Origin: Pelagibacteraceae bacterium AG-414-E02
Lineage (GTDB): Bacteria; Pseudomonadota; Alphaproteobacteria; Pelagibacterales; Pelagibacteraceae
DNA length: 64,000 bases
Assembly: GCA_003214615.1 (NCBI GenBank)
Contig: QCLK01000005.1
Location: 62,001 to 126,000 of the forward strand
Direction of reading: 5' to 3'
The notes beneath the pieces are model-generated. The model saw only the letters and a list, made by a program, of their open reading frames with translations, did no database searches and had not been told where the DNA came from. This document shows, one piece after another, positions 1-64,000 of the stretch; the stretch's first letter is position 1; each line of letters begins with the position of its first letter. The position numbers and the translations under genes are program-made.

Positions 1-1067
1 CTTAAATCTCCAATTCTTCCATTAGTGCAACTTCCTATAAAAATTTTGTCAACTTTAATATCAGTTATTTTTGTATTTGGTTTAAGCCCCATATAATTTA
101 ATGAACGATTCATTGATGCTTTTTTATCTGCGTCTAATTCTTTTTCTGGGTCTGGAACAACTCCTGTGACTTTAACAACATCTTGAGGAGAAGTTCCCCA
201 TGTAACCATTGGGCTAATGTCATCTCCTTTAATTTCAACTTCTTTATCGAATTTGGCTTCTTTATCTGATTTAAGACCAGACCAATATTCAATTGCCTTA
301 TCCCAGTCTGTACCTTTAGGAGACATAGGTTTGTCTTTTAAATACTGAAAAGTTTTTTCATCAGGAGCTATCAATCCTGCTCTAGCACCTGCTTCTATTG
401 ACATGTTACAGATCGTCATTCGTTGTTCAATGTTCAAACTTTCGATTACAGGTCCAGCATATTCTATGACGCACCCTGTTCCTCCAGCGGTTCCTATTTT
501 TCCTATTGTTTGTAAAATTACATCTTTAGCTGTAACACCATTTGCTAACTTTCCTATTACTTTTATACAAAGATTTTTTGATTTTTTTTGCATCAAAGTT
601 TGAGTTGCTAGGACGTGTTCAACTTCAGAAGTTCCAATACCAAATGCTAATGCACCAAAAGCTCCATGTGTTGCTGTATGACTATCACCACAAACTATTA
701 TAGTTCCTGGCTGGGTAAATCCTTGCTCTGGTCCAATAATATGAACAATTCCTTGTCGCTTATCTTGCATATTAAAAAGTTTTATCCCAAAATCATTGCA
801 ATTTTTTTCAAGTGCCTCAACTTGAATTTTAGATTCTTGATCATCTATACCTTTTGATCTATCAGTAGTTGGTACATTATGATCTGCAACAGCCAGGGTA
901 AGATTTGGTTGCCTAACTTTTCTTTTTGATAATCTTAATCCCTCAAAAGCTTGAGGACTTGTTACTTCGTGAATAAGATGTCTGTCAACATATAATAGAG
1001 TGGTTCCATCATCCTGTTGGTGAACTATATGTTCGTTCCAAATTTTATCGTAAAGTGTTTGGGGCAT
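1..1067 (-). CDS. leuC: 3-isopropylmalate dehydratase large subunit (partial, 3' end cut by window)
   Basis: Catalyses isomerisation of 2- to 3-isopropylmalate in leucine synthesis, as a [4Fe-4S] heterodimer with LeuD. The ATG at 1067 opens with [15 protein letters not shown], typical of LeuC N termini, followed by the aconitase-family [20 protein letters not shown] region. The last codons in the window read [12 protein letters not shown], which contains the first iron-sulfur cysteine; the other two ligands and about a quarter of the protein lie beyond position 1. It is absent from the ORF track only because its stop is outside. It follows rplS on the same strand with a 12 bp gap. leuD is not visible. 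Confidence 0.96.
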
Positions 1068-1079
1068 TATAAAAAAAAA

Positions 1080-1631
1080 TTATTTTTTCTTTTTTTTTAA
1101 TTCTTCTTTTTTGAGTTCAGTTTTTGCAGCTTCTTTTTTAGGCTCTGCTTTTGGAGCTGCTGCTTTAGGTTCCTCTTTTTTAGGCTCTGCCTTTAATTCT
1201 TGAGTCTCAACAGAAGGTTCCTTCACAATTTCTGCTTCGGGGGCTTGCTCAGATATATCTACACCAATTCTTTTTTTTATTTTTTCTGAAATTCTAGCTG
1301 ACTTACCTTTTCGATCTCTTAAATAATATAACTTTGCCTTTCTAACCTCGCCCGAGCGTATTACCTTAATAGAACCAATAACGGGACTATATAAAGCAAA
1401 TGTTCTTTCAACACCTTCGCCAAATGAAATTTTTCTCACTGTAAATGAAGAATTTATATTTCTATTTTTCTTTGCAATACATACTCCTTCAAAATATTGA
1501 ATTCTTTCCCTTTTTCCCTCAACAATTCTTACTCCAATTTTAATAGTATCTCCTGCAAAAAATTCAGGAATTTTCTTTTTTGCTAAAATTTTTTTTACTA
1601 TCGAGTTATTTATTTCTTCAATATTTTTCAT
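1080..1631 (-). CDS. rplS: 50S ribosomal protein L19 with Lys/Glu/Ala/Pro-rich C-terminal tail
   Basis: L19 lies at the 30S/50S interface. Residues 1-115 are a normal L19 core, with [22 protein letters not shown] near the start and the signature [17 protein letters not shown] at about 98-114. The family is usually about 115-130 residues; here it is 183, because a low-complexity tail rich in [16 protein letters not shown]-like units fills roughly residues 130-183. The tail is nearly identical in DNA to part of the rpsP tail. The ATG overlaps the trmD stop by 4 nt (ATGA), so translation is probably coupled. Ribosomal identity is certain; the function of the tail is unknown. Confidence 0.97.
1131..1191 (-). 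repeat. copy 1 of a ~55 bp repeat shared with rpsP (encodes [19 protein letters not shown])
   Basis: The stretch ggctctgcttttggagctgc and its downstream sequence reappears near 2388-2438 inside rpsP with a single visible mismatch in about 50 bp. Both copies are read in the same frame as Lys/Glu/Pro/Ala repeats. This much identity between two otherwise unrelated ribosomal protein genes suggests recent duplication or gene conversion within the operon. Confidence 0.85.
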
Positions 1632-2317
1632 TTGTTTTTCTTATATTTTTCCCATAAATCAGGACGCCGGCGTCGTGTTATATCCTCTGATTGATGTAAA
1701 CGCCAGCCTTTAATTTTAGCGTGATCTCCAGTTAATAATACATCGGGAACATCCTTTTTTTCCCATTTTTGAGGTTTAGTATACTGCGGATATTCTAATA
1801 AATTCTTTTCAAAGCTTTCTTCGGTTAAAGACTCAAAATTTCCTACCACACCTGGAATTAATCTAACCACTGTATCAATTATTAGTAGGGCACCAATTTC
1901 GCCCCCTGACAAAACAAAATCTCCAACGCTCACTTCTTCTATATTTCTTGTTTCTAACAATCTTTGATCTACTCCTTCAAAATGTCCACATATAATGTTT
2001 ATATTTTTCTCTAACATTTTTTTTGCACTACTTTGGTCAAACTTTTTTCCTTTTGGTGATAAGTAAATAGTTGTTTCATTTTTGCTATTAATATTGTTGT
2101 CCAAAGAATTAGCTATAATATCTGCTCGCATTAACATTCCACTGCCTCCTCCAAAAGGAGTATCATCCACGGTCTTATGTTTATCTAGAGCATAATCTCT
2201 AATATTTACTACTTCCAATGACCATAGTTTTTTTTCAAGTGCTTTTTTATATAAACCACTACCTAATGGTCCTGGAAATAATTCAGGGTATAAAGTAAAT
2301 ACTTTTGCCTTCCACAT
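1628..2317 (-). CDS. trmD: tRNA (guanine-N1)-methyltransferase
   Basis: Methylates G37 of tRNAs next to the anticodon using S-adenosylmethionine, which prevents +1 frameshifting. The 229-residue length is normal. Visible SPOUT/TrmD motifs are the [13 protein letters not shown] block at about 51-63, [13 protein letters not shown] near 110, and the trefoil-knot SAM loop [19 protein letters not shown] at about 129-147. It starts directly after the rpsP stop and overlaps rplS by 4 nt. rimM, which normally sits between rpsP and trmD in proteobacteria, is absent from this position. Confidence 0.97.
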
Positions 2318-2827
2318 TTATTTTTTCTTTGGCTCTTCTTTCTTTGGTTCGGTTGTTGCAGCTTCTTTTTTTGGTTCCTCTTTTTTAGGCTCTGCTTTTG
2401 GCGCTGCTGCTTTAGGTTCCTCTTTTTTAGGCTCTGCTTTTGGCGCTTCTTTCTTTGGTTCAGTTGTTGCAGCTTCTTTTTTTGGTGCTTCGGCTGCTGG
2501 TTTTCCACCTTCTGACTTATCTTTTTTTCTATCTTTTTTAGGAATTGCCTTAAGTGGATTATTTCCTTTAGGTGGCATTGGATAAAGTTGAGCTTCTCCT
2601 AATATTCTAGAAACTCTTAAAGTTGGTTTAGCACCCTTGCTAATCCAATGTTTTATTCTCTCTGCTTCTAAATTTACTCTCTCTTTTTTTGTTTTCGGAA
2701 GTAATGGATTAAAAAAACCTACCTTTTCAATAAATCTACCGTCTCTTGGGAATCTACTGTCCGCAACCACAATCTTATAAACTGGTCTCTTTTTAGCTCC
2801 AGCCATTGATAATCTAATTTTTAACAT
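2318..2827 (-). CDS. rpsP: 30S ribosomal protein S16 with long Lys/Glu/Ala/Pro-rich tail
   Basis: S16 is a 30S assembly protein. Residues 1-85 match the family: [20 protein letters not shown], then [19 protein letters not shown]. Typical S16 is about 80-100 residues; this one is 169. From about residue 97 it becomes [12 protein letters not shown] and then repeated [13 protein letters not shown] and [10 protein letters not shown] units. It is first in the rpsP-trmD-rplS operon, 20 bp after the NTF2-like gene. The alternative-frame ORF at 2263-2508 is only a shadow of this repetitive tail. Confidence 0.97.
2376..2440 (-). repeat. copy 2 of the ~55 bp repeat shared with rplS, inside internally repetitive rpsP tail
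   Basis: Contains the same ggttcctcttttttaggctc / gctgctgctttaggttcctc units found in rplS. rpsP itself repeats the surrounding motif: gcttctttttttggt and ttctttggttcggttgttgc-like segments occur twice, encoding AATTEPKKE twice. This is coding repeat DNA, not a CRISPR or intergenic repeat. Confidence 0.85.
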
Positions 2828-2847
2828 ATGTTTTTATTTCCTTTCTT

Positions 2848-3168
2848 TTATTTCGGCAACTTTGTAGCACCAGTTTCCATATAAACAACTTTTCCATCTT
2901 TATATTTATAGTAAGTCATTACAGCTTCTTTATTTCCATCTTTATAACTTGTAAAAGCATGCCCGAATCCAACTTCATCATTTTCAAAAAGCACTCTAAC
3001 TTTTTCCATTTGGACATCTTTCATGCCTAACCATTTTAAAATATCTTGTTTACCTAGTTTTTTTCCAGATGCGTGCATTAAAAATTGATAATCATCATGT
3101 ATCAACTTTTCTCCTGCAGCCACGTCTCCATCGTTTACTATTTTTGACATTTTTTCTATTATTGACAT
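2848..3168 (-). CDS. NTF2-like/SnoaL-fold protein of unknown function
   Basis: A 106-residue soluble protein starting MSIIEKMSKIVNDGDV with no signal peptide. The pattern of an N-terminal helix, the DYQFLMHASGKKLGKQDILKWLG segment and paired strands ending in YYKYKDGKVVYMETGATKLPK resembles the SnoaL/DUF4440 (NTF2) cone fold, which can bind small ligands or act as a polyketide cyclase or isomerase. It sits between ffh and rpsP, 12 bp after ffh and 20 bp before rpsP, so it is probably cotranscribed with translation and secretion genes. No catalytic residues can be assigned; the fold call is inferred from pattern only. Confidence 0.75.
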   Translation of the reverse strand: MSIIEKMSKIVNDGDVAAGEKLIHDDYQFLMHASGKKLGKQDILKWLGMKDVQMEKVRVLFENDEVGFGHAFTSYKDGNKEAVMTYYKYKDGKVVYMETGATKLPK

Positions 3169-3180
3169 ATTTTTTCCTTT

Positions 3181-4527
3181 CTATTTTAGTTGGTTAAGAA
3201 TATCTGGAGGTATCCCGTCTTTATGACCACCTTTAGACATTTTTTTCATCATGTTGGTCATCATTTTAAATTGTTTTAACAATTTATTTATAGTGGCTGT
3301 ATCTGCTCCTGAGCCACTAGAAATTCTTTTTTTTCTTGATCCATTAATAATTTTTGGATCCAATCTCTCTTCTTTAGTCATTGACAAAATAATTGCTTCA
3401 TTAATTTTAATAATATTTTCATCTATATTCGCGTTATCCATTTGTTTTTTTATTTTAGATACTCCTGGAAGCATGGATAATACTCCCTCCATTCCACCCA
3501 TTTTTTTCATTTGTCTTAGTTGGTTTAAGTAATCTTCCATAGAAAAAGAACCGGACTTTAAACTTTCTTCGGTTTTTTTAATTTTTTCTTCATCAAGATC
3601 CTGTGTCGCTTTTTCTACTAGAGAAACAACATCTCCCATGCCTAAAATTCTATTAGCTATTCTATCTGGATAAAAAACATCAAATTGTTCAATTTTTTCA
3701 CCAGTTCCCATAAATTTAATTGGAGTATTTGTTGCAAATTTCATACTTAATGCAGCACCTCCTCTACCATCTCCATCTACTCTAGTTAAAATAATGCTAC
3801 TTAAATCTACAGCTTTTTTAAATTCTTGAGCTACATTGACAGCTACTTGTCCTGTTAAAGAATCTGCAACTAAAATTGTTTCGGTTGGATTTGTTAAAGA
3901 TTTAATTTCTTTAATTTCATTCATCATAGATAAATCAATTTGAGTTCTGCCAGCAGTATCAAAAATTATTGTATCAACTCCACTTAATGATGCTGCATTA
4001 AGAGCTCGTTTAGCAATATCAATTGGCAATTGATCTTTAACTATAGGCAAAGTTTGTATTGAATTTTTTTCACCTAATATATTTAATTGTTCTTGCGCTG
4101 CAGGCCTGTAAACATCCAAACTAACTAGTAAAGATTTTTTTTTGTTATTTTTTTCTATATATTTGGCTAGTTTTGCTGCCGTTGTTGTTTTTCCTGATCC
4201 TTGTAATCCAACTAACATTAAACAAACTGGAGGAACAGCATTAAGATTTATTTCAGAATTAGTATCGCCGAGAATTTTTACAATCTCATCAAAAACAACT
4301 TTAATTATCATTTGGCCAGGTGTTGTTGACCTAATAATTTCCTGACCTATTGCCTTAGGTTTAATATTTTTAATTAATTCTTTTGCAACTGGTAATGCTA
4401 CATCTGCTTCTAATAATGCTTGACGTATTTTTCGTAAACCCTCATCGACCTGTGCTTCGTCAAGTGAAGGTGCTTTTTTTAAAGAACTAAAAATTTCTTC
4501 AAACTTATTTGTTAAATTTTCAAACAT
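3181..4527 (-). CDS. ffh: signal recognition particle protein Ffh (SRP54)
   Basis: GTPase that binds signal sequences of nascent inner-membrane proteins together with SRP RNA and docks on FtsY. 448 residues, normal size. The N domain spans about 1-95; the G domain has the P-loop VGLQGSGKTTTAAKL at about 107-120, DTAGR, and TRVDGDGRGGAAL, where most Ffh read TK-D-G. A Met-rich M domain with SMLPGVSKIKKQM and NGSRKKRISSGSG precedes a C terminus ending in MMKKMSKGGHKDG. The ATG at 4527 follows a strongly structured element at 4545-4640. Its receptor ftsY lies 1 kb away on the other strand. Confidence 0.98.
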   Translation of the reverse strand: MFENLTNKFEEIFSSLKKAPSLDEAQVDEGLRKIRQALLEADVALPVAKELIKNIKPKAIGQEIIRSTTPGQMIIKVVFDEIVKILGDTNSEINLNAVPPVCLMLVGLQGSGKTTTAAKLAKYIEKNNKKKSLLVSLDVYRPAAQEQLNILGEKNSIQTLPIVKDQLPIDIAKRALNAASLSGVDTIIFDTAGRTQIDLSMMNEIKEIKSLTNPTETILVADSLTGQVAVNVAQEFKKAVDLSSIILTRVDGDGRGGAALSMKFATNTPIKFMGTGEKIEQFDVFYPDRIANRILGMGDVVSLVEKATQDLDEEKIKKTEESLKSGSFSMEDYLNQLRQMKKMGGMEGVLSMLPGVSKIKKQMDNANIDENIIKINEAIILSMTKEERLDPKIINGSRKKRISSGSGADTATINKLLKQFKMMTNMMKKMSKGGHKDGIPPDILNQLK

Positions 4528-4544
4528 AATTTATTTATTCCAAC

Positions 4545-4640
4545 AAAAATCGCACTAGTGGGCGAACCTTCGCTGACTAGTGTCGATCCCCTTGTTGCCA
4601 AGAGCACCGCAAAAACTATCTTTTGCGGGAATAGCGAGCA
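4545..4640 (-). ncRNA. candidate structured leader or small RNA upstream of ffh (three hairpins, U-tract)
   Basis: Read on the minus strand, three hairpins follow one another. The first is CCGCAAAA-gatagt-TTTTGCGG (8 bp, 4628-4607). The second is CUCUUG-GCAA-CAAGGG (4604-4589), closed by a GNRA tetraloop and containing a U-G wobble. The third has outer arms ATCG and CGAT plus CACTAGT and ACTAGTG (about 4586-4550) enclosing GCGA-aggt-TCGC. Five U residues follow, ending about 18 nt before the ffh ATG. The terminator-like end suggests a short RNA gene or an attenuator for ffh. The SRP-RNA AGCAG/GGAAG core is absent, so it is not an obvious 4.5S RNA. I recall a published Pelagibacter motif upstream of ffh but cannot verify it here. 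Confidence 0.65.
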
Positions 4641-4691
4641 AAATACATATTGAGGTTTAAAAAGTCAATCAATAAAGATAAAACTTAAAAT

Positions 4692-5519
4692 ATGAATAAT
4701 TTAGATGCTTATAAAATGGACGGATTGGGTAATGACTTCATTATATTTGATAAAAGGCAAAAACCTTTTTCCCTTACTAAGGAACAAATAATCAAAATTT
4801 CAGATAGAAATAACATTGGATGTGATCAAGTAATTTTTATTGATAAAGATAAAAGCAGCAATGTCTTCTTAAAATTTTATAACTCGGATGGTGGAGAAAT
4901 TTCTGCATGTGGAAATGGTAGTAGATGTGCTGCATATTTATTGATGAGAGAAAATAATAGTAAAAAAATATCTTTAAAAACAAAAGCTGGAATTTTGGAA
5001 GCTGAACTAAATGAAAAAAATTTAGTAAAAATAAATATGGGTCAACCTAATTTTGTATGGGATAAAATACCATTGTTAAAAAAAATGGATAATAAAAATT
5101 TAAAAATAAAAATTAATAGTAATGACGGAAATGAACTTGTAGGAGGATTTGCTTTAAGTGTTGGAAATCCACATGTGGTTTTTTTTGTTAAAAATTATAA
5201 TCAATTTAATTTGCAAGAAATTGGTCCTAAAATAGAAAACCACAATTATTTTCCCGAAAAATGCAATGTAACTTTAGCTAGTGTTAAAAATAAAAAACAC
5301 ATGAAAATAAAAGTTTGGGAACGCGGTGCTGGTTTAACTAAGGCATGCGGAACTGCTGCGTGTGCTGCGGCAGTAGCGGGTGTAGATTTAAAATTTTGTG
5401 AAAGAAATGTAGACATTGAATTTGACGAGGGATTATTAAACATCGACTGGCAAAAAGATAATAATGTCTATATGACAGGCAAAGTTTCAGAAGTTAAAAA
5501 AATTACAGTTAGTATTTAA
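4692..5519 (+). CDS. dapF: diaminopimelate epimerase
   Basis: Converts LL- to meso-diaminopimelate for lysine and peptidoglycan synthesis, without a cofactor, using two cysteines. Both catalytic motifs are present: SACGNGSRCAAY at about residues 73-84 and KACGTAACAAAV near 218. The N terminus MNNLDAYKMDGLGNDFIIFD is standard and 275 residues is the usual size. It is divergent from ffh across a 164 bp gap and followed by ftsY after 2 nt, so dapF-ftsY-MFS form one transcription unit. Confidence 0.98.
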   Translation: MNNLDAYKMDGLGNDFIIFDKRQKPFSLTKEQIIKISDRNNIGCDQVIFIDKDKSSNVFLKFYNSDGGEISACGNGSRCAAYLLMRENNSKKISLKTKAGILEAELNEKNLVKINMGQPNFVWDKIPLLKKMDNKNLKIKINSNDGNELVGGFALSVGNPHVVFFVKNYNQFNLQEIGPKIENHNYFPEKCNVTLASVKNKKHMKIKVWERGAGLTKACGTAACAAAVAGVDLKFCERNVDIEFDEGLLNIDWQKDNNVYMTGKVSEVKKITVSI

Positions 5520-5521
5520 TT

Positions 5522-6436
5522 ATGGGTATTTTTGATAAATTTAAGTTAGGTCTAAGTAAAAGTTCAAAAAATATATCGTCTGGTTTAAACGATTTAATTT
5601 TTAAAAGAAAAATAGATAAAAACATGCTTGATGAATTGGAAGATTTTTTAATTCAATCAGACGTTGGAACTGAATCTGCAAGAGAACTAAGAGAAAAGTT
5701 TGCTAATACCAAAATAGATCCTAAAAATTCTGAAAAAGACAAAATTTTTAAGATCTTTTCTAGTTATGTTTGTGAGATATTAAAACCTCTTGAAAAAAAT
5801 CTAGAAAATTTAAATGAAAATAAACCAAATGTAATTTTAATAGCAGGAGTAAATGGAGTTGGAAAAACTACAACTATTGGAAAATTAGGTAAAATTTTAG
5901 GTCAGAATAATAAGAAAATAGTGTTTGGTGCCGCAGATACTTTTAGAGCTGCAGCAGTAGATCAACTAGAAATTTGGGCAAAAAAAATTAACGCTGATAT
6001 TATTAAATCTGAAGAAGGAGCTGATCCTGCCTCAGTTGCTTATAAATCTCTTGAACATGCTAAAAATAATAATTTTGATTATTTGCTCATTGATACAGCT
6101 GGAAGGCTGCAAAATAAAAAAAATTTAATGGACGAATTTAAAAAAATAACAAAAGTAATTAAAAAAATTGACTCGCATGCACCTCATGAAACTTTTCTTA
6201 TATTGGATGCTACAACCGGCCAAAGTGCAATCAATCAAGTAGAAGAATTTAAAAAAATAACTCCAATAACTGGAATTATTATGACCAAGCTTGATGGTAC
6301 TGCAAAAGGTGGAATTTTATTAGCAATAGGTAAAAAATTTAAATTACCTATAGTAGCCTTAGGTATGGGTGAAAAAGAAGATGATTTGCAAAAATTTAAT
6401 TCGGAATACTTCTCTGATGCATTAATGCATTCTTAA
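5522..6436 (+). CDS. ftsY: SRP receptor FtsY
   Basis: Membrane-associated GTPase that receives the SRP-ribosome complex. 304 residues, a short form without the long acidic A domain seen in enterobacteria. N domain about 1-95; P-loop AGVNGVGKTTTIGKLG at about 108-123; then ADTFRAAAVDQLE, DTAGRLQNK and TKLDGTAKGGILLAI, ending in a GMGEKEDDLQKF closing segment. The next gene starts immediately after its stop codon. Close to ffh, as expected for a functional pair. Confidence 0.98.
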   Translation: MGIFDKFKLGLSKSSKNISSGLNDLIFKRKIDKNMLDELEDFLIQSDVGTESARELREKFANTKIDPKNSEKDKIFKIFSSYVCEILKPLEKNLENLNENKPNVILIAGVNGVGKTTTIGKLGKILGQNNKKIVFGAADTFRAAAVDQLEIWAKKINADIIKSEEGADPASVAYKSLEHAKNNNFDYLLIDTAGRLQNKKNLMDEFKKITKVIKKIDSHAPHETFLILDATTGQSAINQVEEFKKITPITGIIMTKLDGTAKGGILLAIGKKFKLPIVALGMGEKEDDLQKFNSEYFSDALMHS

Positions 6437-7663
6437 ATGAAAAAAATATTTAATTTTGCCCTTTATGATTTTGCAAATTCTGCATTTACCACAATTATTA
6501 TAACTTTTATTTTTGCGACATATTTTGCAAAACAAATTGCTCCTAACCCGGTAATGGGTCAGTCGTATTGGGGGTGGACAATCGGTATCACGGGTTTTTT
6601 AGTAGCAATAATTGGACCAATCGTTGGTTCTTTTGCTGACAGAAAAAACAGAATTGTATTTTTTGTAAGGTGTTTTTCATTGTTATGTATTTTGTTTACT
6701 GCGCTTTTATGGTTTGCAAAACCATCTCAATCCTATCTTTTATATACTTTGATAATTGTTGGTATAGCAAATCTTTTTTATGAATTAAGTCTAATTTTTT
6801 ATAATTCATTATTAAAAGATATTACGAAAAATGAAAATCTAGGAAAATCTTCTGGTTTTGGTTTTGCTCTAGGATATGTGGGTGGAATTATAATTTTACT
6901 TATAAGTATCAAGCTATTTATAGATACGGATAATTTGCCCTTTGGATTAACCAAAGAAGAATCTGAAAATATAAGAGCAATTACATTATTAGTAAGTATT
7001 TGGTTTTTGATATTTTCAATTCCTTTTCTTTTCTTCGTAATAAAAAAAGATAAAAGTAAAAAAAATTATTCGGTCAAATCAGATAATTTAAAAAAATTAC
7101 TTTGGCATAAAAAAATTACTGTTTTAGGAAAATTTTTAATTGCCAGAATGTTATATGCGGACGGTTTAAATGCAATTATTGTAATGGGAGGAATATTTGC
7201 TGTCGGCGTATTTAATCTTGAAATAAAAGATCTTTTAAAACTTTCAATTATCATGAATGTAACTGCTTTTATTGGAGCTTTTATTGGAGGTTTTATAAAT
7301 GATAGGTATGGATCTAAAAATGTAATTATTTTCTCTTTAATTGGACTGATACTTTCTTCGATTGCTATTTTATTTACTTTTAAATCATCTACATTTTTTT
7401 ATCTTGCCGCAATCAACGGTCTATTTATAGGCCCCATACAATCCGCAAGTCGTGTAGTAATAACATCATTGCTAAAAAAAAATAATCAAGGGAAAGGATT
7501 CGGTTTATTTGCGACTTCAGGCAAATTAACATCATTTTTAGGACCTTTATTAGTGAGTACAGTTACTTTTTTAACTTCTAGTCAAAGAGTAGGGTTTTCA
7601 GCTGCTATTATATTATTATTATTAGGATTAATTATTTTACTAAATATCAAAAAAATTAATTAA
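6437..7663 (+). CDS. MFS permease, UMF1/Atg22-like family
   Basis: Integral membrane transporter of 408 residues with about 12 hydrophobic segments. The opening FALYDFANSAFTTIIITFIFATYF matches the UMF1 (YDWANSAF) signature, and SFADRKNR is the loop 2-3 motif of the major facilitator superfamily. The substrate is unknown; family members are annotated as amino-acid or undefined effluxers. It abuts ftsY with no gap, so it is probably the third gene of a dapF-ftsY operon, and overlaps the convergent 7656-8231 gene by 8 nt. Confidence 0.88.
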   Translation: MKKIFNFALYDFANSAFTTIIITFIFATYFAKQIAPNPVMGQSYWGWTIGITGFLVAIIGPIVGSFADRKNRIVFFVRCFSLLCILFTALLWFAKPSQSYLLYTLIIVGIANLFYELSLIFYNSLLKDITKNENLGKSSGFGFALGYVGGIIILLISIKLFIDTDNLPFGLTKEESENIRAITLLVSIWFLIFSIPFLFFVIKKDKSKKNYSVKSDNLKKLLWHKKITVLGKFLIARMLYADGLNAIIVMGGIFAVGVFNLEIKDLLKLSIIMNVTAFIGAFIGGFINDRYGSKNVIIFSLIGLILSSIAILFTFKSSTFFYLAAINGLFIGPIQSASRVVITSLLKKNNQGKGFGLFATSGKLTSFLGPLLVSTVTFLTSSQRVGFSAAIILLLLGLIILLNIKKIN

Positions 7664-8231
7664 TAAGATTTTCTGAAATTAAAGGCTTATAATATGAGCA
7701 TTTATAAGTATCACTCATATTTGTATAGCCGCAGCTTTTTAATAATGAGGATATGTATATTTTGTAATCATTTTCCATTGGAAGTCTTTCGAGTTTGTTT
7801 TCTTTAAGATTAAATTTAAAATTTGATCTAATTGATTTTATTCCACTGATCATTATTAATGTCTCATTATCACTAAGTAAATAATAAGCATAATCTTCGG
7901 GAAATACTGGTAAATTGTAATCTGAACCTAGTTGTTTAACTTTTTTAGGGAACCAATCGTGTGTAATAAGTGGGTTAGTTTTACCAGTTTCGTTGTATAA
8001 AATATACAAATCTTGAGGATAATCTTTTATATAATTAAATTCTGACCCTTTTGCTAAAATCGCTTTCTCCCTAGTTCTAAAATACAAGGTAAATTTATCA
8101 TCATGAGAAAGCATTGTGCCAACATTAAATACTTCTTCAAAATTACTCTTCACGGGGTAAATTTCATCTGAGTTTGCTTGAATATTTAAAAATAAAAAAA
8201 AGAATGTAAAATATAATAATAATTTCTTCAT
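7656..8231 (-). CDS. predicted secreted protein of unknown function
   Basis: 191 residues beginning with a clear signal peptide: two lysines, then LLLYFTFFFLFLNIQANS with probable cleavage near residue 20. The mature part has no motif I recognise; it is rich in aromatic residues and contains three cysteines near the C terminus (SCGYTNMSDTYKCSYY), two of which might form a disulfide in the periplasm. It stands between the MFS gene (convergent) and the alpha/beta hydrolase on the same strand 49 bp upstream. No function is assigned. Confidence 0.75.
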   Translation of the reverse strand: MKKLLLYFTFFFLFLNIQANSDEIYPVKSNFEEVFNVGTMLSHDDKFTLYFRTREKAILAKGSEFNYIKDYPQDLYILYNETGKTNPLITHDWFPKKVKQLGSDYNLPVFPEDYAYYLLSDNETLIMISGIKSIRSNFKFNLKENKLERLPMENDYKIYISSLLKSCGYTNMSDTYKCSYYKPLISENLIN

Positions 8232-8280
8232 TCTTTAAAACTAATATTTAACTGTGTGATTAGATTGTTTAAATTGTGAC

Positions 8281-9093
8281 CTAATTTAAGCTTTGAATAA
8301 ATTTTCTTAAAGCTGATAAAAGCTTTTCATTATATTCTACCATATGATCGCCATATTCTTGGGAATAAAAAAATTTAGGTTGATTTGCAAGTTCATACAT
8401 TTTTTCTCCCATTGTATACGGAACAATCTTATCAACTTTACCGTGTATGATTAAAACTGGACATGAAACTTTATTTATTTTTTTATTGCTTTCATATTTG
8501 TCTTTGAGCAAAAAACTAATTGGAAAAAATGGGTAATATTTTTTCCCCATATTAATCATAGAAGTAAATGGAGATTCCAATATAACACCAGCATAATTTT
8601 TATTTTGAGCAACTTCTATGGCTACCGCTGTTCCTAAAGATTCTCCATAAAGTATGATGTTTTCGTCCTGTATTCCTCTCATATTTAACCAGCTAATAGC
8701 GCTCCTAGCATCTTCGTATAAACCCACTTCATTTGGTTTTCCCATATTTCCACTAAAACCTCTCCAAGCAATTATTAAAAAATTTACATTCAGGTCTTTA
8801 AAATGATTAAGTTTATAAGTTCTATTTTTCAATGATCCTGCATTTCCATGAAAAAATACAATAGTTTTAAACTCTTTTATATTTTTATTATAAAACCATC
8901 CGGTTAAATCTATTTTGTCTCCTGTGGTAATTTTAACTTTTTCAATTTCGGTAGGTTCTGCGGCTAAGTTATCATTAAGGTAATTATCTACTGTTGGATG
9001 ATATAAAAGGTTTCTTTGAAAAAAAAACACAATAATTGTCAACAAAATATAAAAAAGTATTAGAGCTAGTATTCCTGTAGTATAAAAATTCAT
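8281..9093 (-). CDS. membrane-anchored alpha/beta hydrolase (ABHD13/BEM46-like)
   Basis: A serine hydrolase of 270 residues with an N-terminal membrane anchor (about residues 7-26). The catalytic triad is readable: nucleophile Ser152 in YGESLG, Asp221 in HGKVDKIVP, and His250 in YGDHM. The oxyanion-loop motif FHGNAGS is at about 81-87, and the RNLLYHP segment after the anchor is typical of BEM46-type proteins. The substrate is unknown; esters or acyl groups at the membrane are plausible. It is divergent from the small 9158 gene across a 64 bp gap. Confidence 0.9.
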   Translation of the reverse strand: MNFYTTGILALILFYILLTIIVFFFQRNLLYHPTVDNYLNDNLAAEPTEIEKVKITTGDKIDLTGWFYNKNIKEFKTIVFFHGNAGSLKNRTYKLNHFKDLNVNFLIIAWRGFSGNMGKPNEVGLYEDARSAISWLNMRGIQDENIILYGESLGTAVAIEVAQNKNYAGVILESPFTSMINMGKKYYPFFPISFLLKDKYESNKKINKVSCPVLIIHGKVDKIVPYTMGEKMYELANQPKFFYSQEYGDHMVEYNEKLLSALRKFIQSLN

Positions 9094-9157
9094 AAATTTA
9101 TTAAAAAATTCATTTTATATTTTAGATATTTAAACTATCATAGACGTTGGTAAAATT

Positions 9158-9343
9158 ATGATAAAAGAATTTGAAATAAATGACATTCTAAATGCAGTAG
9201 AAAATATCTCTAAAATGGAGAAAAAAAAGAGAAAAATCGAAGAAAAAAAAGATTCCGTAGACAAAGATGAGGTTTTAACTAGTAACAATCAAGCAAAATC
9301 AAATAAAAGTGAAATCCTTGTTCTTGATCAAATGATTGAATAG
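9158..9343 (+). CDS. small conserved-looking charged protein
   Basis: 61 residues, MIKEFEINDILNAVENISK followed by a Lys/Glu-rich coil and a C-terminal EILVLDQMIE. Start and stop fit neatly between the divergent hydrolase and the zinc-ribbon gene 30 bp downstream. The structured hydrophobic N- and C-terminal motifs around a charged linker look like selected protein rather than random ORF. No ribosome binding site stands out. It is likely cotranscribed with the zinc-ribbon protein. Function unknown. Confidence 0.6.
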   Translation: MIKEFEINDILNAVENISKMEKKKRKIEEKKDSVDKDEVLTSNNQAKSNKSEILVLDQMIE

Positions 9344-9373
9344 AATAATAGACTATTAATTAAAGAAAGCTCA

Positions 9374-10012
9374 ATGATTATACAGTGTGAAAGTTGTTCA
9401 AGAAAATTTGCAATAAAAGATAGTGATATTCCTAGTGAAGGAAGAATGGTTCAATGTGGCTACTGTTCTGTTACATGGCATCAAATGCCTTCTAGAATTA
9501 CACCCAAACCTGTTAAAACTTCAGATATAAACGAAACTCTTTCAGTTGATAAAATAAGAGCATCAGACGGTAAAACTTATAAATTTTTAGGTAGTCAATG
9601 GGCAGAATTACTACCCTCTGGCAAAACTGGATTATTTGCAAAAAAAAAAATTGGAAAAGAGCTTGATAAACTAACAGGTAGAAAAGAAAAAGTTATAACA
9701 AAAAAAAAGCAGAAAAAAATTAAAGAAATTGAAAAACAAATAGATCCTTCATCGGAGCTTTTAGATGATATAAAAGAATTAAAAGATAATTATAAATCAA
9801 AACAAGGCCTCGGATTTTTTGGGTATATTTTTTTATTTATAATTGTTGGTTTTTCCCTGATAGGAATAATGAAAACATTTGAAGATGACTTAATAAATTC
9901 TTTCCCAGAGATTGAGTATCTTTTTATAATGTTAGATGAACAATTAGAATTTTTAGCTGAGTCAGTAAAAAATATTATAGTATTAATAAAAGATTTGATT
10001 AATTCTTATTAA
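9374..10012 (+). CDS. zinc-ribbon (MJ0042-type) membrane protein
   Basis: 212 residues. An N-terminal zinc ribbon uses C5-x2-C8 and C28-x2-C31 (IQCESCSRKFAI and MVQCGYCSVTW), the MJ0042/zinc_ribbon_5 pattern common in short alphaproteobacterial membrane proteins. A basic linker (KEKVITKKKQKKIKEIEKQ) is followed by one transmembrane helix at about residues 149-169 and a C-terminal acidic, amphipathic region. The N terminus is probably cytoplasmic. Metal binding is inferred from the cysteines; the role is unknown. Its 3' end overlaps the convergent 9999 gene by 14 nt. Confidence 0.85.
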   Translation: MIIQCESCSRKFAIKDSDIPSEGRMVQCGYCSVTWHQMPSRITPKPVKTSDINETLSVDKIRASDGKTYKFLGSQWAELLPSGKTGLFAKKKIGKELDKLTGRKEKVITKKKQKKIKEIEKQIDPSSELLDDIKELKDNYKSKQGLGFFGYIFLFIIVGFSLIGIMKTFEDDLINSFPEIEYLFIMLDEQLEFLAESVKNIIVLIKDLINSY

Positions 10013-10187
10013 TTGAATTTATTGAATCCACAATAAGAAGATAGAGAGAAAATATAACTATAACCCAAAAAGGTAACCCTCTCCAAAATCCTGCTAGACC
10101 AGTGCTTATACTCCACGCTAATCCTATTACAAATACGCTAACAAGCGTTACTCCTATTATGATTGTTATTTTTTCACTAAATTTCAT
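9999..10187 (-). CDS. small two-helix membrane protein, coupled to amidase
   Basis: 62 residues with two hydrophobic helices (about 7-28 and 37-54) separated by GLAGFWRGLPFW. Its ATG overlaps the amidase TGA (ATGA), a strong sign of coupled translation and that the frame is real. It is the last gene of the dctP-dctQ-dctM-amidase string. Function unknown; it could be an accessory membrane peptide for the transporter or amidase. Confidence 0.65.
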   Translation of the reverse strand: MKFSEKITIIIGVTLVSVFVIGLAWSISTGLAGFWRGLPFWVIVIFSLYLLIVDSINSINKN

Positions 10188-11518
10188 ATTTTAATTTTAT
10201 TAGTTAACCATGTTGCGTTTCTAAATAATCTTTCATCATCAAAAAGAGATGACACTAATTGCACTCCTATTGGTAAACCATTTTTTCCTTGAAGCAAAGG
10301 TAAGCTAATAGAAGGCATTCCGCAATAAGTCCAAACTGTACAAAAAATAGGATTGCCAGTAAAATCTAAACCCTTAGGTGCCTCACCTGATGCTGAAGGA
10401 GTTAAGATTGCATCATAATCATGAAAAAATTGTTTAAAGTAAGTATTTGCTGTATCTATTTTTGATAAGGCTTCATTATATTCAACAGAGGTATATTTCA
10501 TTCCTCTTTCAATAGCTTCTACAATTTTATCGCTTAATTTATTTTTAAAAGATTTATATTCTTGAGAAAAAGAAGTAGCCATGTTTGACTCCATAATTAT
10601 TTTGTGCCACTCTGGAATGCCTTTAAAACCTTCGGGAAGTTCAACTTCATCTATTTTACCTTTTAATTTATTTCTTATTTCATCTTTTATTTCCTCAAAA
10701 CCCTCTTTTGTATCCTCTTCTAATTTATCCATAAAAGGTAATTTGATATAGGCCAATACTGGTTCCATTGGAGGTTTTTGCTGACTAGCAGCTAATAATT
10801 TTGGTTTAGGATTCAAAGATGTATCAGGATCTTGTTTATCATAACCAATAAGCTGTTCGCTAATTAATGCAGCATCTTCTACTGAGTTAGAAAAAACTCC
10901 TACCTGATCCAATTTTCTAGAAACTTGTAGTACTAAGTGTCGCGAAATTAATCCTCTAGTAGGTTTATATCCTACTACACCACAGTAAGAGGCAGGCCTA
11001 ATTACTGATCCATTTGTTTGGCTTCCCACTGCAAGTGGAACCATATGTGAAGCTACAGCTGCTGCTGAGCCACTTGATGACCCACCGGGAGTTCTACTAA
11101 GATCATGTGGATTTTTAGTTTTACCAGGCGAATAGTATGCAAGCTCACACGTTACCGTTTTTCCCATAATGACCGCTCCAGCCTGTTTTAATTTCGACAC
11201 AACAGTACAATCGTTTAAACTTGGATTTTTCTTATGAATTTCTGTTCCATGTTCAGTTGGCATATCTTCTGTATCAAAAATATCTTTAATGCCGATTGGA
11301 ATACCATGAAGGTCGCCATGTTTTCCTGATTGATGAAGCAAATCTGATTTTTTTGCTTGAGCAAGGGCAAGTTCTTCATCAAAGAATTCCCAAGCTTGAA
11401 TATCTTTTTCTTTTTTTTTTATTTCTTTTATGTAATTTTTTACAAGTTCTTCTGATGTAATTTCGCCCTTTTTAATAGATTTAACCATTTCTACTACGGA
11501 AGTATTAAGTGCAGACAT
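10184..11518 (-). CDS. amidase signature-family enzyme
   Basis: 444 residues, cytoplasmic, hydrolyses an amide to acid plus ammonia; exact substrate unknown. The Ser-cisSer-Lys triad of the family is readable: Lys78 in GIPIGIKDIFDTED, the cis-Ser in GGSSSGSAAAVA at 145-156, and the nucleophile near Ser171 in QTNGSVIRPASYCG. It lacks the markers of a GatA subunit context (no gatB or gatC beside it). It lies 5 bp after dctM, suggesting that the imported compound or a product of it is an amide, with NH3 release a benefit in nitrogen-poor water; that link is inference. Confidence 0.93.
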   Translation of the reverse strand: MSALNTSVVEMVKSIKKGEITSEELVKNYIKEIKKKEKDIQAWEFFDEELALAQAKKSDLLHQSGKHGDLHGIPIGIKDIFDTEDMPTEHGTEIHKKNPSLNDCTVVSKLKQAGAVIMGKTVTCELAYYSPGKTKNPHDLSRTPGGSSSGSAAAVASHMVPLAVGSQTNGSVIRPASYCGVVGYKPTRGLISRHLVLQVSRKLDQVGVFSNSVEDAALISEQLIGYDKQDPDTSLNPKPKLLAASQQKPPMEPVLAYIKLPFMDKLEEDTKEGFEEIKDEIRNKLKGKIDEVELPEGFKGIPEWHKIIMESNMATSFSQEYKSFKNKLSDKIVEAIERGMKYTSVEYNEALSKIDTANTYFKQFFHDYDAILTPSASGEAPKGLDFTGNPIFCTVWTYCGMPSISLPLLQGKNGLPIGVQLVSSLFDDERLFRNATWLTNKIKI

Positions 11519-11523
11519 TAATT

Positions 11524-12870
11524 CTATTTAGCAATACCAAAAAAGTAATCTGGTAAATATAATGCTATCCCTGGAAAATTGTACATAAGCACCATTGTAA
11601 ATATTACTATAGCTAAATAAGGCATGATGCTTTTAAATATTTCTATTAATTCAATCTCATCTCCAACCACACCCTTCAAATAATAAGCTGCCATCGCCAT
11701 CGGTGGAGTCAGAAAGGAAGTTTGTAGGTTTAAAGCGACCAACATGGCAAAAAAGTATGGGTTCACACCAAATGTATCAAGCATAGGTAAGAAAATTGGA
11801 ACAAAGATAATTAATATTTCAGTCCATTCCAAAGGCCATCCAAGTAAAAAAATTATTAATTGAACTAGAACAAGAAATTGCCAAGGTTCCAAGTTCATAG
11901 CAAGAATCCAATGTTCAATTATTGCATGGCCACCTAGATATGAAAAAACCGAGGCAAAAGTCCAAGAACCAACAAATAACCAACAAACCATCGCTGTTGT
12001 TTTGGCTGTTAAGAAAATCGATTGTTTTAATGTTTTCCAATTAAGTGCTTTATAACAAAAAGCTAAAAACAATCCTCCAAAAGCACCAATTGCAGCAGCT
12101 TCTGCTGGAGTTGCCAATCCGAGTAAAATTGAGCCAAGTACTGTTAAAATTAATAATGCTAGAGGTACGAATGAAGTTAATAGTTGAAGTAAAATAACTC
12201 TCGTTGGCGGAACTTCTTCTTCTATAGGTTTTGGTGCAAGACTTGGATTAAAATATGCACGGGTAACAACATAAATCATATAAAAACCAGCTAATAAAAA
12301 ACCAGGAAAAATTGCTGCAGCATAAAGTCTCAACGGAGATAATTCAGCTATGGCCGCATAAACAATAAGCATAATACTTGGAGGAATTAGTATTCCTAAA
12401 GTTCCTCCTGCACAAATAACTCCAGAGGCAAAGCCTCTGTGATAACCTGCTTTAACCATGGCTGGAAAAGCTAATAGTCCCATTAACGTAACAACTGCTC
12501 CAATGATTCCGCTTGCCGTAGCAAATATTGCACAAGTAGCAAGCGCCGCTACAGCCATTGATCCTGGAAGATGTCGTGTAGCCAATTGTAAACTAAAAAA
12601 TAATCTATTAACAATATTTGCACGCTCAACAACATAGCCCATAAATAAAAATAGAGGTATGGCAACCAAAACATCATTTTCCATTACGGAATAGGTATTT
12701 TGATTAAGTAAATAAAAAATTTGATTATTAAATAAATTGTCTGCTTGGAAGTATGCGTAATAACCAAAACCCACACCCATAGCAATAAGTGTAAAGGCTA
12801 TAGGAAAGCCTAATAAAACTAGAAAGATAAACATTGAAAGCATTAACATAGCCACTTGTGGATCTGTCAT
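11524..12870 (-). CDS. dctM: TRAP transporter large permease
   Basis: 448-residue DctM-type membrane subunit with about 12 helices. Typical traits are the AIPLFLFMGYVVERANI re-entrant region, ASGIIGAVVTLMGLLAFPAMVKAGYH, and LGILIPPSIMLIVYA. It carries sodium-coupled uptake with the small subunit (abutting upstream gene) and the periplasmic binding protein. The start overlaps nothing: the ATG at 12870 is adjacent to the dctQ stop. The set resembles the mannitol/chloroaromatic/2-oxo acid subgroup (FcbT-like). The substrate is not proven by sequence. Confidence 0.95.
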   Translation of the reverse strand: MTDPQVAMLMLSMFIFLVLLGFPIAFTLIAMGVGFGYYAYFQADNLFNNQIFYLLNQNTYSVMENDVLVAIPLFLFMGYVVERANIVNRLFFSLQLATRHLPGSMAVAALATCAIFATASGIIGAVVTLMGLLAFPAMVKAGYHRGFASGVICAGGTLGILIPPSIMLIVYAAIAELSPLRLYAAAIFPGFLLAGFYMIYVVTRAYFNPSLAPKPIEEEVPPTRVILLQLLTSFVPLALLILTVLGSILLGLATPAEAAAIGAFGGLFLAFCYKALNWKTLKQSIFLTAKTTAMVCWLFVGSWTFASVFSYLGGHAIIEHWILAMNLEPWQFLVLVQLIIFLLGWPLEWTEILIIFVPIFLPMLDTFGVNPYFFAMLVALNLQTSFLTPPMAMAAYYLKGVVGDEIELIEIFKSIMPYLAIVIFTMVLMYNFPGIALYLPDYFFGIAK

Positions 12871-13470
12871 TTAATTATCCTTTCCCAATGCTTTTTTTCT
12901 TCTTTGTTCTTCTTCTTGTTGTTTAATTAAATCTTCTTCAGTTTCTCTGACATCTTCATGTCTCTGCATCCATGTGCCATGTCTAATACAAAGAATACAT
13001 CTCATAGATTCTGAAATCCCTTGTAGAATTAATAATCCTCCAGCAAGAGGTATTAGGGATTTAAAAAAATAAATTTGAATTCGAGCAGGGCTATTCCAGC
13101 TAACTTCTTTATATCTCCAAGAGTCACTAGCTATTTCATATCCAAACCAAACTAAAGCCAACATCCCAGGAAAAAAGAAAAAAATGTAAAGTATTAAATC
13201 AATCCACGCCTGCGCTTTAACAGGAAATAATCTATATAAAACATCACCTCTTACATGAGCATCTTGTGCTAATGCATAAGCTCCGGCCATTAGAAATAAT
13301 CCGCCGTACATTTGAACCATCATATCAAACGCCCAAACTGTTGGAGCGTTTAAAACATAACGTACAAAAACTTCATATGTGACTGAAAGGGTTAAAATTA
13401 CAATACACCAACCAAATGCTCTTCCTATCCAGATGCTTAAACTTTCAAAAAAATATATAAATTTTTCCAT
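12871..13470 (-). CDS. dctQ: TRAP transporter small permease
   Basis: 199-residue DctQ-type subunit with four predicted helices. Family traits visible: NAPTVWAFDMMVQMYGGLFLMAGAYAL followed by HVRGDVLYR, a hallmark of the small subunit. The C terminus is a long, charged Glu/Arg/Lys-rich tail (EEDLIKQQEEEQRRKKALG) that extends beyond the helices into the cytoplasm. Located between dctM (adjacent) and dctP (67 bp upstream, separated by a hairpin). Confidence 0.95.
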   Translation of the reverse strand: MEKFIYFFESLSIWIGRAFGWCIVILTLSVTYEVFVRYVLNAPTVWAFDMMVQMYGGLFLMAGAYALAQDAHVRGDVLYRLFPVKAQAWIDLILYIFFFFPGMLALVWFGYEIASDSWRYKEVSWNSPARIQIYFFKSLIPLAGGLLILQGISESMRCILCIRHGTWMQRHEDVRETEEDLIKQQEEEQRRKKALGKDN

Positions 13471-13486
13471 TTGATCTAGCTTAATT

Positions 13487-13516
13487 GAAAAGGGCGACTT
13501 TTAAAAGCCGCCCTTA
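13487..13516 (-). terminator. intercistronic hairpin between dctP and dctQ
   Basis: On the minus strand AAGGGCGGCTTTTAAAAGTCGCCCTT folds into an 11 bp stem with a TTAA loop, and the only non-Watson-Crick pair is a G-U wobble in that strand (a mismatch in the other). It is followed by a short TTTTC tract. It lies between the dctP stop and the dctQ start. Either a leaky terminator or an mRNA 3' stabiliser would give more binding protein than permease, common for solute-binding genes. Confidence 0.75.
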
Positions 13517-13537
13517 AAAAATTATTCTTATGATTAC

Positions 13538-14683
13538 TTAAATTGCTTTTGTAGGCTCACCGAAGTGGTGTCTATAAGCCAATCCGTAATCAGGTTGGTT
13601 AAGCAATAGGTATGCCATAACTTTTTTAGCATATGTTTTTTGTGATTTTACAACTTTATCAAAGAAAGGATCTTTCTTTGAAAATTTCTTTGTAATCACA
13701 TCCCATGCTTTTAATTGATCAGCCATCACACTGTCTGGCGTTCTGTAAACATTTACGCCAAGCTTGTTTTTTAATTTAACAAGGTCATCAGCATATCTTA
13801 ATGTGTTGTGCCAGAAGAAGTTAGAGTTTTCTGCTTCAGAAGCATACTCTAGAATTTTTTGTAATTCTGGAGCAAGGCCACTAAATTTTTTCTTATTAAA
13901 TGTAACCTCAAAAGCTTCTTGTGATTGGTGAAAGCTCGCTAAGTGATAATGTTTTGATACATCTTGCATACCAAAGTCACTATCAGAAGTTGGATTGTTA
14001 AACTCAGCAGCATCAATTAATCCACTCTTCATTGCTGGTTGAATTTCTCCACCTGGCAATTGAACAACTGACATTCCCATTTCTCCTAGAACGTCTGCAG
14101 CTAATCCCACAGTACGATATTTCAAACCTTTCATTTGAGAAGATTTTTTGATTTGCTCTTTGAACCATCCAAGTGGTTGAGCAGGCATTGGACTATTAAA
14201 GAAACTAACAAGGTTTAATCCTAAACTACCCATCAGTTCATTAAATAATTGCATACCGCCACCATATTGTATCCAACCTAACAACTCTTGTGCGCTCCAA
14301 CCCCAACATGGGCCTGTACCGAAAAGAGATGCAGCAGGCGATTTACTGTACCAATATGCTGGTACATAGTGAGCTCCATCTAGAACTCCTCTGTGAACAG
14401 CATCTTGCATTTGACTAGTTTTCACTACAGAATTTACAGGTAGTAAATCAATTTTTAAACTACCACCTGACATTTCGTTAACTCTTTTAACGTATGCTTG
14501 TGCATTCTCTAGGAATATTCCACCACCCCAAGCAGCTTGTACCTTTAAAGTTGTAGCAGCTTTAGCGATAGAAGGCATAGCCAACGTTGCGGCAGCAACA
14601 GCTCCTGTTGCAGCAGCAGCCTTAAAGAATTTACGTCTTGAAGGTGTTTTAATCCCTTTCAACGTTTTATCTTTTTTTGACAT
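13538..14683 (-). CDS. dctP: TRAP transporter substrate-binding protein (FcbT1/TakP-like)
   Basis: Periplasmic receptor of 381 residues. A Tat signal is visible, with SRRKFF at 15-20 and a hydrophobic core ending at AKAA near residue 43. The mature part shows the TakP/mannitol-chloroaromatic subgroup pattern: a GWSAQELLGWIQYGGG segment, KGLKYRTVGLAADVLGEMG, and AEFNNPTSDSDFG near the ligand site; the R-T-V-G segment holds the arginine that in this family contacts a carboxylate. A strong AAGGGGGAAA Shine-Dalgarno and codon use richer in C than neighbours suggest high expression. The subgroup and the adjacent oxidases favour a 2-hydroxy or 2-oxo acid ligand (inference). Confidence 0.95.
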   Translation of the reverse strand: MSKKDKTLKGIKTPSRRKFFKAAAATGAVAAATLAMPSIAKAATTLKVQAAWGGGIFLENAQAYVKRVNEMSGGSLKIDLLPVNSVVKTSQMQDAVHRGVLDGAHYVPAYWYSKSPAASLFGTGPCWGWSAQELLGWIQYGGGMQLFNELMGSLGLNLVSFFNSPMPAQPLGWFKEQIKKSSQMKGLKYRTVGLAADVLGEMGMSVVQLPGGEIQPAMKSGLIDAAEFNNPTSDSDFGMQDVSKHYHLASFHQSQEAFEVTFNKKKFSGLAPELQKILEYASEAENSNFFWHNTLRYADDLVKLKNKLGVNVYRTPDSVMADQLKAWDVITKKFSKKDPFFDKVVKSQKTYAKKVMAYLLLNQPDYGLAYRHHFGEPTKAI

Positions 14684-14705
14684 AAGTTTTCCCCCTTAAT
14701 TGTCA

Positions 14706-14721
14706 TAAGTTAATTAACTTA
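14706..14721. promoter_or_regulatory. perfect 16-bp palindrome upstream of dctP
   Basis: TAAGTTAATTAACTTA is a perfect inverted repeat in the 148 bp region between the dctP start and the thiolase stop, about 23 nt upstream of the dctP ATG. A palindrome of this length is a reasonable operator for a dimeric repressor controlling the TRAP genes. The region otherwise shows A-rich runs and the strong dctP ribosome binding site. AT-rich palindromes do occur by chance, so the call is tentative. Confidence 0.4.
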
Positions 14722-14831
14722 GTTGAATTTAACCACATAAGTTTTTTAGAGTCTTTCTAAATTTTAACGAAAAACTTTGATAAATGGGCTTTAAAAAACA
14801 AAAAAAAACTAAATACAATTTATAATTGAAT

Positions 14832-16025
14832 TTATTTATTATTCTTAAAACTATTTTCGATGCACATAGCGATACCCATTCCACCTCCAATACATAGAGT
14901 TGCTAAACCTTTTTTCGCATCTCTTTTTTTCATTTCATGAATGAGTGTCACTAATATTCTGGCACCTGAAGCTCCAATTGGATGTCCTAAAGCTATTGCT
15001 CCACCGTTCACATTAACTTTTTCTTCCGGTAATCCCAAATCTTTAATTACGGCTAAACTTTGAGCCGCAAATGCTTCGTTGGATTCTATTAAGTCCAAAT
15101 CATTTATTTCCCATCCTGCTTTCTTCAAAGCTTTTTTTGAGGCAGGAATTGGTCCTGAACCCATTAAAGATGGATCAACACCACATGTAGCCCACGAAAT
15201 AATTTTAGCTAAAGGATTTAAGTTTCTTTTCTTAGCCTCATCTTCATCCATTAAAATCACAACAGCAGCACCATCATTTATTCCAGAGGCGTTACCAGGC
15301 GTTACTGTACCTTTTTTTTTAAATGAAGGCTTTAATCTTGCAAGTCTTTCCAAAGACATGCCAGCTCTTGGATGTTCATCAACCTCCAATTTATTTTTTT
15401 TATTAAAGATAGCGGGAATAATTTCATTTTTAAATTTTTTTTCCTTTTGTGCTTTTTCAGCTTTAAGCTGCGATGATAATGCAAAATCATCTTGATCTTT
15501 TCTAGAAATATCCCACTTGGTAGCTACATTTTCAGCAGTAACTCCCATATGGTAACCATTAAATGCATCCCAAAGACCATCCTTTATCATTGTATCAATA
15601 AGATCTTTTTCATTTAATTTTTTACCTTTACGATAGTGAATTGCATGGGGTGCGTTTGTCATACTTTCTTGACCACCGGCAATTATTATTTTTGAATCAT
15701 TAGAAAGAATTGATTGGTATCCTGCAGCTATAGATCTAAGCCCCGATCCACAAACTTGGTTTATTACGTAAGCAGTTTTTTCAATCGGTAGTCCAGCTTG
15801 GATTGCGGCTTGTCTAGCTGGATTTTGTCCAGTAGCATTGGTTAATACCTGTCCCATTATTAATTCATCTACATCTGCTGAATTTAAATTTGATTTTTGC
15901 ATAGATGCTCTAGCTACTAAGGCCCCCAGATCTTTTGCCTGCATATCTTTTAATGAACCATTAAATACACCGATTGCAGTTCTTACAGCAGAAGTAATTA
16001 CAATGCTTTTTTTGTTTGAGCTCAT
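14832..16025 (-). CDS. acetyl-CoA C-acetyltransferase (thiolase)
   Basis: Cytoplasmic thiolase of 397 residues that condenses or cleaves acetoacetyl-CoA or 3-ketoacyl-CoA. Catalytic residues are present: acyl-accepting Cys92 in [10 protein letters not shown], His in [15 protein letters not shown], and the C-terminal Cys in [10 protein letters not shown]. Sequence is of the AtoB/PhaA biosynthetic/degradative type, and a single-gene call cannot tell these apart. It begins 4 bp after the 2-hydroxyacid dehydrogenase, the last gene of the glc-type string. PHA genes are not visible. Confidence 0.95.
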
Positions 16026-16029
16026 AAAT

Positions 16030-16983
16030 TTAATTTATTTTATTTTTGCATTTTCCAGTTTTAAAAAATTCTATGATATTGCTAACAGCCAAATCCCCCA
16101 TTGCAACTCGAGTTTTTATTGTTGAACTTCCTAAATGTGGTAAGACAAAAACATTAGGCAAAGCTAAATATTCTGGATGAATGTTAGGTTCTCCGTTGTA
16201 TACATCTAAGCCTAAAGAAAAAATTTTTCCACTTTTTAAAGCTTTAACCATTGCCTCATCATCAATCATATCCCCCCTAGCACTGTTCGAGATCACGGCT
16301 CCATCTGGAAAATTCTTTATAGTTTTCTCGTTAATAATATGTTTTGTTTCTTTTGTTGCGGGGCAATTAATTGATAAAAAATCTGAAACTGACAAAAGAC
16401 TTTCTAAAGATTTATGATAAACGGCATCTTTTTCCAAATTTTTTTTTAATCTCGATCTATTAAAATAATGAATTTTCATCCCAAACGATCTTGCTCTATC
16501 AGCAACAGCTCCACCAATCCTGCCCATTCCCAAAATTCCTAGTCTTGAACCTGTTAACTGTTTTCCCATTAAAAAATCAGCTGACCACTTCCAATTTTTT
16601 TTATTAGCCCATTCTATTCCTTCTTTGGCTCTTCGAGCCGCTCCTAAAAGTACAAGTATTGCAATTTCCGCTGTAGCATCTGTTAAAACATCAGGTGTAT
16701 TTGTAACAACAATGTTTCTTTTTTTTGCTGCTTCAACATCAATGTTTCCATAGCCAACAGCAAAATTAGAAATAATTTTAATTTTATCCGAGAGTTTTGA
16801 AATCACTTCTGCATCTAAATTTTCCGCAATGGAAGATAATATCCCATCACAATCGTAACTTTGATTAACCAACTCATTTTTTGTTAATAATTTATCTTCT
16901 TTGTTTAGTTTTACATTAAAAAATTTTGACGCATATTCTTCGCTTGATTTAATAAGTCTTCTAGTAATTAGTATTTTTCTCAT
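16030..16983 (-). CDS. D-isomer-specific 2-hydroxyacid dehydrogenase (glyoxylate reductase-like)
   Basis: 317 residues. The Rossmann motif RLGILGMGRIGGAVADRA starts at about 147; catalytic Arg in SNSARGDMIDDEA and His in LPHLGSSTIKTR follow. This family reduces glyoxylate or hydroxypyruvate with NAD(P)H, and the closest type by motif is GyaR-like. It overlaps the glcF stop by 4 nt, so it is translationally coupled to glycolate oxidase. The combination could balance glycolate and glyoxylate. Specificity cannot be read from sequence. Confidence 0.93.
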   Translation of the reverse strand: MRKILITRRLIKSSEEYASKFFNVKLNKEDKLLTKNELVNQSYDCDGILSSIAENLDAEVISKLSDKIKIISNFAVGYGNIDVEAAKKRNIVVTNTPDVLTDATAEIAILVLLGAARRAKEGIEWANKKNWKWSADFLMGKQLTGSRLGILGMGRIGGAVADRARSFGMKIHYFNRSRLKKNLEKDAVYHKSLESLLSVSDFLSINCPATKETKHIINEKTIKNFPDGAVISNSARGDMIDDEAMVKALKSGKIFSLGLDVYNGEPNIHPEYLALPNVFVLPHLGSSTIKTRVAMGDLAVSNIIEFFKTGKCKNKIN

Positions 16984-18287
16984 ATTTTTCTTAAGATTTC
17001 TGGTTTAGGTCCACCTGTAAACCAATCAATAACTTCGACTGTATGAACAATTGGAATCCTGGTGCCGTGAGCAATTTGTGTAATACAACCAATGTTTCCA
17101 GTAGCAATAAATTGGGGATTTATTTTCTCAATGTTATAAATTTTTTTTTTTAGTAACTCTTGGGCAATATCACTTTGAAGTAAATTGTATGTACCTGCCG
17201 AGCCACAGCAGAGATGACCGTCTGGAATATTAAGCACATTATTTCCAGTTTTTTTTATTAAATTAATTGGAATGTCATGAATTTTTTGACCATGTTGCAT
17301 GGAACATGCTGAATGATAAGCAATTTGATATTTTTTTTCACTTTTTTTATTTTCGTCAAAATTAAGTTTAACATTCTCATTTAAATATTCTGATATATCT
17401 TTTGTTAGCTCTGATATTTTTTTAGATTTTTTTTTAAAGTTATTATCCGATCTAAAAATAAATCCATAATCTTTTAGAGTTGTGCCACATCCTGATGTGT
17501 TAGAAATTATAGCATCCAACCCATTTTTTAAATATTCATCGTACCAAATTGAAATATTTTTTTTAAAAGTTTTATTAGCCAATTCATTTTTTCCCAAATG
17601 ATGATTTAAAGAACCACAACAATCTATACCTTGTGGAACAACTACTTCAATGTTATGCCGATTTAATAATCTAATAGTTGCTTCATTAATTTGTGGAGAA
17701 AGTACCTTTTGCACACATCCTGTTAGTAAAGCAACTCTAGCCACAGGTTTCTTTTTTTTTTGAGACTTATAAATTTTCATTTTTGGAAGTGTTTTTCTTG
17801 GAAATTTGTTGGGCATAAAAGATATCATTTTTCTTAATTTTTTTGGAAGTAGAAAACTTACCGGTTTTATGAATTTAGTTAAAATAGCAACAATTCTAAA
17901 ATTAATTGATTTAGATAATGTTATAGATAACATATTTCTAATAATTCTATCACCTAAAGGTCTTTTATAAGTTTTTTCAATATGATTTCTGCCATGGTCT
18001 ATAAGATGCATGTAATTCACTCCAGAAGGACAAGTTGTCATACAGCTGTAACATGAAAGGCACCTATCGATATGCTTTACAATTTTTTCGTTGGCCGGCT
18101 TATTTTTCTCTAACATATCTTTAATCAAATATATTCTTCCCCTGGGACCATCTAACTCATCTCCAAGGAGCTGATACGTAGGACAAGTGGCATTGCAAAA
18201 TCCACAATGAACACATTTTCTAAAAATTTTTTCGCTAGATTTATTATCTTTATCTTTTAACTGTTCTTGAGAAAAATGAGTTTCCAT
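16980..18287 (-). CDS. glcF: glycolate oxidase iron-sulfur subunit
   Basis: 435 residues. Two 4Fe-4S motifs lie near the N terminus: C25-C28-C31-C35 (CVHCGFCNATCP) and C76-C79-C82-C86 (CLSCYSCMTTCP). Two CCG modules (DCCGSLNHH and LCCGSAGTY) follow, as in the heterodisulfide-reductase-like half. The subunit passes electrons from the GlcD/GlcE flavoproteins to the membrane quinone pool. The ATG abuts the glcE stop and the stop overlaps the next gene, so all are one operon. Confidence 0.97.
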   Translation of the reverse strand: METHFSQEQLKDKDNKSSEKIFRKCVHCGFCNATCPTYQLLGDELDGPRGRIYLIKDMLEKNKPANEKIVKHIDRCLSCYSCMTTCPSGVNYMHLIDHGRNHIEKTYKRPLGDRIIRNMLSITLSKSINFRIVAILTKFIKPVSFLLPKKLRKMISFMPNKFPRKTLPKMKIYKSQKKKKPVARVALLTGCVQKVLSPQINEATIRLLNRHNIEVVVPQGIDCCGSLNHHLGKNELANKTFKKNISIWYDEYLKNGLDAIISNTSGCGTTLKDYGFIFRSDNNFKKKSKKISELTKDISEYLNENVKLNFDENKKSEKKYQIAYHSACSMQHGQKIHDIPINLIKKTGNNVLNIPDGHLCCGSAGTYNLLQSDIAQELLKKKIYNIEKINPQFIATGNIGCITQIAHGTRIPIVHTVEVIDWFTGGPKPEILRKI

Positions 18288-19568
18288 TTATATACCTGTA
18301 TACATTTTACTAGCGTTAAGTATTCTTTTTGGATCAAAACTTTTTTTTATATTTTGAGTTATATTGAATCGATCTCTATTAATAGTAAATACTTCTTCGA
18401 CATACGGGAGATAATCAGAATTTTTTATCATTGTTACATAACCACCAAGTTTAATTATTTTTTTTCTTATAGATTCAAACATTTCTTCAGATAATTCAAA
18501 TGCTTCCATCCACATTAAGGCTCCTCCCCAATCAAAATAATATTTAAACTTATTTGATAGTTGATAGACTAAATTGACACACTCCGATGGAGGAATAACT
18601 ATTCTAAGAATATTATTTTTTGTAGAGGAAAAAAGTTCTAGGGTCTTAATTTTATTCCAAAAAATTTCTGACTGAATTGTTTCAAGAATAGAAATGTCAA
18701 AATTCGCTACTTTTAGTTCATTACTTAAATTTTTAAATCTTTGATCAATTGAATTTTTTGATCCCTCAATTCTAATAGCAGTTATAGAACCATTGTTTTT
18801 AAGATCATTTAATTTAAAAGTTTTTTCGATATCCATTACACACCCAGCTACCTTTGGTTCATTCGGTAAATAAATTGCTCCGGATATATCGCTTGAGGAA
18901 CTTATTGACCTATATAATAAATCAGCTGCGAATTCTAACTTCTGATTATGAATAACTAATGTTTTACTTTCATCAGGTGCAGGTAATACCTTAAAAGTAA
19001 TTTCTGTTAAAGCTGCTAGGGTTCCATACGATCCACATATTAATTTACTTAAATCATAACCAGTAACATTTTTAACTACTACTCCGCCTGATTTGATAAT
19101 TTCTCCCCTACCGTTGACGCCTCTAAATCCTAATACATGATCTCTGACACTCCCTACTTTAAATCTACGTGATCCTGAAATATTGCAAGAAACCTGACCT
19201 CCTGCAGTCCCATAATCACTTTTTCCATTTAATAAAAATCCAAAATCAATAGGTTCGAATGCCAATTGTTGTTTATTTTTTTTTAATTCTTCTTCTATTT
19301 CTTTTATTGGAGTTGCTGCTTTAACTTTAATATATAGCTCCTCTGGCAAGTATTCTATAATTCCATTCAATTTTGATAAATTTAATGTTTTAGCACATTG
19401 AAGAGGTTTTCCCATTTTTTTTTTTGAACCTGAACCAACCAATTCTACAGGGATACCAGATTTATAAAATTTTTTTATAAAGCTTGATACTTCTTTTTCA
19501 TTCTTGGGATATTCGGTAGAATCAGAATCTTGGAATGTCGGGGAATTTTGTTTTTCCTCTATGGACAT
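18288..19568 (-). CDS. glcE: glycolate oxidase FAD-binding subunit GlcE
   Basis: FAD-binding flavoprotein subunit that pairs with GlcD and GlcF. The FAD_binding_4 region shows GSGSKKKMGKP at the N-terminal side, then GTAGGQVSCNISGSRR and GVVVKNVTGYDLSKLICGSYGTLAALTEI. The ORF track starts 21 nt further upstream (19589), but ATG 19568 (MSIEEKQ) has AAGGGAGA seven nt before it, so I choose that start. It still overlaps glcD by 47 nt. At about 426 residues it is longer than the roughly 350-410 of many GlcE proteins. Confidence 0.95.
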   Translation of the reverse strand: MSIEEKQNSPTFQDSDSTEYPKNEKEVSSFIKKFYKSGIPVELVGSGSKKKMGKPLQCAKTLNLSKLNGIIEYLPEELYIKVKAATPIKEIEEELKKNKQQLAFEPIDFGFLLNGKSDYGTAGGQVSCNISGSRRFKVGSVRDHVLGFRGVNGRGEIIKSGGVVVKNVTGYDLSKLICGSYGTLAALTEITFKVLPAPDESKTLVIHNQKLEFAADLLYRSISSSSDISGAIYLPNEPKVAGCVMDIEKTFKLNDLKNNGSITAIRIEGSKNSIDQRFKNLSNELKVANFDISILETIQSEIFWNKIKTLELFSSTKNNILRIVIPPSECVNLVYQLSNKFKYYFDWGGALMWMEAFELSEEMFESIRKKIIKLGGYVTMIKNSDYLPYVEEVFTINRDRFNITQNIKKSFDPKRILNASKMYTGI

Positions 19569-21018
19569 GAACTCTCCCTTCTTCTGCACACTTTCTTAAA
19601 ATTGGATAAACTTTGCCTGGGTTTAATAGTGAACTCGCATCTAAAGCTTTTTTTATTTTGATTTGCTGTTGAATATCATTATTATTAAACATTTCACACA
19701 TCAATTCTCTTTTTTCAACTCCAACACCATGTTCTCCTGTTAAAACTCCTCCAACTTTTACACAATATTTCAATATATCCGCGCCAAATTTTTCTGTTTT
19801 TTCTAAAGCATTCTTTTCATTTGCATCATACATAATTAAAGGGTGAAGATTTCCATCTCCAGCATGGAATGCATTAGCTACCGGTAAATTGTATTTTTTC
19901 GACAATCTACCTATTTCCTTTAAAACTTCTGCTAATTTTCCTCTAGGAATTGTACCATCCATGCAATAGTAATCTGGTGCCATATCTCCGCAAGCGGGAA
20001 AAGCAGCTTTGCGACCAGCCCAAAATTTTAATCTTTGTTTTTCATTTTTACTAATTTTGATACTTGAAGATTTATTTTTTTTGGCAATTTCACTTACTTT
20101 TTCAATTAACTCTTCTACTTCAATTTCTGCACCATCTAATTCTACAATTAGCATTGATTCTGCATCTCTTGGGTAGCCTGCTTTAACAAAATTATCCGTT
20201 GCATGTATCAATGCTTTATCCATCATCTCCATTCCAGAAGGAATAATTCCGCTTGCAATAATTTCGGATACACATTTTCCCCCATCTTCAATGCTTGGGA
20301 AGCCAATTAAAGCCGCTTTAACACTTTGAGGTTTTTTTAAAATCTTAACAGTAACTTCCGTAATTACACATAGCAGACCTTCAGACCCTGTAATTAACCC
20401 TAGTAAATCATAACCTTCGGAATCGTAAGTTTTTCCTCCTAATCTACTTATGGTTCCATCCATAAAAACCACTTCGACACCAAGAAGATTATTTGTTGTA
20501 GTTCCATATTTCAAAGAATGTACACCTCCAGAATTTTCAGCAACATTTCCTCCTATTGAACAGGCAATTTGACTAGAAGGATCTGGAGCATAATAAAAAC
20601 CTTTTTCTTCGACAGCTTGTGTTATTGATAGGTTAGTGACTCCAGGCTGAGCAACTACACATCTATTCTTATAATCAACTTCCAAAATTTTGTTAAATTT
20701 TCCTAAACATAAAAGTACACAATCTGCCAAGGGTAATGCTCCTCCAGATAATCCAGTGCCAGAACCTCTTGGTACAACTTTAATTCTTTCCCGATTACAA
20801 AAAGCAAGTATCTTGCTTACTTCTTCAGTATTTTCTGGAAAAACAGCAATTAATGGTTTTTGCTTATATGCGGACAGGGCATCTGTTTCGAAAGGACGAA
20901 GTTGATCTTCGTGATCTAAAACATTTTCAGCTTTGATAATTTTTTTAAGACCTTTAACAATTTCTATTTTTTTTGATGTAAGTTTCCGATCAATCTTCGG
21001 CATGGCTAGTTTGTTCAT
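19522..21018 (-). CDS. glcD: glycolate oxidase catalytic subunit GlcD
   Basis: Oxidises glycolate to glyoxylate using FAD. 498 residues, like the E. coli protein. FAD-binding sequence VVPRGSGTGLSGGALP and SIGGNVAENSGGVHSLKYGTT are clear; NAFHAGDGNLHPLIMYD and TGEHGVGVEKR form the C-terminal substrate domain. The C terminus ends FPDIPRF, matching the family end. A second ATG (MPKIDRK) 15 nt downstream could be the true start since neither has a clear Shine-Dalgarno. The upstream gap to the aminotransferase is 50 bp. Confidence 0.97.
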   Translation of the reverse strand: MNKLAMPKIDRKLTSKKIEIVKGLKKIIKAENVLDHEDQLRPFETDALSAYKQKPLIAVFPENTEEVSKILAFCNRERIKVVPRGSGTGLSGGALPLADCVLLCLGKFNKILEVDYKNRCVVAQPGVTNLSITQAVEEKGFYYAPDPSSQIACSIGGNVAENSGGVHSLKYGTTTNNLLGVEVVFMDGTISRLGGKTYDSEGYDLLGLITGSEGLLCVITEVTVKILKKPQSVKAALIGFPSIEDGGKCVSEIIASGIIPSGMEMMDKALIHATDNFVKAGYPRDAESMLIVELDGAEIEVEELIEKVSEIAKKNKSSSIKISKNEKQRLKFWAGRKAAFPACGDMAPDYYCMDGTIPRGKLAEVLKEIGRLSKKYNLPVANAFHAGDGNLHPLIMYDANEKNALEKTEKFGADILKYCVKVGGVLTGEHGVGVEKRELMCEMFNNNDIQQQIKIKKALDASSLLNPGKVYPILRKCAEEGRVHVHRGKTKFPDIPRF

Positions 21019-21068
21019 AAAAATATATTACAGCCTAAAAGGCCGGTGGTCAAAAAGGTAAAAATGAA

Positions 21069-22232
21069 TTATTTAAGTATTTTATGTATTTTTTCTATAG
21101 CTTTACTTATATTTTCTCTTGATACAGCAAAATTAAATCTAACATTATCTGTGGCATATTTTCCAAATGCTGTTCCAGGTATCATGGCAACACCTGCCTC
21201 TTTTAAGCATTTCTCTGTAAATATCTCCCCATTCATTCCAGTGCCCTTAACATTAGGAAAAGCGAAGAAAGAACCGCCTGGTAAACTGCATGTAACACCA
21301 TTTAAACTTTTTAGTCCATCAACTATTAGTTTTCTTCTTATGGTAAATTCCCTCATCATATCATTTAAATGATCTTCTGGCCCATCGAGTGCTGCTATTG
21401 CACCATATTGAGCAGGAGTATTTACACATGAATGGCTATTGACACAAAATTTAAATACATGTTCAATTAATTTTTTAGGCCATACACCCCAACCCAAACG
21501 CCATCCTGTCATAGCGTATGTTTTGCTCCACCCATTTAAAACAATAAGTCTGTCAAAAAGATCAGGGTAATTTAATAAAGTTGGAATTTCCTTATTGTCA
21601 AAAATTAACCTATCATAAACTTCGTCACTTAAAATTGCTAAATTAGGAAATTTTTTTAAACCATTAGCTAATTTATCAATCACATTTTTTTCGGTAAAAC
21701 CACCTGTTGGATTATGAGGATTGTTCAAAATTAATAATCGGGTTTTTTCATTAATTAGTGATAAGATTTTATCAGGATTAATCGAAAAATCTTTATTTTC
21801 TGTCATATTATAAGAAACTGCTTTGGCTCCAGTAAAATTAATCATTGATTCATAAATTGGAAATCCTGGATCAGGATATATAATTTCAGCACCAGACTCT
21901 CCAAAAAAAGAAATAGCATAGTGCATTGTAGGTTTGCCCCCAGGCATGATTACTATTCTTTCAGGATCAATGTCAGCTTTGTACAAACTTTTAATTTTTC
22001 TACTTACAGCTTCTCTACACTCAATAGTCCCGTTGGGTAATGTATAACCATGATGGCCCTCTTTTAATGCTTTGATTGCAGCATCTACAGCGTGTTTTGG
22101 GGATTTAAAATCTGATTGTCCTAAACTTAAATCAATAATTTCTTTTCCTTGTTTTATTAAATTTTTTGTTTTTGCAAAAATATTATAGACGGCCTCTGTA
22201 CCAAGTCTATTAACACCTTTTGCAATTTTCAT
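21069..22232 (-). CDS. class I/II pyridoxal-phosphate aminotransferase
   Basis: 387 residues of the aspartate-aminotransferase fold. The Schiff-base lysine is Lys237 in NGWSKTYAMTGWRLGWG; NNPHNPTGG and LSDEVYDRL are cofactor-contact motifs, and the C-terminal Arg in VRFNFAVS binds the substrate carboxylate. It lies 2 nt after the lldD-like gene and before glcD in the same direction. Transfer of an amino group to glyoxylate or pyruvate would fit the context, but substrate choice is not visible from sequence. Confidence 0.93.
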   Translation of the reverse strand: MKIAKGVNRLGTEAVYNIFAKTKNLIKQGKEIIDLSLGQSDFKSPKHAVDAAIKALKEGHHGYTLPNGTIECREAVSRKIKSLYKADIDPERIVIMPGGKPTMHYAISFFGESGAEIIYPDPGFPIYESMINFTGAKAVSYNMTENKDFSINPDKILSLINEKTRLLILNNPHNPTGGFTEKNVIDKLANGLKKFPNLAILSDEVYDRLIFDNKEIPTLLNYPDLFDRLIVLNGWSKTYAMTGWRLGWGVWPKKLIEHVFKFCVNSHSCVNTPAQYGAIAALDGPEDHLNDMMREFTIRRKLIVDGLKSLNGVTCSLPGGSFFAFPNVKGTGMNGEIFTEKCLKEAGVAMIPGTAFGKYATDNVRFNFAVSRENISKAIEKIHKILK

Positions 22233-22234
22233 TT

Positions 22235-23389
22235 TTAATTTTTTCTAATTATAACTTTAGATCTGTTTAATTCTTGAATGGACTTGCATCCCATTAATAT
22301 CATGTCACGATTTATTTCAGCTTTCATTTTTTGCAATAATGCTTCAACACCTTTTTGACCGGCAGCACCTAAAGCAAATAGATATGCTTTTCCAAAACTA
22401 CAAGCCTTGGCTCCAAGCGCCAATGCTTTTAAAACATGAGTACCCCTTCTAACTCCACCATCAAGTATTACCTCTATTTTATCTCCAACTGCATCAACAA
22501 TTTCACTCAATTGATCAAAAGGTGTTCTTGAACCATCGAGTTGTCTTCCTCCATGGTTTGAAATTATTATTGCCGTACATCCAATATCGATTGCTTTTTT
22601 TGCATCTTCTACCGACATAACTCCTTTAAGAGCAAAAGGACCTCCCCACTTTTTGACACAATACTCTGCATCACCCCAGCTCATTTTAGTTTCAAATTGT
22701 TCATTCATGTAATTCATAACTGATTGATCTATTTTACTTCCTTTATCAGTTGCATGAATTACATTTGATAATTCAAATTTTTTTCTAAACAAATAATTTA
22801 GACTCCATTCGGGGTGCATAGCAAAACTTAGTAAACTACCTAATGTTAATCTAGGGGGGGTTGAAAAACCTGTTCTATGATCTCTTTCTCTATTGCCAGC
22901 CACAACAGCATCAACTGTCAAACACATGCTTTTAAATCCAGAATTCTTGCATCTTTCAATTAAATTATCGGTTAGTCCTTTATCTTTATGAATATAAAGT
23001 TGAAATAATTTTGGACCAGTATTTATTTTTCCGATCTCCTCAATACTTGTCGTTGACATAGTCGATATACCAAACATCGTACCCATTTTTTGTGCAGCTC
23101 TCGCTGTAGCCTTTTCACCTTCATGATTATATAGACGATGCATAGCGGTGGCAGAAAGAAAAAGAGGGAAATCAATTTTTTGACCTAAAACAGTAGTTGA
23201 TAAATCAATATTGCTAGCACCAGTTAATACATTCGGAATCAGATCGCAATTATTAAAAGAATCAGTATTTCTTTTTAACGTAACTTCATCGTCAGCACCG
23301 CCATCAATATAGTGAAAAATTGGTGATGGTAACTTTTTTTTTGCTAATTTTCTAAAGTCTTCTACATTATGACAATCTTTAAGATTCAT
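22235..23389 (-). CDS. lldD: FMN-dependent alpha-hydroxy acid dehydrogenase (L-lactate dehydrogenase type)
   Basis: 384 residues. The catalytic histidine is His279 within SNHGGRQLDGS, followed by the DGGVRRGTHVLKALALGA phosphate-binding loop. The N terminus has the IFHYIDGGADDEVTL and PLFLSATAMHRL landmarks of LldD/mandelate dehydrogenase/glycolate oxidase. It oxidises an L-2-hydroxy acid with electrons delivered to FMN and then quinone. Adjacent glcDEF and the TRAP transporter suggest a lactate or glycolate module. The gene symbol is given by family only; other 2-hydroxy acids are possible. Confidence 0.9.
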   Translation of the reverse strand: MNLKDCHNVEDFRKLAKKKLPSPIFHYIDGGADDEVTLKRNTDSFNNCDLIPNVLTGASNIDLSTTVLGQKIDFPLFLSATAMHRLYNHEGEKATARAAQKMGTMFGISTMSTTSIEEIGKINTGPKLFQLYIHKDKGLTDNLIERCKNSGFKSMCLTVDAVVAGNRERDHRTGFSTPPRLTLGSLLSFAMHPEWSLNYLFRKKFELSNVIHATDKGSKIDQSVMNYMNEQFETKMSWGDAEYCVKKWGGPFALKGVMSVEDAKKAIDIGCTAIIISNHGGRQLDGSRTPFDQLSEIVDAVGDKIEVILDGGVRRGTHVLKALALGAKACSFGKAYLFALGAAGQKGVEALLQKMKAEINRDMILMGCKSIQELNRSKVIIRKN

Positions 23390-23424
23390 TTTATAATATT
23401 AATTTTAACTTAATTGTGGATAAA

Positions 23425-23943
23425 TCAAAACTGTTTAATAAAATTAAACATATAACTATTTGCTCCTGGATTTTTTGTTCCAAGACTAGCATTTGATATG
23501 TGATTATAAGACATTCCAAAATGAGTACTATCGGATACATCAAAGGTCATTTGTATTTCACTTTTAAATTCTAAGGGGTAGCCTAAATCTTTTCCGTTAC
23601 CACTATTATAATAACCTGGCGCAAAACTAGGAGTAATTTTTACAAGTCCAAGATCATACTCTGCCTGAATTCCAGAATATAAATAAAATGCTGAATTTTC
23701 TGTCAAAAAACCTCCGGTAACTGGAGATAACTTTCCTAAAAAACTATTTCTAAATAAATCGTCATTTTGATGTTGTACACCAAAGGTACCTGCTTTTTGT
23801 TTATGGTCACTAAAATCAAACATTCCAGTAAAAAAGTTAAGTTCACTTTCGTTTGACTTCAAATTTTCATCTGCTGCCAAAGAAAAATTTCCTAAACAAA
23901 AAAATAGAAATCCGTTTAACATTAAAAAAGCAATTTTCCTCAT
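23425..23943 (-). CDS. PagL-like outer-membrane lipid A deacylase homologue
   Basis: 172 residues with a signal peptide (MRKIAFLMLNGFLFFCLGNFSLA, cut near residue 23). The mature protein looks like a small beta-barrel, ending in aromatic Phe as outer-membrane proteins do (FNFIKQF). The PagL/acyloxyacyl hydrolase signature is readable as YNHISNASLGTKNPGANS, including the catalytic His-x-Ser pair. The third residue (Glu) of the PagL triad cannot be placed with confidence. It is the first gene of the minus-strand run and lies 35 bp upstream of the lldD-like gene. Confidence 0.8.
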   Translation of the reverse strand: MRKIAFLMLNGFLFFCLGNFSLAADENLKSNESELNFFTGMFDFSDHKQKAGTFGVQHQNDDLFRNSFLGKLSPVTGGFLTENSAFYLYSGIQAEYDLGLVKITPSFAPGYYNSGNGKDLGYPLEFKSEIQMTFDVSDSTHFGMSYNHISNASLGTKNPGANSYMFNFIKQF

Positions 23944-24018
23944 AATCGAAACATATAACCTTCAATCTTAAAAATATACTTATTTTCTTATAAATGGAGT
24001 AGTGAATTTGTATGAATT

Positions 24019-24083
24019 TATGCCTAATTAAGAGAACAAGAGGGAGATGAAGATTGTAATAAGTGCTCCTAACTAGGCAATAA
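24019..24083 (-). ncRNA. candidate structured RNA in the 5' region of the PagL-like gene
   Basis: Within the 212 bp gap between the hspQ and PagL-like genes, the minus strand reads GCCTAGTTA ... TAATTAGGC (24079-24071 with 24031-24023). This is a 9 bp helix whose only irregular pair is a G-U wobble, extended inward by GGAG pairing with CTCC (24070-24067 with 24047-24044). On the plus strand the wobble becomes an A-C mismatch, so the minus strand is the likely transcript. It lies about 80-135 nt upstream of the PagL-like ATG. No known riboswitch class is recognised. Confidence 0.4.
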
Positions 24084-24155
24084 ACACTAATTACATTTAT
24101 ATTTTGTCTAACTTTTGAAAAAAAAATGTTTAATTTAAGGCAGTATATATATTAA

Positions 24156-24476
24156 CTAATTTGAAGGTCTGAAGTAGCCAGATCCTTTTTTACCTGTAAA
24201 AATTTCTTCTATAAGAGGATGTCTGATAGGTTCATCTGAATCATCATTAACCAAATTTTGCTCTGAAACATAAGCCTCATAAGTAATTTCATTATTTTCC
24301 GCCAATAAATGATAAAAAGGTTGATCTTTTCTAGGTCTAACTTCCTTAGGTATAGATTGATACCAGGTTTCAGAATTATTGAACTCAAAATCTACATCAT
24401 AGATAACACCTCTAAAGTCAAAGTGCTTGTGCTTTACAACATCTCCAATTGAAAATTTAGCTGTGTTTACTGCCAT
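24156..24476 (-). CDS. hspQ: heat shock protein HspQ (YccV family)
   Basis: 106 residues. The conserved block KFSIGDVVKHKHFDFRGVIYDVDFEF and the central QPFYHLLAENNEITYEAYVSEQNL are diagnostic of HspQ, which specifies Lon substrates and was first described as binding hemimethylated DNA. The C terminus ends GSGYFRPSN, a common alphaproteobacterial ending. It is transcribed away from ispZ across an 85 bp divergent region containing a hairpin-like repeat (24526-24547). Confidence 0.95.
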   Translation of the reverse strand: MAVNTAKFSIGDVVKHKHFDFRGVIYDVDFEFNNSETWYQSIPKEVRPRKDQPFYHLLAENNEITYEAYVSEQNLVNDDSDEPIRHPLIEEIFTGKKGSGYFRPSN

Positions 24477-24525
24477 TTGATAGGTAATAAGATAAGTATA
24501 TTTATAAAAAAATCAATAGAAAAAA

Positions 24526-24547
24526 ATATACCTTCAAACTGGTATAT
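24526..24547. promoter_or_regulatory. inverted repeat in the hspQ/ispZ divergent region
   Basis: ATATACC and GGTATAT are separated by 8 nt, ending 14 nt before the ispZ ATG. The position could be a regulator site or an mRNA hairpin near the ispZ start. There is no U-tract, so it is not a terminator. Significance is uncertain in such AT-rich DNA. Confidence 0.3.
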
Positions 24548-24561
24548 GCTAACATTTTTAT

Positions 24562-25110
24562 ATGGGAAAGCCTGCAGTTAAATTTGTAACAGATTTTGGT
24601 CCACTCCTTATTTTCTTTGTAATATATTTTAAAAATGGTCAAGATTTAAAAATAGCTATTCCACCATTTGTTTTAGCAACAATCGTTTCATTGTTAATTG
24701 TTTTTTTTTTAGAAAAAAAAATTCCAATGGTACCTTTAACAAGTGGCATACTTATTACATTATTCGGAGGCCTGACTTTATATTTTGATAACAAAATATT
24801 CTTTTATATGAAACCTACTATTATAAATATATTATTCGCTGGAGTACTATTTTTTGGTAAATATTTTAGCAAAAAACCTTTACTAAAAGTTTTATTGCAA
24901 AATTCGCTAAATTTAGAAGATGAGGGTTGGAAAAAATTGACTTATCGCTGGACTTATTTTTTTATTTTTGTGGCAATACTTAATGAAGCTGTATGGAGAA
25001 CTCAGACAGAAGCATTATGGGTTAATTTTAAAGTTTGGGGCCTGTTACCAATTAGTTTGATATTTTTTGCAAGTCAAGTTCCATTAATAAATAAATATAG
25101 ATTGAAATAA
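24562..25110 (+). CDS. yciB: inner membrane-spanning protein YciB (intracellular septation protein A family)
   Basis: 182 residues with five or six hydrophobic segments. Diagnostic features are KFVTDFGPLLIFFVIYF at the N terminus, VPLTSGILITLFGGLTLYFDN in the middle, and the highly conserved LNEAVWRTQTEALWVNFKVWGLLPISLIF near the C terminus. The family (formerly IspZ/IspA) is linked to cell envelope integrity and septation. It overlaps nothing; DUF2794 follows 2 nt later. Confidence 0.95.
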   Translation: MGKPAVKFVTDFGPLLIFFVIYFKNGQDLKIAIPPFVLATIVSLLIVFFLEKKIPMVPLTSGILITLFGGLTLYFDNKIFFYMKPTIINILFAGVLFFGKYFSKKPLLKVLLQNSLNLEDEGWKKLTYRWTYFFIFVAILNEAVWRTQTEALWVNFKVWGLLPISLIFFASQVPLINKYRLK

Positions 25111-25112
25111 TA

Positions 25113-25454
25113 ATGAAACATTTAAGTTTAGTTGTTAACAACAAAAATAAAAAGAAAGAAATTTTTTTTAATAAGGAAGAATTAAAATTAATACTAAATC
25201 TATATGCTAGAATGGTTTCAAGTGGTGAATGGAAAGACTATGGATTAAATATTTCAAAAAAAGAAGTAAGTTTTAATGTATATCAAAGAGCATCTGAATT
25301 TCCCGCTTATAAAATAACGAAAAATTTTAAACCAAAAAATAATAATGAAAAATATCTAATTAAAGATGCTCAAAATAGAATAATTAACAATTCTGAAAAT
25401 CTTGAAGTATTAATTAAAAAAATAGTTTGGAAAAAATTTAAATTAGTAAACTAA
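25113..25454 (+). CDS. DUF2794 family protein
   Basis: 113 residues, soluble. The family pattern is readable: FFNKEELKLILNLYARMVSSGEWKDYGLNI, then VYQRASEFPAYKITK, as in alphaproteobacterial DUF2794 proteins of unknown function. It is separated from yciB by 2 nt and ends 2 bp from the convergent BI-1 gene. No catalytic residues are known. Confidence 0.9.
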   Translation: MKHLSLVVNNKNKKKEIFFNKEELKLILNLYARMVSSGEWKDYGLNISKKEVSFNVYQRASEFPAYKITKNFKPKNNNEKYLIKDAQNRIINNSENLEVLIKKIVWKKFKLVN

Positions 25455-25456
25455 GC

Positions 25457-26236
25457 TTATCGTCTTTGACCAAATAATCTAAGTAGCATGATAAACAAGT
25501 TAATAAAGTCTAAATAAAGTGTAAGGGCGCCCATAACAGCTTTCTTGCCCATAATTTCTCCAGTGTCACTAACTAAATACATATTTTTTATTTTTTGAGT
25601 ATCGTAAGCGGTCAAGCCAACAAAAATTAAAACTCCAAGAATAGATATAACAAAATACATCATTGATGATTTCATAAATATGTTAACTATCGATGCAATA
25701 ATAATTCCAATTAAACCCATCATAAGAAAGGATCCCAATTTTGTTAAGTCCCTCTTAGTTGTATATCCATAAATACTCATTGCACTAAAAGTTCCTGCGG
25801 TAATAAAAAATACACGCGTTATGCTTGCTCCAGTGTAAACTAAAAAAATGGATGACAACGAAGCACCCATTAACGCAGCAAAAATCCAAAAAGTCATTTG
25901 CGCTTTGGCAGCACTCATTTTTCTTATTCCAAAACTCATATAAAAAACTACTCCTAATGGGGCCAACATTACTACCCACATTAATGCGGAATTGTACAAT
26001 GCATTACCTATAGATGTTAGACCGGTTATTGATCCATCAGGTGCCATAACAACTGATAATTTAAAAAGCAACAATGAAATAATACCAGTTAAAAATATAC
26101 CCGAAGCCATGTAATTATAAACTTTAAGCATATATGCCCTTAGTCCTTCATCAACTACATGCGTCTCAGCGGTTCTGGCTCTTGATTGAATATTTTGTTT
26201 ATTAAATTCCATAAAATAGGATAAATATATTGCCAT
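25457..26236 (-). CDS. Bax inhibitor-1 family membrane protein
   Basis: 259 residues with seven predicted transmembrane helices. The alphaproteobacterial N-terminal landmark VDEGLRAYMLKVYNYMASGIFLTG and the C-terminal GALTLYLDFINLFIMLLRLFGQRR are typical of BI-1/YccA-YbhL proteins, which form pH-dependent calcium leak channels and interact with FtsH in E. coli. The start is uncertain: ATG at 26236 (MAIYLSYF) and at 26212 (MEFNKQ) both lack a Shine-Dalgarno, and family members usually begin close to the second. Confidence 0.93.
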   Translation of the reverse strand: MAIYLSYFMEFNKQNIQSRARTAETHVVDEGLRAYMLKVYNYMASGIFLTGIISLLLFKLSVVMAPDGSITGLTSIGNALYNSALMWVVMLAPLGVVFYMSFGIRKMSAAKAQMTFWIFAALMGASLSSIFLVYTGASITRVFFITAGTFSAMSIYGYTTKRDLTKLGSFLMMGLIGIIIASIVNIFMKSSMMYFVISILGVLIFVGLTAYDTQKIKNMYLVSDTGEIMGKKAVMGALTLYLDFINLFIMLLRLFGQRR

Positions 26237-26299
26237 TCGAACTAATTTTCAAGATGTTAGAAGAGTTTAATAAAACTTTAAAATGGTTGAACCAAAAGT

Positions 26300-27355
26300 A
26301 TGAATTTTAAAATATTAGGAAATACAGATTTAAAGGTCAGTACAATTTGTCTTGGTACAATGACTTTTGGTGAACAAAACAGCCAAAAAGACGCTTTTGA
26401 ACAGATGGACTATGCTTTAGATAAAGGTGTTAATTTTTTTGATACAGCTGAAATTTATCCTTCTCCATGTTTTGAAAAAACTTGTGGTTCAACAGAAAAG
26501 ATAATTGGCAATTGGTTTAAAGAAAAAAAAAATCGGGATAAAGTTATATTAGCTTCTAAAATTTCTGGTCCAGGGTTATCGTGGATTCGAGGAGGAGGTC
26601 AACAGTACTCCGAACAAAATATTAAAGATGCAATAGAAAATAGTTTAAAAAGATTGAATACAGATTATATTGATCTTTATCAACTTCATTGGCCAGAGAG
26701 GAAAACTAACTTTTTTGGAAGACTTGGTTATGAACATAAAGAGGAAGAAACTCACCGATTCAAAGGAGGCTGGAATAGTTTTGAAAAAATATTGATTGTA
26801 TTGGAAAAATTTATAAAACAAGGAAAAATTCGCCACATTGGTTTATCAAATGAAACTTCTTGGGGTTTGTCAAAGTTTTTAGAAATTTCAAAATTAAATA
26901 AGCTTCCAAAAGTAATGTCTGTACAAAATCCTTACAACTTATTATGCAGAACCTATGAAATAGGCCTGGCTGAAATTTCAATTAGAGAAAACAGTGGATT
27001 GCTAGCCTACTCTCCACTTGCGGGTGGATTTTTAACAGGAAAATATAGGAATAAAAATTTACCAGATAAATCTAGACAACAATTATTTGCAAACTATTAT
27101 ACTAGATATAGTAAGCCCACTGCATCAATTGTAATAGAAAAATACTACAACATTGCAAAAAAATTTGCTTTGGATTTTGCGCAAATGTCAATAAAATTCT
27201 GTGAAATTCAAAAATTTGTAACTTCAGTTATAATTGGTGCAACACAAATGGACCAGTTGAAAATTGATATAGAAAGTGTAAATGTAAATTTAACAGATGA
27301 AATAAATAAAGAAATAAATGATGTACAATTAATATATCCAAACCCATGTCCATAA
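26300..27355 (+). CDS. aldo/keto reductase (Tas-like)
   Basis: 351 residues, NADPH-dependent oxidoreductase fold. The catalytic tetrad is complete: Asp48, Tyr53, Lys87 and His130 (NFFDTAEIYP, LASKISG, YQLHWPER). The N terminus with LGTMTFGEQNSQKDAFEQMDYA and the long insert after the His resemble the E. coli Tas type. Substrate unknown. The next gene starts inside its last codons (10 nt overlap), suggesting coupled translation with the IalB-like gene. Confidence 0.93.
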   Translation: MNFKILGNTDLKVSTICLGTMTFGEQNSQKDAFEQMDYALDKGVNFFDTAEIYPSPCFEKTCGSTEKIIGNWFKEKKNRDKVILASKISGPGLSWIRGGGQQYSEQNIKDAIENSLKRLNTDYIDLYQLHWPERKTNFFGRLGYEHKEEETHRFKGGWNSFEKILIVLEKFIKQGKIRHIGLSNETSWGLSKFLEISKLNKLPKVMSVQNPYNLLCRTYEIGLAEISIRENSGLLAYSPLAGGFLTGKYRNKNLPDKSRQQLFANYYTRYSKPTASIVIEKYYNIAKKFALDFAQMSIKFCEIQKFVTSVIIGATQMDQLKIDIESVNVNLTDEINKEINDVQLIYPNPCP

Positions 27356-27861
27356 AAATTTATAAAAAAATTATTGTTGTAATTACATTTTGTTTTGTTT
27401 TTAATGTATTAAAAGCTGAAGATAATTTAAAAAGTATTGGTAAATTCAAAGATTGGGAAAGTTTTATTTTATCTCAAGAGGGAAGTAAAATTTGTTTTGC
27501 ACAATCAGTACCTGTTGTAAGAGCACCAAAAAAATTAAAAAGAGAACCTTCAAGATTGTTTGTAAGTTTTAGGCCGGCAGAAAATATTAAAAATGAAATT
27601 AGTGTAACCAATGGTTACGAATTTAAACCAAAAGCTCCTGTTGCCGCAAAATCCGGTAAAAGAAGCTACGATCTGTTTTCTAAAGGTCGGTTTGCATGGA
27701 TCGTTGATAATGAAGACGAAATTAAACTAATTTCTACTATGAAAAAAGCATCAAGACTTATGATTATTGGTAATTCTGAAAAAGGGGAACAAACAACAGA
27801 TCACTATTCAATGATGGGTTTTACAAAGGCTTACAATACAGCAAAAAAAAGCTGTAGCTAA
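27346..27861 (+). CDS. IalB-like periplasmic protein (invasion-associated locus B family)
   Basis: 171 residues with a signal peptide (MSIKIYKKIIVVITFCFVFNVLKA). Mature sequence shows family features: KFKDWESFILSQEGSKICFAQ at the start, SRLFVSFRP, the glycine-poor core, and a DHYSMMGFTKAYNTAKKSC ending; the two cysteines could form a disulfide. In Bartonella IalB is linked to erythrocyte invasion, but the family is common in free-living alphaproteobacteria and its role here is unknown. It is separated from argG by 12 bp. Confidence 0.85.
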   Translation: MSIKIYKKIIVVITFCFVFNVLKAEDNLKSIGKFKDWESFILSQEGSKICFAQSVPVVRAPKKLKREPSRLFVSFRPAENIKNEISVTNGYEFKPKAPVAAKSGKRSYDLFSKGRFAWIVDNEDEIKLISTMKKASRLMIIGNSEKGEQTTDHYSMMGFTKAYNTAKKSCS

Positions 27862-27873
27862 AAAAAATAATTA

Positions 27874-29055
27874 ATGAAAAAAAAAAGAAAGATAGTCCTA
27901 GCCTATTCTGGCGGATTGGATACATCTGTAATACTTAAGTGGCTACAAGAAAACTATAATGCAGAAGTAATAGCATTCACTGCTGATGTTGGACAAAAAT
28001 TAAACAAAAAAAAAATAATTAAAAATGCAAAAACACTTGGCGTAAAAAAAATAATTATTGAAGATTTAAAAAATTTATTTGTTAAAGAATATATTTACCC
28101 AATGATTAGGGGGCATGCGCTTTATGAAGGTGTTTATTTATTAGGAACTTCTATAGCAAGGCCTTTAATTGCAAAAAGACAAATAGCTGCAGCAAAAAAA
28201 AATAGGGCATATGCTGTATCACATGGTTCGACAGGAAAAGGTAATGACCAAGTTAGATTTGAACTTGGATATCATTATTTTGGTTCTAAAATTAAAGTAA
28301 TTGCCCCATGGAGAATTTGGAAATTAAATTCAAGAACAGATTTAATTAGATATGCTAAAAAAAATAAAATTCCTATACCTAAAGACAAAAAAGGAGCGCC
28401 TCCCTTTTCTGTGGATGAAAATTTATTTCATACATCAACTGAAGGAAAAATTTTAGAAAATCCTAAAAATACAGCTCCAGAATTTATTTTTCAAAGAACA
28501 GTTTCACCTGAAAAAGCACCTAATAAGGCTTCTTACGTAGTTATAAAATTTAAAAATGGAGATCCTATAACAGTTAATAATAAAAAATTATCACCAGGAA
28601 ATTTATTACAAAAATTGAATTTCGTTGCAGGTAAAAATGGTATTGGCAGAGTTGATTTAGTAGAAAATAGATTCATAGGAATAAAATCAAGAGGTGTATA
28701 TGAAACCCCTGGGGGAACATTGTTAATGGTCGCCCATAGAGCAATTGAATCAGTTACTTTGGACAAAGAGACTATGCATAAAAAAGATAAAATTATGCCT
28801 AAATACGCAGAACTTATTTACAATGGTTATTGGTATTCGAAAGCAAGATTTAAACTTCAAAAAATTGTTGATCTAAAAAGAAATAAAGTAAATGGGTCTG
28901 TTAAACTTAAATTGTACAAAGGTAATATTATAATTATTTCAAGAAAAACTAAAAGCAACGCATATTCAATGAAAAAAGTATCCTTTGAAGAAAATAAAAC
29001 ATTTAATAAATCAAATGTCGAAAGATTTATTAATTTTCATAAAAAAAAACTATAG
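27874..29055 (+). CDS. argG: argininosuccinate synthase
   Basis: Joins citrulline and aspartate using ATP, the penultimate arginine step. 393 residues. The ATP pyrophosphatase P-loop LAYSGGLDTSVILKWL is at about 8-23; HGSTGKGNDQVRFEL and the substrate motif TSTEGKILE are clear. Complete and unbroken. argH is not in the window. The convergent small membrane gene starts its 3' end 3 bp away. Confidence 0.98.
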   Translation: MKKKRKIVLAYSGGLDTSVILKWLQENYNAEVIAFTADVGQKLNKKKIIKNAKTLGVKKIIIEDLKNLFVKEYIYPMIRGHALYEGVYLLGTSIARPLIAKRQIAAAKKNRAYAVSHGSTGKGNDQVRFELGYHYFGSKIKVIAPWRIWKLNSRTDLIRYAKKNKIPIPKDKKGAPPFSVDENLFHTSTEGKILENPKNTAPEFIFQRTVSPEKAPNKASYVVIKFKNGDPITVNNKKLSPGNLLQKLNFVAGKNGIGRVDLVENRFIGIKSRGVYETPGGTLLMVAHRAIESVTLDKETMHKKDKIMPKYAELIYNGYWYSKARFKLQKIVDLKRNKVNGSVKLKLYKGNIIIISRKTKSNAYSMKKVSFEENKTFNKSNVERFINFHKKKL

Positions 29056-29058
29056 ACT

Positions 29059-29481
29059 TTATAATTTATGAAAATGATTTTTAACTTCATTCTTAAAAAG
29101 AAAATATAAACAAGATATTTGTAAAAACGTATTTAAAATCAATATAAATCTAACGCCTAAGCTTGTTAAACCTATTTCTGGTATTGGCTCATAGGGAACT
29201 GATAAGCTAATTCCTATAGCACCAATTAAATCTATAAGTCCTAAAATATTCCAGGAAAGTAATATCCCCCATAAAAAAGAGGAAGGTTTTTTTAATATAC
29301 CATAAACTAAAAAAAAAGCTGTTGTTCCTATAATAAAGTCACCAATTAATGGCAAAACCCATTCTGAAGGTGCTGCTCTTTCATTACCAGTTATTGTCCA
29401 AAATAAAAATAAGGTAGAACCAACTGCTCTAAATGTCATCCATCCGGTAACAAACACAATCCACTTAATTGAACTATACAT
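29059..29481 (-). CDS. predicted four-helix membrane protein
   Basis: 140 residues with four hydrophobic segments (about 8-28, 44-64, 70-92, 105-128) and a basic C terminus (KNEVKNHFHKL). It contains no motif I can assign to a family. It lies 5 bp downstream of the DUF2798-like gene on the same strand and is the terminal gene of the hemC-hemD-mscS-yggT-folD string. Function unknown. Confidence 0.7.
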   Translation of the reverse strand: MYSSIKWIVFVTGWMTFRAVGSTLFLFWTITGNERAAPSEWVLPLIGDFIIGTTAFFLVYGILKKPSSFLWGILLSWNILGLIDLIGAIGISLSVPYEPIPEIGLTSLGVRFILILNTFLQISCLYFLFKNEVKNHFHKL

Positions 29482-29486
29482 AAATT

Positions 29487-29708
29487 CTATTTAGTTATTT
29501 TATCTACAAATTTTTTTGCAAAAGGTCCAACAAATAAAGCCGTTCCAATAGCAATTGGCAAACTGACAGTCCAAGCTTTTAAAAACCTTTGCATGTATTC
29601 GTCATCCATTCCTGTATTAACAAAGGTAATGATTAAAGTCATGAGAAGACTCATTAAAAATCCCATAATTAAAACAAATAAGAATTGTGAATATTTTTTT
29701 GAAAACAT
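29487..29708 (-). CDS. DUF2798-like small membrane protein
   Basis: 73 residues. The pattern of FVLIMGFLMSLLMTLIITFVNTG, then FLKAWTVSLPIAIGTALFVGPFAKKFVDKI is that of DUF2798, a two-helix membrane family. I use ATG 29708 rather than the TTG at 29717 in the ORF track: TTG would read in from the folD stop and lacks a better ribosome site. The gap to folD is then 5 nt. Function unknown. Confidence 0.8.
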   Translation of the reverse strand: MFSKKYSQFLFVLIMGFLMSLLMTLIITFVNTGMDDEYMQRFLKAWTVSLPIAIGTALFVGPFAKKFVDKITK

Positions 29709-29713
29709 TATGG

Positions 29714-30559
29714 TCAATTAGAATGAGCTTTTTTAAAACACTCAACAGTATTGTTGAGTAAACAAGCTATAGTCATTGGACCTACACCACCTGGTACTGG
29801 TGTAATTGCTTTAGCAACTTTAGAAACTTCGTTAAAATCAACGTCACCCACTATGCCTGAATCAGTTTTATTAATTCCAACATCAATAACTATTGCGCCT
29901 TTTTTTACCCAGTCTCCTTTCACTAATTTGGGCATGCCTACTGCTGCAATAATTATATCTGCTCTAAGACATTCTTTTTTTAAATCCTTCGTCTTTGAGT
30001 GGGTAATGGTGACCGTACAATTTTCTTTTAAAAGTAATTGAGTCATTGGCTTTCCATTTAAATTTGATCTTCCAATCATGACAGCGTGTTTGCCACTCAA
30101 GTTTTTTTCCACTTTTTTAAGTAACAAATAACAACCTAGTGGAGTGCAAGGAATACTACTCTCATATCCTGATGATAAATTCCCTACATTTACAGGATGA
30201 AATCCATCCACATCTTTACCAGGTAGTATAGATTCTATAACTTTTCTTTTATCTATATGTTTAGGCAAAGGCAATTGTACCAAAATCCCTGAAACTTTTT
30301 TATCATTATTTAGCTCTATAATTTTATTTAGGACAACCTTTTCTTCCACATTTTCTGGGTACCTAATAACTTCTGAATTCATTCCAACTTCTTTTGCAAA
30401 TTTTTCTTTATTTTTAACATAAATTTTACTAGGCGGGTCTTCGCCAACTAAAATTACGGTTAGTCCCGGGACGGCATTGTAAGTAGATTTAAGCTCTACT
30501 ATCTTTTTTTTCAATTCTTCTCTCAGCTCTGCGGCTGTTTTTTTTCCATCAATAATCAT
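29714..30559 (-). CDS. folD: bifunctional methylenetetrahydrofolate dehydrogenase/cyclohydrolase
   Basis: Interconverts methylene- and formyl-tetrahydrofolate with NADP; 281 residues, standard. Catalytic Lys lies in PPSKIYVKNKEKFAKEVG (the YxxxK motif), GILVQLPLPKHID and the NADP-binding VIGRSNLNGKPMTQLLL follow, and GGVGPMTIACLLNNT ends the domain. Two nt separate it from the yggT gene. One-carbon units are also used by purH elsewhere in the window. Confidence 0.98.
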   Translation of the reverse strand: MIIDGKKTAAELREELKKKIVELKSTYNAVPGLTVILVGEDPPSKIYVKNKEKFAKEVGMNSEVIRYPENVEEKVVLNKIIELNNDKKVSGILVQLPLPKHIDKRKVIESILPGKDVDGFHPVNVGNLSSGYESSIPCTPLGCYLLLKKVEKNLSGKHAVMIGRSNLNGKPMTQLLLKENCTVTITHSKTKDLKKECLRADIIIAAVGMPKLVKGDWVKKGAIVIDVGINKTDSGIVGDVDFNEVSKVAKAITPVPGGVGPMTIACLLNNTVECFKKAHSN

Positions 30560-30561
30560 TT

Positions 30562-30852
30562 TTAAAATAAACCTGGCGCAAAAATTTCAAAAATTATATT
30601 TCTAAGAAACATCAAAATTAAAATTAATACAACGGGCGATATATCTATTGAACCAAAAGTTGGAATAAAACGTCTTATTTTATTTAAAGCAGGATCCGTC
30701 ATTTTATAAGTTGCATCAAGTATAGAAAAAACAAATCGATTTTGCGTATTTAGAATATTAAATGCAACTAACCAACTTAAGACAGCATTTATAATTATAA
30801 TCCATAAATAAATCGTAATGAGGCTATCCAGCAAAATGAATATTGATTTCAT
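30562..30852 (-). CDS. YggT family membrane protein
   Basis: 96 residues with two or three hydrophobic stretches. Family marks are SIFILLDSLITIYLWIIIINAVLSWL, then TDPALNKIRRFIPTFGSIDISPVVLILILMFLRNII. YggT proteins are conserved, possibly linked to envelope or division; function unclear. The ATG overlaps the MscS stop (ATGA), indicating coupling. Confidence 0.93.
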   Translation of the reverse strand: MKSIFILLDSLITIYLWIIIINAVLSWLVAFNILNTQNRFVFSILDATYKMTDPALNKIRRFIPTFGSIDISPVVLILILMFLRNIIFEIFAPGLF

Positions 30853-31934
30853 TTTTTCTCCACATAAATAGACTGGCTAGGGAACGCAAAAGAAGCATTA
30901 TTTTTTTCTACAATTTGTTTAATTTCTATTGCTAACCTTTCTTTAACTGCAAGCCATTCGTCCCAATCATCTGTAACTGTAAAGCATCTAATGTACATAT
31001 CTATTGAGCTATCCGAAAATTTATCAACTCTAACAGCATGACCTAAACTAGTTTTATAATCTTTATGAGTGGTAACATATTTTTCTATTTCGTCTCTAAT
31101 TTTTTTAAGTTGTTCTACAGTTGTGTTGTATTGCAAAGTAATAACCCAACTAATTATCCAATTAGTTGTTTCACTAATATTAATTACAGCATTTTCTGCA
31201 AATTGAAAATTTGGGATAATTGCTATTGATTTATCAAATTTTCTGACAACGGTTGATCTAAACCCTATCCTTTCAACAATTCCTTCTATAATGTCTTCTA
31301 CAATAATCCAATCGCCAACTTTAAATCTTTTTTCTACTAATACTAAAATCCCTGATATTAAATTTTTAAATAAATCTTGAGCTCCTAATGCTACAGCAAC
31401 ACCAAACAAACCTAGTCCAGCAATTATTGGTCCTATTTTTATTCCCCAAAGTTCTAAAACTGCTGCGGCGCCTAAAATAATAATAAGTATTTTAAAAGCT
31501 TTAACTATCCAACCAATAAGTTCTTTTGTTAAAAGTTTTTCTAATCCGCCCAAAAGATAACTAACGGGTTGAATAAATTGGTGTATTAACCAAAAAATTA
31601 AAATTGTTATAAGTGATTTATTTAAATTATCTATAAATGACTGTGATTCAGGACTAAATTCTAAATAATAACTTGCGATAAAAAAACCTATAACGATCGG
31701 AAAAAATCTTGCTGGACCTTCCATTGCTTGAACAAAAGTATCATCAAATTTGTTCGTAGTTTTTTTTGCTATTTTTTTCAAACGATTAATAATAATTTTA
31801 CTAATAAAACCTCTAAATAATAAAAAAATTAAAAAAATCCCTAAACCAATTAGTATTTGAAAAATATCTACACCAAGAATACCTTTTTCCCATACCTCAA
31901 AGAATAAAGCCGAAAAATTTTTAAATATATCCAT
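30849..31934 (-). CDS. MscS-family mechanosensitive channel
   Basis: 361 residues. Three or more N-terminal helices precede the pore-lining segment (GAQDLFKNLISGI in ALGAQDLFKNL) and the beta domain VLVEKRFKVGDWIIVEDIIEGIVERIGFRSTVVRKFD, both diagnostic. The final part gives a mixed alpha/beta C-terminal region. It releases solutes after osmotic down-shock. Its ATG lies 3 bp after the hemD stop, giving a string with hemC-hemD-mscS-yggT-folD. Confidence 0.95.
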   Translation of the reverse strand: MDIFKNFSALFFEVWEKGILGVDIFQILIGLGIFLIFLLFRGFISKIIINRLKKIAKKTTNKFDDTFVQAMEGPARFFPIVIGFFIASYYLEFSPESQSFIDNLNKSLITILIFWLIHQFIQPVSYLLGGLEKLLTKELIGWIVKAFKILIIILGAAAVLELWGIKIGPIIAGLGLFGVAVALGAQDLFKNLISGILVLVEKRFKVGDWIIVEDIIEGIVERIGFRSTVVRKFDKSIAIIPNFQFAENAVINISETTNWIISWVITLQYNTTVEQLKKIRDEIEKYVTTHKDYKTSLGHAVRVDKFSDSSIDMYIRCFTVTDDWDEWLAVKERLAIEIKQIVEKNNASFAFPSQSIYVEKK

Positions 31935-31937
31935 TTT

Positions 31938-32639
31938 TTACCTAATTTTTTTTAACAAATATTCTTCTTCTCCAGGATTAAAAACAAATACTTTTTTCCA
32001 TTTAATCTGTTTTAATACTGATAATACCTTCTCGCTTATACACATTAGATTAGATTGAGTCACTACGTTTAAAAGTGAATATTTATTTATTAGATTAAAT
32101 AAATTTTTAGCGCTCTTTGAAGAATAAATAAAAATAACATCTGGCGGTTTTTTTTCAAAAAAACTTAATGTTTTTTTATCAATTTCCTCAACTGGAATAG
32201 ACGTATAATTTGAAATTCTATCAACTATGTACCCTGCATTAACTAAATCTTTATCTAGATCTTTAGAAATAAACTCACTACTTAAATAAAGTAATCTTCC
32301 AGATTTATTATCTAAATTTCTAATAATTAATTCAACTAAGGAATCAACTGTTCCTTCGGAAGTGTGTGTATTAATGAAACCCACTTGCTTTGCTGAAGAT
32401 TCTGTTGCCTTACCAACGCAAAAACATTTAATTTTTGAATTAAATTTTTCTATATTCATAAATCTTATTGCATTTGAACTTGTAAAAATTATGGCTTGAT
32501 AATTTAACAAATTTATTTTCTTCGTTGCTAATTTTTCAATTTTAATTACTGGCAAATGAGTCACTACATGACCTGATTTTATTAAATTTTCAATAAGATA
32601 TAGTGAATCTTCTTTGGGTCTTGTAATAACAATATGCAC
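31938..32639 (-). CDS. hemD: uroporphyrinogen-III synthase
   Basis: 233 residues, closes the linear tetrapyrrole with inversion of ring D in heme synthesis. The divergent family is recognised by the N-terminal VITRPKEDSLYLIENLIKSGH, IIFTSSNAIRFM and VFIYSSKSAKNLFNL. It lies 3 bp after hemC. Family sequence conservation is weak, so position next to hemC carries much of the weight. Confidence 0.9.
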   Translation of the reverse strand: MHIVITRPKEDSLYLIENLIKSGHVVTHLPVIKIEKLATKKINLLNYQAIIFTSSNAIRFMNIEKFNSKIKCFCVGKATESSAKQVGFINTHTSEGTVDSLVELIIRNLDNKSGRLLYLSSEFISKDLDKDLVNAGYIVDRISNYTSIPVEEIDKKTLSFFEKKPPDVIFIYSSKSAKNLFNLINKYSLLNVVTQSNLMCISEKVLSVLKQIKWKKVFVFNPGEEEYLLKKIR

Positions 32640-32642
32640 TTT

Positions 32643-33578
32643 TTAGTTTCCTTGTGTTGTAAAATTTGGGCCAGCTTTTTTTAATAGCTCTTTACCAACT
32701 TTATAACCTATTTCTTTAGCTTTGCTAAAGTGTCCCGAACTTTGAAATTCAAATTTTTTTTTTCCATCATTTGAAAAAAGCTCACTTTTTAAAGATATTT
32801 CATTATTTGATAATTTAGCTAAACCTCCAATAGCGGTATCACAGTCTCCACCTATTGCTTCGAGTAAAGCACGTTCAGCCTGAATACAATAATATGTTTC
32901 TTTATGATTAATAGTTTTTAAAATATCTAAAGTTTTTTGATCATCTTTTTTACACTGCAATGCAATTGCTCCCTGACCTATGGCAGGCAGCATCTGCTCA
33001 AAAGTAAAAATTTCTTTAACTTGATTTATTAAATTGAGCATTTGAATCCCTGCTAAAGATAAAACTATGGCATCATACTCTTTATTTTTTAATTTTGTGA
33101 TCCTTGTATCAATATTTCCTCTCATCATCACAACTTCAAGATCGTTTCTTAATAAATTTAATTGTGCATGTCTTCTAAATGAACTAGTCCCAATTTTTGA
33201 TTTAGATTTAAGTTCTTTAAAAGATTTGCTTGAATAACTTAAAAATGCATCTCTTGGATCATTTCTTTTTACTACAGCATTAACACATAATCCATTCGTC
33301 ATTTGTGTTGGTAAATCTTTTAAAGAATGAACAGCCAAATCTATTTTTGAATCTAATAACTCTTCTTCTATTTGTTTACAAAATACTCCTTTGCCCCCAA
33401 TATCTGATATTCTTTTATTTTGAAATATATCTCCTGAAGTTTTAATTATTTTTATCTCAATCAAATTATCATCAAATTGTGAGTTGGATTTTATCAATAA
33501 ATTCTTAACATGGTTTGAATAAGCCAAAGAGAGCCTACTTCCACGTGATCCGATTATAAATTTTTTCTTATCTGTCAT
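32643..33578 (-). CDS. hemC: porphobilinogen deaminase (hydroxymethylbilane synthase)
   Basis: Assembles four porphobilinogens into hydroxymethylbilane; 311 residues. The catalytic Asp lies in LAVHSLKDLPT, the arginine-rich substrate loop in TSSFRRHAQL, and the dipyrromethane cofactor attaches to Cys246 in GGDCDTAIGG. Divergent from tsaD across a 59 bp AT-rich gap that probably carries both promoters. Confidence 0.97.
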   Translation of the reverse strand: MTDKKKFIIGSRGSRLSLAYSNHVKNLLIKSNSQFDDNLIEIKIIKTSGDIFQNKRISDIGGKGVFCKQIEEELLDSKIDLAVHSLKDLPTQMTNGLCVNAVVKRNDPRDAFLSYSSKSFKELKSKSKIGTSSFRRHAQLNLLRNDLEVVMMRGNIDTRITKLKNKEYDAIVLSLAGIQMLNLINQVKEIFTFEQMLPAIGQGAIALQCKKDDQKTLDILKTINHKETYYCIQAERALLEAIGGDCDTAIGGLAKLSNNEISLKSELFSNDGKKKFEFQSSGHFSKAKEIGYKVGKELLKKAGPNFTTQGN

Positions 33579-33637
33579 TATTAATAATAATTACTTATGT
33601 TATATTATTATTTTATATTTATAGACAGGTAATCAAC

Positions 33638-34711
33638 ATGAAAGAAAAGCTTACTTTTTTGGGAATAGAAACAAGTTGCGACGAAACTGCAGCAGCCGTT
33701 GTTAGGGAAAAAGCTGATGGAACCGGGGAAATTTTATCAAATATTGTTTCTAGTCAAATTGAAGAACACAAAGAATTTGGAGGTGTAGTGCCTGAAATCG
33801 CAGCAAGAGCCCATGTTGAAAAAATAGAATTTATAATTAACAAAGCTCTAAAAGAAAGTGGTTTAAGTTTTAATAATATAGATGGAATTTCTGCGACAGC
33901 TGGTCCAGGATTGATAGTTTGTTTAACAGTCGGATTAAATGCTGGGAAAGCTATTGCAGGATCATTACAAAAACCTTTTGTAGCTGTAAATCATTTAGAA
34001 GGTCATGCATTAAGTCCAAAGATTAACAAAAAAATTAAATTCCCATATTTACTATTACTAATATCAGGGGGTCATACTCAATTTTTAGAAGTAAATGGAG
34101 TTAATAGTTATAAAAGACTTGGAACCACAATTGATGATGCATTAGGTGAAGCATTTGATAAAACTGCGAAACTTTTAGGAATAGAATTTCCAGGTGGTGC
34201 AAAAATTGAAGAGTGGGCAAAAAAAGGTGATGAAAATTATTTTAAATTACCAAAACCTATTTTAAACACGGGCGGCTGTAACTTATCTTTTTCTGGACTT
34301 AAAACTGCTGTACTAAAAATTTCTAAAAAACTAAAAAATCAAAGTGAAAAATATCACTTAGCATCATCTTTTCAAAAAACTATTAATGAAATACTTTATA
34401 ATAAAACTAAAGTAGCAATGGATGAGTATTTAAAAAATAAAAAAAATAAACAAAAATACTTTGTAATTGCAGGTGGAGTAGCTTCAAATTTATCAATTAG
34501 GGAAAATTTAAATAATTTGGCTAAAGAAAAAAAATTTACATCTATTTTTCCTCCTGTAAACCTGTGTAGTGACAATGCAGCTATGATTGCTTGGGCAGGC
34601 ATAGAACGTTTTAAGATGAATTTAACAAATAACTTAGAGTTTCCTTCAAAAGCAAGGTGGCCGTTAGATAGTTCAGCACCTTTTTTAAAAGGTCCAGGAT
34701 TGAAATTTTAA
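33638..34711 (+). CDS. tsaD: tRNA N6-adenosine threonylcarbamoyltransferase
   Basis: Makes the t6A modification at position 37 of ANN-decoding tRNAs, with TsaB/E and TsaC. 357 residues. The ASKHA fold begins with FLGIETSCDETAAAVV; metal-binding histidines are in NHLEGHALSP; ISGGHTQFLE and CSDNAAMIAWAG complete the active site. Complete and normally sized. It shares a distant fold with the carbamoyltransferase at the right end of the window. Confidence 0.98.
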   Translation: MKEKLTFLGIETSCDETAAAVVREKADGTGEILSNIVSSQIEEHKEFGGVVPEIAARAHVEKIEFIINKALKESGLSFNNIDGISATAGPGLIVCLTVGLNAGKAIAGSLQKPFVAVNHLEGHALSPKINKKIKFPYLLLLISGGHTQFLEVNGVNSYKRLGTTIDDALGEAFDKTAKLLGIEFPGGAKIEEWAKKGDENYFKLPKPILNTGGCNLSFSGLKTAVLKISKKLKNQSEKYHLASSFQKTINEILYNKTKVAMDEYLKNKKNKQKYFVIAGGVASNLSIRENLNNLAKEKKFTSIFPPVNLCSDNAAMIAWAGIERFKMNLTNNLEFPSKARWPLDSSAPFLKGPGLKF

Positions 34712-34737
34712 TGAAAAAAAAATACCACCTATAAAAT

Positions 34738-35157
34738 ATGTCAAAGTCCTTTTGGCTACTTAAAACTGAACCTGAGGAATGGTCGTGGGAGCAGCAGGTG
34801 AATTGTTCTGATAAAGGAGCTGAATGGAATGGAGTTAGAAATTTTCAGGCAGCAAAAAACCTAAGAAATATGAAAATAGGAGATAAATGTTTTTTTTACC
34901 ATACGGGCAAAGCAAAAAGAATTGTAGGAATAGTTGAGATCAAAAAAGAAGCATTTTTAGATAAATCAGATAAAACTAAGAAATTTGTATCTATTGTGGT
35001 TAAAGCAGCATATCCCCTTAAAAAAGAAGTAAGCTTACAAGAAATCAAAAAAAATAAGGATTTTAGAGATTTTGCTCTAGTAAAACAGAGTCGTTTGTCA
35101 GTTATGAAGGTTGATTTAAAATACTGGAAAAAAATATGTAAGATGGGTAAGGTTTAG
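34738..35157 (+). CDS. EVE (PUA-like) domain protein
   Basis: 139 residues. EVE-domain features are the N-terminal [17 protein letters not shown] and [30 protein letters not shown], typical of the PUA-like fold that binds modified bases; the central part has [11 protein letters not shown]. The specific ligand is not known. It begins 26 bp after tsaD, an interesting association with a tRNA modification enzyme, and ends 17 bp before acs. Confidence 0.95.
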
Positions 35158-35174
35158 TTTTCGGGGATAATTTT

Positions 35175-37217
35175 ATGTCTAAGAGAAAAAATAAAAAAAG
35201 AAGAAAAAAGAATAAAAAAAGAAGAAAAAAAGTAAAAAAAATAAAAAAAAGAAAAAATAAAAAGACAAAAAATTTAGAATCAAAAGATCTAATTTTTAAA
35301 GTACCAAAAAAGTGGTCCAATAATGCATATGCTGATAAAAATGAGTATGAAAAAAAATATAAATTATCAATTAAAGATAATGAGGGATTCTGGAAAAAAG
35401 AGGGAAAAAGAATAGATTGGATTAAACCTTACACAAAAATAAAAGACGTAAAATATAGTAAAACCGAAGTTAAAATAAAATGGTATTATGATGGAACACT
35501 TAATGCATCAGCAAATTGTATTGACAGACACCTAAAGAATAAAAAAAATAAAACAGCAATTATCTGGGTCGGCGATGATCCAAAAGATTCCAAACAAATA
35601 AGCTACAAAGAACTTCACAAAAAAGTTTGCGAAACTGCAAATGGATTGAAAAAACTTGGTATCAAAAAAGGTGATAGAGTAACTATCTATTTGACTATGA
35701 TTCCGGAACTAGCTTTTGTAATGCTAGCATGTGCAAGAATTGGAGCTATTCATTCTATAATATTTGGAGGTTTCTCGCCCGACTCCATAGCTGGAAGAAT
35801 TAATGATTGCCAATCAGATTATATTATTACTGCTGATGAAGGAGTAAGAGGTGGAAAAATTATACCGCTAAAAAAAATAGCAGATGAAGCATTAGAACAA
35901 TGCCCTAATGTAAAAAAATGTGTTGTCGTAAAAAGAACAGGTAATGAAGTTAATTGGATTGAAGACAGAGATGTTTGGTATCACGATATAACAAAAATGG
36001 CTTCGGATAAATGCGATCCAGAAGAAATGAGTGCTGAAGATCCTCTATTTATACTTTACACATCTGGATCTACAGGAAAACCAAAAGGGGTTTTACATAC
36101 TACGGGAGGGTATATGGTTTATGCCTCGATGACGCATCAATATATTTTCGATTATAAAAAAAATGATATTTATTGGTGTTCAGCTGATATTGGTTGGGTA
36201 ACGGGACATAGTTATATTATCTATGGGCCTCTTTCAAATGGAGCCACAACAATAATGTTTGAAGGTGTACCAACTTATCCTGATTTTTCTAGATGGTGGC
36301 AAATTATTGACAAATATAAAGTAAACATTTTTTATACTGCACCTACAGCACTACGAGCTCTTATGAGGGAAGGAGAAGGTCCAGTTAAAAAAACAAGCAG
36401 AAAATCTTTAAAACTTTTAGGCACAGTTGGTGAACCAATCAATCCAGAGGCATGGCTTTGGTATTATAAAATTGTGGGAGATTCACGATGTCCAATAGTT
36501 GACACATGGTGGCAAACAGAAACAGGTGGAATATTAATTTCTCCACAACCGGGTGCAATTGATCTCAAACCAGGTTCAGCAACTAAACCATTCTATGGAA
36601 TTAAACCAGTTATTGTTGATGAAAGAGGAAAAGCTCTTAAAGGAGTATGTAAGGGAAGATTATGTATAGCTCAATCATGGCCGGGACAAATGAGAACAGT
36701 ATATGGTGATCACCAAAGATTTATTGATACTTATTTTTCACAATTTGATGGAAAGTATTTTACTGGTGACGGATGTAAAAGAGATGAAGATGGGTATTAT
36801 TGGATAACAGGAAGAGTAGACGATGTGATTATAGTATCTGGGCACAATTTAGGAACGGCTGAAATAGAAAGTGCTTTTGTGGCTCATCCAAAAGTGGCTG
36901 AAGCTGCTGTAGTTGGTTATCCGCATGATATCAAAGGAAATGGACTTTATTGTTATGTAACATTAAATGCCTCTGAAAGACCTTCTGGAGAATTGGAAAG
37001 AGATTTAAAACTTTGGGTGCGCAAACAAATTGGGGTAATAGCAACACCTGATCTGATACAATTTGCTCCTGCTTTACCAAAGACAAGATCTGGTAAAATC
37101 ATGAGAAGAATATTGAGAAAAATTGCTGCAAACGAACATGATCAATTAGGTGACACAACAACATTGGCTGATCCAACTGTAGTTGATAGCTTGGTTGATA
37201 ATAGAAAAAATAAATAA
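35175..37217 (+). CDS. acs: acetyl-CoA synthetase with Lys/Arg-rich N-terminal extension
   Basis: Activates acetate to acetyl-CoA via an acetyl-adenylate. 680 residues, with an N-terminal stretch of about 33 residues nearly all Lys/Arg/Asn. The AMP-forming signature [42 protein letters not shown] and the C-terminal [11 protein letters not shown] with acetylatable Lys are intact. An upstream CGGGGATA ribosome site, 8 nt before the ATG, supports this start, and I see no in-frame ATG before the conserved KVPKKW region. The basic tail is unusual for Acs and could influence membrane or RNA association. Confidence 0.97.
35190..35232 (+). repeat. tandem 21-22 nt A-rich repeat in acs 5' end
   Basis: AATAAAAAAAGAAGAAAAAAG occurs twice in tandem, with one extra A in the second copy, encoding NKKRRKK twice. 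The run continues in similar A-rich codons ([11 protein letters not shown]). Homopolymer tracts of seven and eight A make slippage plausible. Confidence 0.8.
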
Positions 37218-37224
37218 TTAATAA

Positions 37225-37734
37225 ATGGATGGTTTAATAAAAACATTAATAAAGCCTGATTGGGATGATAATCCAAAAAGGTCAGAAATTCTTCATGCTG
37301 CAAACTTACTTCAAGTGGGTGAGTTTCAATTAATTCAACTGGCTTATAAAATTTGGTACAAGGAAGATCTTCCAGAAAATAAAGTCAGTAAAATATTTAG
37401 CGAATATATGATAACAGGAATAATACCAATTTGGGTAACTTCATACGCCAGAGATATTTTAAAATTGGATCGAGCAAATGTTCTTGATAGTTACAATGAA
37501 AAATATCACGTTTATGATCACGAATTTGGAAAAAAAATAGATAATGAACAACAAAGAAGAAGACGTGGTATCTTTTACGCATTAATTATTGGATTTGTTT
37601 TTGCGGCTAGTCATTATATGGCTGCAAATTATGCCGAAGAACCTGCAGGATTTTACCCTCCATATATTGAAAAAAGAGTAGTTTATCCGGAATTATATAA
37701 GGATAAAGGTTACGGATGGGAACTTAAAGATTAG
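37225..37734 (+). CDS. conserved-looking single-pass membrane protein, unknown
   Basis: 169 residues. The N-terminal half is soluble and helical (NLLQVGEFQLIQLAYKIWYKED ... ITGIIPIWVTSYARDILKLD). A basic RRRRG precedes one transmembrane helix at about 115-133, then a Pro/Tyr-rich tail (FYPPYIEKRVVYPELYKDKGY). It lies 7 bp after acs and 6 bp before a small two-helix protein. No known family is recognised. Proximity to acs and the symporter suggests a shared small-acid module. Confidence 0.75.
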   Translation: MDGLIKTLIKPDWDDNPKRSEILHAANLLQVGEFQLIQLAYKIWYKEDLPENKVSKIFSEYMITGIIPIWVTSYARDILKLDRANVLDSYNEKYHVYDHEFGKKIDNEQQRRRRGIFYALIIGFVFAASHYMAANYAEEPAGFYPPYIEKRVVYPELYKDKGYGWELKD

Positions 37735-37740
37735 CAATTA

Positions 37741-37944
37741 ATGTTTGATTTTATTCCACCGGAATACGAAAAGTTAGTTAATATTATATTTTTAGTCATC
37801 ACAGCTTTAATCGCTCATCATGGAATAACTTATAGAAATGAAGATGGAGAAAGAGATTTTGTAAGATTACTTTTTGGATGTATTGCAGCAACATACTTTT
37901 TTTTGGTTCTTTTTAAAGATGTTTTGGGTCTAATAAGTTTTTAA
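37741..37944 (+). CDS. small two-helix membrane protein
   Basis: 67 residues: FIPPEYEKLVNIIFLVITALIAHHGI forms one helix, and the second spans about 45-63 (LLFGCIAATYFFLVLFKDVLGLI). It is in frame 6 bp after the 37225 gene and overlaps the convergent TPR gene by 4 nt. Both facts support a real gene. Function unknown; it may be an accessory subunit of the nearby symporter. Confidence 0.7.
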   Translation: MFDFIPPEYEKLVNIIFLVITALIAHHGITYRNEDGERDFVRLLFGCIAATYFFLVLFKDVLGLISF

Positions 37945-38561
37945 AGTTTACCCGGTTTATGCATCACTTGGCCCTCATCTAGCTCTTTTATACTCAACAC
38001 TCTTTCATTTTCAGGAAGCTGAAGTTGTTCATTAAGATACAGAGCACGTTCTTTTACTGAAGAAGATTTGAATTTATAGTTTAAGATTATTGTACCTAGG
38101 CCAGGACCAGCTACCGCTTCATGGTCAATTCCAAGAGCTTTTACATAATCTCGAAGGGCACCCTCATAATTTTTATTTCTATCTTTTATAATACCACGAT
38201 TAGCATATGCGGCTGCTAAGGTACCAATTCCAGTTCGATCATCATCTTTAACGGTTGTTTCTAAATAATTTATTAAATAATCAAGTTCTTGATTTGCTTC
38301 TGTATACATTTTTTGAGAAATAAAAACCAAAGCTTTGCACATAATAGCTCCGCGATGGTTAGGACTTTTTTCTAATGCTTTATCGGCTGCTTGAATTGCT
38401 TTGTCGAACAGTTGATCTTTTAAACGAATATCACAAACCTCAGTTTCATAATCTCCTGGAGGTCTATTCATGAATGATCTTATTAATGCCCATACTGTAA
38501 ACATGACAAAAGTTAATATTGCCATGTATATGACGAATCTTTTCAAAACTCTTGTATTCAT
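37941..38561 (-). CDS. membrane-anchored TPR protein
   Basis: 206 residues with an N-terminal anchor (about 8-27: FVIYMAILTFVMFTVWALI). Two or three tetratricopeptide repeats follow, with AIQAADKALEKSPNHRGAIMCKALVF and AAYANRGIIKDRNKNYEGALRDYVKALGIDHEA as readable TPR helices. The protein probably exposes a periplasmic or cytoplasmic protein-binding surface. It overlaps the 38561 gene by 1 nt at its start, and converges with the 67-residue gene. Confidence 0.85.
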   Translation of the reverse strand: MNTRVLKRFVIYMAILTFVMFTVWALIRSFMNRPPGDYETEVCDIRLKDQLFDKAIQAADKALEKSPNHRGAIMCKALVFISQKMYTEANQELDYLINYLETTVKDDDRTGIGTLAAAYANRGIIKDRNKNYEGALRDYVKALGIDHEAVAGPGLGTIILNYKFKSSSVKERALYLNEQLQLPENERVLSIKELDEGQVMHKPGKL

Positions 38562-38800
38562 TAATTAAAAACTTGTTTTACATAAATGTAGCTAAAGACA
38601 ATGCACAATAGTATTGCGGTAAGCGTAGCTCTTTTTCTTAAGCTTTTTCTATCTTCCTCAGAAACAGATTGCTGAGTCTTTTGCTTTCTTCTTACGTATA
38701 AGACCCATATTAATTTTCTAACTGGGAAAAATAAAGCCGTACTCAAAAATGCAATCCATAAAGGATCATGAAATGTTATGTAATAATTAGTAAATTCCAT
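38561..38800 (-). CDS. small two-helix membrane protein
   Basis: 79 residues with two hydrophobic segments (about 13-32 and 60-75) separated by a basic Arg/Lys region with SVSEEDRKSLRKRATLTAIL. The stop overlaps the start of the TPR gene by 1 nt, suggesting a two-gene unit transcribed away from the symporter. The 221 bp region between them carries both promoters. No family recognised. Confidence 0.7.
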   Translation of the reverse strand: MEFTNYYITFHDPLWIAFLSTALFFPVRKLIWVLYVRRKQKTQQSVSEEDRKSLRKRATLTAILLCIVFSYIYVKQVFN

Positions 38801-38950
38801 AAAAATTATTTATATAGTCTTAATGATATATAGATAAATAACATCGAAATACTACTTGTTTCAATTAATAGTTGTATATATCTTGGCCTTTTTACTATCA
38901 TTTAAAAGTGTTGCTTTGAACAATTAATTATGCTGAAATTTCGTTATAAA

Positions 38951-38974
38951 TGCTTGGAACTATGGTTCTGAGCA
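38951..38974. promoter_or_regulatory. imperfect dyad upstream of the symporter
   Basis: TGCTtgGAACtatgGTTCtgAGCA is a two-part inverted repeat in the 221 bp divergent region, 48-71 nt upstream of the symporter ATG, with a TTTTATGTTTTAT run just after it. It could be an operator or a 5' leader hairpin. I could not settle on a convincing -35/-10 pair here. Confidence 0.4.
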
Positions 38975-39021
38975 TTTTATGTTTTATAAAACAAGTTAAA
39001 AAATAAAAAGGGGGAACCTTT

Positions 39022-40965
39022 ATGTCAGCAAAAGTTACGTGGCTGATTGTGTTCGTGCTACTCTACTGGGCGTATTGTATATTCTGGGGAGTAAGAGGCG
39101 CACAGATGGCGAAAACAGCATCTGACTACTTTATATCAGGAAGAAAACTTCCTATGTGGGTATTCGTTCTGGCCGCCACAGCTACATCATTTTCTGGATG
39201 GACCTTTATGGGTCACCCAGGATTAATTTATAGAGACGGTTTCCAGTATGCTTACGCATCTTTCTATGTCATCACAATTCCTTTTACAGGCGTGATGTTT
39301 TTAAAAAGACAGTGGATACTAGGAAAACGTTTTGGTTACGTAACACCAGGAGAAATGCTATCCGATTACTTTAAAGGTGATATGATACGTGTTTTGACTG
39401 TTGTCGTAGCTTTATGTTTCTCAGTTCCTTACTTAGGTTTACAGCTAGCAGCATCTGGAAAATTATTTAACGTATTATCAGATGGTCTTTGGGGCGTTAC
39501 AACTGGTACATGGGTACTAGCTGCTATCGTGGCCCTTTACGTAGGACTAGGCGGTTTGAGAGCCGTAGCTTACGTAGATACGCTGCAGTGTATACTTTTA
39601 TGGTTTGGAATTGTTGCAATTGGCTTTATAGCGTACGACCTCGTAGGAGGTTGGGATTCATTGAACGAAGGTTTGGCAAAAGTAGCATTAGTAGAAGGCA
39701 CCAAGTGGGGTAGAACTCCTGGTGATAATTATTCTGCTTACTTTGCAATACCTGGTGTCATACAATTTACAGCTGGACTAGGAAAAGAAACTCCAGTTGG
39801 AGGATTGTGGACAGGTGTTATGGTGTTAACTTATATGTTTGCTCTTATGGGCATACATTCATCACCAGCATTTTCAATGTGGGCGTTTTCAAATAAAGAT
39901 CCAGAACCATTTGCACCACAACAAGTTTGGGCATCTTCAGTAGGAATAGGCTTTGCTCTATTCATATTTACTGCAGCTCAAGGAATGGGGGCACATATTT
40001 TAGGTGCCGATCCAGTTGTGAATGCAGCAGGAGTTAATATTTCAAATGTACTTCCAGAATCGATTGGTAAGGGTGGTCAAGGAAATCTTGTTCCATATTT
40101 AATCAATACGATCGGAGATGCAGCTCCTTGGTTTGTAGGTCTTCTTGCGGTATGCGCACTAGCTGCTATGCAGTCTACAGGTGCAGCGTACATGTCAACT
40201 TGTGGTTCAATGTTAACTAGAGATATCTACAAAAAATTCTTCAGACCAAAAATGTCACACGCTGAACAAAAATTGTTCGGAAGAATATGTGTGGTATTAG
40301 TTGTTGGTGGAGCTTTATTAGTAGCTACATTCTCTAGAGATGCATTAGTACTACTTGGTGGATTAGCAGTAGCGTTTGGTTTCCAAATGTGGGTACCATT
40401 AGCTGCAGTATGTTATTTCCCTTGGTTAACTAGAGAAGGAGTATCTTGGGGTCTGTTAGCGGGAATTATTGCAGTGATGATGACGGAAAGTATCGGTCAA
40501 CAATTATTTGGCGATTCTATTCCATGGGGTAGATGGCCTTGGACAATGCATTCAGCATTCTGGGGTATTTTCTTCAATCTACTAGTTGCAATACCAGTTT
40601 CTGCAATGACGCAAAACTCTAGAGATCGTGCTCATAGACAAAAATACCATGACTTCTTATCAGATCATGCTTCACTTCCAGCAAGCAAAGAAAGTCTTAA
40701 GCCTGCGGCTTGGATAATCACTATTGCTTGGTTGTTTTTCGGAATTGGACCAGGAGCTGTTATAGGAAATGATATCTTTGGTTCGCCAAATGATATTAGT
40801 ACGTGGACGTTTGGAATTCCATCAATTTGGGCTTGGCAAATCATCTTCTGGATTTTAGGTTGCGGAATGATGTGGTTCTTAGCTTACAAAATGGAAATGT
40901 CTACAATTCCTAAGAAATCAGTGAGCGCTTTAGTAGAAGATATCGGAGACTCAGCAAGAGCGTAA
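39022..40965 (+). CDS. sodium:solute symporter family protein
   Basis: 647 residues with about 13-14 transmembrane segments. SSS-family landmarks are ASDYFISGRKLPMWVFVLAATATSFSGWTFMG (sodium site region), GLGGLRAVAYVDTLQ, and LAAMQSTGAAYMSTCGSMLTRDIYKKF. ActP/PutP members have about 500-550 residues; this is longer, with a helical C-terminal extension. A GGGGGAA ribosome site, codons rich in C and G compared with neighbours, and an excellent terminator suggest very strong expression. The substrate may be a small acid such as acetate given acs 2 kb upstream, but this is inference. Confidence 0.93.
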   Translation: MSAKVTWLIVFVLLYWAYCIFWGVRGAQMAKTASDYFISGRKLPMWVFVLAATATSFSGWTFMGHPGLIYRDGFQYAYASFYVITIPFTGVMFLKRQWILGKRFGYVTPGEMLSDYFKGDMIRVLTVVVALCFSVPYLGLQLAASGKLFNVLSDGLWGVTTGTWVLAAIVALYVGLGGLRAVAYVDTLQCILLWFGIVAIGFIAYDLVGGWDSLNEGLAKVALVEGTKWGRTPGDNYSAYFAIPGVIQFTAGLGKETPVGGLWTGVMVLTYMFALMGIHSSPAFSMWAFSNKDPEPFAPQQVWASSVGIGFALFIFTAAQGMGAHILGADPVVNAAGVNISNVLPESIGKGGQGNLVPYLINTIGDAAPWFVGLLAVCALAAMQSTGAAYMSTCGSMLTRDIYKKFFRPKMSHAEQKLFGRICVVLVVGGALLVATFSRDALVLLGGLAVAFGFQMWVPLAAVCYFPWLTREGVSWGLLAGIIAVMMTESIGQQLFGDSIPWGRWPWTMHSAFWGIFFNLLVAIPVSAMTQNSRDRAHRQKYHDFLSDHASLPASKESLKPAAWIITIAWLFFGIGPGAVIGNDIFGSPNDISTWTFGIPSIWAWQIIFWILGCGMMWFLAYKMEMSTIPKKSVSALVEDIGDSARA

Positions 40966-40990
40966 ATCAAGTAGTTTATACTTTATTCAA

Positions 40991-41023
40991 GAAGGGCGAG
41001 AATTTCTCGCCCTTCTTTTTTTT
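40991..41023 (+). terminator. rho-independent terminator of the symporter gene
   Basis: GAAGGGCGAGA-att-TCTCGCCCTTC forms an 11 bp perfect GC-rich stem with a 3 nt loop, followed by eight T residues. It starts 26 nt after the symporter stop and precedes rpe by 35 nt. It is the clearest terminator in this window, which otherwise relies on overlapping genes. Confidence 0.95.
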
Positions 41024-41057
41024 GACATAATACAAATATAAAAATATAAATTTCCCT

Positions 41058-41717
41058 ATGGCCCATATTAAAATTTCACCATCTATTTTGTCAGCAGATT
41101 TTAGTAGGTTAGGAAGTGAAATTCAGAATTTAGAAAAAGCTAATGCTGATTTAATTCACATAGATGTTATGGATGGACATTTTGTTCCAAATATTACTAT
41201 TGGACCTGAGGTTATAAGTAAACTTCGAAAATACACATCATTACCATTTGATGTTCATTTAATGATTTCTCCAGTTCATGATTTTATTAAAAATTTTGCT
41301 GAAGCGGGTGCAGACATTATTACAATACATCCGGAAGCAACAAATAATCTAAAAAGTTCAATTGAAAAAATTAAATCTTTTAATAAGAAGGCTGGAGTAT
41401 CTCTAAATCCAGAAACTTCTACGGATAAAATCTTGCCTGTTTTAAATTTAATTGATTTAGCTTTAATAATGAGTGTAAATCCTGGTTTTGGTGGACAAAA
41501 ATTTATGGAAGAAACTTTAAAAAAGGTAAAGATATTAAGAAATGAGATAGACTCAAAAAAACTCAAAACATTAATAGAAATTGACGGCGGCATAAACTTT
41601 CAAAATGCTAAAAAAGCTAGAGAGTCTGGAGTAGATATAATAGTTTCAGGCACAACCGTTTTTAAGGAAAATGGGGGTAACTTAAAAAAAAATATCCAAT
41701 TGTTAAGAACAGGATAA
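41058..41717 (+). CDS. rpe: ribulose-phosphate 3-epimerase
   Basis: Interconverts ribulose 5-phosphate and xylulose 5-phosphate. 219 residues, TIM barrel. Signatures are ISPSILSADFSRLGSEI, HIDVMDGHFVPNITIGP, VHLMISPVHDF, MSVNPGFGGQKFM and IDGGINFQNAKKARESGVD, containing the metal and catalytic aspartates. It opens a rpe-heparinase-purH string with 3 nt gaps, a familiar alphaproteobacterial order. Confidence 0.98.
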   Translation: MAHIKISPSILSADFSRLGSEIQNLEKANADLIHIDVMDGHFVPNITIGPEVISKLRKYTSLPFDVHLMISPVHDFIKNFAEAGADIITIHPEATNNLKSSIEKIKSFNKKAGVSLNPETSTDKILPVLNLIDLALIMSVNPGFGGQKFMEETLKKVKILRNEIDSKKLKTLIEIDGGINFQNAKKARESGVDIIVSGTTVFKENGGNLKKNIQLLRTG

Positions 41718-41720
41718 ATA

Positions 41721-43376
41721 ATGCATGGACTTAAAAGTATCAAACTATACTTTTTTTCTATTCTTAAGTTATCTTCTTTAAGTTTTAGAAATTATTATTT
41801 TAGTTCCAGTTTTTATAATAAAAAATTAGCCACATTTATTCCTGAAAGAATTTTTTATAATCCCGGAACATATCTGAGTGCTTCTTTAACTACTACTAGT
41901 AGTGACTTTTATAAAATAAAAAGTACTTCTCCTAAATTATTATGGGAAACCAGTGTTAAGGATAAACAGAAATTTGAAAATTTACATAGCTTCTTATGGC
42001 TAACAAGACTCGACAGAAAAAATAGTAAAATTATTACCAAGGATATTATTAAAAGTTGGATCAATAATTTTTTTAATTACAACTCCAATACTTGGAAAAT
42101 GGAAATTACAGCAAAGAGGATTATTGCCTGGGCTTCAAATACGGATATTACTTTGGAAAATTCGGATAAAATATACAAAGAAAAATTTTTTTTGAGTATA
42201 ATTAAACAATCAAATTTTCTTATTAAAAATTTAAAAAATTTATTTAATGATTCAAGTAAAATTATATGTTGCGCTGCTATAATATTATCAGGGATGATAT
42301 TCAAAGAAAATGATTTTAATTTTAAAATAGGAATTAAAGAATTAGAAAAAGTTGTAAAAAATTATTTTGATGATAGCGGATTCCCAAAATCAAGAAATCC
42401 TGAGGAAGTTTTTATTTGTATTAAATATTTAATTTTAATTAGAGAATGGTTTAAAGAAGGCCAAAGACCTATACCTGATTTTTTAAATGAAATTATACTT
42501 AAATCTGGAAATTGTTATTCAATGTTATCTTGTGTAAATAAACAATTTCCTTTATTTAATGGCGCTACAGAAATAAATCACAAGGAATACGATATATTTT
42601 TAAAAACACTTAAATATAAATTTAATAGTAGTGGTTACGAAATTGCAGATTTTATAAAAATTAAAAAAAAGAAATTTGAATTTTTTATAGATTGTGGAAA
42701 CCCTCCAACAAATAATTTTGCTAAATATTACCAGGCGGGATGTTTATCATTTGAGCTTAATGCGAATAAACAAAAAGTAATATGTAATTCCGGATATGGA
42801 AAATATTTATCGCCAAAACTTAATTCTTTAAGCCGCTCTACTGCAGCACATTCAACTTTATATATAAATGACACTTCTTCTTGTATTTTTCAAAAAAACA
42901 AATCTATAAATAAAGTATATGGCAGCTCACTTTTAGAAAAACATAAAGTAATTTATAAAAATTACACGGAAGATGAAAAATTTTATTCTATAATTGCAGC
43001 ACATAATGGTTATGAAAAAAAATTTGGTTATATACATAAAAGATCAATAAAAATATTAAAAAAAGAAGACAAAATTTTTGGCCAAGATGATTTGCAAAAA
43101 ACTAAAAAATATTTAAATCCTCTATTCTATTTTATAAGATTTCATATTTATCCAGATATTAAAATTGTTAAAACAAAAGCTGGAAACTCAATAATAATTA
43201 GTTTACCAAATGGAGAGGGATGGCTATTAAAAAGCGATACTAACGTTTTTGAAATTGAAAAGAATATATTTTTGGGTAACAAAAGAAAAATTATCACCAA
43301 TGAATCTGTTTCTATTTCAGGAAAAATAAGTGAGGAAGCATTATCCGTAAGGTGGGTAATTGAAAGAGTAACTTAA
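41721..43376 (+). CDS. heparinase II/III-like protein
   Basis: 551 residues. The C-terminal half carries features of heparinase II/III-like lyases (FFIDCGNPPTNNFAKYYQAGCLSFEL and STAAHSTLYINDTSS, a segment with the catalytic-type His/Tyr). The N-terminal half is helical. Alphaproteobacteria commonly encode this protein between rpe/rsmB and purH; the substrate, perhaps an uronate-containing polymer, is unknown. No signal peptide is obvious, so location is unclear. Confidence 0.85.
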   Translation: MHGLKSIKLYFFSILKLSSLSFRNYYFSSSFYNKKLATFIPERIFYNPGTYLSASLTTTSSDFYKIKSTSPKLLWETSVKDKQKFENLHSFLWLTRLDRKNSKIITKDIIKSWINNFFNYNSNTWKMEITAKRIIAWASNTDITLENSDKIYKEKFFLSIIKQSNFLIKNLKNLFNDSSKIICCAAIILSGMIFKENDFNFKIGIKELEKVVKNYFDDSGFPKSRNPEEVFICIKYLILIREWFKEGQRPIPDFLNEIILKSGNCYSMLSCVNKQFPLFNGATEINHKEYDIFLKTLKYKFNSSGYEIADFIKIKKKKFEFFIDCGNPPTNNFAKYYQAGCLSFELNANKQKVICNSGYGKYLSPKLNSLSRSTAAHSTLYINDTSSCIFQKNKSINKVYGSSLLEKHKVIYKNYTEDEKFYSIIAAHNGYEKKFGYIHKRSIKILKKEDKIFGQDDLQKTKKYLNPLFYFIRFHIYPDIKIVKTKAGNSIIISLPNGEGWLLKSDTNVFEIEKNIFLGNKRKIITNESVSISGKISEEALSVRWVIERVT

Positions 43377-43379
43377 AAT

Positions 43380-44921
43380 ATGAACATTAAAAAAATAAAA
43401 AGGGCAATTATTTCAGTTTCTGATAAATCAAATCTAAAAATTATATTACCTATTTTAAAAAAATTTAATATTGAAATTATAAGTTCGGGAAAAACTTATA
43501 AAAAAATTAGAAATATGAAATATAATTGTGTTGAAGTCTCTAATTATACTGGTTTCTCTGAAATGCTTGATGGCAGAGTAAAAACATTACATCCTAAAAT
43601 TCATGCAGGTATTTTAAATATAAGGAAAAATAAAGAACATAAAAAAGATTTAAAAAAAAAAAATATACATAATATTGATTTGGTAATTGTTGATCTTTAC
43701 AAATTTGAAAAACAACTTAGAGGAAAAATAAAAATTGAGAAACTAATTGAATATATAGATATTGGTGGACCAGCATTAATAAGATCTGCGGCTAAAAATT
43801 TTAATGATGTAACGATAATTTCCAATATTTCTGATTATTCCCTGTTAACAAAAGAACTTAAAATCAATAAAGGTTCAACATCAATAAATTTTAGAAAGTA
43901 TATGTCAGCAAAAGCGTTTGGTTTAACTGCCTATTATGATTCTGTCATATCAAACTATTTTAACAATCAATTAAATATAAAATTCCCTGAAAAAAAAACT
44001 ATACATGGAAAGTTAATAGAACATCTTCGTTATGGAGAAAATCCACATCAAAAAGCTTATTTATACAGTGATCACAACAATTTTGGTTTAACTAAACTGC
44101 ACGGTAAAGATCTTGGATATAATAATTATAATGATATTTTTTCCGCTTTATCTATTTTAGAATCTTTTAATAAAAATATTGGTTCTGTTATTATTAAACA
44201 TGCTAATCCTTGTGGAGTTTCTGCTGAAATTAATCAATTTATATCATTTAAAAATGCTTTAGCTTGTGATCCTATAAGTGCATTTGGAGGAGTAATAGCG
44301 ATTAATTCTGTTATAAAAGAAAAATTAGCATTAGAATTAAATAAATATTTTTTTGAAATAATTATGTCAAAAGGCTTTTCAAAAAAAGCCCTAAAAATTT
44401 TAAAAAGAAGAAAAAAAATAATATTAATAAATTGCAATAAATTTTCCTTTAAAAATATAAATAACTATCTTTTCCTAGAAAATGGTTTTTTAGCTCAAGA
44501 CTCAAATAATATATTAATCAATAAAAAAATAAAAATTGTCAGTAAAAAGAAACCATCACTAAACCAACTTAATAGTTTAAAATTTGCATTCAATATTTGT
44601 AAGTTTGCTAAATCTAATGCGATTGTTTTGGTAAATAATAAATCAACAATTGGAATTGGAGCGGGACAACCAAGTAGATTGGATAGTTGTAAAATTGCAT
44701 CATATAAAGCAATGCAATTTGTTCCTGAAAAAATTATAGACTCTGTGGCAGCTTCAGATGCTTTTTTTCCTTTTACTGATGGAATTGAAGAGTTAATAAA
44801 GGTTGGAGTAAATGCTATTATTCAACCTGGTGGTTCTATAAATGATAAAAAAGTAATTTCAGCAGCGAATAAAGCTGGTGTGATTATGGCTTTTACTGGT
44901 ACTCGCCACTTTAAACATTAA
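43380..44921 (+). CDS. purH: bifunctional AICAR transformylase/IMP cyclohydrolase
   Basis: Performs the last two steps of IMP synthesis. 513 residues. The IMP cyclohydrolase domain (about 1-140) shows RAIISVSDKSNLKIILP, DGRVKTLHPKIHAGIL and GGPALIRSAAKNF. The transformylase domain carries KHANPCGVSAE, DPISAFGGVIA, SAAFFPFTDGIEE-like and QPGGSINDKKVISAANK. It is compositionally extreme (many Lys, Ile, Asn). Ends with a 4 nt overlap with the convergent pterin dehydratase gene. Confidence 0.98.
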   Translation: MNIKKIKRAIISVSDKSNLKIILPILKKFNIEIISSGKTYKKIRNMKYNCVEVSNYTGFSEMLDGRVKTLHPKIHAGILNIRKNKEHKKDLKKKNIHNIDLVIVDLYKFEKQLRGKIKIEKLIEYIDIGGPALIRSAAKNFNDVTIISNISDYSLLTKELKINKGSTSINFRKYMSAKAFGLTAYYDSVISNYFNNQLNIKFPEKKTIHGKLIEHLRYGENPHQKAYLYSDHNNFGLTKLHGKDLGYNNYNDIFSALSILESFNKNIGSVIIKHANPCGVSAEINQFISFKNALACDPISAFGGVIAINSVIKEKLALELNKYFFEIIMSKGFSKKALKILKRRKKIILINCNKFSFKNINNYLFLENGFLAQDSNNILINKKIKIVSKKKPSLNQLNSLKFAFNICKFAKSNAIVLVNNKSTIGIGAGQPSRLDSCKIASYKAMQFVPEKIIDSVAASDAFFPFTDGIEELIKVGVNAIIQPGGSINDKKVISAANKAGVIMAFTGTRHFKH

Positions 44922-45259
44922 ATCGTAATTTTATCAATTTTAGCAGCTAAAATAAAATCACTTTCTACAAGACCTTTAATTTTGTGAGTAAAAATCTGAA
45001 TTTTTGCATATCCCCAACCAAATATTATATCGGGATGATGTCCTTCAGCTTCAGAAATATTACCAACTTGAATTACAAATTTTTGGCTTTCTGCAAAATT
45101 TTTAAAGGTAAAATTTTTTTCTAGAAAATAAGTTTTATTTTCTTTTTCTTTAACATCCCATCCATCTACTTTTTTTACATATTTATGTATTTCAGATAAA
45201 TCAAATGGGGGGATGCCTCCCTTACAAGGAATACAATTTTTATTGTGTAAATCAGTCAT
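44918..45259 (-). CDS. pterin-4a-carbinolamine dehydratase
   Basis: 113 residues. The diagnostic motif SEAEGHHPDIIFGWGYAKIQIFTHKIKGLVESDF is complete, with the paired histidines of the active site. The family recycles tetrahydrobiopterin or acts as a regulator (PhhB/DCoH). The N-terminal half has CIPCKGG and the conserved GWDVKEKEN. It lies 3 bp downstream of the lipoprotein at 45263 on the same strand. Confidence 0.95.
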   Translation of the reverse strand: MTDLHNKNCIPCKGGIPPFDLSEIHKYVKKVDGWDVKEKENKTYFLEKNFTFKNFAESQKFVIQVGNISEAEGHHPDIIFGWGYAKIQIFTHKIKGLVESDFILAAKIDKITI

Positions 45260-45262
45260 ATA

Positions 45263-45586
45263 TCATTGACACTGTACAATACCTATTACTCTTAATTCCA
45301 TATCAACAGATTGTCCAAGGTCCGCATATGTTCTATCTTTGTAATCTACTGCTTCAGTTTTTTGTTGTAAAATTGCAAAATTACCCGCTGTCGCTTTACA
45401 TAACTTTGATGCTCTTTTGTTAAAATAGCCTTTTAATCTTTCTTCAGAGGTATAGGAATTTCCTCGAAAAGAAATTTCATATTTATTATCTCCCAAAGAC
45501 TCTTCGTACCTAGGTGCTAAAGTATAAGATGTCGCGCAAGAATTTAATAAAATGCAAAAAAATATTATATAAATAAATCTATTCAT
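45263..45586 (-). CDS. predicted lipoprotein
   Basis: 107 residues with a lipoprotein signal: MNRFIYIIFFCILLNSC, lipobox LNSC with Cys17. The mature part has an EISFRGNSYTSEERLKGYFNKRASKLC segment and two further cysteines. No family recognised. It is divergent from the SHOCT lipoprotein across a 105 bp gap. Confidence 0.8.
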   Translation of the reverse strand: MNRFIYIIFFCILLNSCATSYTLAPRYEESLGDNKYEISFRGNSYTSEERLKGYFNKRASKLCKATAGNFAILQQKTEAVDYKDRTYADLGQSVDMELRVIGIVQCQ

Positions 45587-45691
45587 ATTTACAGTTTTTA
45601 TTGTATTTCAACGATAATTTTTAGTCAAATGGTCAAAACCGCACTCTTGTATGATCTGTAGTGTAATGAAATTTTGTTATAGAATTATTAT

Positions 45692-46186
45692 ATGAAAAAT
45701 TTCATAGCGATTATCATTTTATTAAATTTACTTAATTCGTGTGCAAAACCGAAGGTAGTAAATGTTACTTTACCTGGGGATAATAAATTGAATTGCACAC
45801 AGTTAAAAAATGAAATTGACGATGCACAAAAAATTAAAAGAGATGCTGATTTTGCCAAGACAGGTACTGGTGGGAATATTACAAGGCTAGTATTATTTTG
45901 GCCTGCTTGGGCTAAAACACTGCATAATGCTGATGTAGCTATAGAAGCAGCAAATGATAGAAGTTATCATCTTTTGAAAATTATGAAAAATAAAAAATGT
46001 AGTGGAGTAGAAAAAATTGAATCTCAAATAATAGCGAGTGCAACTTACACTACTCCTGTTAGTGTTAATAAAAATAATAATGAAAGTAATGTTGCAGAAC
46101 AATTAAAAATTTTAAAAGAGATGTATGAGTCTGGCGATTTAACCCAGGAAGAATATTTAAAAGCAAAAAAGAAAGTTCTCGATTAA
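45692..46186 (+). CDS. lipoprotein with C-terminal SHOCT domain
   Basis: 164 residues. Lipobox LNSC places the modified Cys at residue 17 (IIILLNLLNSCAKP). The C terminus NVAEQLKILKEMYESGDLTQEEYLKAKKKVLD is a clear SHOCT motif, a short helical tail proposed to mediate oligomerisation. The middle has a hydrophobic patch RLVLFWPAWAKTLHNADVAIEAAN. Function unknown. Confidence 0.85.
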   Translation: MKNFIAIIILLNLLNSCAKPKVVNVTLPGDNKLNCTQLKNEIDDAQKIKRDADFAKTGTGGNITRLVLFWPAWAKTLHNADVAIEAANDRSYHLLKIMKNKKCSGVEKIESQIIASATYTTPVSVNKNNNESNVAEQLKILKEMYESGDLTQEEYLKAKKKVLD

Positions 46187-46217
46187 ATTATTATTAATTA
46201 GCTAAACTTTTAAAGAT

Positions 46218-46292
46218 TGGAGCGGGAGAAGGGAATTGAACCCTCGGCCTAAACGTTGGCAACGTTTCGCTCTACCACTGAGCTACTCCCGC
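46218..46292 (-). tRNA. tRNA-Gly(GCC)
   Basis: On the minus strand GCGGGAGUAGCUCAGUGGUAGAGC starts a 75 nt cloverleaf. The anticodon loop UUGCCAA is flanked by an AAACG/CGUUU stem and gives anticodon GCC. The T arm GAGGGUUCAAUUCCCUU is present, and the acceptor CUCCCGC pairs with the 5' GCGGGAG, followed by U and an encoded CCA. It is transcribed with rho, which ends 62 bp upstream on the same strand. Confidence 0.97.
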
Positions 46293-46354
46293 TTTTAGCA
46301 ATATTATAAAACAACGATTTGTTAAACGCAATAAGCGTAATAATCAAGGAAAAA

Positions 46355-47626
46355 TTAACTTGGTTTATTCATAGAAATAAAAAAATCAATATTATTTTTT
46401 GTATTTCTAAGTTTTGACAGAAGAAATTCGATCGCATCCATAGTACCCATAGAACTTAAAATTTTTCTTAGCACGTTCATTTTAAGCAAATCATCATTTT
46501 TAAATAATAATTCCTCTCTTCTAGTTCCTGATTTTGTAATATCAACCGCTGGAAATATTCTTTTATCCGAAATTTTTCTATCTAATATTAGCTCACTATT
46601 ACCTGTACCTTTAAATTCTTCAAAAATTACTTCATCCATCCTACTTCCTGTATCAATTAAAGCCGTTGAAATTATTGTTAAGGAACCTCCTTGCTCAATA
46701 TTTCTTGCTGCTCCAAAAAATCTTTTTGGCCTTTGCAATGCGTTTGCATCAACTCCGCCTGTTAGTACTTTTCCTGAGCTAGGTACTACTGCGTTATAAG
46801 CCCTGCCGAGTCTCGTTATTGAATCCAATAAGATAATTACATCTTTTTTATGTTCGGTTAATCTTTTTGCTTTTTCTATAACCATTTCGGCAACGGCTAC
46901 GTGCCTTGCCGCAGGTTCATCAAATGTTGAACTTATAACTTCTCCTTTTACTGATCTTTGCATATCTGTAACTTCTTCAGGTCTTTCATCTATAAGCAAA
47001 ACCATCAGATAGCATTCTGGATGATTTTGTGCGATCGAGTGTGCAATATTTTGTAGGATTATAGTTTTTCCTGCTTTTGGTGGAGAAATAATTAATGATC
47101 TTTGCCCCTTACCAATAGGACTAACAAGATCAATTAATCGTGCTGTTAAATCTGGTTTTTTTTCAACTTTGGTTAACTCTATTTCCATTTTCAATTGCTT
47201 GTCAGGATATAAAGGAGTTAAGTTATCAAAAGCAATTTTATTTCTTGCTTTATCAGGATTATCAAAATTTATTTTATCTACCTTGAGTAATGCAAAATAT
47301 CTTTCTTGATCTTTTGGAGCTCTAATTTCCCCTTCAACAGAATCCCCTGTTCTTAAACCAAATTTTCTTATCTGACTTGGGCTAATATAAATATCATCAG
47401 GACCAGGCAAATAATTGGATTCAATAGCTCTTAGAAAACCAAAACCATCTTGCAAAACTTCCAGAACACCGCCACCGGTGATTTGTTCATTTTTTTGTGC
47501 AAGTTTTTTAAGTATCGCGAACAAAATTTCTTGCTTACGTAATGTGCTTGGGTTTTCTATTTCTAGTTTTTCAGCTTGTGAAATAAGCTCTGCAGGTGTT
47601 TTCTTTTTTAGTTCTTGTAGATTCAT
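46355..47626 (-). CDS. rho: transcription termination factor Rho
   Basis: 423 residues, hexameric RNA helicase. N-terminal Rho domain and RNA-binding cold-shock domain ([37 protein letters not shown]) precede the ATPase with Walker [13 protein letters not shown], Walker [10 protein letters not shown], and the Q/R loops [13 protein letters not shown] and EFKGTGNSE. Walker A, the [18 protein letters not shown] region and C terminus are intact. Its presence explains why few intrinsic terminators occur in the window. Confidence 0.98.
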
Positions 47627-47688
47627 GTTTGATTGTTTGGTTTAGAGACGTGTACTAAATATAGTATGTTTTTAATTTATTTCAAGTC

Positions 47689-48132
47689 TCATAATGGTTT
47701 AAAAACTGCTATAATAATTATAGCTATGAGTAGAATTGTTGGTATTTCGTTGATTACCCTATAAAACCTTGGTGAATATGAGTTATTATTTTCAGCAAAT
47801 TTACTCAAACATTGGAATAAAAAAAAATGATAAATACTCAAAATAACGACAAAAACTATCTTTAGCTGGAGCCAAAAAAAACTTAAATTATCCAGACCAA
47901 TAGTATGTATTAATAAAATTCCAAATATCCATGAGACTATCATTGCAGGGTTCATAATATAAACAAAAAGTCTTCTTTCCATAATTTTAAAAGTTGAATT
48001 TAATGCTTCGGGCTTATTATTGATAATTGCTTCACTATGATAAACAAATATTCTTGGCAAATATAAAAGTCCAGCCATCCAGGAAATGACTGCTATAAGA
48101 TGAATTGACTTAAAAAGTAGATATGTATTCAT
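47689..48132 (-). CDS. hemJ: protoporphyrinogen IX oxidase, HemJ type
   Basis: 147 residues with four transmembrane helices. Matches the HemJ family: KSIHLIAVISWMAGLLYLPRIFVYHSEA contains the conserved His and Arg/Tyr pattern; LQLKIVFVVILSIYHFFLF and RVINEIPTILLIAIIIIAV are later landmarks. Converts protoporphyrinogen IX to protoporphyrin IX. The ATG abuts the hemH stop, so hemE-hemH-hemJ are one unit. Confidence 0.95.
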   Translation of the reverse strand: MNTYLLFKSIHLIAVISWMAGLLYLPRIFVYHSEAIINNKPEALNSTFKIMERRLFVYIMNPAMIVSWIFGILLIHTIGLDNLSFFWLQLKIVFVVILSIYHFFLFQCLSKFAENNNSYSPRFYRVINEIPTILLIAIIIIAVFKPL

Positions 48133-49149
48133 TTATAATTCCAAGCATGGACATTTTAAATATTTATTAGGACACATTAGTGACGAAACAAAATTACCTT
48201 TTGTTTCTTTTGTTAAAACTAATTTTGTTAATCCTTTAATAAAATACTCTTCAACACCTAATGCTGGTACTCTTTTATAAAAACTGCAACCATTTTTTTC
48301 CGCTAATTTTTTATATTCAATATCTAATTCTACTAATGTCTCTGAGTGTTCTGAAACAAAAGCCACAGGTACTACAATAATACCTTTTTTCTCTTTAGAG
48401 TACTTAATAATTACCTCATCAGTAGATGGTCCAATCCATTTTAGTGGACCCACGCGACTTTGATAACTTATCATGTAATCTAAATTTTCATCCTTTAATT
48501 TTAACATTATACCTTCTACAGTTTGTTCTACTTGCCACTGATAAGGATCACCTTTTTTTATTTTAATCTCAGGTAAACCATGGGCAGAGAAAAGTAGTTT
48601 AAAATTTTTATTGTTTAAATTTTTTATTGTTTTTTTAATAAGGGCAACGTGAGATTCTACAAAATTATTTTCCGTTGGGTAACAACAAATTGTTTTAGTT
48701 TTAATATTGTAGTTTTCTTTTTTACATAAATCATTCCATTCGTTTATAGAAGAGCCAGAAGTTGATGCCGAATATTGAGGATAAAGAGGTAAAAGTATTA
48801 CCTCACCAGGGTTATACTCTTTAACTTTTTTAATTACATCTGAGGCTCGTGGATGCCAACATCTCATTACAACGAAACACTTATATTCACCTTCTCTAGA
48901 CAAATTTTTTTCTAAACTTTTTGCTTGATCTTGAGTTAATTTAAGAATTGGGGATTTGTTTCCAATTTCTTTATAAATATTTTTAGCAATTGGCGCTCTT
49001 CTTTTTGAAATAATTTTTGCTAAAGGATATCTAAATATTGAGGGAATACTAATAATTGCGGGATCATTAAATAAATTAAAAAGAAAAGGTTCCACGCTTT
49101 CTAATTTATCTGGACCTCCTAAATTAAACAGAATAACCGCTTTTTTCAT
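48133..49149 (-). CDS. hemH: ferrochelatase
   Basis: Inserts ferrous iron into protoporphyrin IX, the last heme step. 338 residues. Visible: ILFNLGGPDKLESVEPFLFNLFND, the catalytic His in LLFSAHGLPEIKIKKGDPY, and SYQSRVGPLKWIGPSTDE. C-terminal CPNKYLKCPCLEL has three cysteines and might hold an Fe-S centre as in some bacterial ferrochelatases, though this is not established. It is 2 nt after hemE. Confidence 0.98.
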   Translation of the reverse strand: MKKAVILFNLGGPDKLESVEPFLFNLFNDPAIISIPSIFRYPLAKIISKRRAPIAKNIYKEIGNKSPILKLTQDQAKSLEKNLSREGEYKCFVVMRCWHPRASDVIKKVKEYNPGEVILLPLYPQYSASTSGSSINEWNDLCKKENYNIKTKTICCYPTENNFVESHVALIKKTIKNLNNKNFKLLFSAHGLPEIKIKKGDPYQWQVEQTVEGIMLKLKDENLDYMISYQSRVGPLKWIGPSTDEVIIKYSKEKKGIIVVPVAFVSEHSETLVELDIEYKKLAEKNGCSFYKRVPALGVEEYFIKGLTKLVLTKETKGNFVSSLMCPNKYLKCPCLEL

Positions 49150-49151
49150 TT

Positions 49152-50162
49152 TTATTTTTTATTTCTGACGAGCTCAATTATATATTCTATTGTTTCTGGT
49201 TTAATTTCAGGCAAAACACCATGACCTAAATTAAATATATATGGATAATCTTTAAATATATTAAGATATTTTTCGGTATTTTTTTTTATATTTTCTTTAT
49301 CAGTGAGTAATATTTTAGGATCTAATCCGCCTTGAATTGGTAAACCTTTTAAATTTTCTTTTATCCATTTTGGATCTACATCGTAATCGATGCTTATACA
49401 GTCTGGCTTAACTGTTGCACAAAAATCAACATAACTTTCTCCTATTCCCTTGGGAAAACAAATTACTGGTATTTTTTTTGATTTAACGTGTTCAACTATT
49501 TTTAATATCGGAATATAACAGTAATTTGGAAGTTCTTCTTTAGGTAATAATCCAGCCCAGGAATCAAAAATTTGTATTATATTTGCACCAGCTTCGATTT
49601 GTTTATCAATATGTAGGCATATAAATTCTTCTAATTTTTTCAACAATCTATTATTTAAAAATTTATCTTGGTTAATTTTATTAAAATCAAAACTCTTTTT
49701 TGGAGATTCTTTATTAAGCATATATAATAATAAAGTCCAAGGCGCCCCAACAAAACCGATAAGATTTTTTTCCTTTAATTTATTTTTTACTTTTTCTATC
49801 CCTAAATAAACAGATTGTAATTTCTGAACAAAATCTACACGGTCTGTATTAATTATTTTATCTAAATTTATATCTCCTAAAATTGGACCTATTGCCTTTT
49901 TGAACTCAACCTTTTGACCTAATCCATATGGTATCATTAAAATATCAGAAAAAATTATAGCTGCATCAAGATCATATCTTTTTAGTGGTTGTAGTGTAAT
50001 TTCACAAACTAGATCAGGATTTAAACATAATTTTATAAAATCTGTATTTTTTTTTCTAATTTCTCTAAATTCTGGTAAATACCTTCCAGCTTGTCTCATA
50101 AACCATATAGGTGTGTAAGATGTTTTTTTTTCGTTAATGCACTCAGTTAATCTGTTCTTCAT
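49152..50162 (-). CDS. hemE: uroporphyrinogen decarboxylase
   Basis: Decarboxylates uroporphyrinogen III to coproporphyrinogen III. 336 residues. Signatures: PIWFMRQAGRYLPEFREIR at the N terminus, AAIIFSDILMIPYGLGQ, FVGAPWTLLLYML and DSWAGLLP; the catalytic Arg and Asp are present. It forms the left flank of the large 278 bp gap towards ppsR and is the diagnostic gene for the oriC position in alphaproteobacteria. Confidence 0.98.
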   Translation of the reverse strand: MKNRLTECINEKKTSYTPIWFMRQAGRYLPEFREIRKKNTDFIKLCLNPDLVCEITLQPLKRYDLDAAIIFSDILMIPYGLGQKVEFKKAIGPILGDINLDKIINTDRVDFVQKLQSVYLGIEKVKNKLKEKNLIGFVGAPWTLLLYMLNKESPKKSFDFNKINQDKFLNNRLLKKLEEFICLHIDKQIEAGANIIQIFDSWAGLLPKEELPNYCYIPILKIVEHVKSKKIPVICFPKGIGESYVDFCATVKPDCISIDYDVDPKWIKENLKGLPIQGGLDPKILLTDKENIKKNTEKYLNIFKDYPYIFNLGHGVLPEIKPETIEYIIELVRNKK

Positions 50163-50440
50163 TAATATATTATATAAATAAGTTATTAGTATTATTTAGC
50201 TATGTTAATAGCGGTATTAATTAGTTGTGTACAGTTTATCCATAAAATCTGTTATTAATATATATTATAAATTATTGATTTAATTACATATGTTATATTT
50301 TGTCTTTTTTTATAATAAATTGTTTATATTTTATTAACGTATATAACTTACTTGATTTATTGTTGATTTTTCTTAACAACTTCATTTAATTTTAAAAAAA
50401 ATATGAATAATTTTTTAATCAATAGTTTACTAACAGGATA
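50163..50440. other. oriC: putative chromosomal replication origin (hemE-ppsR intergenic)
   Basis: The largest gene-free gap, 278 bp, lies between divergent hemE and ppsR, the known site of oriC in Caulobacter and the proposed site in Rickettsia. It contains TTATCCATA (50236-50244, one mismatch to the DnaA box), TGTGTACAG just before it (two mismatches, reverse orientation), a perfect IHF consensus AATCAA-N4-TTA on the minus strand (50268-50280), and a run of almost pure A/T (about 50250-50400) suitable for unwinding. Some of the region also serves as promoter for both genes. Only one good DnaA box is visible, which limits confidence. Confidence 0.6.
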
Positions 50441-51262
50441 ATGAACAAGATTTACCAAGTTTATCAAGTATCTGATTCAACTGGAGAAACACTAGATAGG
50501 ATTTTTTTAGCCTTAAAAGCTCAATTTTCTAATTTTGAGTGTAAGACTATCCACTACTCTTTTACACGAACTAAAAATCAAATAGACAAAATTATATTCA
50601 ATTCTAAATCAGAAAATAATGTAATAATTTTATATACAATCGTGGATAATGATCTAGCCAAATATATAGATGTTGAAGCAAAAAAAAATAATATTCCTTG
50701 TTTTGAAGTTTTGGGAAATCTAATTTCTGATTTTTCTAAATTAATCAAACAAGAAGCAAGTAGAAAACCTAGTGGGCAGCATGCTTTAGATAAAGAATAT
50801 TATGATAGAATAGAAGCAGTACAATTTACCATGTCCCATGATGATGGAAAAATAGTATCGGATCTTGATAAATCAGATGTTATTTTAGTAGGAATAAGCA
50901 GAACTAGCAAAACTCCCACTTCAATTTATTTAGCAAATAGAGGTTATAAAGTTTCGAACATACCAATTATTTTAAATAAAAATTTACCTAAAGAACTTAT
51001 AGAAAGTTCTAAAAAAACTTTTGTTGTTGGTCTCGTTTGCGATGTAAATAGATTAATAGATGTAAGAAGAAATAGAATTCAATCTATGAATGAAGATAGA
51101 TCCGTAAATTATACAGATGAGGTTGAAATTTTTAATGAGGTAGAAAATTCTAAAAAAATATTTAAAAAAAACAACTGGCCCATTATAGATGTAACAAGAA
51201 AATCAGTTGAAGAAACAGCAGCGTCAATAATAAAAACATTGGATATTTTAAATTCTAGATGA
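50441..51262 (+). CDS. ppsR: pyruvate,phosphate dikinase/PEP synthase regulatory protein (DUF299)
   Basis: A bifunctional kinase/pyrophosphorylase acting on PPDK or PEP synthase; 273 residues. N-terminal YQVSDSTGETLDRIFLALKAQF and P-loop VGISRTSKTPTSIYLANRG are the DUF299 markers. It is the RP001 homologue, the usual gene beside alphaproteobacterial oriC. AGGA lies just upstream of its ATG; the stop overlaps maf (ATGA). Confidence 0.95.
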   Translation: MNKIYQVYQVSDSTGETLDRIFLALKAQFSNFECKTIHYSFTRTKNQIDKIIFNSKSENNVIILYTIVDNDLAKYIDVEAKKNNIPCFEVLGNLISDFSKLIKQEASRKPSGQHALDKEYYDRIEAVQFTMSHDDGKIVSDLDKSDVILVGISRTSKTPTSIYLANRGYKVSNIPIILNKNLPKELIESSKKTFVVGLVCDVNRLIDVRRNRIQSMNEDRSVNYTDEVEIFNEVENSKKIFKKNNWPIIDVTRKSVEETAASIIKTLDILNSR

Positions 51263-51846
51263 TTAGTAAAGTTATTCTTGCATCAAAAAGTGGTGTTAGA
51301 AAAAAAATTTTGGAAGGTTGTGGTATAATATGTGAAGTAATACCAGCAAATGTTGATGAAGATATGGTAAAAGAATCTTTATTAAAAGAAAATGCAACAC
51401 CTAAATTAATTTCAAAAAATCTTGCAGAGTTAAAAGCAAATAAAATTAGCAAAAAACAACCTGATAAATTTGTCTTAGGCGCGGATAGTGTAATAGATTT
51501 AAATGGAGAGCTGATATCAAAACCAAAAAGTCGAGAAGAAGCTTTTAAAATATTACAAAAACTTAGCAATCAGAAACACCAACTAATCAGTTCTGTATGT
51601 ATATCTAAAAATGGTGCAATGATTTGGAATTTTACTGATTCTTCTAATCTAAAAATGAAAAAACTTAATTCAGACGAAATTAAATCATATTTAGCAAAGA
51701 TAAAGGATAAGGAATTATATGCTTATGGAGTTTACCAAATAGAAGCGGATGGAAGATCCTTGTTTTCTGAAATAGAAGGAGATGAAAATGCTATTATGGG
51801 ATTACCAGTAATACAAATTAAGGAATATTTAAAAAATTTAAAATGA
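51259..51846 (+). CDS. maf: Maf-like nucleotide pyrophosphatase
   Basis: 195 residues. Maf proteins hydrolyse non-canonical or canonical nucleoside triphosphates and affect septum formation. Signatures: ILASKSGVRKKIL near the start, FVLGADSVIDLNGELISKPKSREEA, and ISSVCISKNG. It overlaps ppsR and aroE by 4 nt on each side, giving a tightly coupled ppsR-maf-aroE-coaE-dnaQ run. Confidence 0.95.
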   Translation: MISKVILASKSGVRKKILEGCGIICEVIPANVDEDMVKESLLKENATPKLISKNLAELKANKISKKQPDKFVLGADSVIDLNGELISKPKSREEAFKILQKLSNQKHQLISSVCISKNGAMIWNFTDSSNLKMKKLNSDEIKSYLAKIKDKELYAYGVYQIEADGRSLFSEIEGDENAIMGLPVIQIKEYLKNLK

Positions 51847-52628
51847 AAAAATACTTTGTTATAGGAAATCCAATCGATCATTCTTTATCTCCTAAACTAC
51901 ATAATTATTGGATTAAAGAAAATAACATAAATGCTGTTTATGATAAAAAACAGCTTAACGAAAGTGGTCTTGCAGAAATAGTCGAAGAGATAAAAAAAGA
52001 TAAAATAAATGGAATTAATGTAACTATTCCACTTAAGAAATCTGTGATTCCTTTTTTGGATGAATTAACCCCTCTCGCTAGTGAAGCAAGATCAGTTAAC
52101 ACAATTTTTAAAAAAGATGGTAAAGTTTTTGGTGATAACACAGATGTTGGTGGTTTTAAACAAAGCTTAAAACATATAAATTATGATGTAAAAAATAAAA
52201 AGGTTTTTATACTAGGAGCGGGCGGAGTTGTTTCATCAATTATTTTAGCTTTAAGAAAGTTAGAAGTATCAAAAATTTATTTAAGTAACAGAACAAAAGA
52301 AAAGGCAGAACAATTAAAAAAAAATTATTCTTATATTGAAATTATAGATTGGGGTGAAATTACTAATTTTGACATAATTATTAATGCAACAAGTCTAGGC
52401 TTAAAAAGCGATGATCAAATAAAATTAGATTTTGGAAAAATAGGAAATGATAAATTATTTTATGATGTAATTTATAATCCAAGCAAAACTAACTTTCTTT
52501 TAAAAGGTGAAAAGTTAGGGAATAAAATTAATAATGGGAAGATGATGTTTATTTATCAGGCGCAATTAGCATTCAAGATTTGGCATAACATTTTACCCAA
52601 AGTGACTGATAAATTATTAAATTCATGA
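51843..52628 (+). CDS. aroE: shikimate dehydrogenase
   Basis: Reduces 3-dehydroshikimate with NADPH in aromatic amino acid synthesis. 261 residues. YFVIGNPIDHSLSPKLHNYW and INVTIPLKKSVIPFLDE (catalytic Lys) and GDNTDVGGF (Asp) are present; the Rossmann loop VFILGAGGVVSSIILAL follows. The ATG overlaps the maf stop and its TGA overlaps coaE. Confidence 0.97.
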   Translation: MKKYFVIGNPIDHSLSPKLHNYWIKENNINAVYDKKQLNESGLAEIVEEIKKDKINGINVTIPLKKSVIPFLDELTPLASEARSVNTIFKKDGKVFGDNTDVGGFKQSLKHINYDVKNKKVFILGAGGVVSSIILALRKLEVSKIYLSNRTKEKAEQLKKNYSYIEIIDWGEITNFDIIINATSLGLKSDDQIKLDFGKIGNDKLFYDVIYNPSKTNFLLKGEKLGNKINNGKMMFIYQAQLAFKIWHNILPKVTDKLLNS

Positions 52629-53203
52629 TTAGAATAGCTATCCTAGGAGATATTGGTTCTGGAAAAAGTCATGTTGCAAAATTATTTGGTTGGCCAGTTT
52701 TTAATGCCGATTTAGAGGTTGCTAAACTATATAAAAAAAATAGAAAATGTTATAAAAAACTTAAGAAAAAACTTCCAAATTACATAACCACCTTCCCAGT
52801 TAAAAAAAAAGAATTATTGAAAGCTATTATTGATAAAAAACAAAATCTTAAAAAAATTGTTAAAGTAATTCACCCAGAGGTTAGATTTAATATGTACAAT
52901 TTTATTAAAAAAAATAGAAATAAAAAAATTGTTATTTTAGATATTCCACTATTATTAGAAAACAAAATAAATAAAAAAAAAGATATTTTAGTTTATGTTC
53001 AAGCTAAAAAAAAAGACATTAGAAAAAGATTATTAAAAAGAGATAATATTAACCTAAAAATTGTAAAAAAATTAAAAAAACTTCAACTTCCTGTAGAACT
53101 TAAAAAAAAGAAAGCACATTTTATAATAAAAAATAATTTTAGGAATAATTCAGTTAAAAAAAATGTTAAAAGAGTTTTAAAGGAAATTTTATTTAATGCT
53201 TGA
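52625..53203 (+). CDS. coaE: dephospho-CoA kinase
   Basis: Last enzyme of CoA synthesis, phosphorylates the 3' hydroxyl of ribose. 192 residues. P-loop LGDIGSGKSHVAKLF starts at about residue 6, the acceptor-binding HPEVR and the LLLENKI region follow. A lysine-rich protein (stretch NRKCYKKLKKKLPNY). Coupled to aroE and overlaps dnaQ by 8 nt. Confidence 0.95.
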   Translation: MIRIAILGDIGSGKSHVAKLFGWPVFNADLEVAKLYKKNRKCYKKLKKKLPNYITTFPVKKKELLKAIIDKKQNLKKIVKVIHPEVRFNMYNFIKKNRNKKIVILDIPLLLENKINKKKDILVYVQAKKKDIRKRLLKRDNINLKIVKKLKKLQLPVELKKKKAHFIIKNNFRNNSVKKNVKRVLKEILFNA

Positions 53204-53870
53204 AGTTATACTTGATACGGAAACTACAGGTTTATCAACAAGAGAAAATCATAGAATAATCGAAATTGGATGCATTGAATTAAAAGATCAAATAGCAACT
53301 AAAAATGTTTTTCATTCATATTTAAATCCACAAAGAAAAATTTCAGAAGATGCAAAAAAAATACACGGGTATACCGATGAATTTTTATTGGACAAGAAGC
53401 CTTTTTCTGAAATTGCTGATGATTTTATTGATTTTATTAAAGATAAGAAAATTATAATACATAACGCAGACTTTGATTTATCTTTTTTAAACTATGAATT
53501 AAAACTTGTTAATAAAAAAGAAATTAATAAGAAAAATGTAATTGATACGCTTGAAATGGCTCGGCAAAAGTATCCTGGTGCACAAAATTCTCTAGATGCG
53601 CTATGTAAAAGATTTAATATAGATAATTCTAAAAGAACAAAACATACTGCACTGATTGATTGTGAGCTATTAAAGGAAATTTATATTAATTTACTTGGAC
53701 AAAAAGAACCTAAATTAAATTTAAAAAGTGCCGAACTTGTAGATTCAAAATTTAAGGATGATAACACATCAAGAAAAGCGTCAAGAATAATAGTTAAACC
53801 TAGCAATGAAGAGTTAAAAATTCATAATAATTATTTGAAAACAAAACTACAGAAAAATTTTTTTAATTAA
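53196..53870 (+). CDS. dnaQ: DNA polymerase III epsilon subunit (3'-5' exonuclease)
   Basis: Proofreading subunit of the replicative polymerase. 224 residues. Exo I LDTETTGLS, Exo II HNADFDLSFLNYELK and Exo III KRTKHTALIDCELL motifs are complete, supplying the metal-binding acidic residues and the catalytic His. The C-terminal part, which binds the alpha subunit, is short and charged. It converges with secB (4 nt overlap). Confidence 0.97.
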   Translation: MLEVILDTETTGLSTRENHRIIEIGCIELKDQIATKNVFHSYLNPQRKISEDAKKIHGYTDEFLLDKKPFSEIADDFIDFIKDKKIIIHNADFDLSFLNYELKLVNKKEINKKNVIDTLEMARQKYPGAQNSLDALCKRFNIDNSKRTKHTALIDCELLKEIYINLLGQKEPKLNLKSAELVDSKFKDDNTSRKASRIIVKPSNEELKIHNNYLKTKLQKNFFN

Positions 53871-54283
53871 TTTTTATTTTTTTCGTTATACATTTTTTCA
53901 AAGTTTACTTCTTTTGTAATAGAGACATTTTTCATTCCTGCTTGAGAAAATAAATAAACAAAAATTTCATAAATAGTGGGATAAACTTCCGTAGGAATAC
54001 TTATTAGTACAATTTTTTCTAAATCTTTCTTTTCTACTTTGGCCTCTAAAGAAATTAAAGTAGAATAATTAATTTCAGCTAACATTTTATGCTTCACACC
54101 TTTGGTTGGCAAGAGTCTCAGGATAGTATTAATTTCAATTATATTATTTTTAAATGGTCTGCTTTTTATATCAAAATTTAAATTATATTTTGATATTTCT
54201 TTTTCTAGTAAAGCATAGGCTTCTACATTTGGTATTTCAAAGGAAATATCTTTAACAAATTTTGATAAAATTTTATAACTCAT
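53867..54283 (-). CDS. secB: protein-export chaperone SecB
   Basis: 138 residues. The KDISFEIPNVEAYALLE pattern, and later strand motifs KHKMLAEINYSTLISLE and the C-terminal helix with PTIYEIFVYLFSQAGMKNVSITKEVNFEKMY (QAGFxx-FP type), match SecB. It holds preproteins unfolded and delivers them to SecA. It follows fxsA by 0 nt on the same strand. SecB is typical of proteobacteria and absent from many reduced genomes. Confidence 0.93.
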   Translation of the reverse strand: MSYKILSKFVKDISFEIPNVEAYALLEKEISKYNLNFDIKSRPFKNNIIEINTILRLLPTKGVKHKMLAEINYSTLISLEAKVEKKDLEKIVLISIPTEVYPTIYEIFVYLFSQAGMKNVSITKEVNFEKMYNEKNKN

Positions 54284-54712
54284 TTATTTATCATTCAAAC
54301 TATCATGATTATTTTTAGTTTCTTCAAAATCTCCTTCTATAATATTTTCTTTGTTTCTCTCTCTCCTTACACCTGAGGAAAAAGTCTTAATAAAAATTTT
54401 TCTTGTTGGAGGAAATATTAATAAAAAACCGATAAAGTCTGTTAGAAATCCTGGAATAATTAGCAACAAAGCAGCAAAAGCTATAGCAGCTCCAGATATT
54501 ATTTCATATATTGGAATTTCATTTTTTAATATTTGGCTAAAACCAGATTTTAAAGCACTCAAACCTGCAAGTTTTGCAAAATAGATTCCTGTAACAGCAG
54601 TAAAAAAAATAAGGAAAATGGTATTGAAAGCTCCAATGACACTTCCTATCTTAATCATTAAATAAATTTCAACTAAAGGAATACCAATTATGAAAAGAAT
54701 AATTGCGTTCAT
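54284..54712 (-). CDS. fxsA: FxsA-family membrane protein
   Basis: 142 residues with three hydrophobic segments. The N-terminal AIILFIIGIPLVEIYLMIKIGSVIGAFNTIF and ISGAAIAFAALLLIIPGFLTDFIGFLLIFPPTRK match FxsA, first described as suppressor of F exclusion of phage T7. The C-terminal tail is acidic (EGDFEETKNNHDSLNDK). Divergent from the Tim44-like gene across about 60 bp. Confidence 0.93.
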   Translation of the reverse strand: MNAIILFIIGIPLVEIYLMIKIGSVIGAFNTIFLIFFTAVTGIYFAKLAGLSALKSGFSQILKNEIPIYEIISGAAIAFAALLLIIPGFLTDFIGFLLIFPPTRKIFIKTFSSGVRRERNKENIIEGDFEETKNNHDSLNDK

Positions 54713-54772
54713 TTGTCAGATTATTTGTATTTGCATACTATATCATATAGGTATTATAATCAAAAAACATAT

Positions 54773-55375
54773 ATGAGTGATCAATTTGGATTTATAGATA
54801 TAATTTTATTAGCCATGTTTGCTGGCTTTATAATTTTAAGACTTAGAAATATTTTGGGTAGAAGAACAGGACATCAAGGAACCCCAACAAGCAGATACTT
54901 CCCTAGGGGAATGGAGGTTCTTAAAGATATAGAAAATAATGAAGCCATAAAACAAGGCAATGTTGATGAAGCAGCTAAAAAACAGTTTTTAAAAGGAGCA
55001 AACCTCGCTTATGAACAAATAATTACTTATTTTGCTGCGGGAGATAAAAAGTCTTTAAAAGGTTTGTTGGGAAAAAAATTATTTACTGATTTTTCTGCAG
55101 TTATAGATGAGAGAAAAGAAAAAGAACTTAACTATGAAACAACTTTTATAGGAATTAAATCTTCGAAAATATTAGAATTTAAAAAAATAGAAAATATTTA
55201 TAAAGTTTCAGTAAATTTTGTAAGTGAAATAATTACTTGTGTGAGAGATAAAAATAATAAAATAATCGAAGGAAATCCTGATACCATAAAGACAGTAAGT
55301 GATAATTGGAAATTTTCAAAGAATATGTGGAGTTCAGATCCCACTTGGTACCTGGTTGAAACATCAAATAAATAG
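54773..55375 (+). CDS. Tim44-domain (TimA-like) membrane protein
   Basis: About 200 residues. I place the start at ATG 54773 (MSDQFGFIDIILLAMFAGFI) instead of the TTG at 54713 in the ORF track, because TTG would lie against the fxsA ATG and adds an implausible Tyr-rich leader. One N-terminal helix precedes a GRRTGHQ linker and the Tim44 fold with YEQIITYFAAGDKKSLKGLLGKKLF and the C-terminal NWKFSKNMWSSDPTWYLVET. The alphaproteobacterial homologue of mitochondrial Tim44. The usual mltA gene after it is absent. Confidence 0.92.
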   Translation: MSDQFGFIDIILLAMFAGFIILRLRNILGRRTGHQGTPTSRYFPRGMEVLKDIENNEAIKQGNVDEAAKKQFLKGANLAYEQIITYFAAGDKKSLKGLLGKKLFTDFSAVIDERKEKELNYETTFIGIKSSKILEFKKIENIYKVSVNFVSEIITCVRDKNNKIIEGNPDTIKTVSDNWKFSKNMWSSDPTWYLVETSNK

Positions 55376-55806
55376 TGAAAAAAAAAAATTTCGTAACAAT
55401 CCAAGACAAAAAGGATTGGGATGCATTTACCAATGATCCTAATAACCTTTATGATAAAGAAGTTAATTATAAAAATATAAATAACAAAAAAAATAAGATT
55501 AAGAAATTAGACTTGCATGGTTTTTCTTTAAATGATGCAAATACGGAAGCAAAAAAATTTATAATAAAATCTTACAACTCTGGATATAAAAAATTAATAA
55601 TTATCACTGGCAAAGGATCGAGGTCAAAAACTTCTGATAATCCTTATGTTTCTAGGCAAATGGGAATATTAAAAAATTCAATACCTGAATATATATCAAA
55701 TGATGCTGACTTATCTAACATTATAAAAAATATAACAAAAGCTGATGTTCAGCATGGTGGAGAAGGAGCAATTTATATATCTTTAAAGAGATTGAAAAAA
55801 TTATAA
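55375..55806 (+). CDS. Smr-domain protein
   Basis: 143 residues, starting with GTG that overlaps the TAG stop of the Tim44-like gene by 1 nt. The Smr domain is visible: [21 protein letters not shown] and [12 protein letters not shown], with the C-terminal [13 protein letters not shown]. Smr domains bind or nick nucleic acids, linked to recombination or RNA decay. It overlaps the convergent hslU by 6 nt. Confidence 0.92.
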
Positions 55807-57174
55807 GATAAATTTTGATAAATCAGTATCTTTAGCAAGCTCACCAAGATTTTTTGTCACATAATTTTTATCAATTATAATTTTTTCACCACCTCTGTCT
55901 GTGGCTGTAAAACTTATTTCATCCAAAACTTTTTCAATAATTGTATGTAATCTTCTAGCACCTATATTTTCTATACTTGCATTAATTTCAGTAGCTAGTT
56001 TGGCAATTGTTTCGATACCGTCTTTAGTAAATTCAAGATCTACCTTTTCCGTTTCCAAAAGTGCTTTGTATTGCTTAATTAAACTATTATCAGGTTCCTC
56101 TAATATCTTTTTAAAATCATCACTAGTTAGAGCATTTAATTCTACTCTGATTGGTAATCTACCTTGCAGCTCTGGTAATAAATCAGATGGTTTCGCCAAT
56201 TGGAATGCTCCTGATGCAATAAACAAAATATGATCAGTTTTTACAGGTCCGTGTTTTGTATTCACTGTTGTTCCTTCTATTAATGGCAATAAATCTCTTT
56301 GTACACCTTCTCTAGAAACGTCCCCGCCTATACGATCCCCTCTCGCTGACACTTTGTCTATTTCATCTAAAAAAACAATACCATTATTTTCTGTCGAAAT
56401 TTTTGCCGTTTTTATAATTTTATCCTGTTCAATCATTTTATCAGATTCTTCAGCAACTAAAATTTCGTGTGATTCTTTTACAGTCATTTTTTTCTTTTTT
56501 CCTTTTTGGGTAGCTTTCCCTAACATTTCAGATAAATTAACCATACCAACATTTGCGCCAGGCATTCCAGGGATTTCAAAACTTGGCATACTTGGAGTTT
56601 CGTTAACTTCAATATCTATTTCGTTATTATCTAAATCCCCAGTTCTTAGCCTTTTTCTGTAACTTTCTCTTGTTGCAACACTTGCTTTATTTCCTACAAG
56701 AGCGTTAAGAACTCTTTCCTCGGCTGCTTGCTTTGCTTTGGTATAAACTTCTTTCCTCATTCTTTCTTTTTCAATTGCAATTGCTATTTCTAGCAAATCT
56801 CTTATTATTTGTTCGACATCTCTTCCAACATAACCAACTTCAGTAAATCTTGTGGCCTCTACTTTAACGAAAGGAGCTTCAGCTAATTTGGAAAGTCTAC
56901 GAGATATTTCTGTTTTACCTACACCTGTAGGACCAATCATTAGAATATTTTTGGGTAGAACTTCATCTTTCATCTCACCTTTTAATGCTTGTCTTCTCCA
57001 TCTATTTCTCAGAGCTATTGCAACTGCTCTTTTAGCTGCATTTTGTCCAATTACATAGCGATCTAATTCAGAAACTATTTCTCTTGGAGATAAGGACGAA
57101 ACTATAGACTCATCTTCTGTTTCTCTAATTATTTTTTTTTTGTTTAGAGATGTAATATTTGACTTACTTTTCAT
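55801..57174 (-). CDS. hslU: ATP-dependent protease ATPase subunit HslU
   Basis: 457 residues, AAA+ unfoldase that feeds HslV. N-terminal [34 protein letters not shown]; Walker [16 protein letters not shown]-domain with [21 protein letters not shown]; Walker [11 protein letters not shown]; and the C-terminal DLSKFIL end used to dock HslV. Complete. It follows hslV by 4 bp on the same strand. Confidence 0.98.
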
Positions 57175-57178
57175 AAGA

Positions 57179-57718
57179 TTAAATTTTTTCCAAAGTTATA
57201 TTGCTATTTGTAAATACACATATTTCTGAAGCAACTTGTATTGATTTTTTAGCAATTTCTTCTGCAGAGAGTTTAGTATCCATTAATACTTTAGCAGCTG
57301 CTAATGCATAATTTCCTCCAGAACCGATACCTATAATTCCTTCTTCGGGTTCAAGTACATCTCCAGTACCTGAAATTATAAAACTTTTTTCTTTGTCTGC
57401 TATTGCCATTAAAGCTTCTAATCTTCTTAAATATTTATCGGTACGCCAATCTTTAGCCAATTCAACAGCTGCCCTAGTAAGATTACCAGCATGCTTTTCC
57501 AATTTAGCTTCCAATCTTTCAAATAAAGTTAAAGCATCTGCGGTAGAACCAGCGAAACCTGCTATCACATTTCTTTTATCAATTTTTCTTACTTTTTTAG
57601 CAGTGCTTTTTATAACCGTATTGCCCAAACTAACTTGACCATCTCCGGCCACAACTACTTCATTGCCTTTTCTGATCAAAACGATTGTAGTACCATGCCA
57701 ATTTGTATTATTGCTCAT
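57179..57718 (-). CDS. hslV: HslV peptidase subunit
   Basis: 179 residues, threonine peptidase of the HslUV complex. The propeptide MSNNTNWHG is removed to expose Thr10; [11 protein letters not shown], then [21 protein letters not shown] and [15 protein letters not shown] are typical. Catalytic Lys and Gly stretches ([16 protein letters not shown]) are intact. Transcribed away from hisB, with about 113 bp between. Confidence 0.97.
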
Positions 57719-57831
57719 AACTTTACTCTATGTGGAGATTTGTTTGATATCTTCAACCCTTAAAATTCATTTATTTGATATATTGTTGTATTATATATAT
57801 ACCCTCTATTAAAATAATAAGTAAACGCGAT

Positions 57832-58422
57832 ATGGCTAGAAAAACTAAAATAAATAGAAAAACAAAAGAAACAAACATTGCTGTAGAAGTAAATATTGAT
57901 GGCAAAGGATCTTATAAAATAGACACAAAAATAGGCTTCCTAAATCATATGCTTGAACAATTTTCAAAGCATTCTTTAATTGATTTAAAAGTAGTAGCTA
58001 AAGGAGATACGCATATTGATTTGCACCACACAACCGAAGATACGGGGATAGCAATTGGCGAGTGTTTAAAAAAAGCTTTAGGTTCATCAAGAGGGATCAA
58101 GAGATTTGCCCATGCTTTAATACCGATGGATGAAACTCTGACTCGAGTTTCTATAGATGTGTCAAATAGACCTTATTTAATATGGAAGGTTAATTTAAAA
58201 GTTGAAAAACTAGGAGAAATGGATACTGAACTTTTTAAAGAATGGTTTCAGGCTTTTTCACAATCTGCAGGAATCACTTTACACATTGAAAATATGTACG
58301 GTGATAATAGTCATCATATAATCGAATCTTGCTACAAAGGACTTGCGAGATCTTTGAGACAAGCATTAGAAATTGATAAAAGAATAAAAAATAAAATTCC
58401 TTCTACGAAAGGTACTTTGTAA
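57832..58422 (+). CDS. hisB: imidazoleglycerol-phosphate dehydratase
   Basis: The ORF track starts 57 nt earlier at a TTG; I choose ATG 57832 ([14 protein letters not shown]) because it matches the family and the leader before it is unlike any HisB. The conserved [37 protein letters not shown] and [22 protein letters not shown] supply the metal-binding histidines. 196 residues, a monofunctional dehydratase. Gap to hisA is 8 bp; hisH, usual here, is missing. Confidence 0.97.
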
Positions 58423-58430
58423 ATATTATA

Positions 58431-59150
58431 ATGATAATATTACCTGCCATAGACATAAAAGGTGGCAAGTGCGTAAGATTGTTAAAAGGTGATTTTGATA
58501 AAGAAACAAATTATAAAAAATCTCCATTCGACCAAGCCGCAGAATTTTCAAACTTAGGTTTCAAAAGTATTCATATAATCGATTTAGATGGTGCTTTAAA
58601 AGGACAATTAATTAATAAGGATATTATTAAAAAGATAATCAAAGAAAATAATTTAAAAATTCAAGTAGGTGGAGGAATAAGATCTTTGAATGATATAAAA
58701 GAGTGGGTTGATGTAGGTGTAGATAAAGTTATCGTTGGAACAGCTGCAGTTGAAGATATTGAATTTTTAAAAAAAGCTTGCTTAGAATATCAAGATAAGA
58801 TTGCGCTTGCTATGGACGTGCGTAAAGGTTTTATTGCATTATCAGGATGGAAAAAACAAACCGATATTCTAGCTCAAGATTTTATTAGTAAAATTGAAGA
58901 TTTTGGAATTTCTAGAATTATTTATACAGACATAGATAAAGATGGAACTAAAGAAGGCCCTAATATTGTGGACACAATAAATCTTTCTAAAAAAACAAAA
59001 ATACCAATAATAATATCAGGAGGCATTTCGTCAATTTCTGATATTTTAAATATAAAGAAAATCAAATCTTCTAATATCGAAGGAGTAATTGTAGGCAAAG
59101 CAATTTATGATAAAAGTATTAATCTTAAAGATTTAAGTGAGATTACCTGA
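58431..59150 (+). CDS. hisA: phosphoribosylformimino-AICAR ribotide isomerase
   Basis: 239 residues, (beta-alpha)8 barrel, Amadori rearrangement in histidine synthesis. Active-site Asp near the N terminus in [27 protein letters not shown] phosphate site, and [14 protein letters not shown] with the second Asp are visible. hisF begins in its last codon (1 nt overlap). Confidence 0.97.
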
Positions 59151-59908
59151 TGTTAAAAAAAAGAATTATCCCATGTCTTGATGTTAAAGATGGAAGAGTA
59201 GTTAAAGGAATTAATTTTGTAAATTTAACTGATGCTGGAGATCCAGTTGAACAAGCGATTATTTATGATAAAAATGGAGCAGATGAAATTTGTTTTTTAG
59301 ACATTACTGCATCAAACGAAAAAAGAAATATTTTATTAGAAACAGTTAAAAAAACCGCTCAAAATATTTCTATTCCTTTAACAGTCGGTGGTGGAGTAAG
59401 AAGCTTGGAAGATATTAATAAATTATTAAATAATGGAGCAGATAAAGTATCCATAAACACTGCAGCAGTTGTTAATAAAAATTTAATTAAAGATAGTGCA
59501 GAAAAATTTGGATCACAATGTATTGTTGTTGCCATTGATGCAAAAAAAGTGGGTGAAAATAAATGGGAAGTTTTTACTCATGGTGGTAGAAAGCCTACAG
59601 GAAAGGACGTAATAAAATTCATATCAAAAATGGAAACAATGGGTGCCGGGGAAATTTTGCTGACTTCTATGGATAGGGATGGAACTAAAAAAGGATATGA
59701 TTTAGATCTTACCAAAAGAGTATGTAGCTCGGTTAATATTCCGGTAGTTGCTTCTGGGGGAGTTGGAAATTTGGAGCATTTATATCAAGGTTTAAAAATA
59801 GGTAAAGCCAGCGCTGTATTGGCAGCATCAATCTTTCATTATGGAGAACATTCAATTCAAGATGCAAAAAAATATTTGGACTCAAAAGGAATTCCTGTAA
59901 GAATCTGA
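59150..59908 (+). CDS. hisF: imidazole glycerol phosphate synthase cyclase subunit
   Basis: 252 residues, barrel twin of His[21 protein letters not shown] has the catalytic Asp; [13 protein letters not shown] and [18 protein letters not shown] follow. HisF normally works with the glutaminase HisH, which is not encoded next to it here; it would need HisH from elsewhere or free ammonia. Confidence 0.97.
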
Positions 59909-59911
59909 GAA

Positions 59912-60184
59912 ATGTTTAAAACTTTAGAAGAATTAATTGCTATTATTCGTCAACGGAAAGGATCCTCAATTAAGGAATCTTATACGTATAAATTATTAAA
60001 TGACAAAAAGTTAAGTGTTGAAAAAGTCAAAGAAGAAATAGCAGAACTTATTGATGCTATCGAAAAAAATACAAACAAAGTTCATGAAGCAGCAGATGTT
60101 TTATATCATTTGATGGTGCTTTTAGAAACTAATGGTATTAAAATTGAAGATGTAATGAGTGAGTTAAAGAAAAGACAGAAATAG
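59912..60184 (+). CDS. hisE: phosphoribosyl-ATP pyrophosphatase
   Basis: 90 residues, a stand-alone HisE that hydrolyses phosphoribosyl-ATP. All-alpha MazG-like fold with SSIKESYTYKLLNDKKLSVEKVKEEIAELIDAI and EAADVLYHLMVLLETNGI, giving the EExxE/ExxD magnesium site. Three nt after hisF; the HIT gene follows 30 bp later. Confidence 0.96.
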   Translation: MFKTLEELIAIIRQRKGSSIKESYTYKLLNDKKLSVEKVKEEIAELIDAIEKNTNKVHEAADVLYHLMVLLETNGIKIEDVMSELKKRQK

Positions 60185-60214
60185 TAAAATGATAAATTAA
60201 TAGAAAGGGAAAAA

Positions 60215-60583
60215 ATGAGTTATGATAAAAATAATATTTTTGCTAAAATTTTGAGAGGAGAAATCCCTTGCAAAAAAATTTACGAAGATGAATTTGTTCT
60301 TGCCTTTCATGATATTAACCCCCAAAAAAAAGTGCATGCTTTAGTAATTCCCAAAGGGGAGTACGTTAATTTGGATGATTTTTCATCAAAGGCATCGGAA
60401 AAAGAAATTTCTGGACTGATTAGAGGCATAGGAACAGTAGCAAAGAAAATTGGAGTTTCAGATGTGGTCAAAGGCGGTGGGTATCGATCTTTAGTTAATG
60501 TTGGTGAAAATGGAGGCCAAGAAGTTCCTCATTTACACTTTCATATTTTTGGTGGTGAAAAAGTTGGAAAAATGGTTTCGTAG
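60215..60583 (+). CDS. HIT family protein (HinT-like)
   Basis: 122 residues. The histidine triad QEVPHLHFHIFGGEKVGK is complete at the C terminus; IFAKILRGEIPCKKIYEDEFVLAFHDI and PKKHALVIPKG-like segments mark the family. Hydrolyses phosphoramidate/aminoacyl-AMP-type compounds. AGAAAGGGAAA ribosome site immediately upstream. Confidence 0.96.
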   Translation: MSYDKNNIFAKILRGEIPCKKIYEDEFVLAFHDINPQKKVHALVIPKGEYVNLDDFSSKASEKEISGLIRGIGTVAKKIGVSDVVKGGGYRSLVNVGENGGQEVPHLHFHIFGGEKVGKMVS

Positions 60584-60612
60584 TTATATTTATTAAGAAT
60601 TAGGACGGACCA

Positions 60613-61992
60613 ATGAGTGAAAAATCTTTTGAATTACAGGAAACTTTTAATCAAGCTTTAGAAAATTATAAAAAAAAAAATTTTAAAATCGCAGAACAGC
60701 TATACAATCAAATTTTAAAAAATAAACCAAATCATTTTGAATCTCTTTTATATTTATCATTAATATTATTAAATAATAGAAATTTTATTGAGGCAAAAAA
60801 AATATGCGAAATGGCAATTAAAATTCAACCTACAAATGCTGCTGCTTATCATAATCTTGGGCGAACTTTAAAAGAATTGGGCCAAAATGAAAAAGCTATT
60901 ATATATTACAAAAGGTCAATTGAACTTCAGCCAAATCTAATTGCTTCACATAATAATCTTGGCAACATATTGCAAGAGTTTGGAAAAAAAAGTGAAGCAG
61001 TCAATTGTTTTTTAAATGTAATAAAAATTCAACCGAATATGTTTGTAGCACATAACAATTTAGGAATTGTTTATCAAGAAATGAATGAAAACGAAAAAGC
61101 TATTGAGTGTTTTAAAAAAGCTATAGAAATTAATAGTAAATTTTATATGGCTCATTACAATCTTGGCAAAATTTATAAAAAAATAAAAAATTATAAAGAA
61201 GCAATAAAATTTTTTAAAATTGCAAATACGACTAGATCTAGAGCAGAGCTTTTAGAAACTACATATTTTTCAAGTGGTCTGGAAAATTATTCTGAAATTT
61301 TAAGAACACTATCTTCAAAAGACTCTTTAAATTTAAGAGTAGCAACTATGGCAGCTTATGTATCAAAAAAGGAAAACATACAAAACGATTATCCTTTTTG
61401 TAAAAATCCATTTGATTATGTATTTATAAAAAATTTAGAAAAAGAAATAAATTCACCAGATAAATTTTCTGAAAATATAGCCAAAGTATTAAATAATGTT
61501 GAGTTAATTTGGCAACCTACCTCTAAGAGTACCACTGGAGGTTTTCATACATCTGGTAATTTATTTAATAAAAAAGACGAAATAATTTTGCAATTAAAAA
61601 AAATAATAGAAACACAAATTAATATATACAAGGATAAATTTAAGTCTGGTAATGACTATTTCATAACAAAATGGCCGAAGAGAAGTGATCTAGAAGGATG
61701 GCACGTAAAGCTTATGAAAAAAGGTTTCCAAAAATCTCATATACATCCAGCTGGGTGGTTAAGTGGTTGTTTTTATTTAAAGATTCCAACAAAATTAAAA
61801 AAAGATGAAGGTGGTATTAGATTTACTCTTTCAGGATATGATTATCCTACCGATAAAAATTTACCAGTTATAACACATATACCAAAAATTTTTGACATAG
61901 TATTGTTTCCTTCTTCATTATTCCATGAAACAATCCCTTTTGATACACGAGAAGAAAGGCATGTAATAGCTTTTGATCTATCACCAAAATAG
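60613..61992 (+). CDS. TPR protein with C-terminal 2OG-Fe(II) oxygenase-like domain
   Basis: 459 residues. About residues 10-215 hold five or six tetratricopeptide repeats (AAYHNLGRTLKELGQNEKAIIYYKRSIELQP and HNNLGIVYQEMNENEKAIECFKKAIE). The C-terminal half resembles the 2OG-FeII_Oxy_5 family: a HIHPAGWLSGCFYLKIP segment with metal-ligand histidines, then LFPSSLFHETIPFDTREERHVIAFDL with the distal His and the Arg that would bind 2-oxoglutarate. Likely hydroxylates a protein or glycan bound by the repeats. It follows the HIT gene by 29 bp. Confidence 0.85.
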   Translation: MSEKSFELQETFNQALENYKKKNFKIAEQLYNQILKNKPNHFESLLYLSLILLNNRNFIEAKKICEMAIKIQPTNAAAYHNLGRTLKELGQNEKAIIYYKRSIELQPNLIASHNNLGNILQEFGKKSEAVNCFLNVIKIQPNMFVAHNNLGIVYQEMNENEKAIECFKKAIEINSKFYMAHYNLGKIYKKIKNYKEAIKFFKIANTTRSRAELLETTYFSSGLENYSEILRTLSSKDSLNLRVATMAAYVSKKENIQNDYPFCKNPFDYVFIKNLEKEINSPDKFSENIAKVLNNVELIWQPTSKSTTGGFHTSGNLFNKKDEIILQLKKIIETQINIYKDKFKSGNDYFITKWPKRSDLEGWHVKLMKKGFQKSHIHPAGWLSGCFYLKIPTKLKKDEGGIRFTLSGYDYPTDKNLPVITHIPKIFDIVLFPSSLFHETIPFDTREERHVIAFDLSPK

Positions 61993-62009
61993 AGAATTGA
62001 AAAATTTAT

Positions 62010-62570
62010 ATGAAAAAAATTTTTTTTTTTAATCAAAAATCATTTCTTGATCAACTGGGTGTTTGTATCTCAAAAAATAATTATGAAGAGTCTTTACAAA
62101 AATTAAAAGAATTATGCATTAATAGTCCGTTTAATACTCAAGCTTTTATCCAAGTTTTTATAAGAGCATGGTGTGAAAAAATTCTTAATATGTTAAATAA
62201 TGATGCATTTGAAAATGCGAGGTTAAGAATTAATTCTCTTTATATGCTAATTAAGCATAATAGTTATTTGAATAAACTTATAAATATATATTTTGAAAAA
62301 ATTAATAAAAAAGAAATTTTTTCAAACCTAAAAGATAATGATAAGGCAATATATTTATCAATGCAATCACAATACTTTTACCAAATCAATAAACACGATG
62401 ATGCAGAAAAATGTGTTCAACAATGTCTTGATATAATAATTAAAATTTCTAAAAGAAAAAAAAATTCTATAGATTTTTGGTTATTATTACAAAAAAGCCT
62501 CAAAAATGTAAAAAACAAAAAAAAATCTGAAATATTTTTAAAAAAAATTTTGGAAAATTATGAAAATTAA
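62010..62570 (+). CDS. helical protein of unknown function, next to oxygenase
   Basis: 186 residues, Lys/Asn/Ile-rich and predicted all-alpha, with a tetratricopeptide-like final third (YFYQINKHDDAEKCVQQCLDIIIK). No signal peptide and no family recognised. It lies 17 bp after the oxygenase gene and 6 bp before the carbamoyltransferase start, so it probably belongs to the same functional unit. Confidence 0.75.
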   Translation: MKKIFFFNQKSFLDQLGVCISKNNYEESLQKLKELCINSPFNTQAFIQVFIRAWCEKILNMLNNDAFENARLRINSLYMLIKHNSYLNKLINIYFEKINKKEIFSNLKDNDKAIYLSMQSQYFYQINKHDDAEKCVQQCLDIIIKISKRKKNSIDFWLLLQKSLKNVKNKKKSEIFLKKILENYEN

Positions 62571-62576
62571 TATTTT

Positions 62577-64000
62577 ATGTGGATATTAGGTATTTCAAAA
62601 AGTCATAACGGAGCGGTAGCCTTAACCCATAATGGGAAGGTAGTTTGTGCCATACAAGCAGAACGTTTGTCTCGTATTAAAAGGCAAGCTTTAGATTTAA
62701 AAAATGATAGAGAACTATTAGTTAAATGTGTTTCATATTGTTTAAATTATGCTGGGATTAGACATTCTGATTTACAATCAATCGCAATATGTACACCTTG
62801 GGACGTCGATTTTTTAGAAAATAAAACTTTGTTTGATTATATTGGAGGAGCGCCCAAAGATTATAAAGGTACTTTCTATGTACCTCATCATTATTCACAT
62901 GTTGAATACATTTTACATTATTCAAAATTATCACCTGGAATAGTTCTGATTATTGATGGTAGTGGATCAAAGGAAAAAGACAGAAAATACTTTAATATCA
63001 AAGAACAAATAAATCCAAAATGTATTTCCCATGTTCATAAATCCGGAAAAGAAACTATTTCAGCTTATTGGTTTGATGGAAAAAATTTATATTTAATTTA
63101 TAGATTCAGCCCTTCAATAAACCGTGACGATAAAATTAATCAAAATAGCAATGGTTTTCTTCAAAGCATTGGACATTATTGGCGATGGGCTTCAAATTAT
63201 TGTTGTGGTTCACATTCTGAAGCAGGAAAAGTAATGGGTCTTGCAGCTTTTGGCAAACCTAATAAGTACAAAAGTTTAAAAATTTTATCAACCAACAAAG
63301 ATGGGTTAATTAAATTAAACTACAAAAAATTAAATGAAAAATTTAATTCACCAAATATTTTTGGAACAGATTTAACCGAAAGTGAACACTACAGTAATAT
63401 TGCTGCAATGGTCCAAAAAGATACAGAACACACTATATTAAAAATTTTGAAAATTTTAAAAAAAAAATATCCTACAGATACTTTTTATTATTCAGGCGGT
63501 GTTGCTTTAAATGTCGTTGTAAATGAAAAAATTATAAAAAGTAATTTGTTTAAAAATGTTTTTCTTAATGGTTCATCAGAAGATAATGGTACGGCTATTG
63601 GTGCAGCATTATCAGTTTCGAATTTTTTAACAAATAAACGTTCGACAGAATTAGTTACAGACTATTATGGAAAAACTTATTCTAACGATGAAATTTTGAG
63701 TGCCATTAAAAAATATTCATTTAAATATGATTTTATCGATGAAAAAAAGAAATATGATTTAGTTGCATCTTTAATTTTTAAAAACAAAGTAGTTGGCTGG
63801 TTCCAAGGCAAAAGCGAATTTGGACCAAGAGCACTGGGTAACAGAAGTATTTTAGCTAATCCAATGAATCCAAAAATGAAAAATATTCTTGATCTTTATA
63901 TAAAGCAACGAGATAGATACCGTCCATATGCGCCAGTAGTATTAGAAGAATATGTTAAGGAATACTTTGATATAAAAGGCGTTTCCCCAGTTATGATGAC
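62577..64000 (+). CDS. carbamoyltransferase, NodU/CmcH family (partial, 3' end cut by window)
   Basis: Starts MWILGISKSHNGAVALTHNGKVVCAIQAERLSRIKRQ, the NodU/HypF-type ASKHA N-terminal half, with HHYSHVEYILHYSK (metal-binding His pattern) and LIIDGSGSKEKD. SGGVALNVVVNEKI follows, and the C-terminal carbamoyltransferase region begins with VGWFQGKSEFGPRALGNRSILANP. The frame stays open to the window edge, so at least 474 codons are present. The enzyme transfers a carbamoyl group from carbamoyl phosphate, via an adenylate, to an alcohol on a sugar or a natural product. Confidence 0.93.
   Translation, partial: MWILGISKSHNGAVALTHNGKVVCAIQAERLSRIKRQALDLKNDRELLVKCVSYCLNYAGIRHSDLQSIAICTPWDVDFLENKTLFDYIGGAPKDYKGTFYVPHHYSHVEYILHYSKLSPGIVLIIDGSGSKEKDRKYFNIKEQINPKCISHVHKSGKETISAYWFDGKNLYLIYRFSPSINRDDKINQNSNGFLQSIGHYWRWASNYCCGSHSEAGKVMGLAAFGKPNKYKSLKILSTNKDGLIKLNYKKLNEKFNSPNIFGTDLTESEHYSNIAAMVQKDTEHTILKILKILKKKYPTDTFYYSGGVALNVVVNEKIIKSNLFKNVFLNGSSEDNGTAIGAALSVSNFLTNKRSTELVTDYYGKTYSNDEILSAIKKYSFKYDFIDEKKKYDLVASLIFKNKVVGWFQGKSEFGPRALGNRSILANPMNPKMKNILDLYIKQRDRYRPYAPVVLEEYVKEYFDIKGVSPVMM

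Follow-up and report, generated by a model that had tools for sequence, protein, structure and literature searches.

The hemE-ppsR locus and its conservation

The window analysed here is a 64 kb stretch (C5:62001-126000) of the Pelagibacteraceae (SAR11) genome G000, an assembly of 1.14 Mb in 11 contigs that is 86.6% complete. Within it, hemE and ppsR (COG1806) diverge from either side of a short gap, the features of which are collected in Table 1. Beyond ppsR lie maf, aroE, coaE and the gene for a DnaQ-type exonuclease, and on the hemE side are hemH, a UPF0093 gene and rho. The order hemE, gap, ppsR-maf-aroE-coaE-dnaQ given in a first-pass annotation was borne out, both flanking genes matching the expected protein families. 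The gap is richer in AT than the genome, its GC content comparing with 24-36% along the window. Elsewhere in the window, a long ORF resembling acyl/acetyl-CoA synthetases (35175-37217) opens with an unusual run of ~30 lysines and arginines, which may mean that the start codon is misassigned or that the protein has a genuine basic extension.

Table 1. Features in and around the hemE-ppsR gap (positions in the window)
Feature	Position	Strand	Sequence	Basis or remark
hemE, left flank	49152-50162	minus		PF01208
Gap, predicted oriC	50163-50440			278 nt, 15% GC; skew in complete relatives and fixed gap length
AT-rich stretch adjoining hemE, candidate unwinding region	50163-50182			AT only; low column conservation
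TAG/TAT trinucleotide run, DnaA-trio-like	50183-50199	plus	family consensus TAGTATTAGTAATAGG	conserved block
Inverted putative DnaA box beside trinucleotide run	50203-50211	minus	CTATTAACA	TGTTAATaa block conserved, first TGT 97-100%
Tandem degenerate box	50225-50233	plus	TTGTGTACA	positional conservation
Tandem degenerate box (8/9 box)	50236-50244	plus	TTATCCATA	positional conservation
Degenerate putative DnaA box	50250-50258	minus	TTAATAACA	one-mismatch box count
Exact IHF-consensus site	50268-50280	minus	AATCAATAATTTA	same position in 10/13 genus members
Degenerate putative DnaA box	50321-50329	minus	ATATAAACA	one-mismatch box count
Putative DnaA box	50331-50339	plus	TTATTAACG; family consensus TTATTAACA	box count and conserved block
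Family-conserved inverted box position	50361-50369	minus	consensus TGTTAATTA; here AAATCAACA, two mismatches	alignment
Degenerate putative DnaA box	50370-50378	plus	TTCTTAACA	one-mismatch box count
Terminal putative DnaA box	50427-50435	plus	TTACTAACA	5 nt before ppsR start codon
ppsR (COG1806), right flank	50441-51262	plus		PF03618

To place the gap in its family we took 130 SAR11 loci. Some genomes are represented twice, through two collections, and the distinct gap sequences number 105. In all 126 of these loci in which hemE is adjacent, the gap measures 252-294 nt; the 41 gaps that we took from other alphaproteobacterial families are longer, at 305-1064 nt. In genus g9 (L094 in G009, L095 in G022 and L098 in G031) hemE is no longer beside ppsR: on the G009 map hemE lies at 718 kb and ppsR at 140 kb, the former being 32% identical to the window's hemE, and G022 likewise has a distant hemE (32% identity) elsewhere. 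The left neighbour of the g9 gap, read by eye, is the start of rho. Trinucleotide run, inverted box and terminal box all persist in the g9 gap, which is also where the G009 skew turns, so the module is independent of hemE. In the sister family f114, of the same order, no recognisable ppsR was found in 30 genomes (G259-G288), and the origin flank there must therefore differ.

Skew and the location of the origin

GC skew was taken in 20 kb stretches with a 64 kb sampling step in four complete SAR11 relatives (G005, G009, G040 and G063). Cumulative skew reached its minimum at ppsR and its maximum half a chromosome away in G063 and G009, and ppsR fell inside the best interval of a two-arm fit in G005, G063 and G009; the best point for G040 lay ~30 kb off ppsR, a distance below the sampling step. 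The skew check that had been proposed along with the assignment of the gap as oriC thus found the switch at the gap or within sampling error, and the origin was not refuted. At 5 kb resolution, noise in the raw skew prevented the origin from being pinpointed. When gene direction was entered as a covariate, GC skew at codon position 3 did better: its change point lay 1.4 kb from the gap in G009 and 5.5 kb from it in G063. For the contig that carries the window, raw skew has its minimum ~16 kb from the gap, within local noise, and the codon-3 fit is marginally better at a point 16 kb away than at the gap (11.6 vs 10.5). This counts against oriC; since the best point only slightly beats the gap, that contig alone cannot decide the origin.

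Could replication instead start at some other nearby site such as dnaA, which in all the complete SAR11 genomes that we checked is 62-73 kb from the hemE-ppsR gap? Many bacteria initiate near dnaA, and raw skew is noisy across tens of kb. Some records, that of G005 among them, begin at dnaA, which in G005 is not the origin. In the complete relatives, however, the skew does not turn at dnaA, which falls outside the best-fit change points, and no box cluster was found upstream of this genome's own dnaA (G000:C4:81745-83136; L001, L209). On these two grounds dnaA was rejected as the origin, and we regard an origin there or at any other nearby location as very improbable. This is a caution against assuming that dnaA marks the origin in SAR11 records.

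It is similarly hard to credit that the gap does no more than hold the promoters of two divergent genes, hemE and ppsR, with conserved motifs that are promoter or regulator sites. The promoters of these divergent genes must indeed fall within the gap, but the skew switches there, the motifs survive in genus g9 where hemE has gone from the flank, and they are DnaA-box-like with counterparts across the class.

Experiments have established an origin between hemE and COG1806 in Caulobacter, and one is predicted in Rickettsia (PMC1914354); the SAR11 gap therefore belongs to a known origin type. Cori of Caulobacter crescentus is flanked by the same genes and is likewise an AT-rich gap with DnaA boxes and an IHF site (PMC1914354). 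It differs in its length of 404 bp, its TGATCCACA G-boxes and TCCCCA W-boxes and its five CtrA sites (PMC1914354, PMC4285127), whereas the 278 nt SAR11 gap has TTATHMACA boxes and no CtrA was recognised with a Rhodobacterales-based model. The Rickettsia origin shares the flanks and the AT-richness of both genome and gap; it spans 383-396 bp, and its published description includes TTATNCACA boxes as well as CtrA sites (PMC1914354), whereas the SAR11 gap is shorter and mostly without TTATNCACA, the canonical sequence occurring in only 17 of 89 SAR11 gaps and having no match within the window's gap. CtrA sites are not universal in hemE-COG1806 origins, some Wolbachia being without them (PMC1914354). 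One paper is reported to have identified an oriC for Pelagibacter HTCC1062 manually (PMC4033161).

The location of the skew switch, the conservation of the gap, the enrichment and phasing of its boxes and the homology of its modules are direct results of the computation. The earlier claim that the gap is oriC is strongly supported by the skew of complete relatives, by the conserved gap length and box phasing and by the homologous alphaproteobacterial origins. We conclude that the hemE-ppsR gap is very probably oriC in this SAR11 bacterium and an orthologue of the Caulobacter and Rickettsia origins of the hemE-COG1806 type.

An array of AT-shifted putative DnaA boxes

The top 9-mer in 89 non-redundant SAR11 gaps was TTATTAACA, which occurs 118 times where dinucleotide shuffles give 5.3. 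It tolerates substitutions as a DnaA box does: least in the terminal ACA, with A, C or T at position 5 and A or C at position 6. This points to a SAR11 box consensus of TTATHMACA, mostly TTATTAACA, that is AT-shifted from TTATCCACA and that DnaA would be expected to bind. Since an iterated weight matrix never left its seed, we used a one-mismatch rule on TTATHMACA. Sites called in this way average 5.4 per gap, with a minimum of 3, vs 1.5 in shuffles, and stand at set distances from hemE and from ppsR across the 89 gaps. Aligning the gap in relatives had been suggested as a way to find conserved boxes, and the alignment places boxes at fixed positions throughout: the terminal site lies <=10 nt from the ppsR ATG in 80/89 gaps, its ACA is 98-100% conserved, and its commonest form is TTATTAACA (40 gaps). 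The proposal of a minimal origin thus holds for compactness, given the gap lengths above, and fails for the number of boxes.

Six TTATHMACA sites within one mismatch are found in the window's gap, where dinucleotide shuffles predict 1.31 (P=0.001), and under a model trained without its genus the gap is the densest box cluster in the 64 kb. The two tandem boxes (50225-50244) are spaced 11 nt, with family consensus TTTATACAT / TTTATTAACA. The first-pass annotation had instead described a gap with few DnaA boxes, an 8/9 match and a weaker one. Both are present, the former being one of the tandem pair (TTATCCATA) and the latter a 7/9 minus-strand match, TTATTCATA (50402-50410). The 8/9 box is not significant by itself: one-mismatch matches to TTATCCACA number 25 in the window, or ~0.11 expected per 278 nt, so a single such match is no proof alone. 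The gap seemed box-poor because the E. coli consensus was used, while the SAR11 sites are AT-shifted.

The shift is clearest at position 6. Relative to shuffles, boxes with C at this position (C6) are enriched 48-fold and those with A (A6) 7-fold in origins of other families, whereas SAR11 gaps show 17-fold enrichment of A6 and 10-fold of C6. Low-GC origins from other families also favour C6 (34-fold, vs 7-fold for A6), a comparison that comprises only eight gaps, two of which (L325 and L334) carry A6 boxes as well. Raw C6/A6 counts differ at P=6e-9, a value that ignores kinship among the sequences. Because the composition-corrected enrichments differ, the A6 shift in SAR11 exceeds composition, and as a departure from the canonical box it counts against the oriC reading. 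DnaA is present with its box-recognition signature intact; we looked in SAR11 DnaA for a change in box-recognition residues that would explain A6 and saw none, RDHTTV and the neighbouring residues being retained, so no obvious protein change lies behind it.

These intact residues, together with the A6 boxes of L325 and L334, favour an explanation that is compatible with oriC and to which we give an even chance: that A at position 6 reflects AT-mutational drift of low-affinity sites, with the preference of DnaA unchanged. Set against drift are the opposite corrected preferences of SAR11 and other families, the preference for C6 in low-GC origins elsewhere and the difference in raw counts. Tentatively, and with more doubt than belief, we raise the further possibility that SAR11 DnaA switched its position-6 preference from C to A, that the family's origins were rewritten to match, and that they may run without CtrA control. 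If so, SAR11 boxes would escape origin finders tuned to TTATNCACA. We found no description of the SAR11 box variant in the open literature that we searched. DnaA-box evolution under AT pressure becomes directly testable with this family.

A further question is whether a protein other than DnaA, for instance CtrA (TTAA-N7-TTAA), is the owner of the TTATTAACA sites. Enrichment is seen for TTAA-N6-TTAA and TTAA-N7-TTAA pairs alike (z 8.0 and 7.2), at least partly because of box pairs. Against such an owner, spacing 6 is as enriched as spacing 7, and the TTAA-free TTATCAACA, TTATTCACA and TTATCCACA are enriched 16-18-fold. In addition, no protein of this genome or of 12 other SAR11 genomes passed the cut-off of the CtrA model, which was built on Rhodobacterales (best score ~148 bits vs 350). 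CtrA is thus unlikely to own the sites, and a different protein altogether would be a surprise; we retain DnaA as their predicted ligand.

Trinucleotide run, IHF and a proposed mode of opening

Between the AT-rich stretch and the inverted box, positions 50187-50199 read TAG TAT TAT, one extra T, TAG, ending 3 nt from the box, and at least three middle-A trinucleotides therefore stand within ~16 bp of a DnaA box, as expected of a DnaA-trio. The pattern TA[GT]x3 occurs in 48% of the 89 gaps vs 16% of shuffles; 71 of its 79 matches fall in the first 40 nt of the gap, and they are almost confined to one strand. Comparable runs, e.g. TAGTTGTTGTAGTAG followed by GGCC or a CCTGTG-like sequence, occupy the same place in other families. 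The basal unwinding system of Bacillus subtilis likewise has a middle-A trinucleotide run by a DnaA box (PMC8287927, PMC10721633). SAR11 differs from it in that only one clear box stands next to the run, TAG is mixed with TAT and TAA, and Asn187, which recognises the middle base in B. subtilis, is replaced by Tyr. Nearly all SAR11 DnaA proteins that we read carry this Tyr, as do most other alphaproteobacterial ones, and the lack of the trio-reading residue counts against trio unwinding. Trio-reading DnaA residues are not universally conserved (PMC10721633). On the sequence evidence we lean towards SAR11 using DnaA-trio unwinding, with some reserve.

The exact IHF-consensus site claimed earlier turned out to be two, the minus-strand site of Table 1 and another on the plus strand at 50417-50429. 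The latter was rejected as it is not conserved in the genus, and the former does not occur at its position in other SAR11 genera. Complete SAR11 genomes carry three HU/IHF-family genes. Three HU/IHF proteins were tested, their best name matches being HU, IhfA and IhfB, all below NCBIfam cut-offs; the IhfB-matching protein comes from the window's genome.

These elements suggest how the origin might open. DnaA would bind the array of AT-shifted boxes at fixed positions, anchored at the hemE end by the inverted box next to the AT-rich stretch and at the ppsR end by the terminal box. In this genus, the only one where the site was seen, IHF bending near the middle may join the two halves. DnaA-ATP would extend from the inverted box onto the strand carrying the TAG/TAT trinucleotides, and the duplex would then open on the hemE side, where helicase would load.

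Few bacterial groups in the ocean are as abundant as SAR11, for which a compact origin with a family box consensus would supply the correct zero point for peak-to-trough estimates of replication rate from metagenomes.

In many alphaproteobacterial families (L181-L208, L324-L343) we also observed, on the hemE side, a TAG/TTG run followed by a CCTGTG-like sequence and GGGGATT. Those runs have either A or T in the middle, and the DnaA of these families carries Tyr where B. subtilis has Asn187; the two may co-vary.
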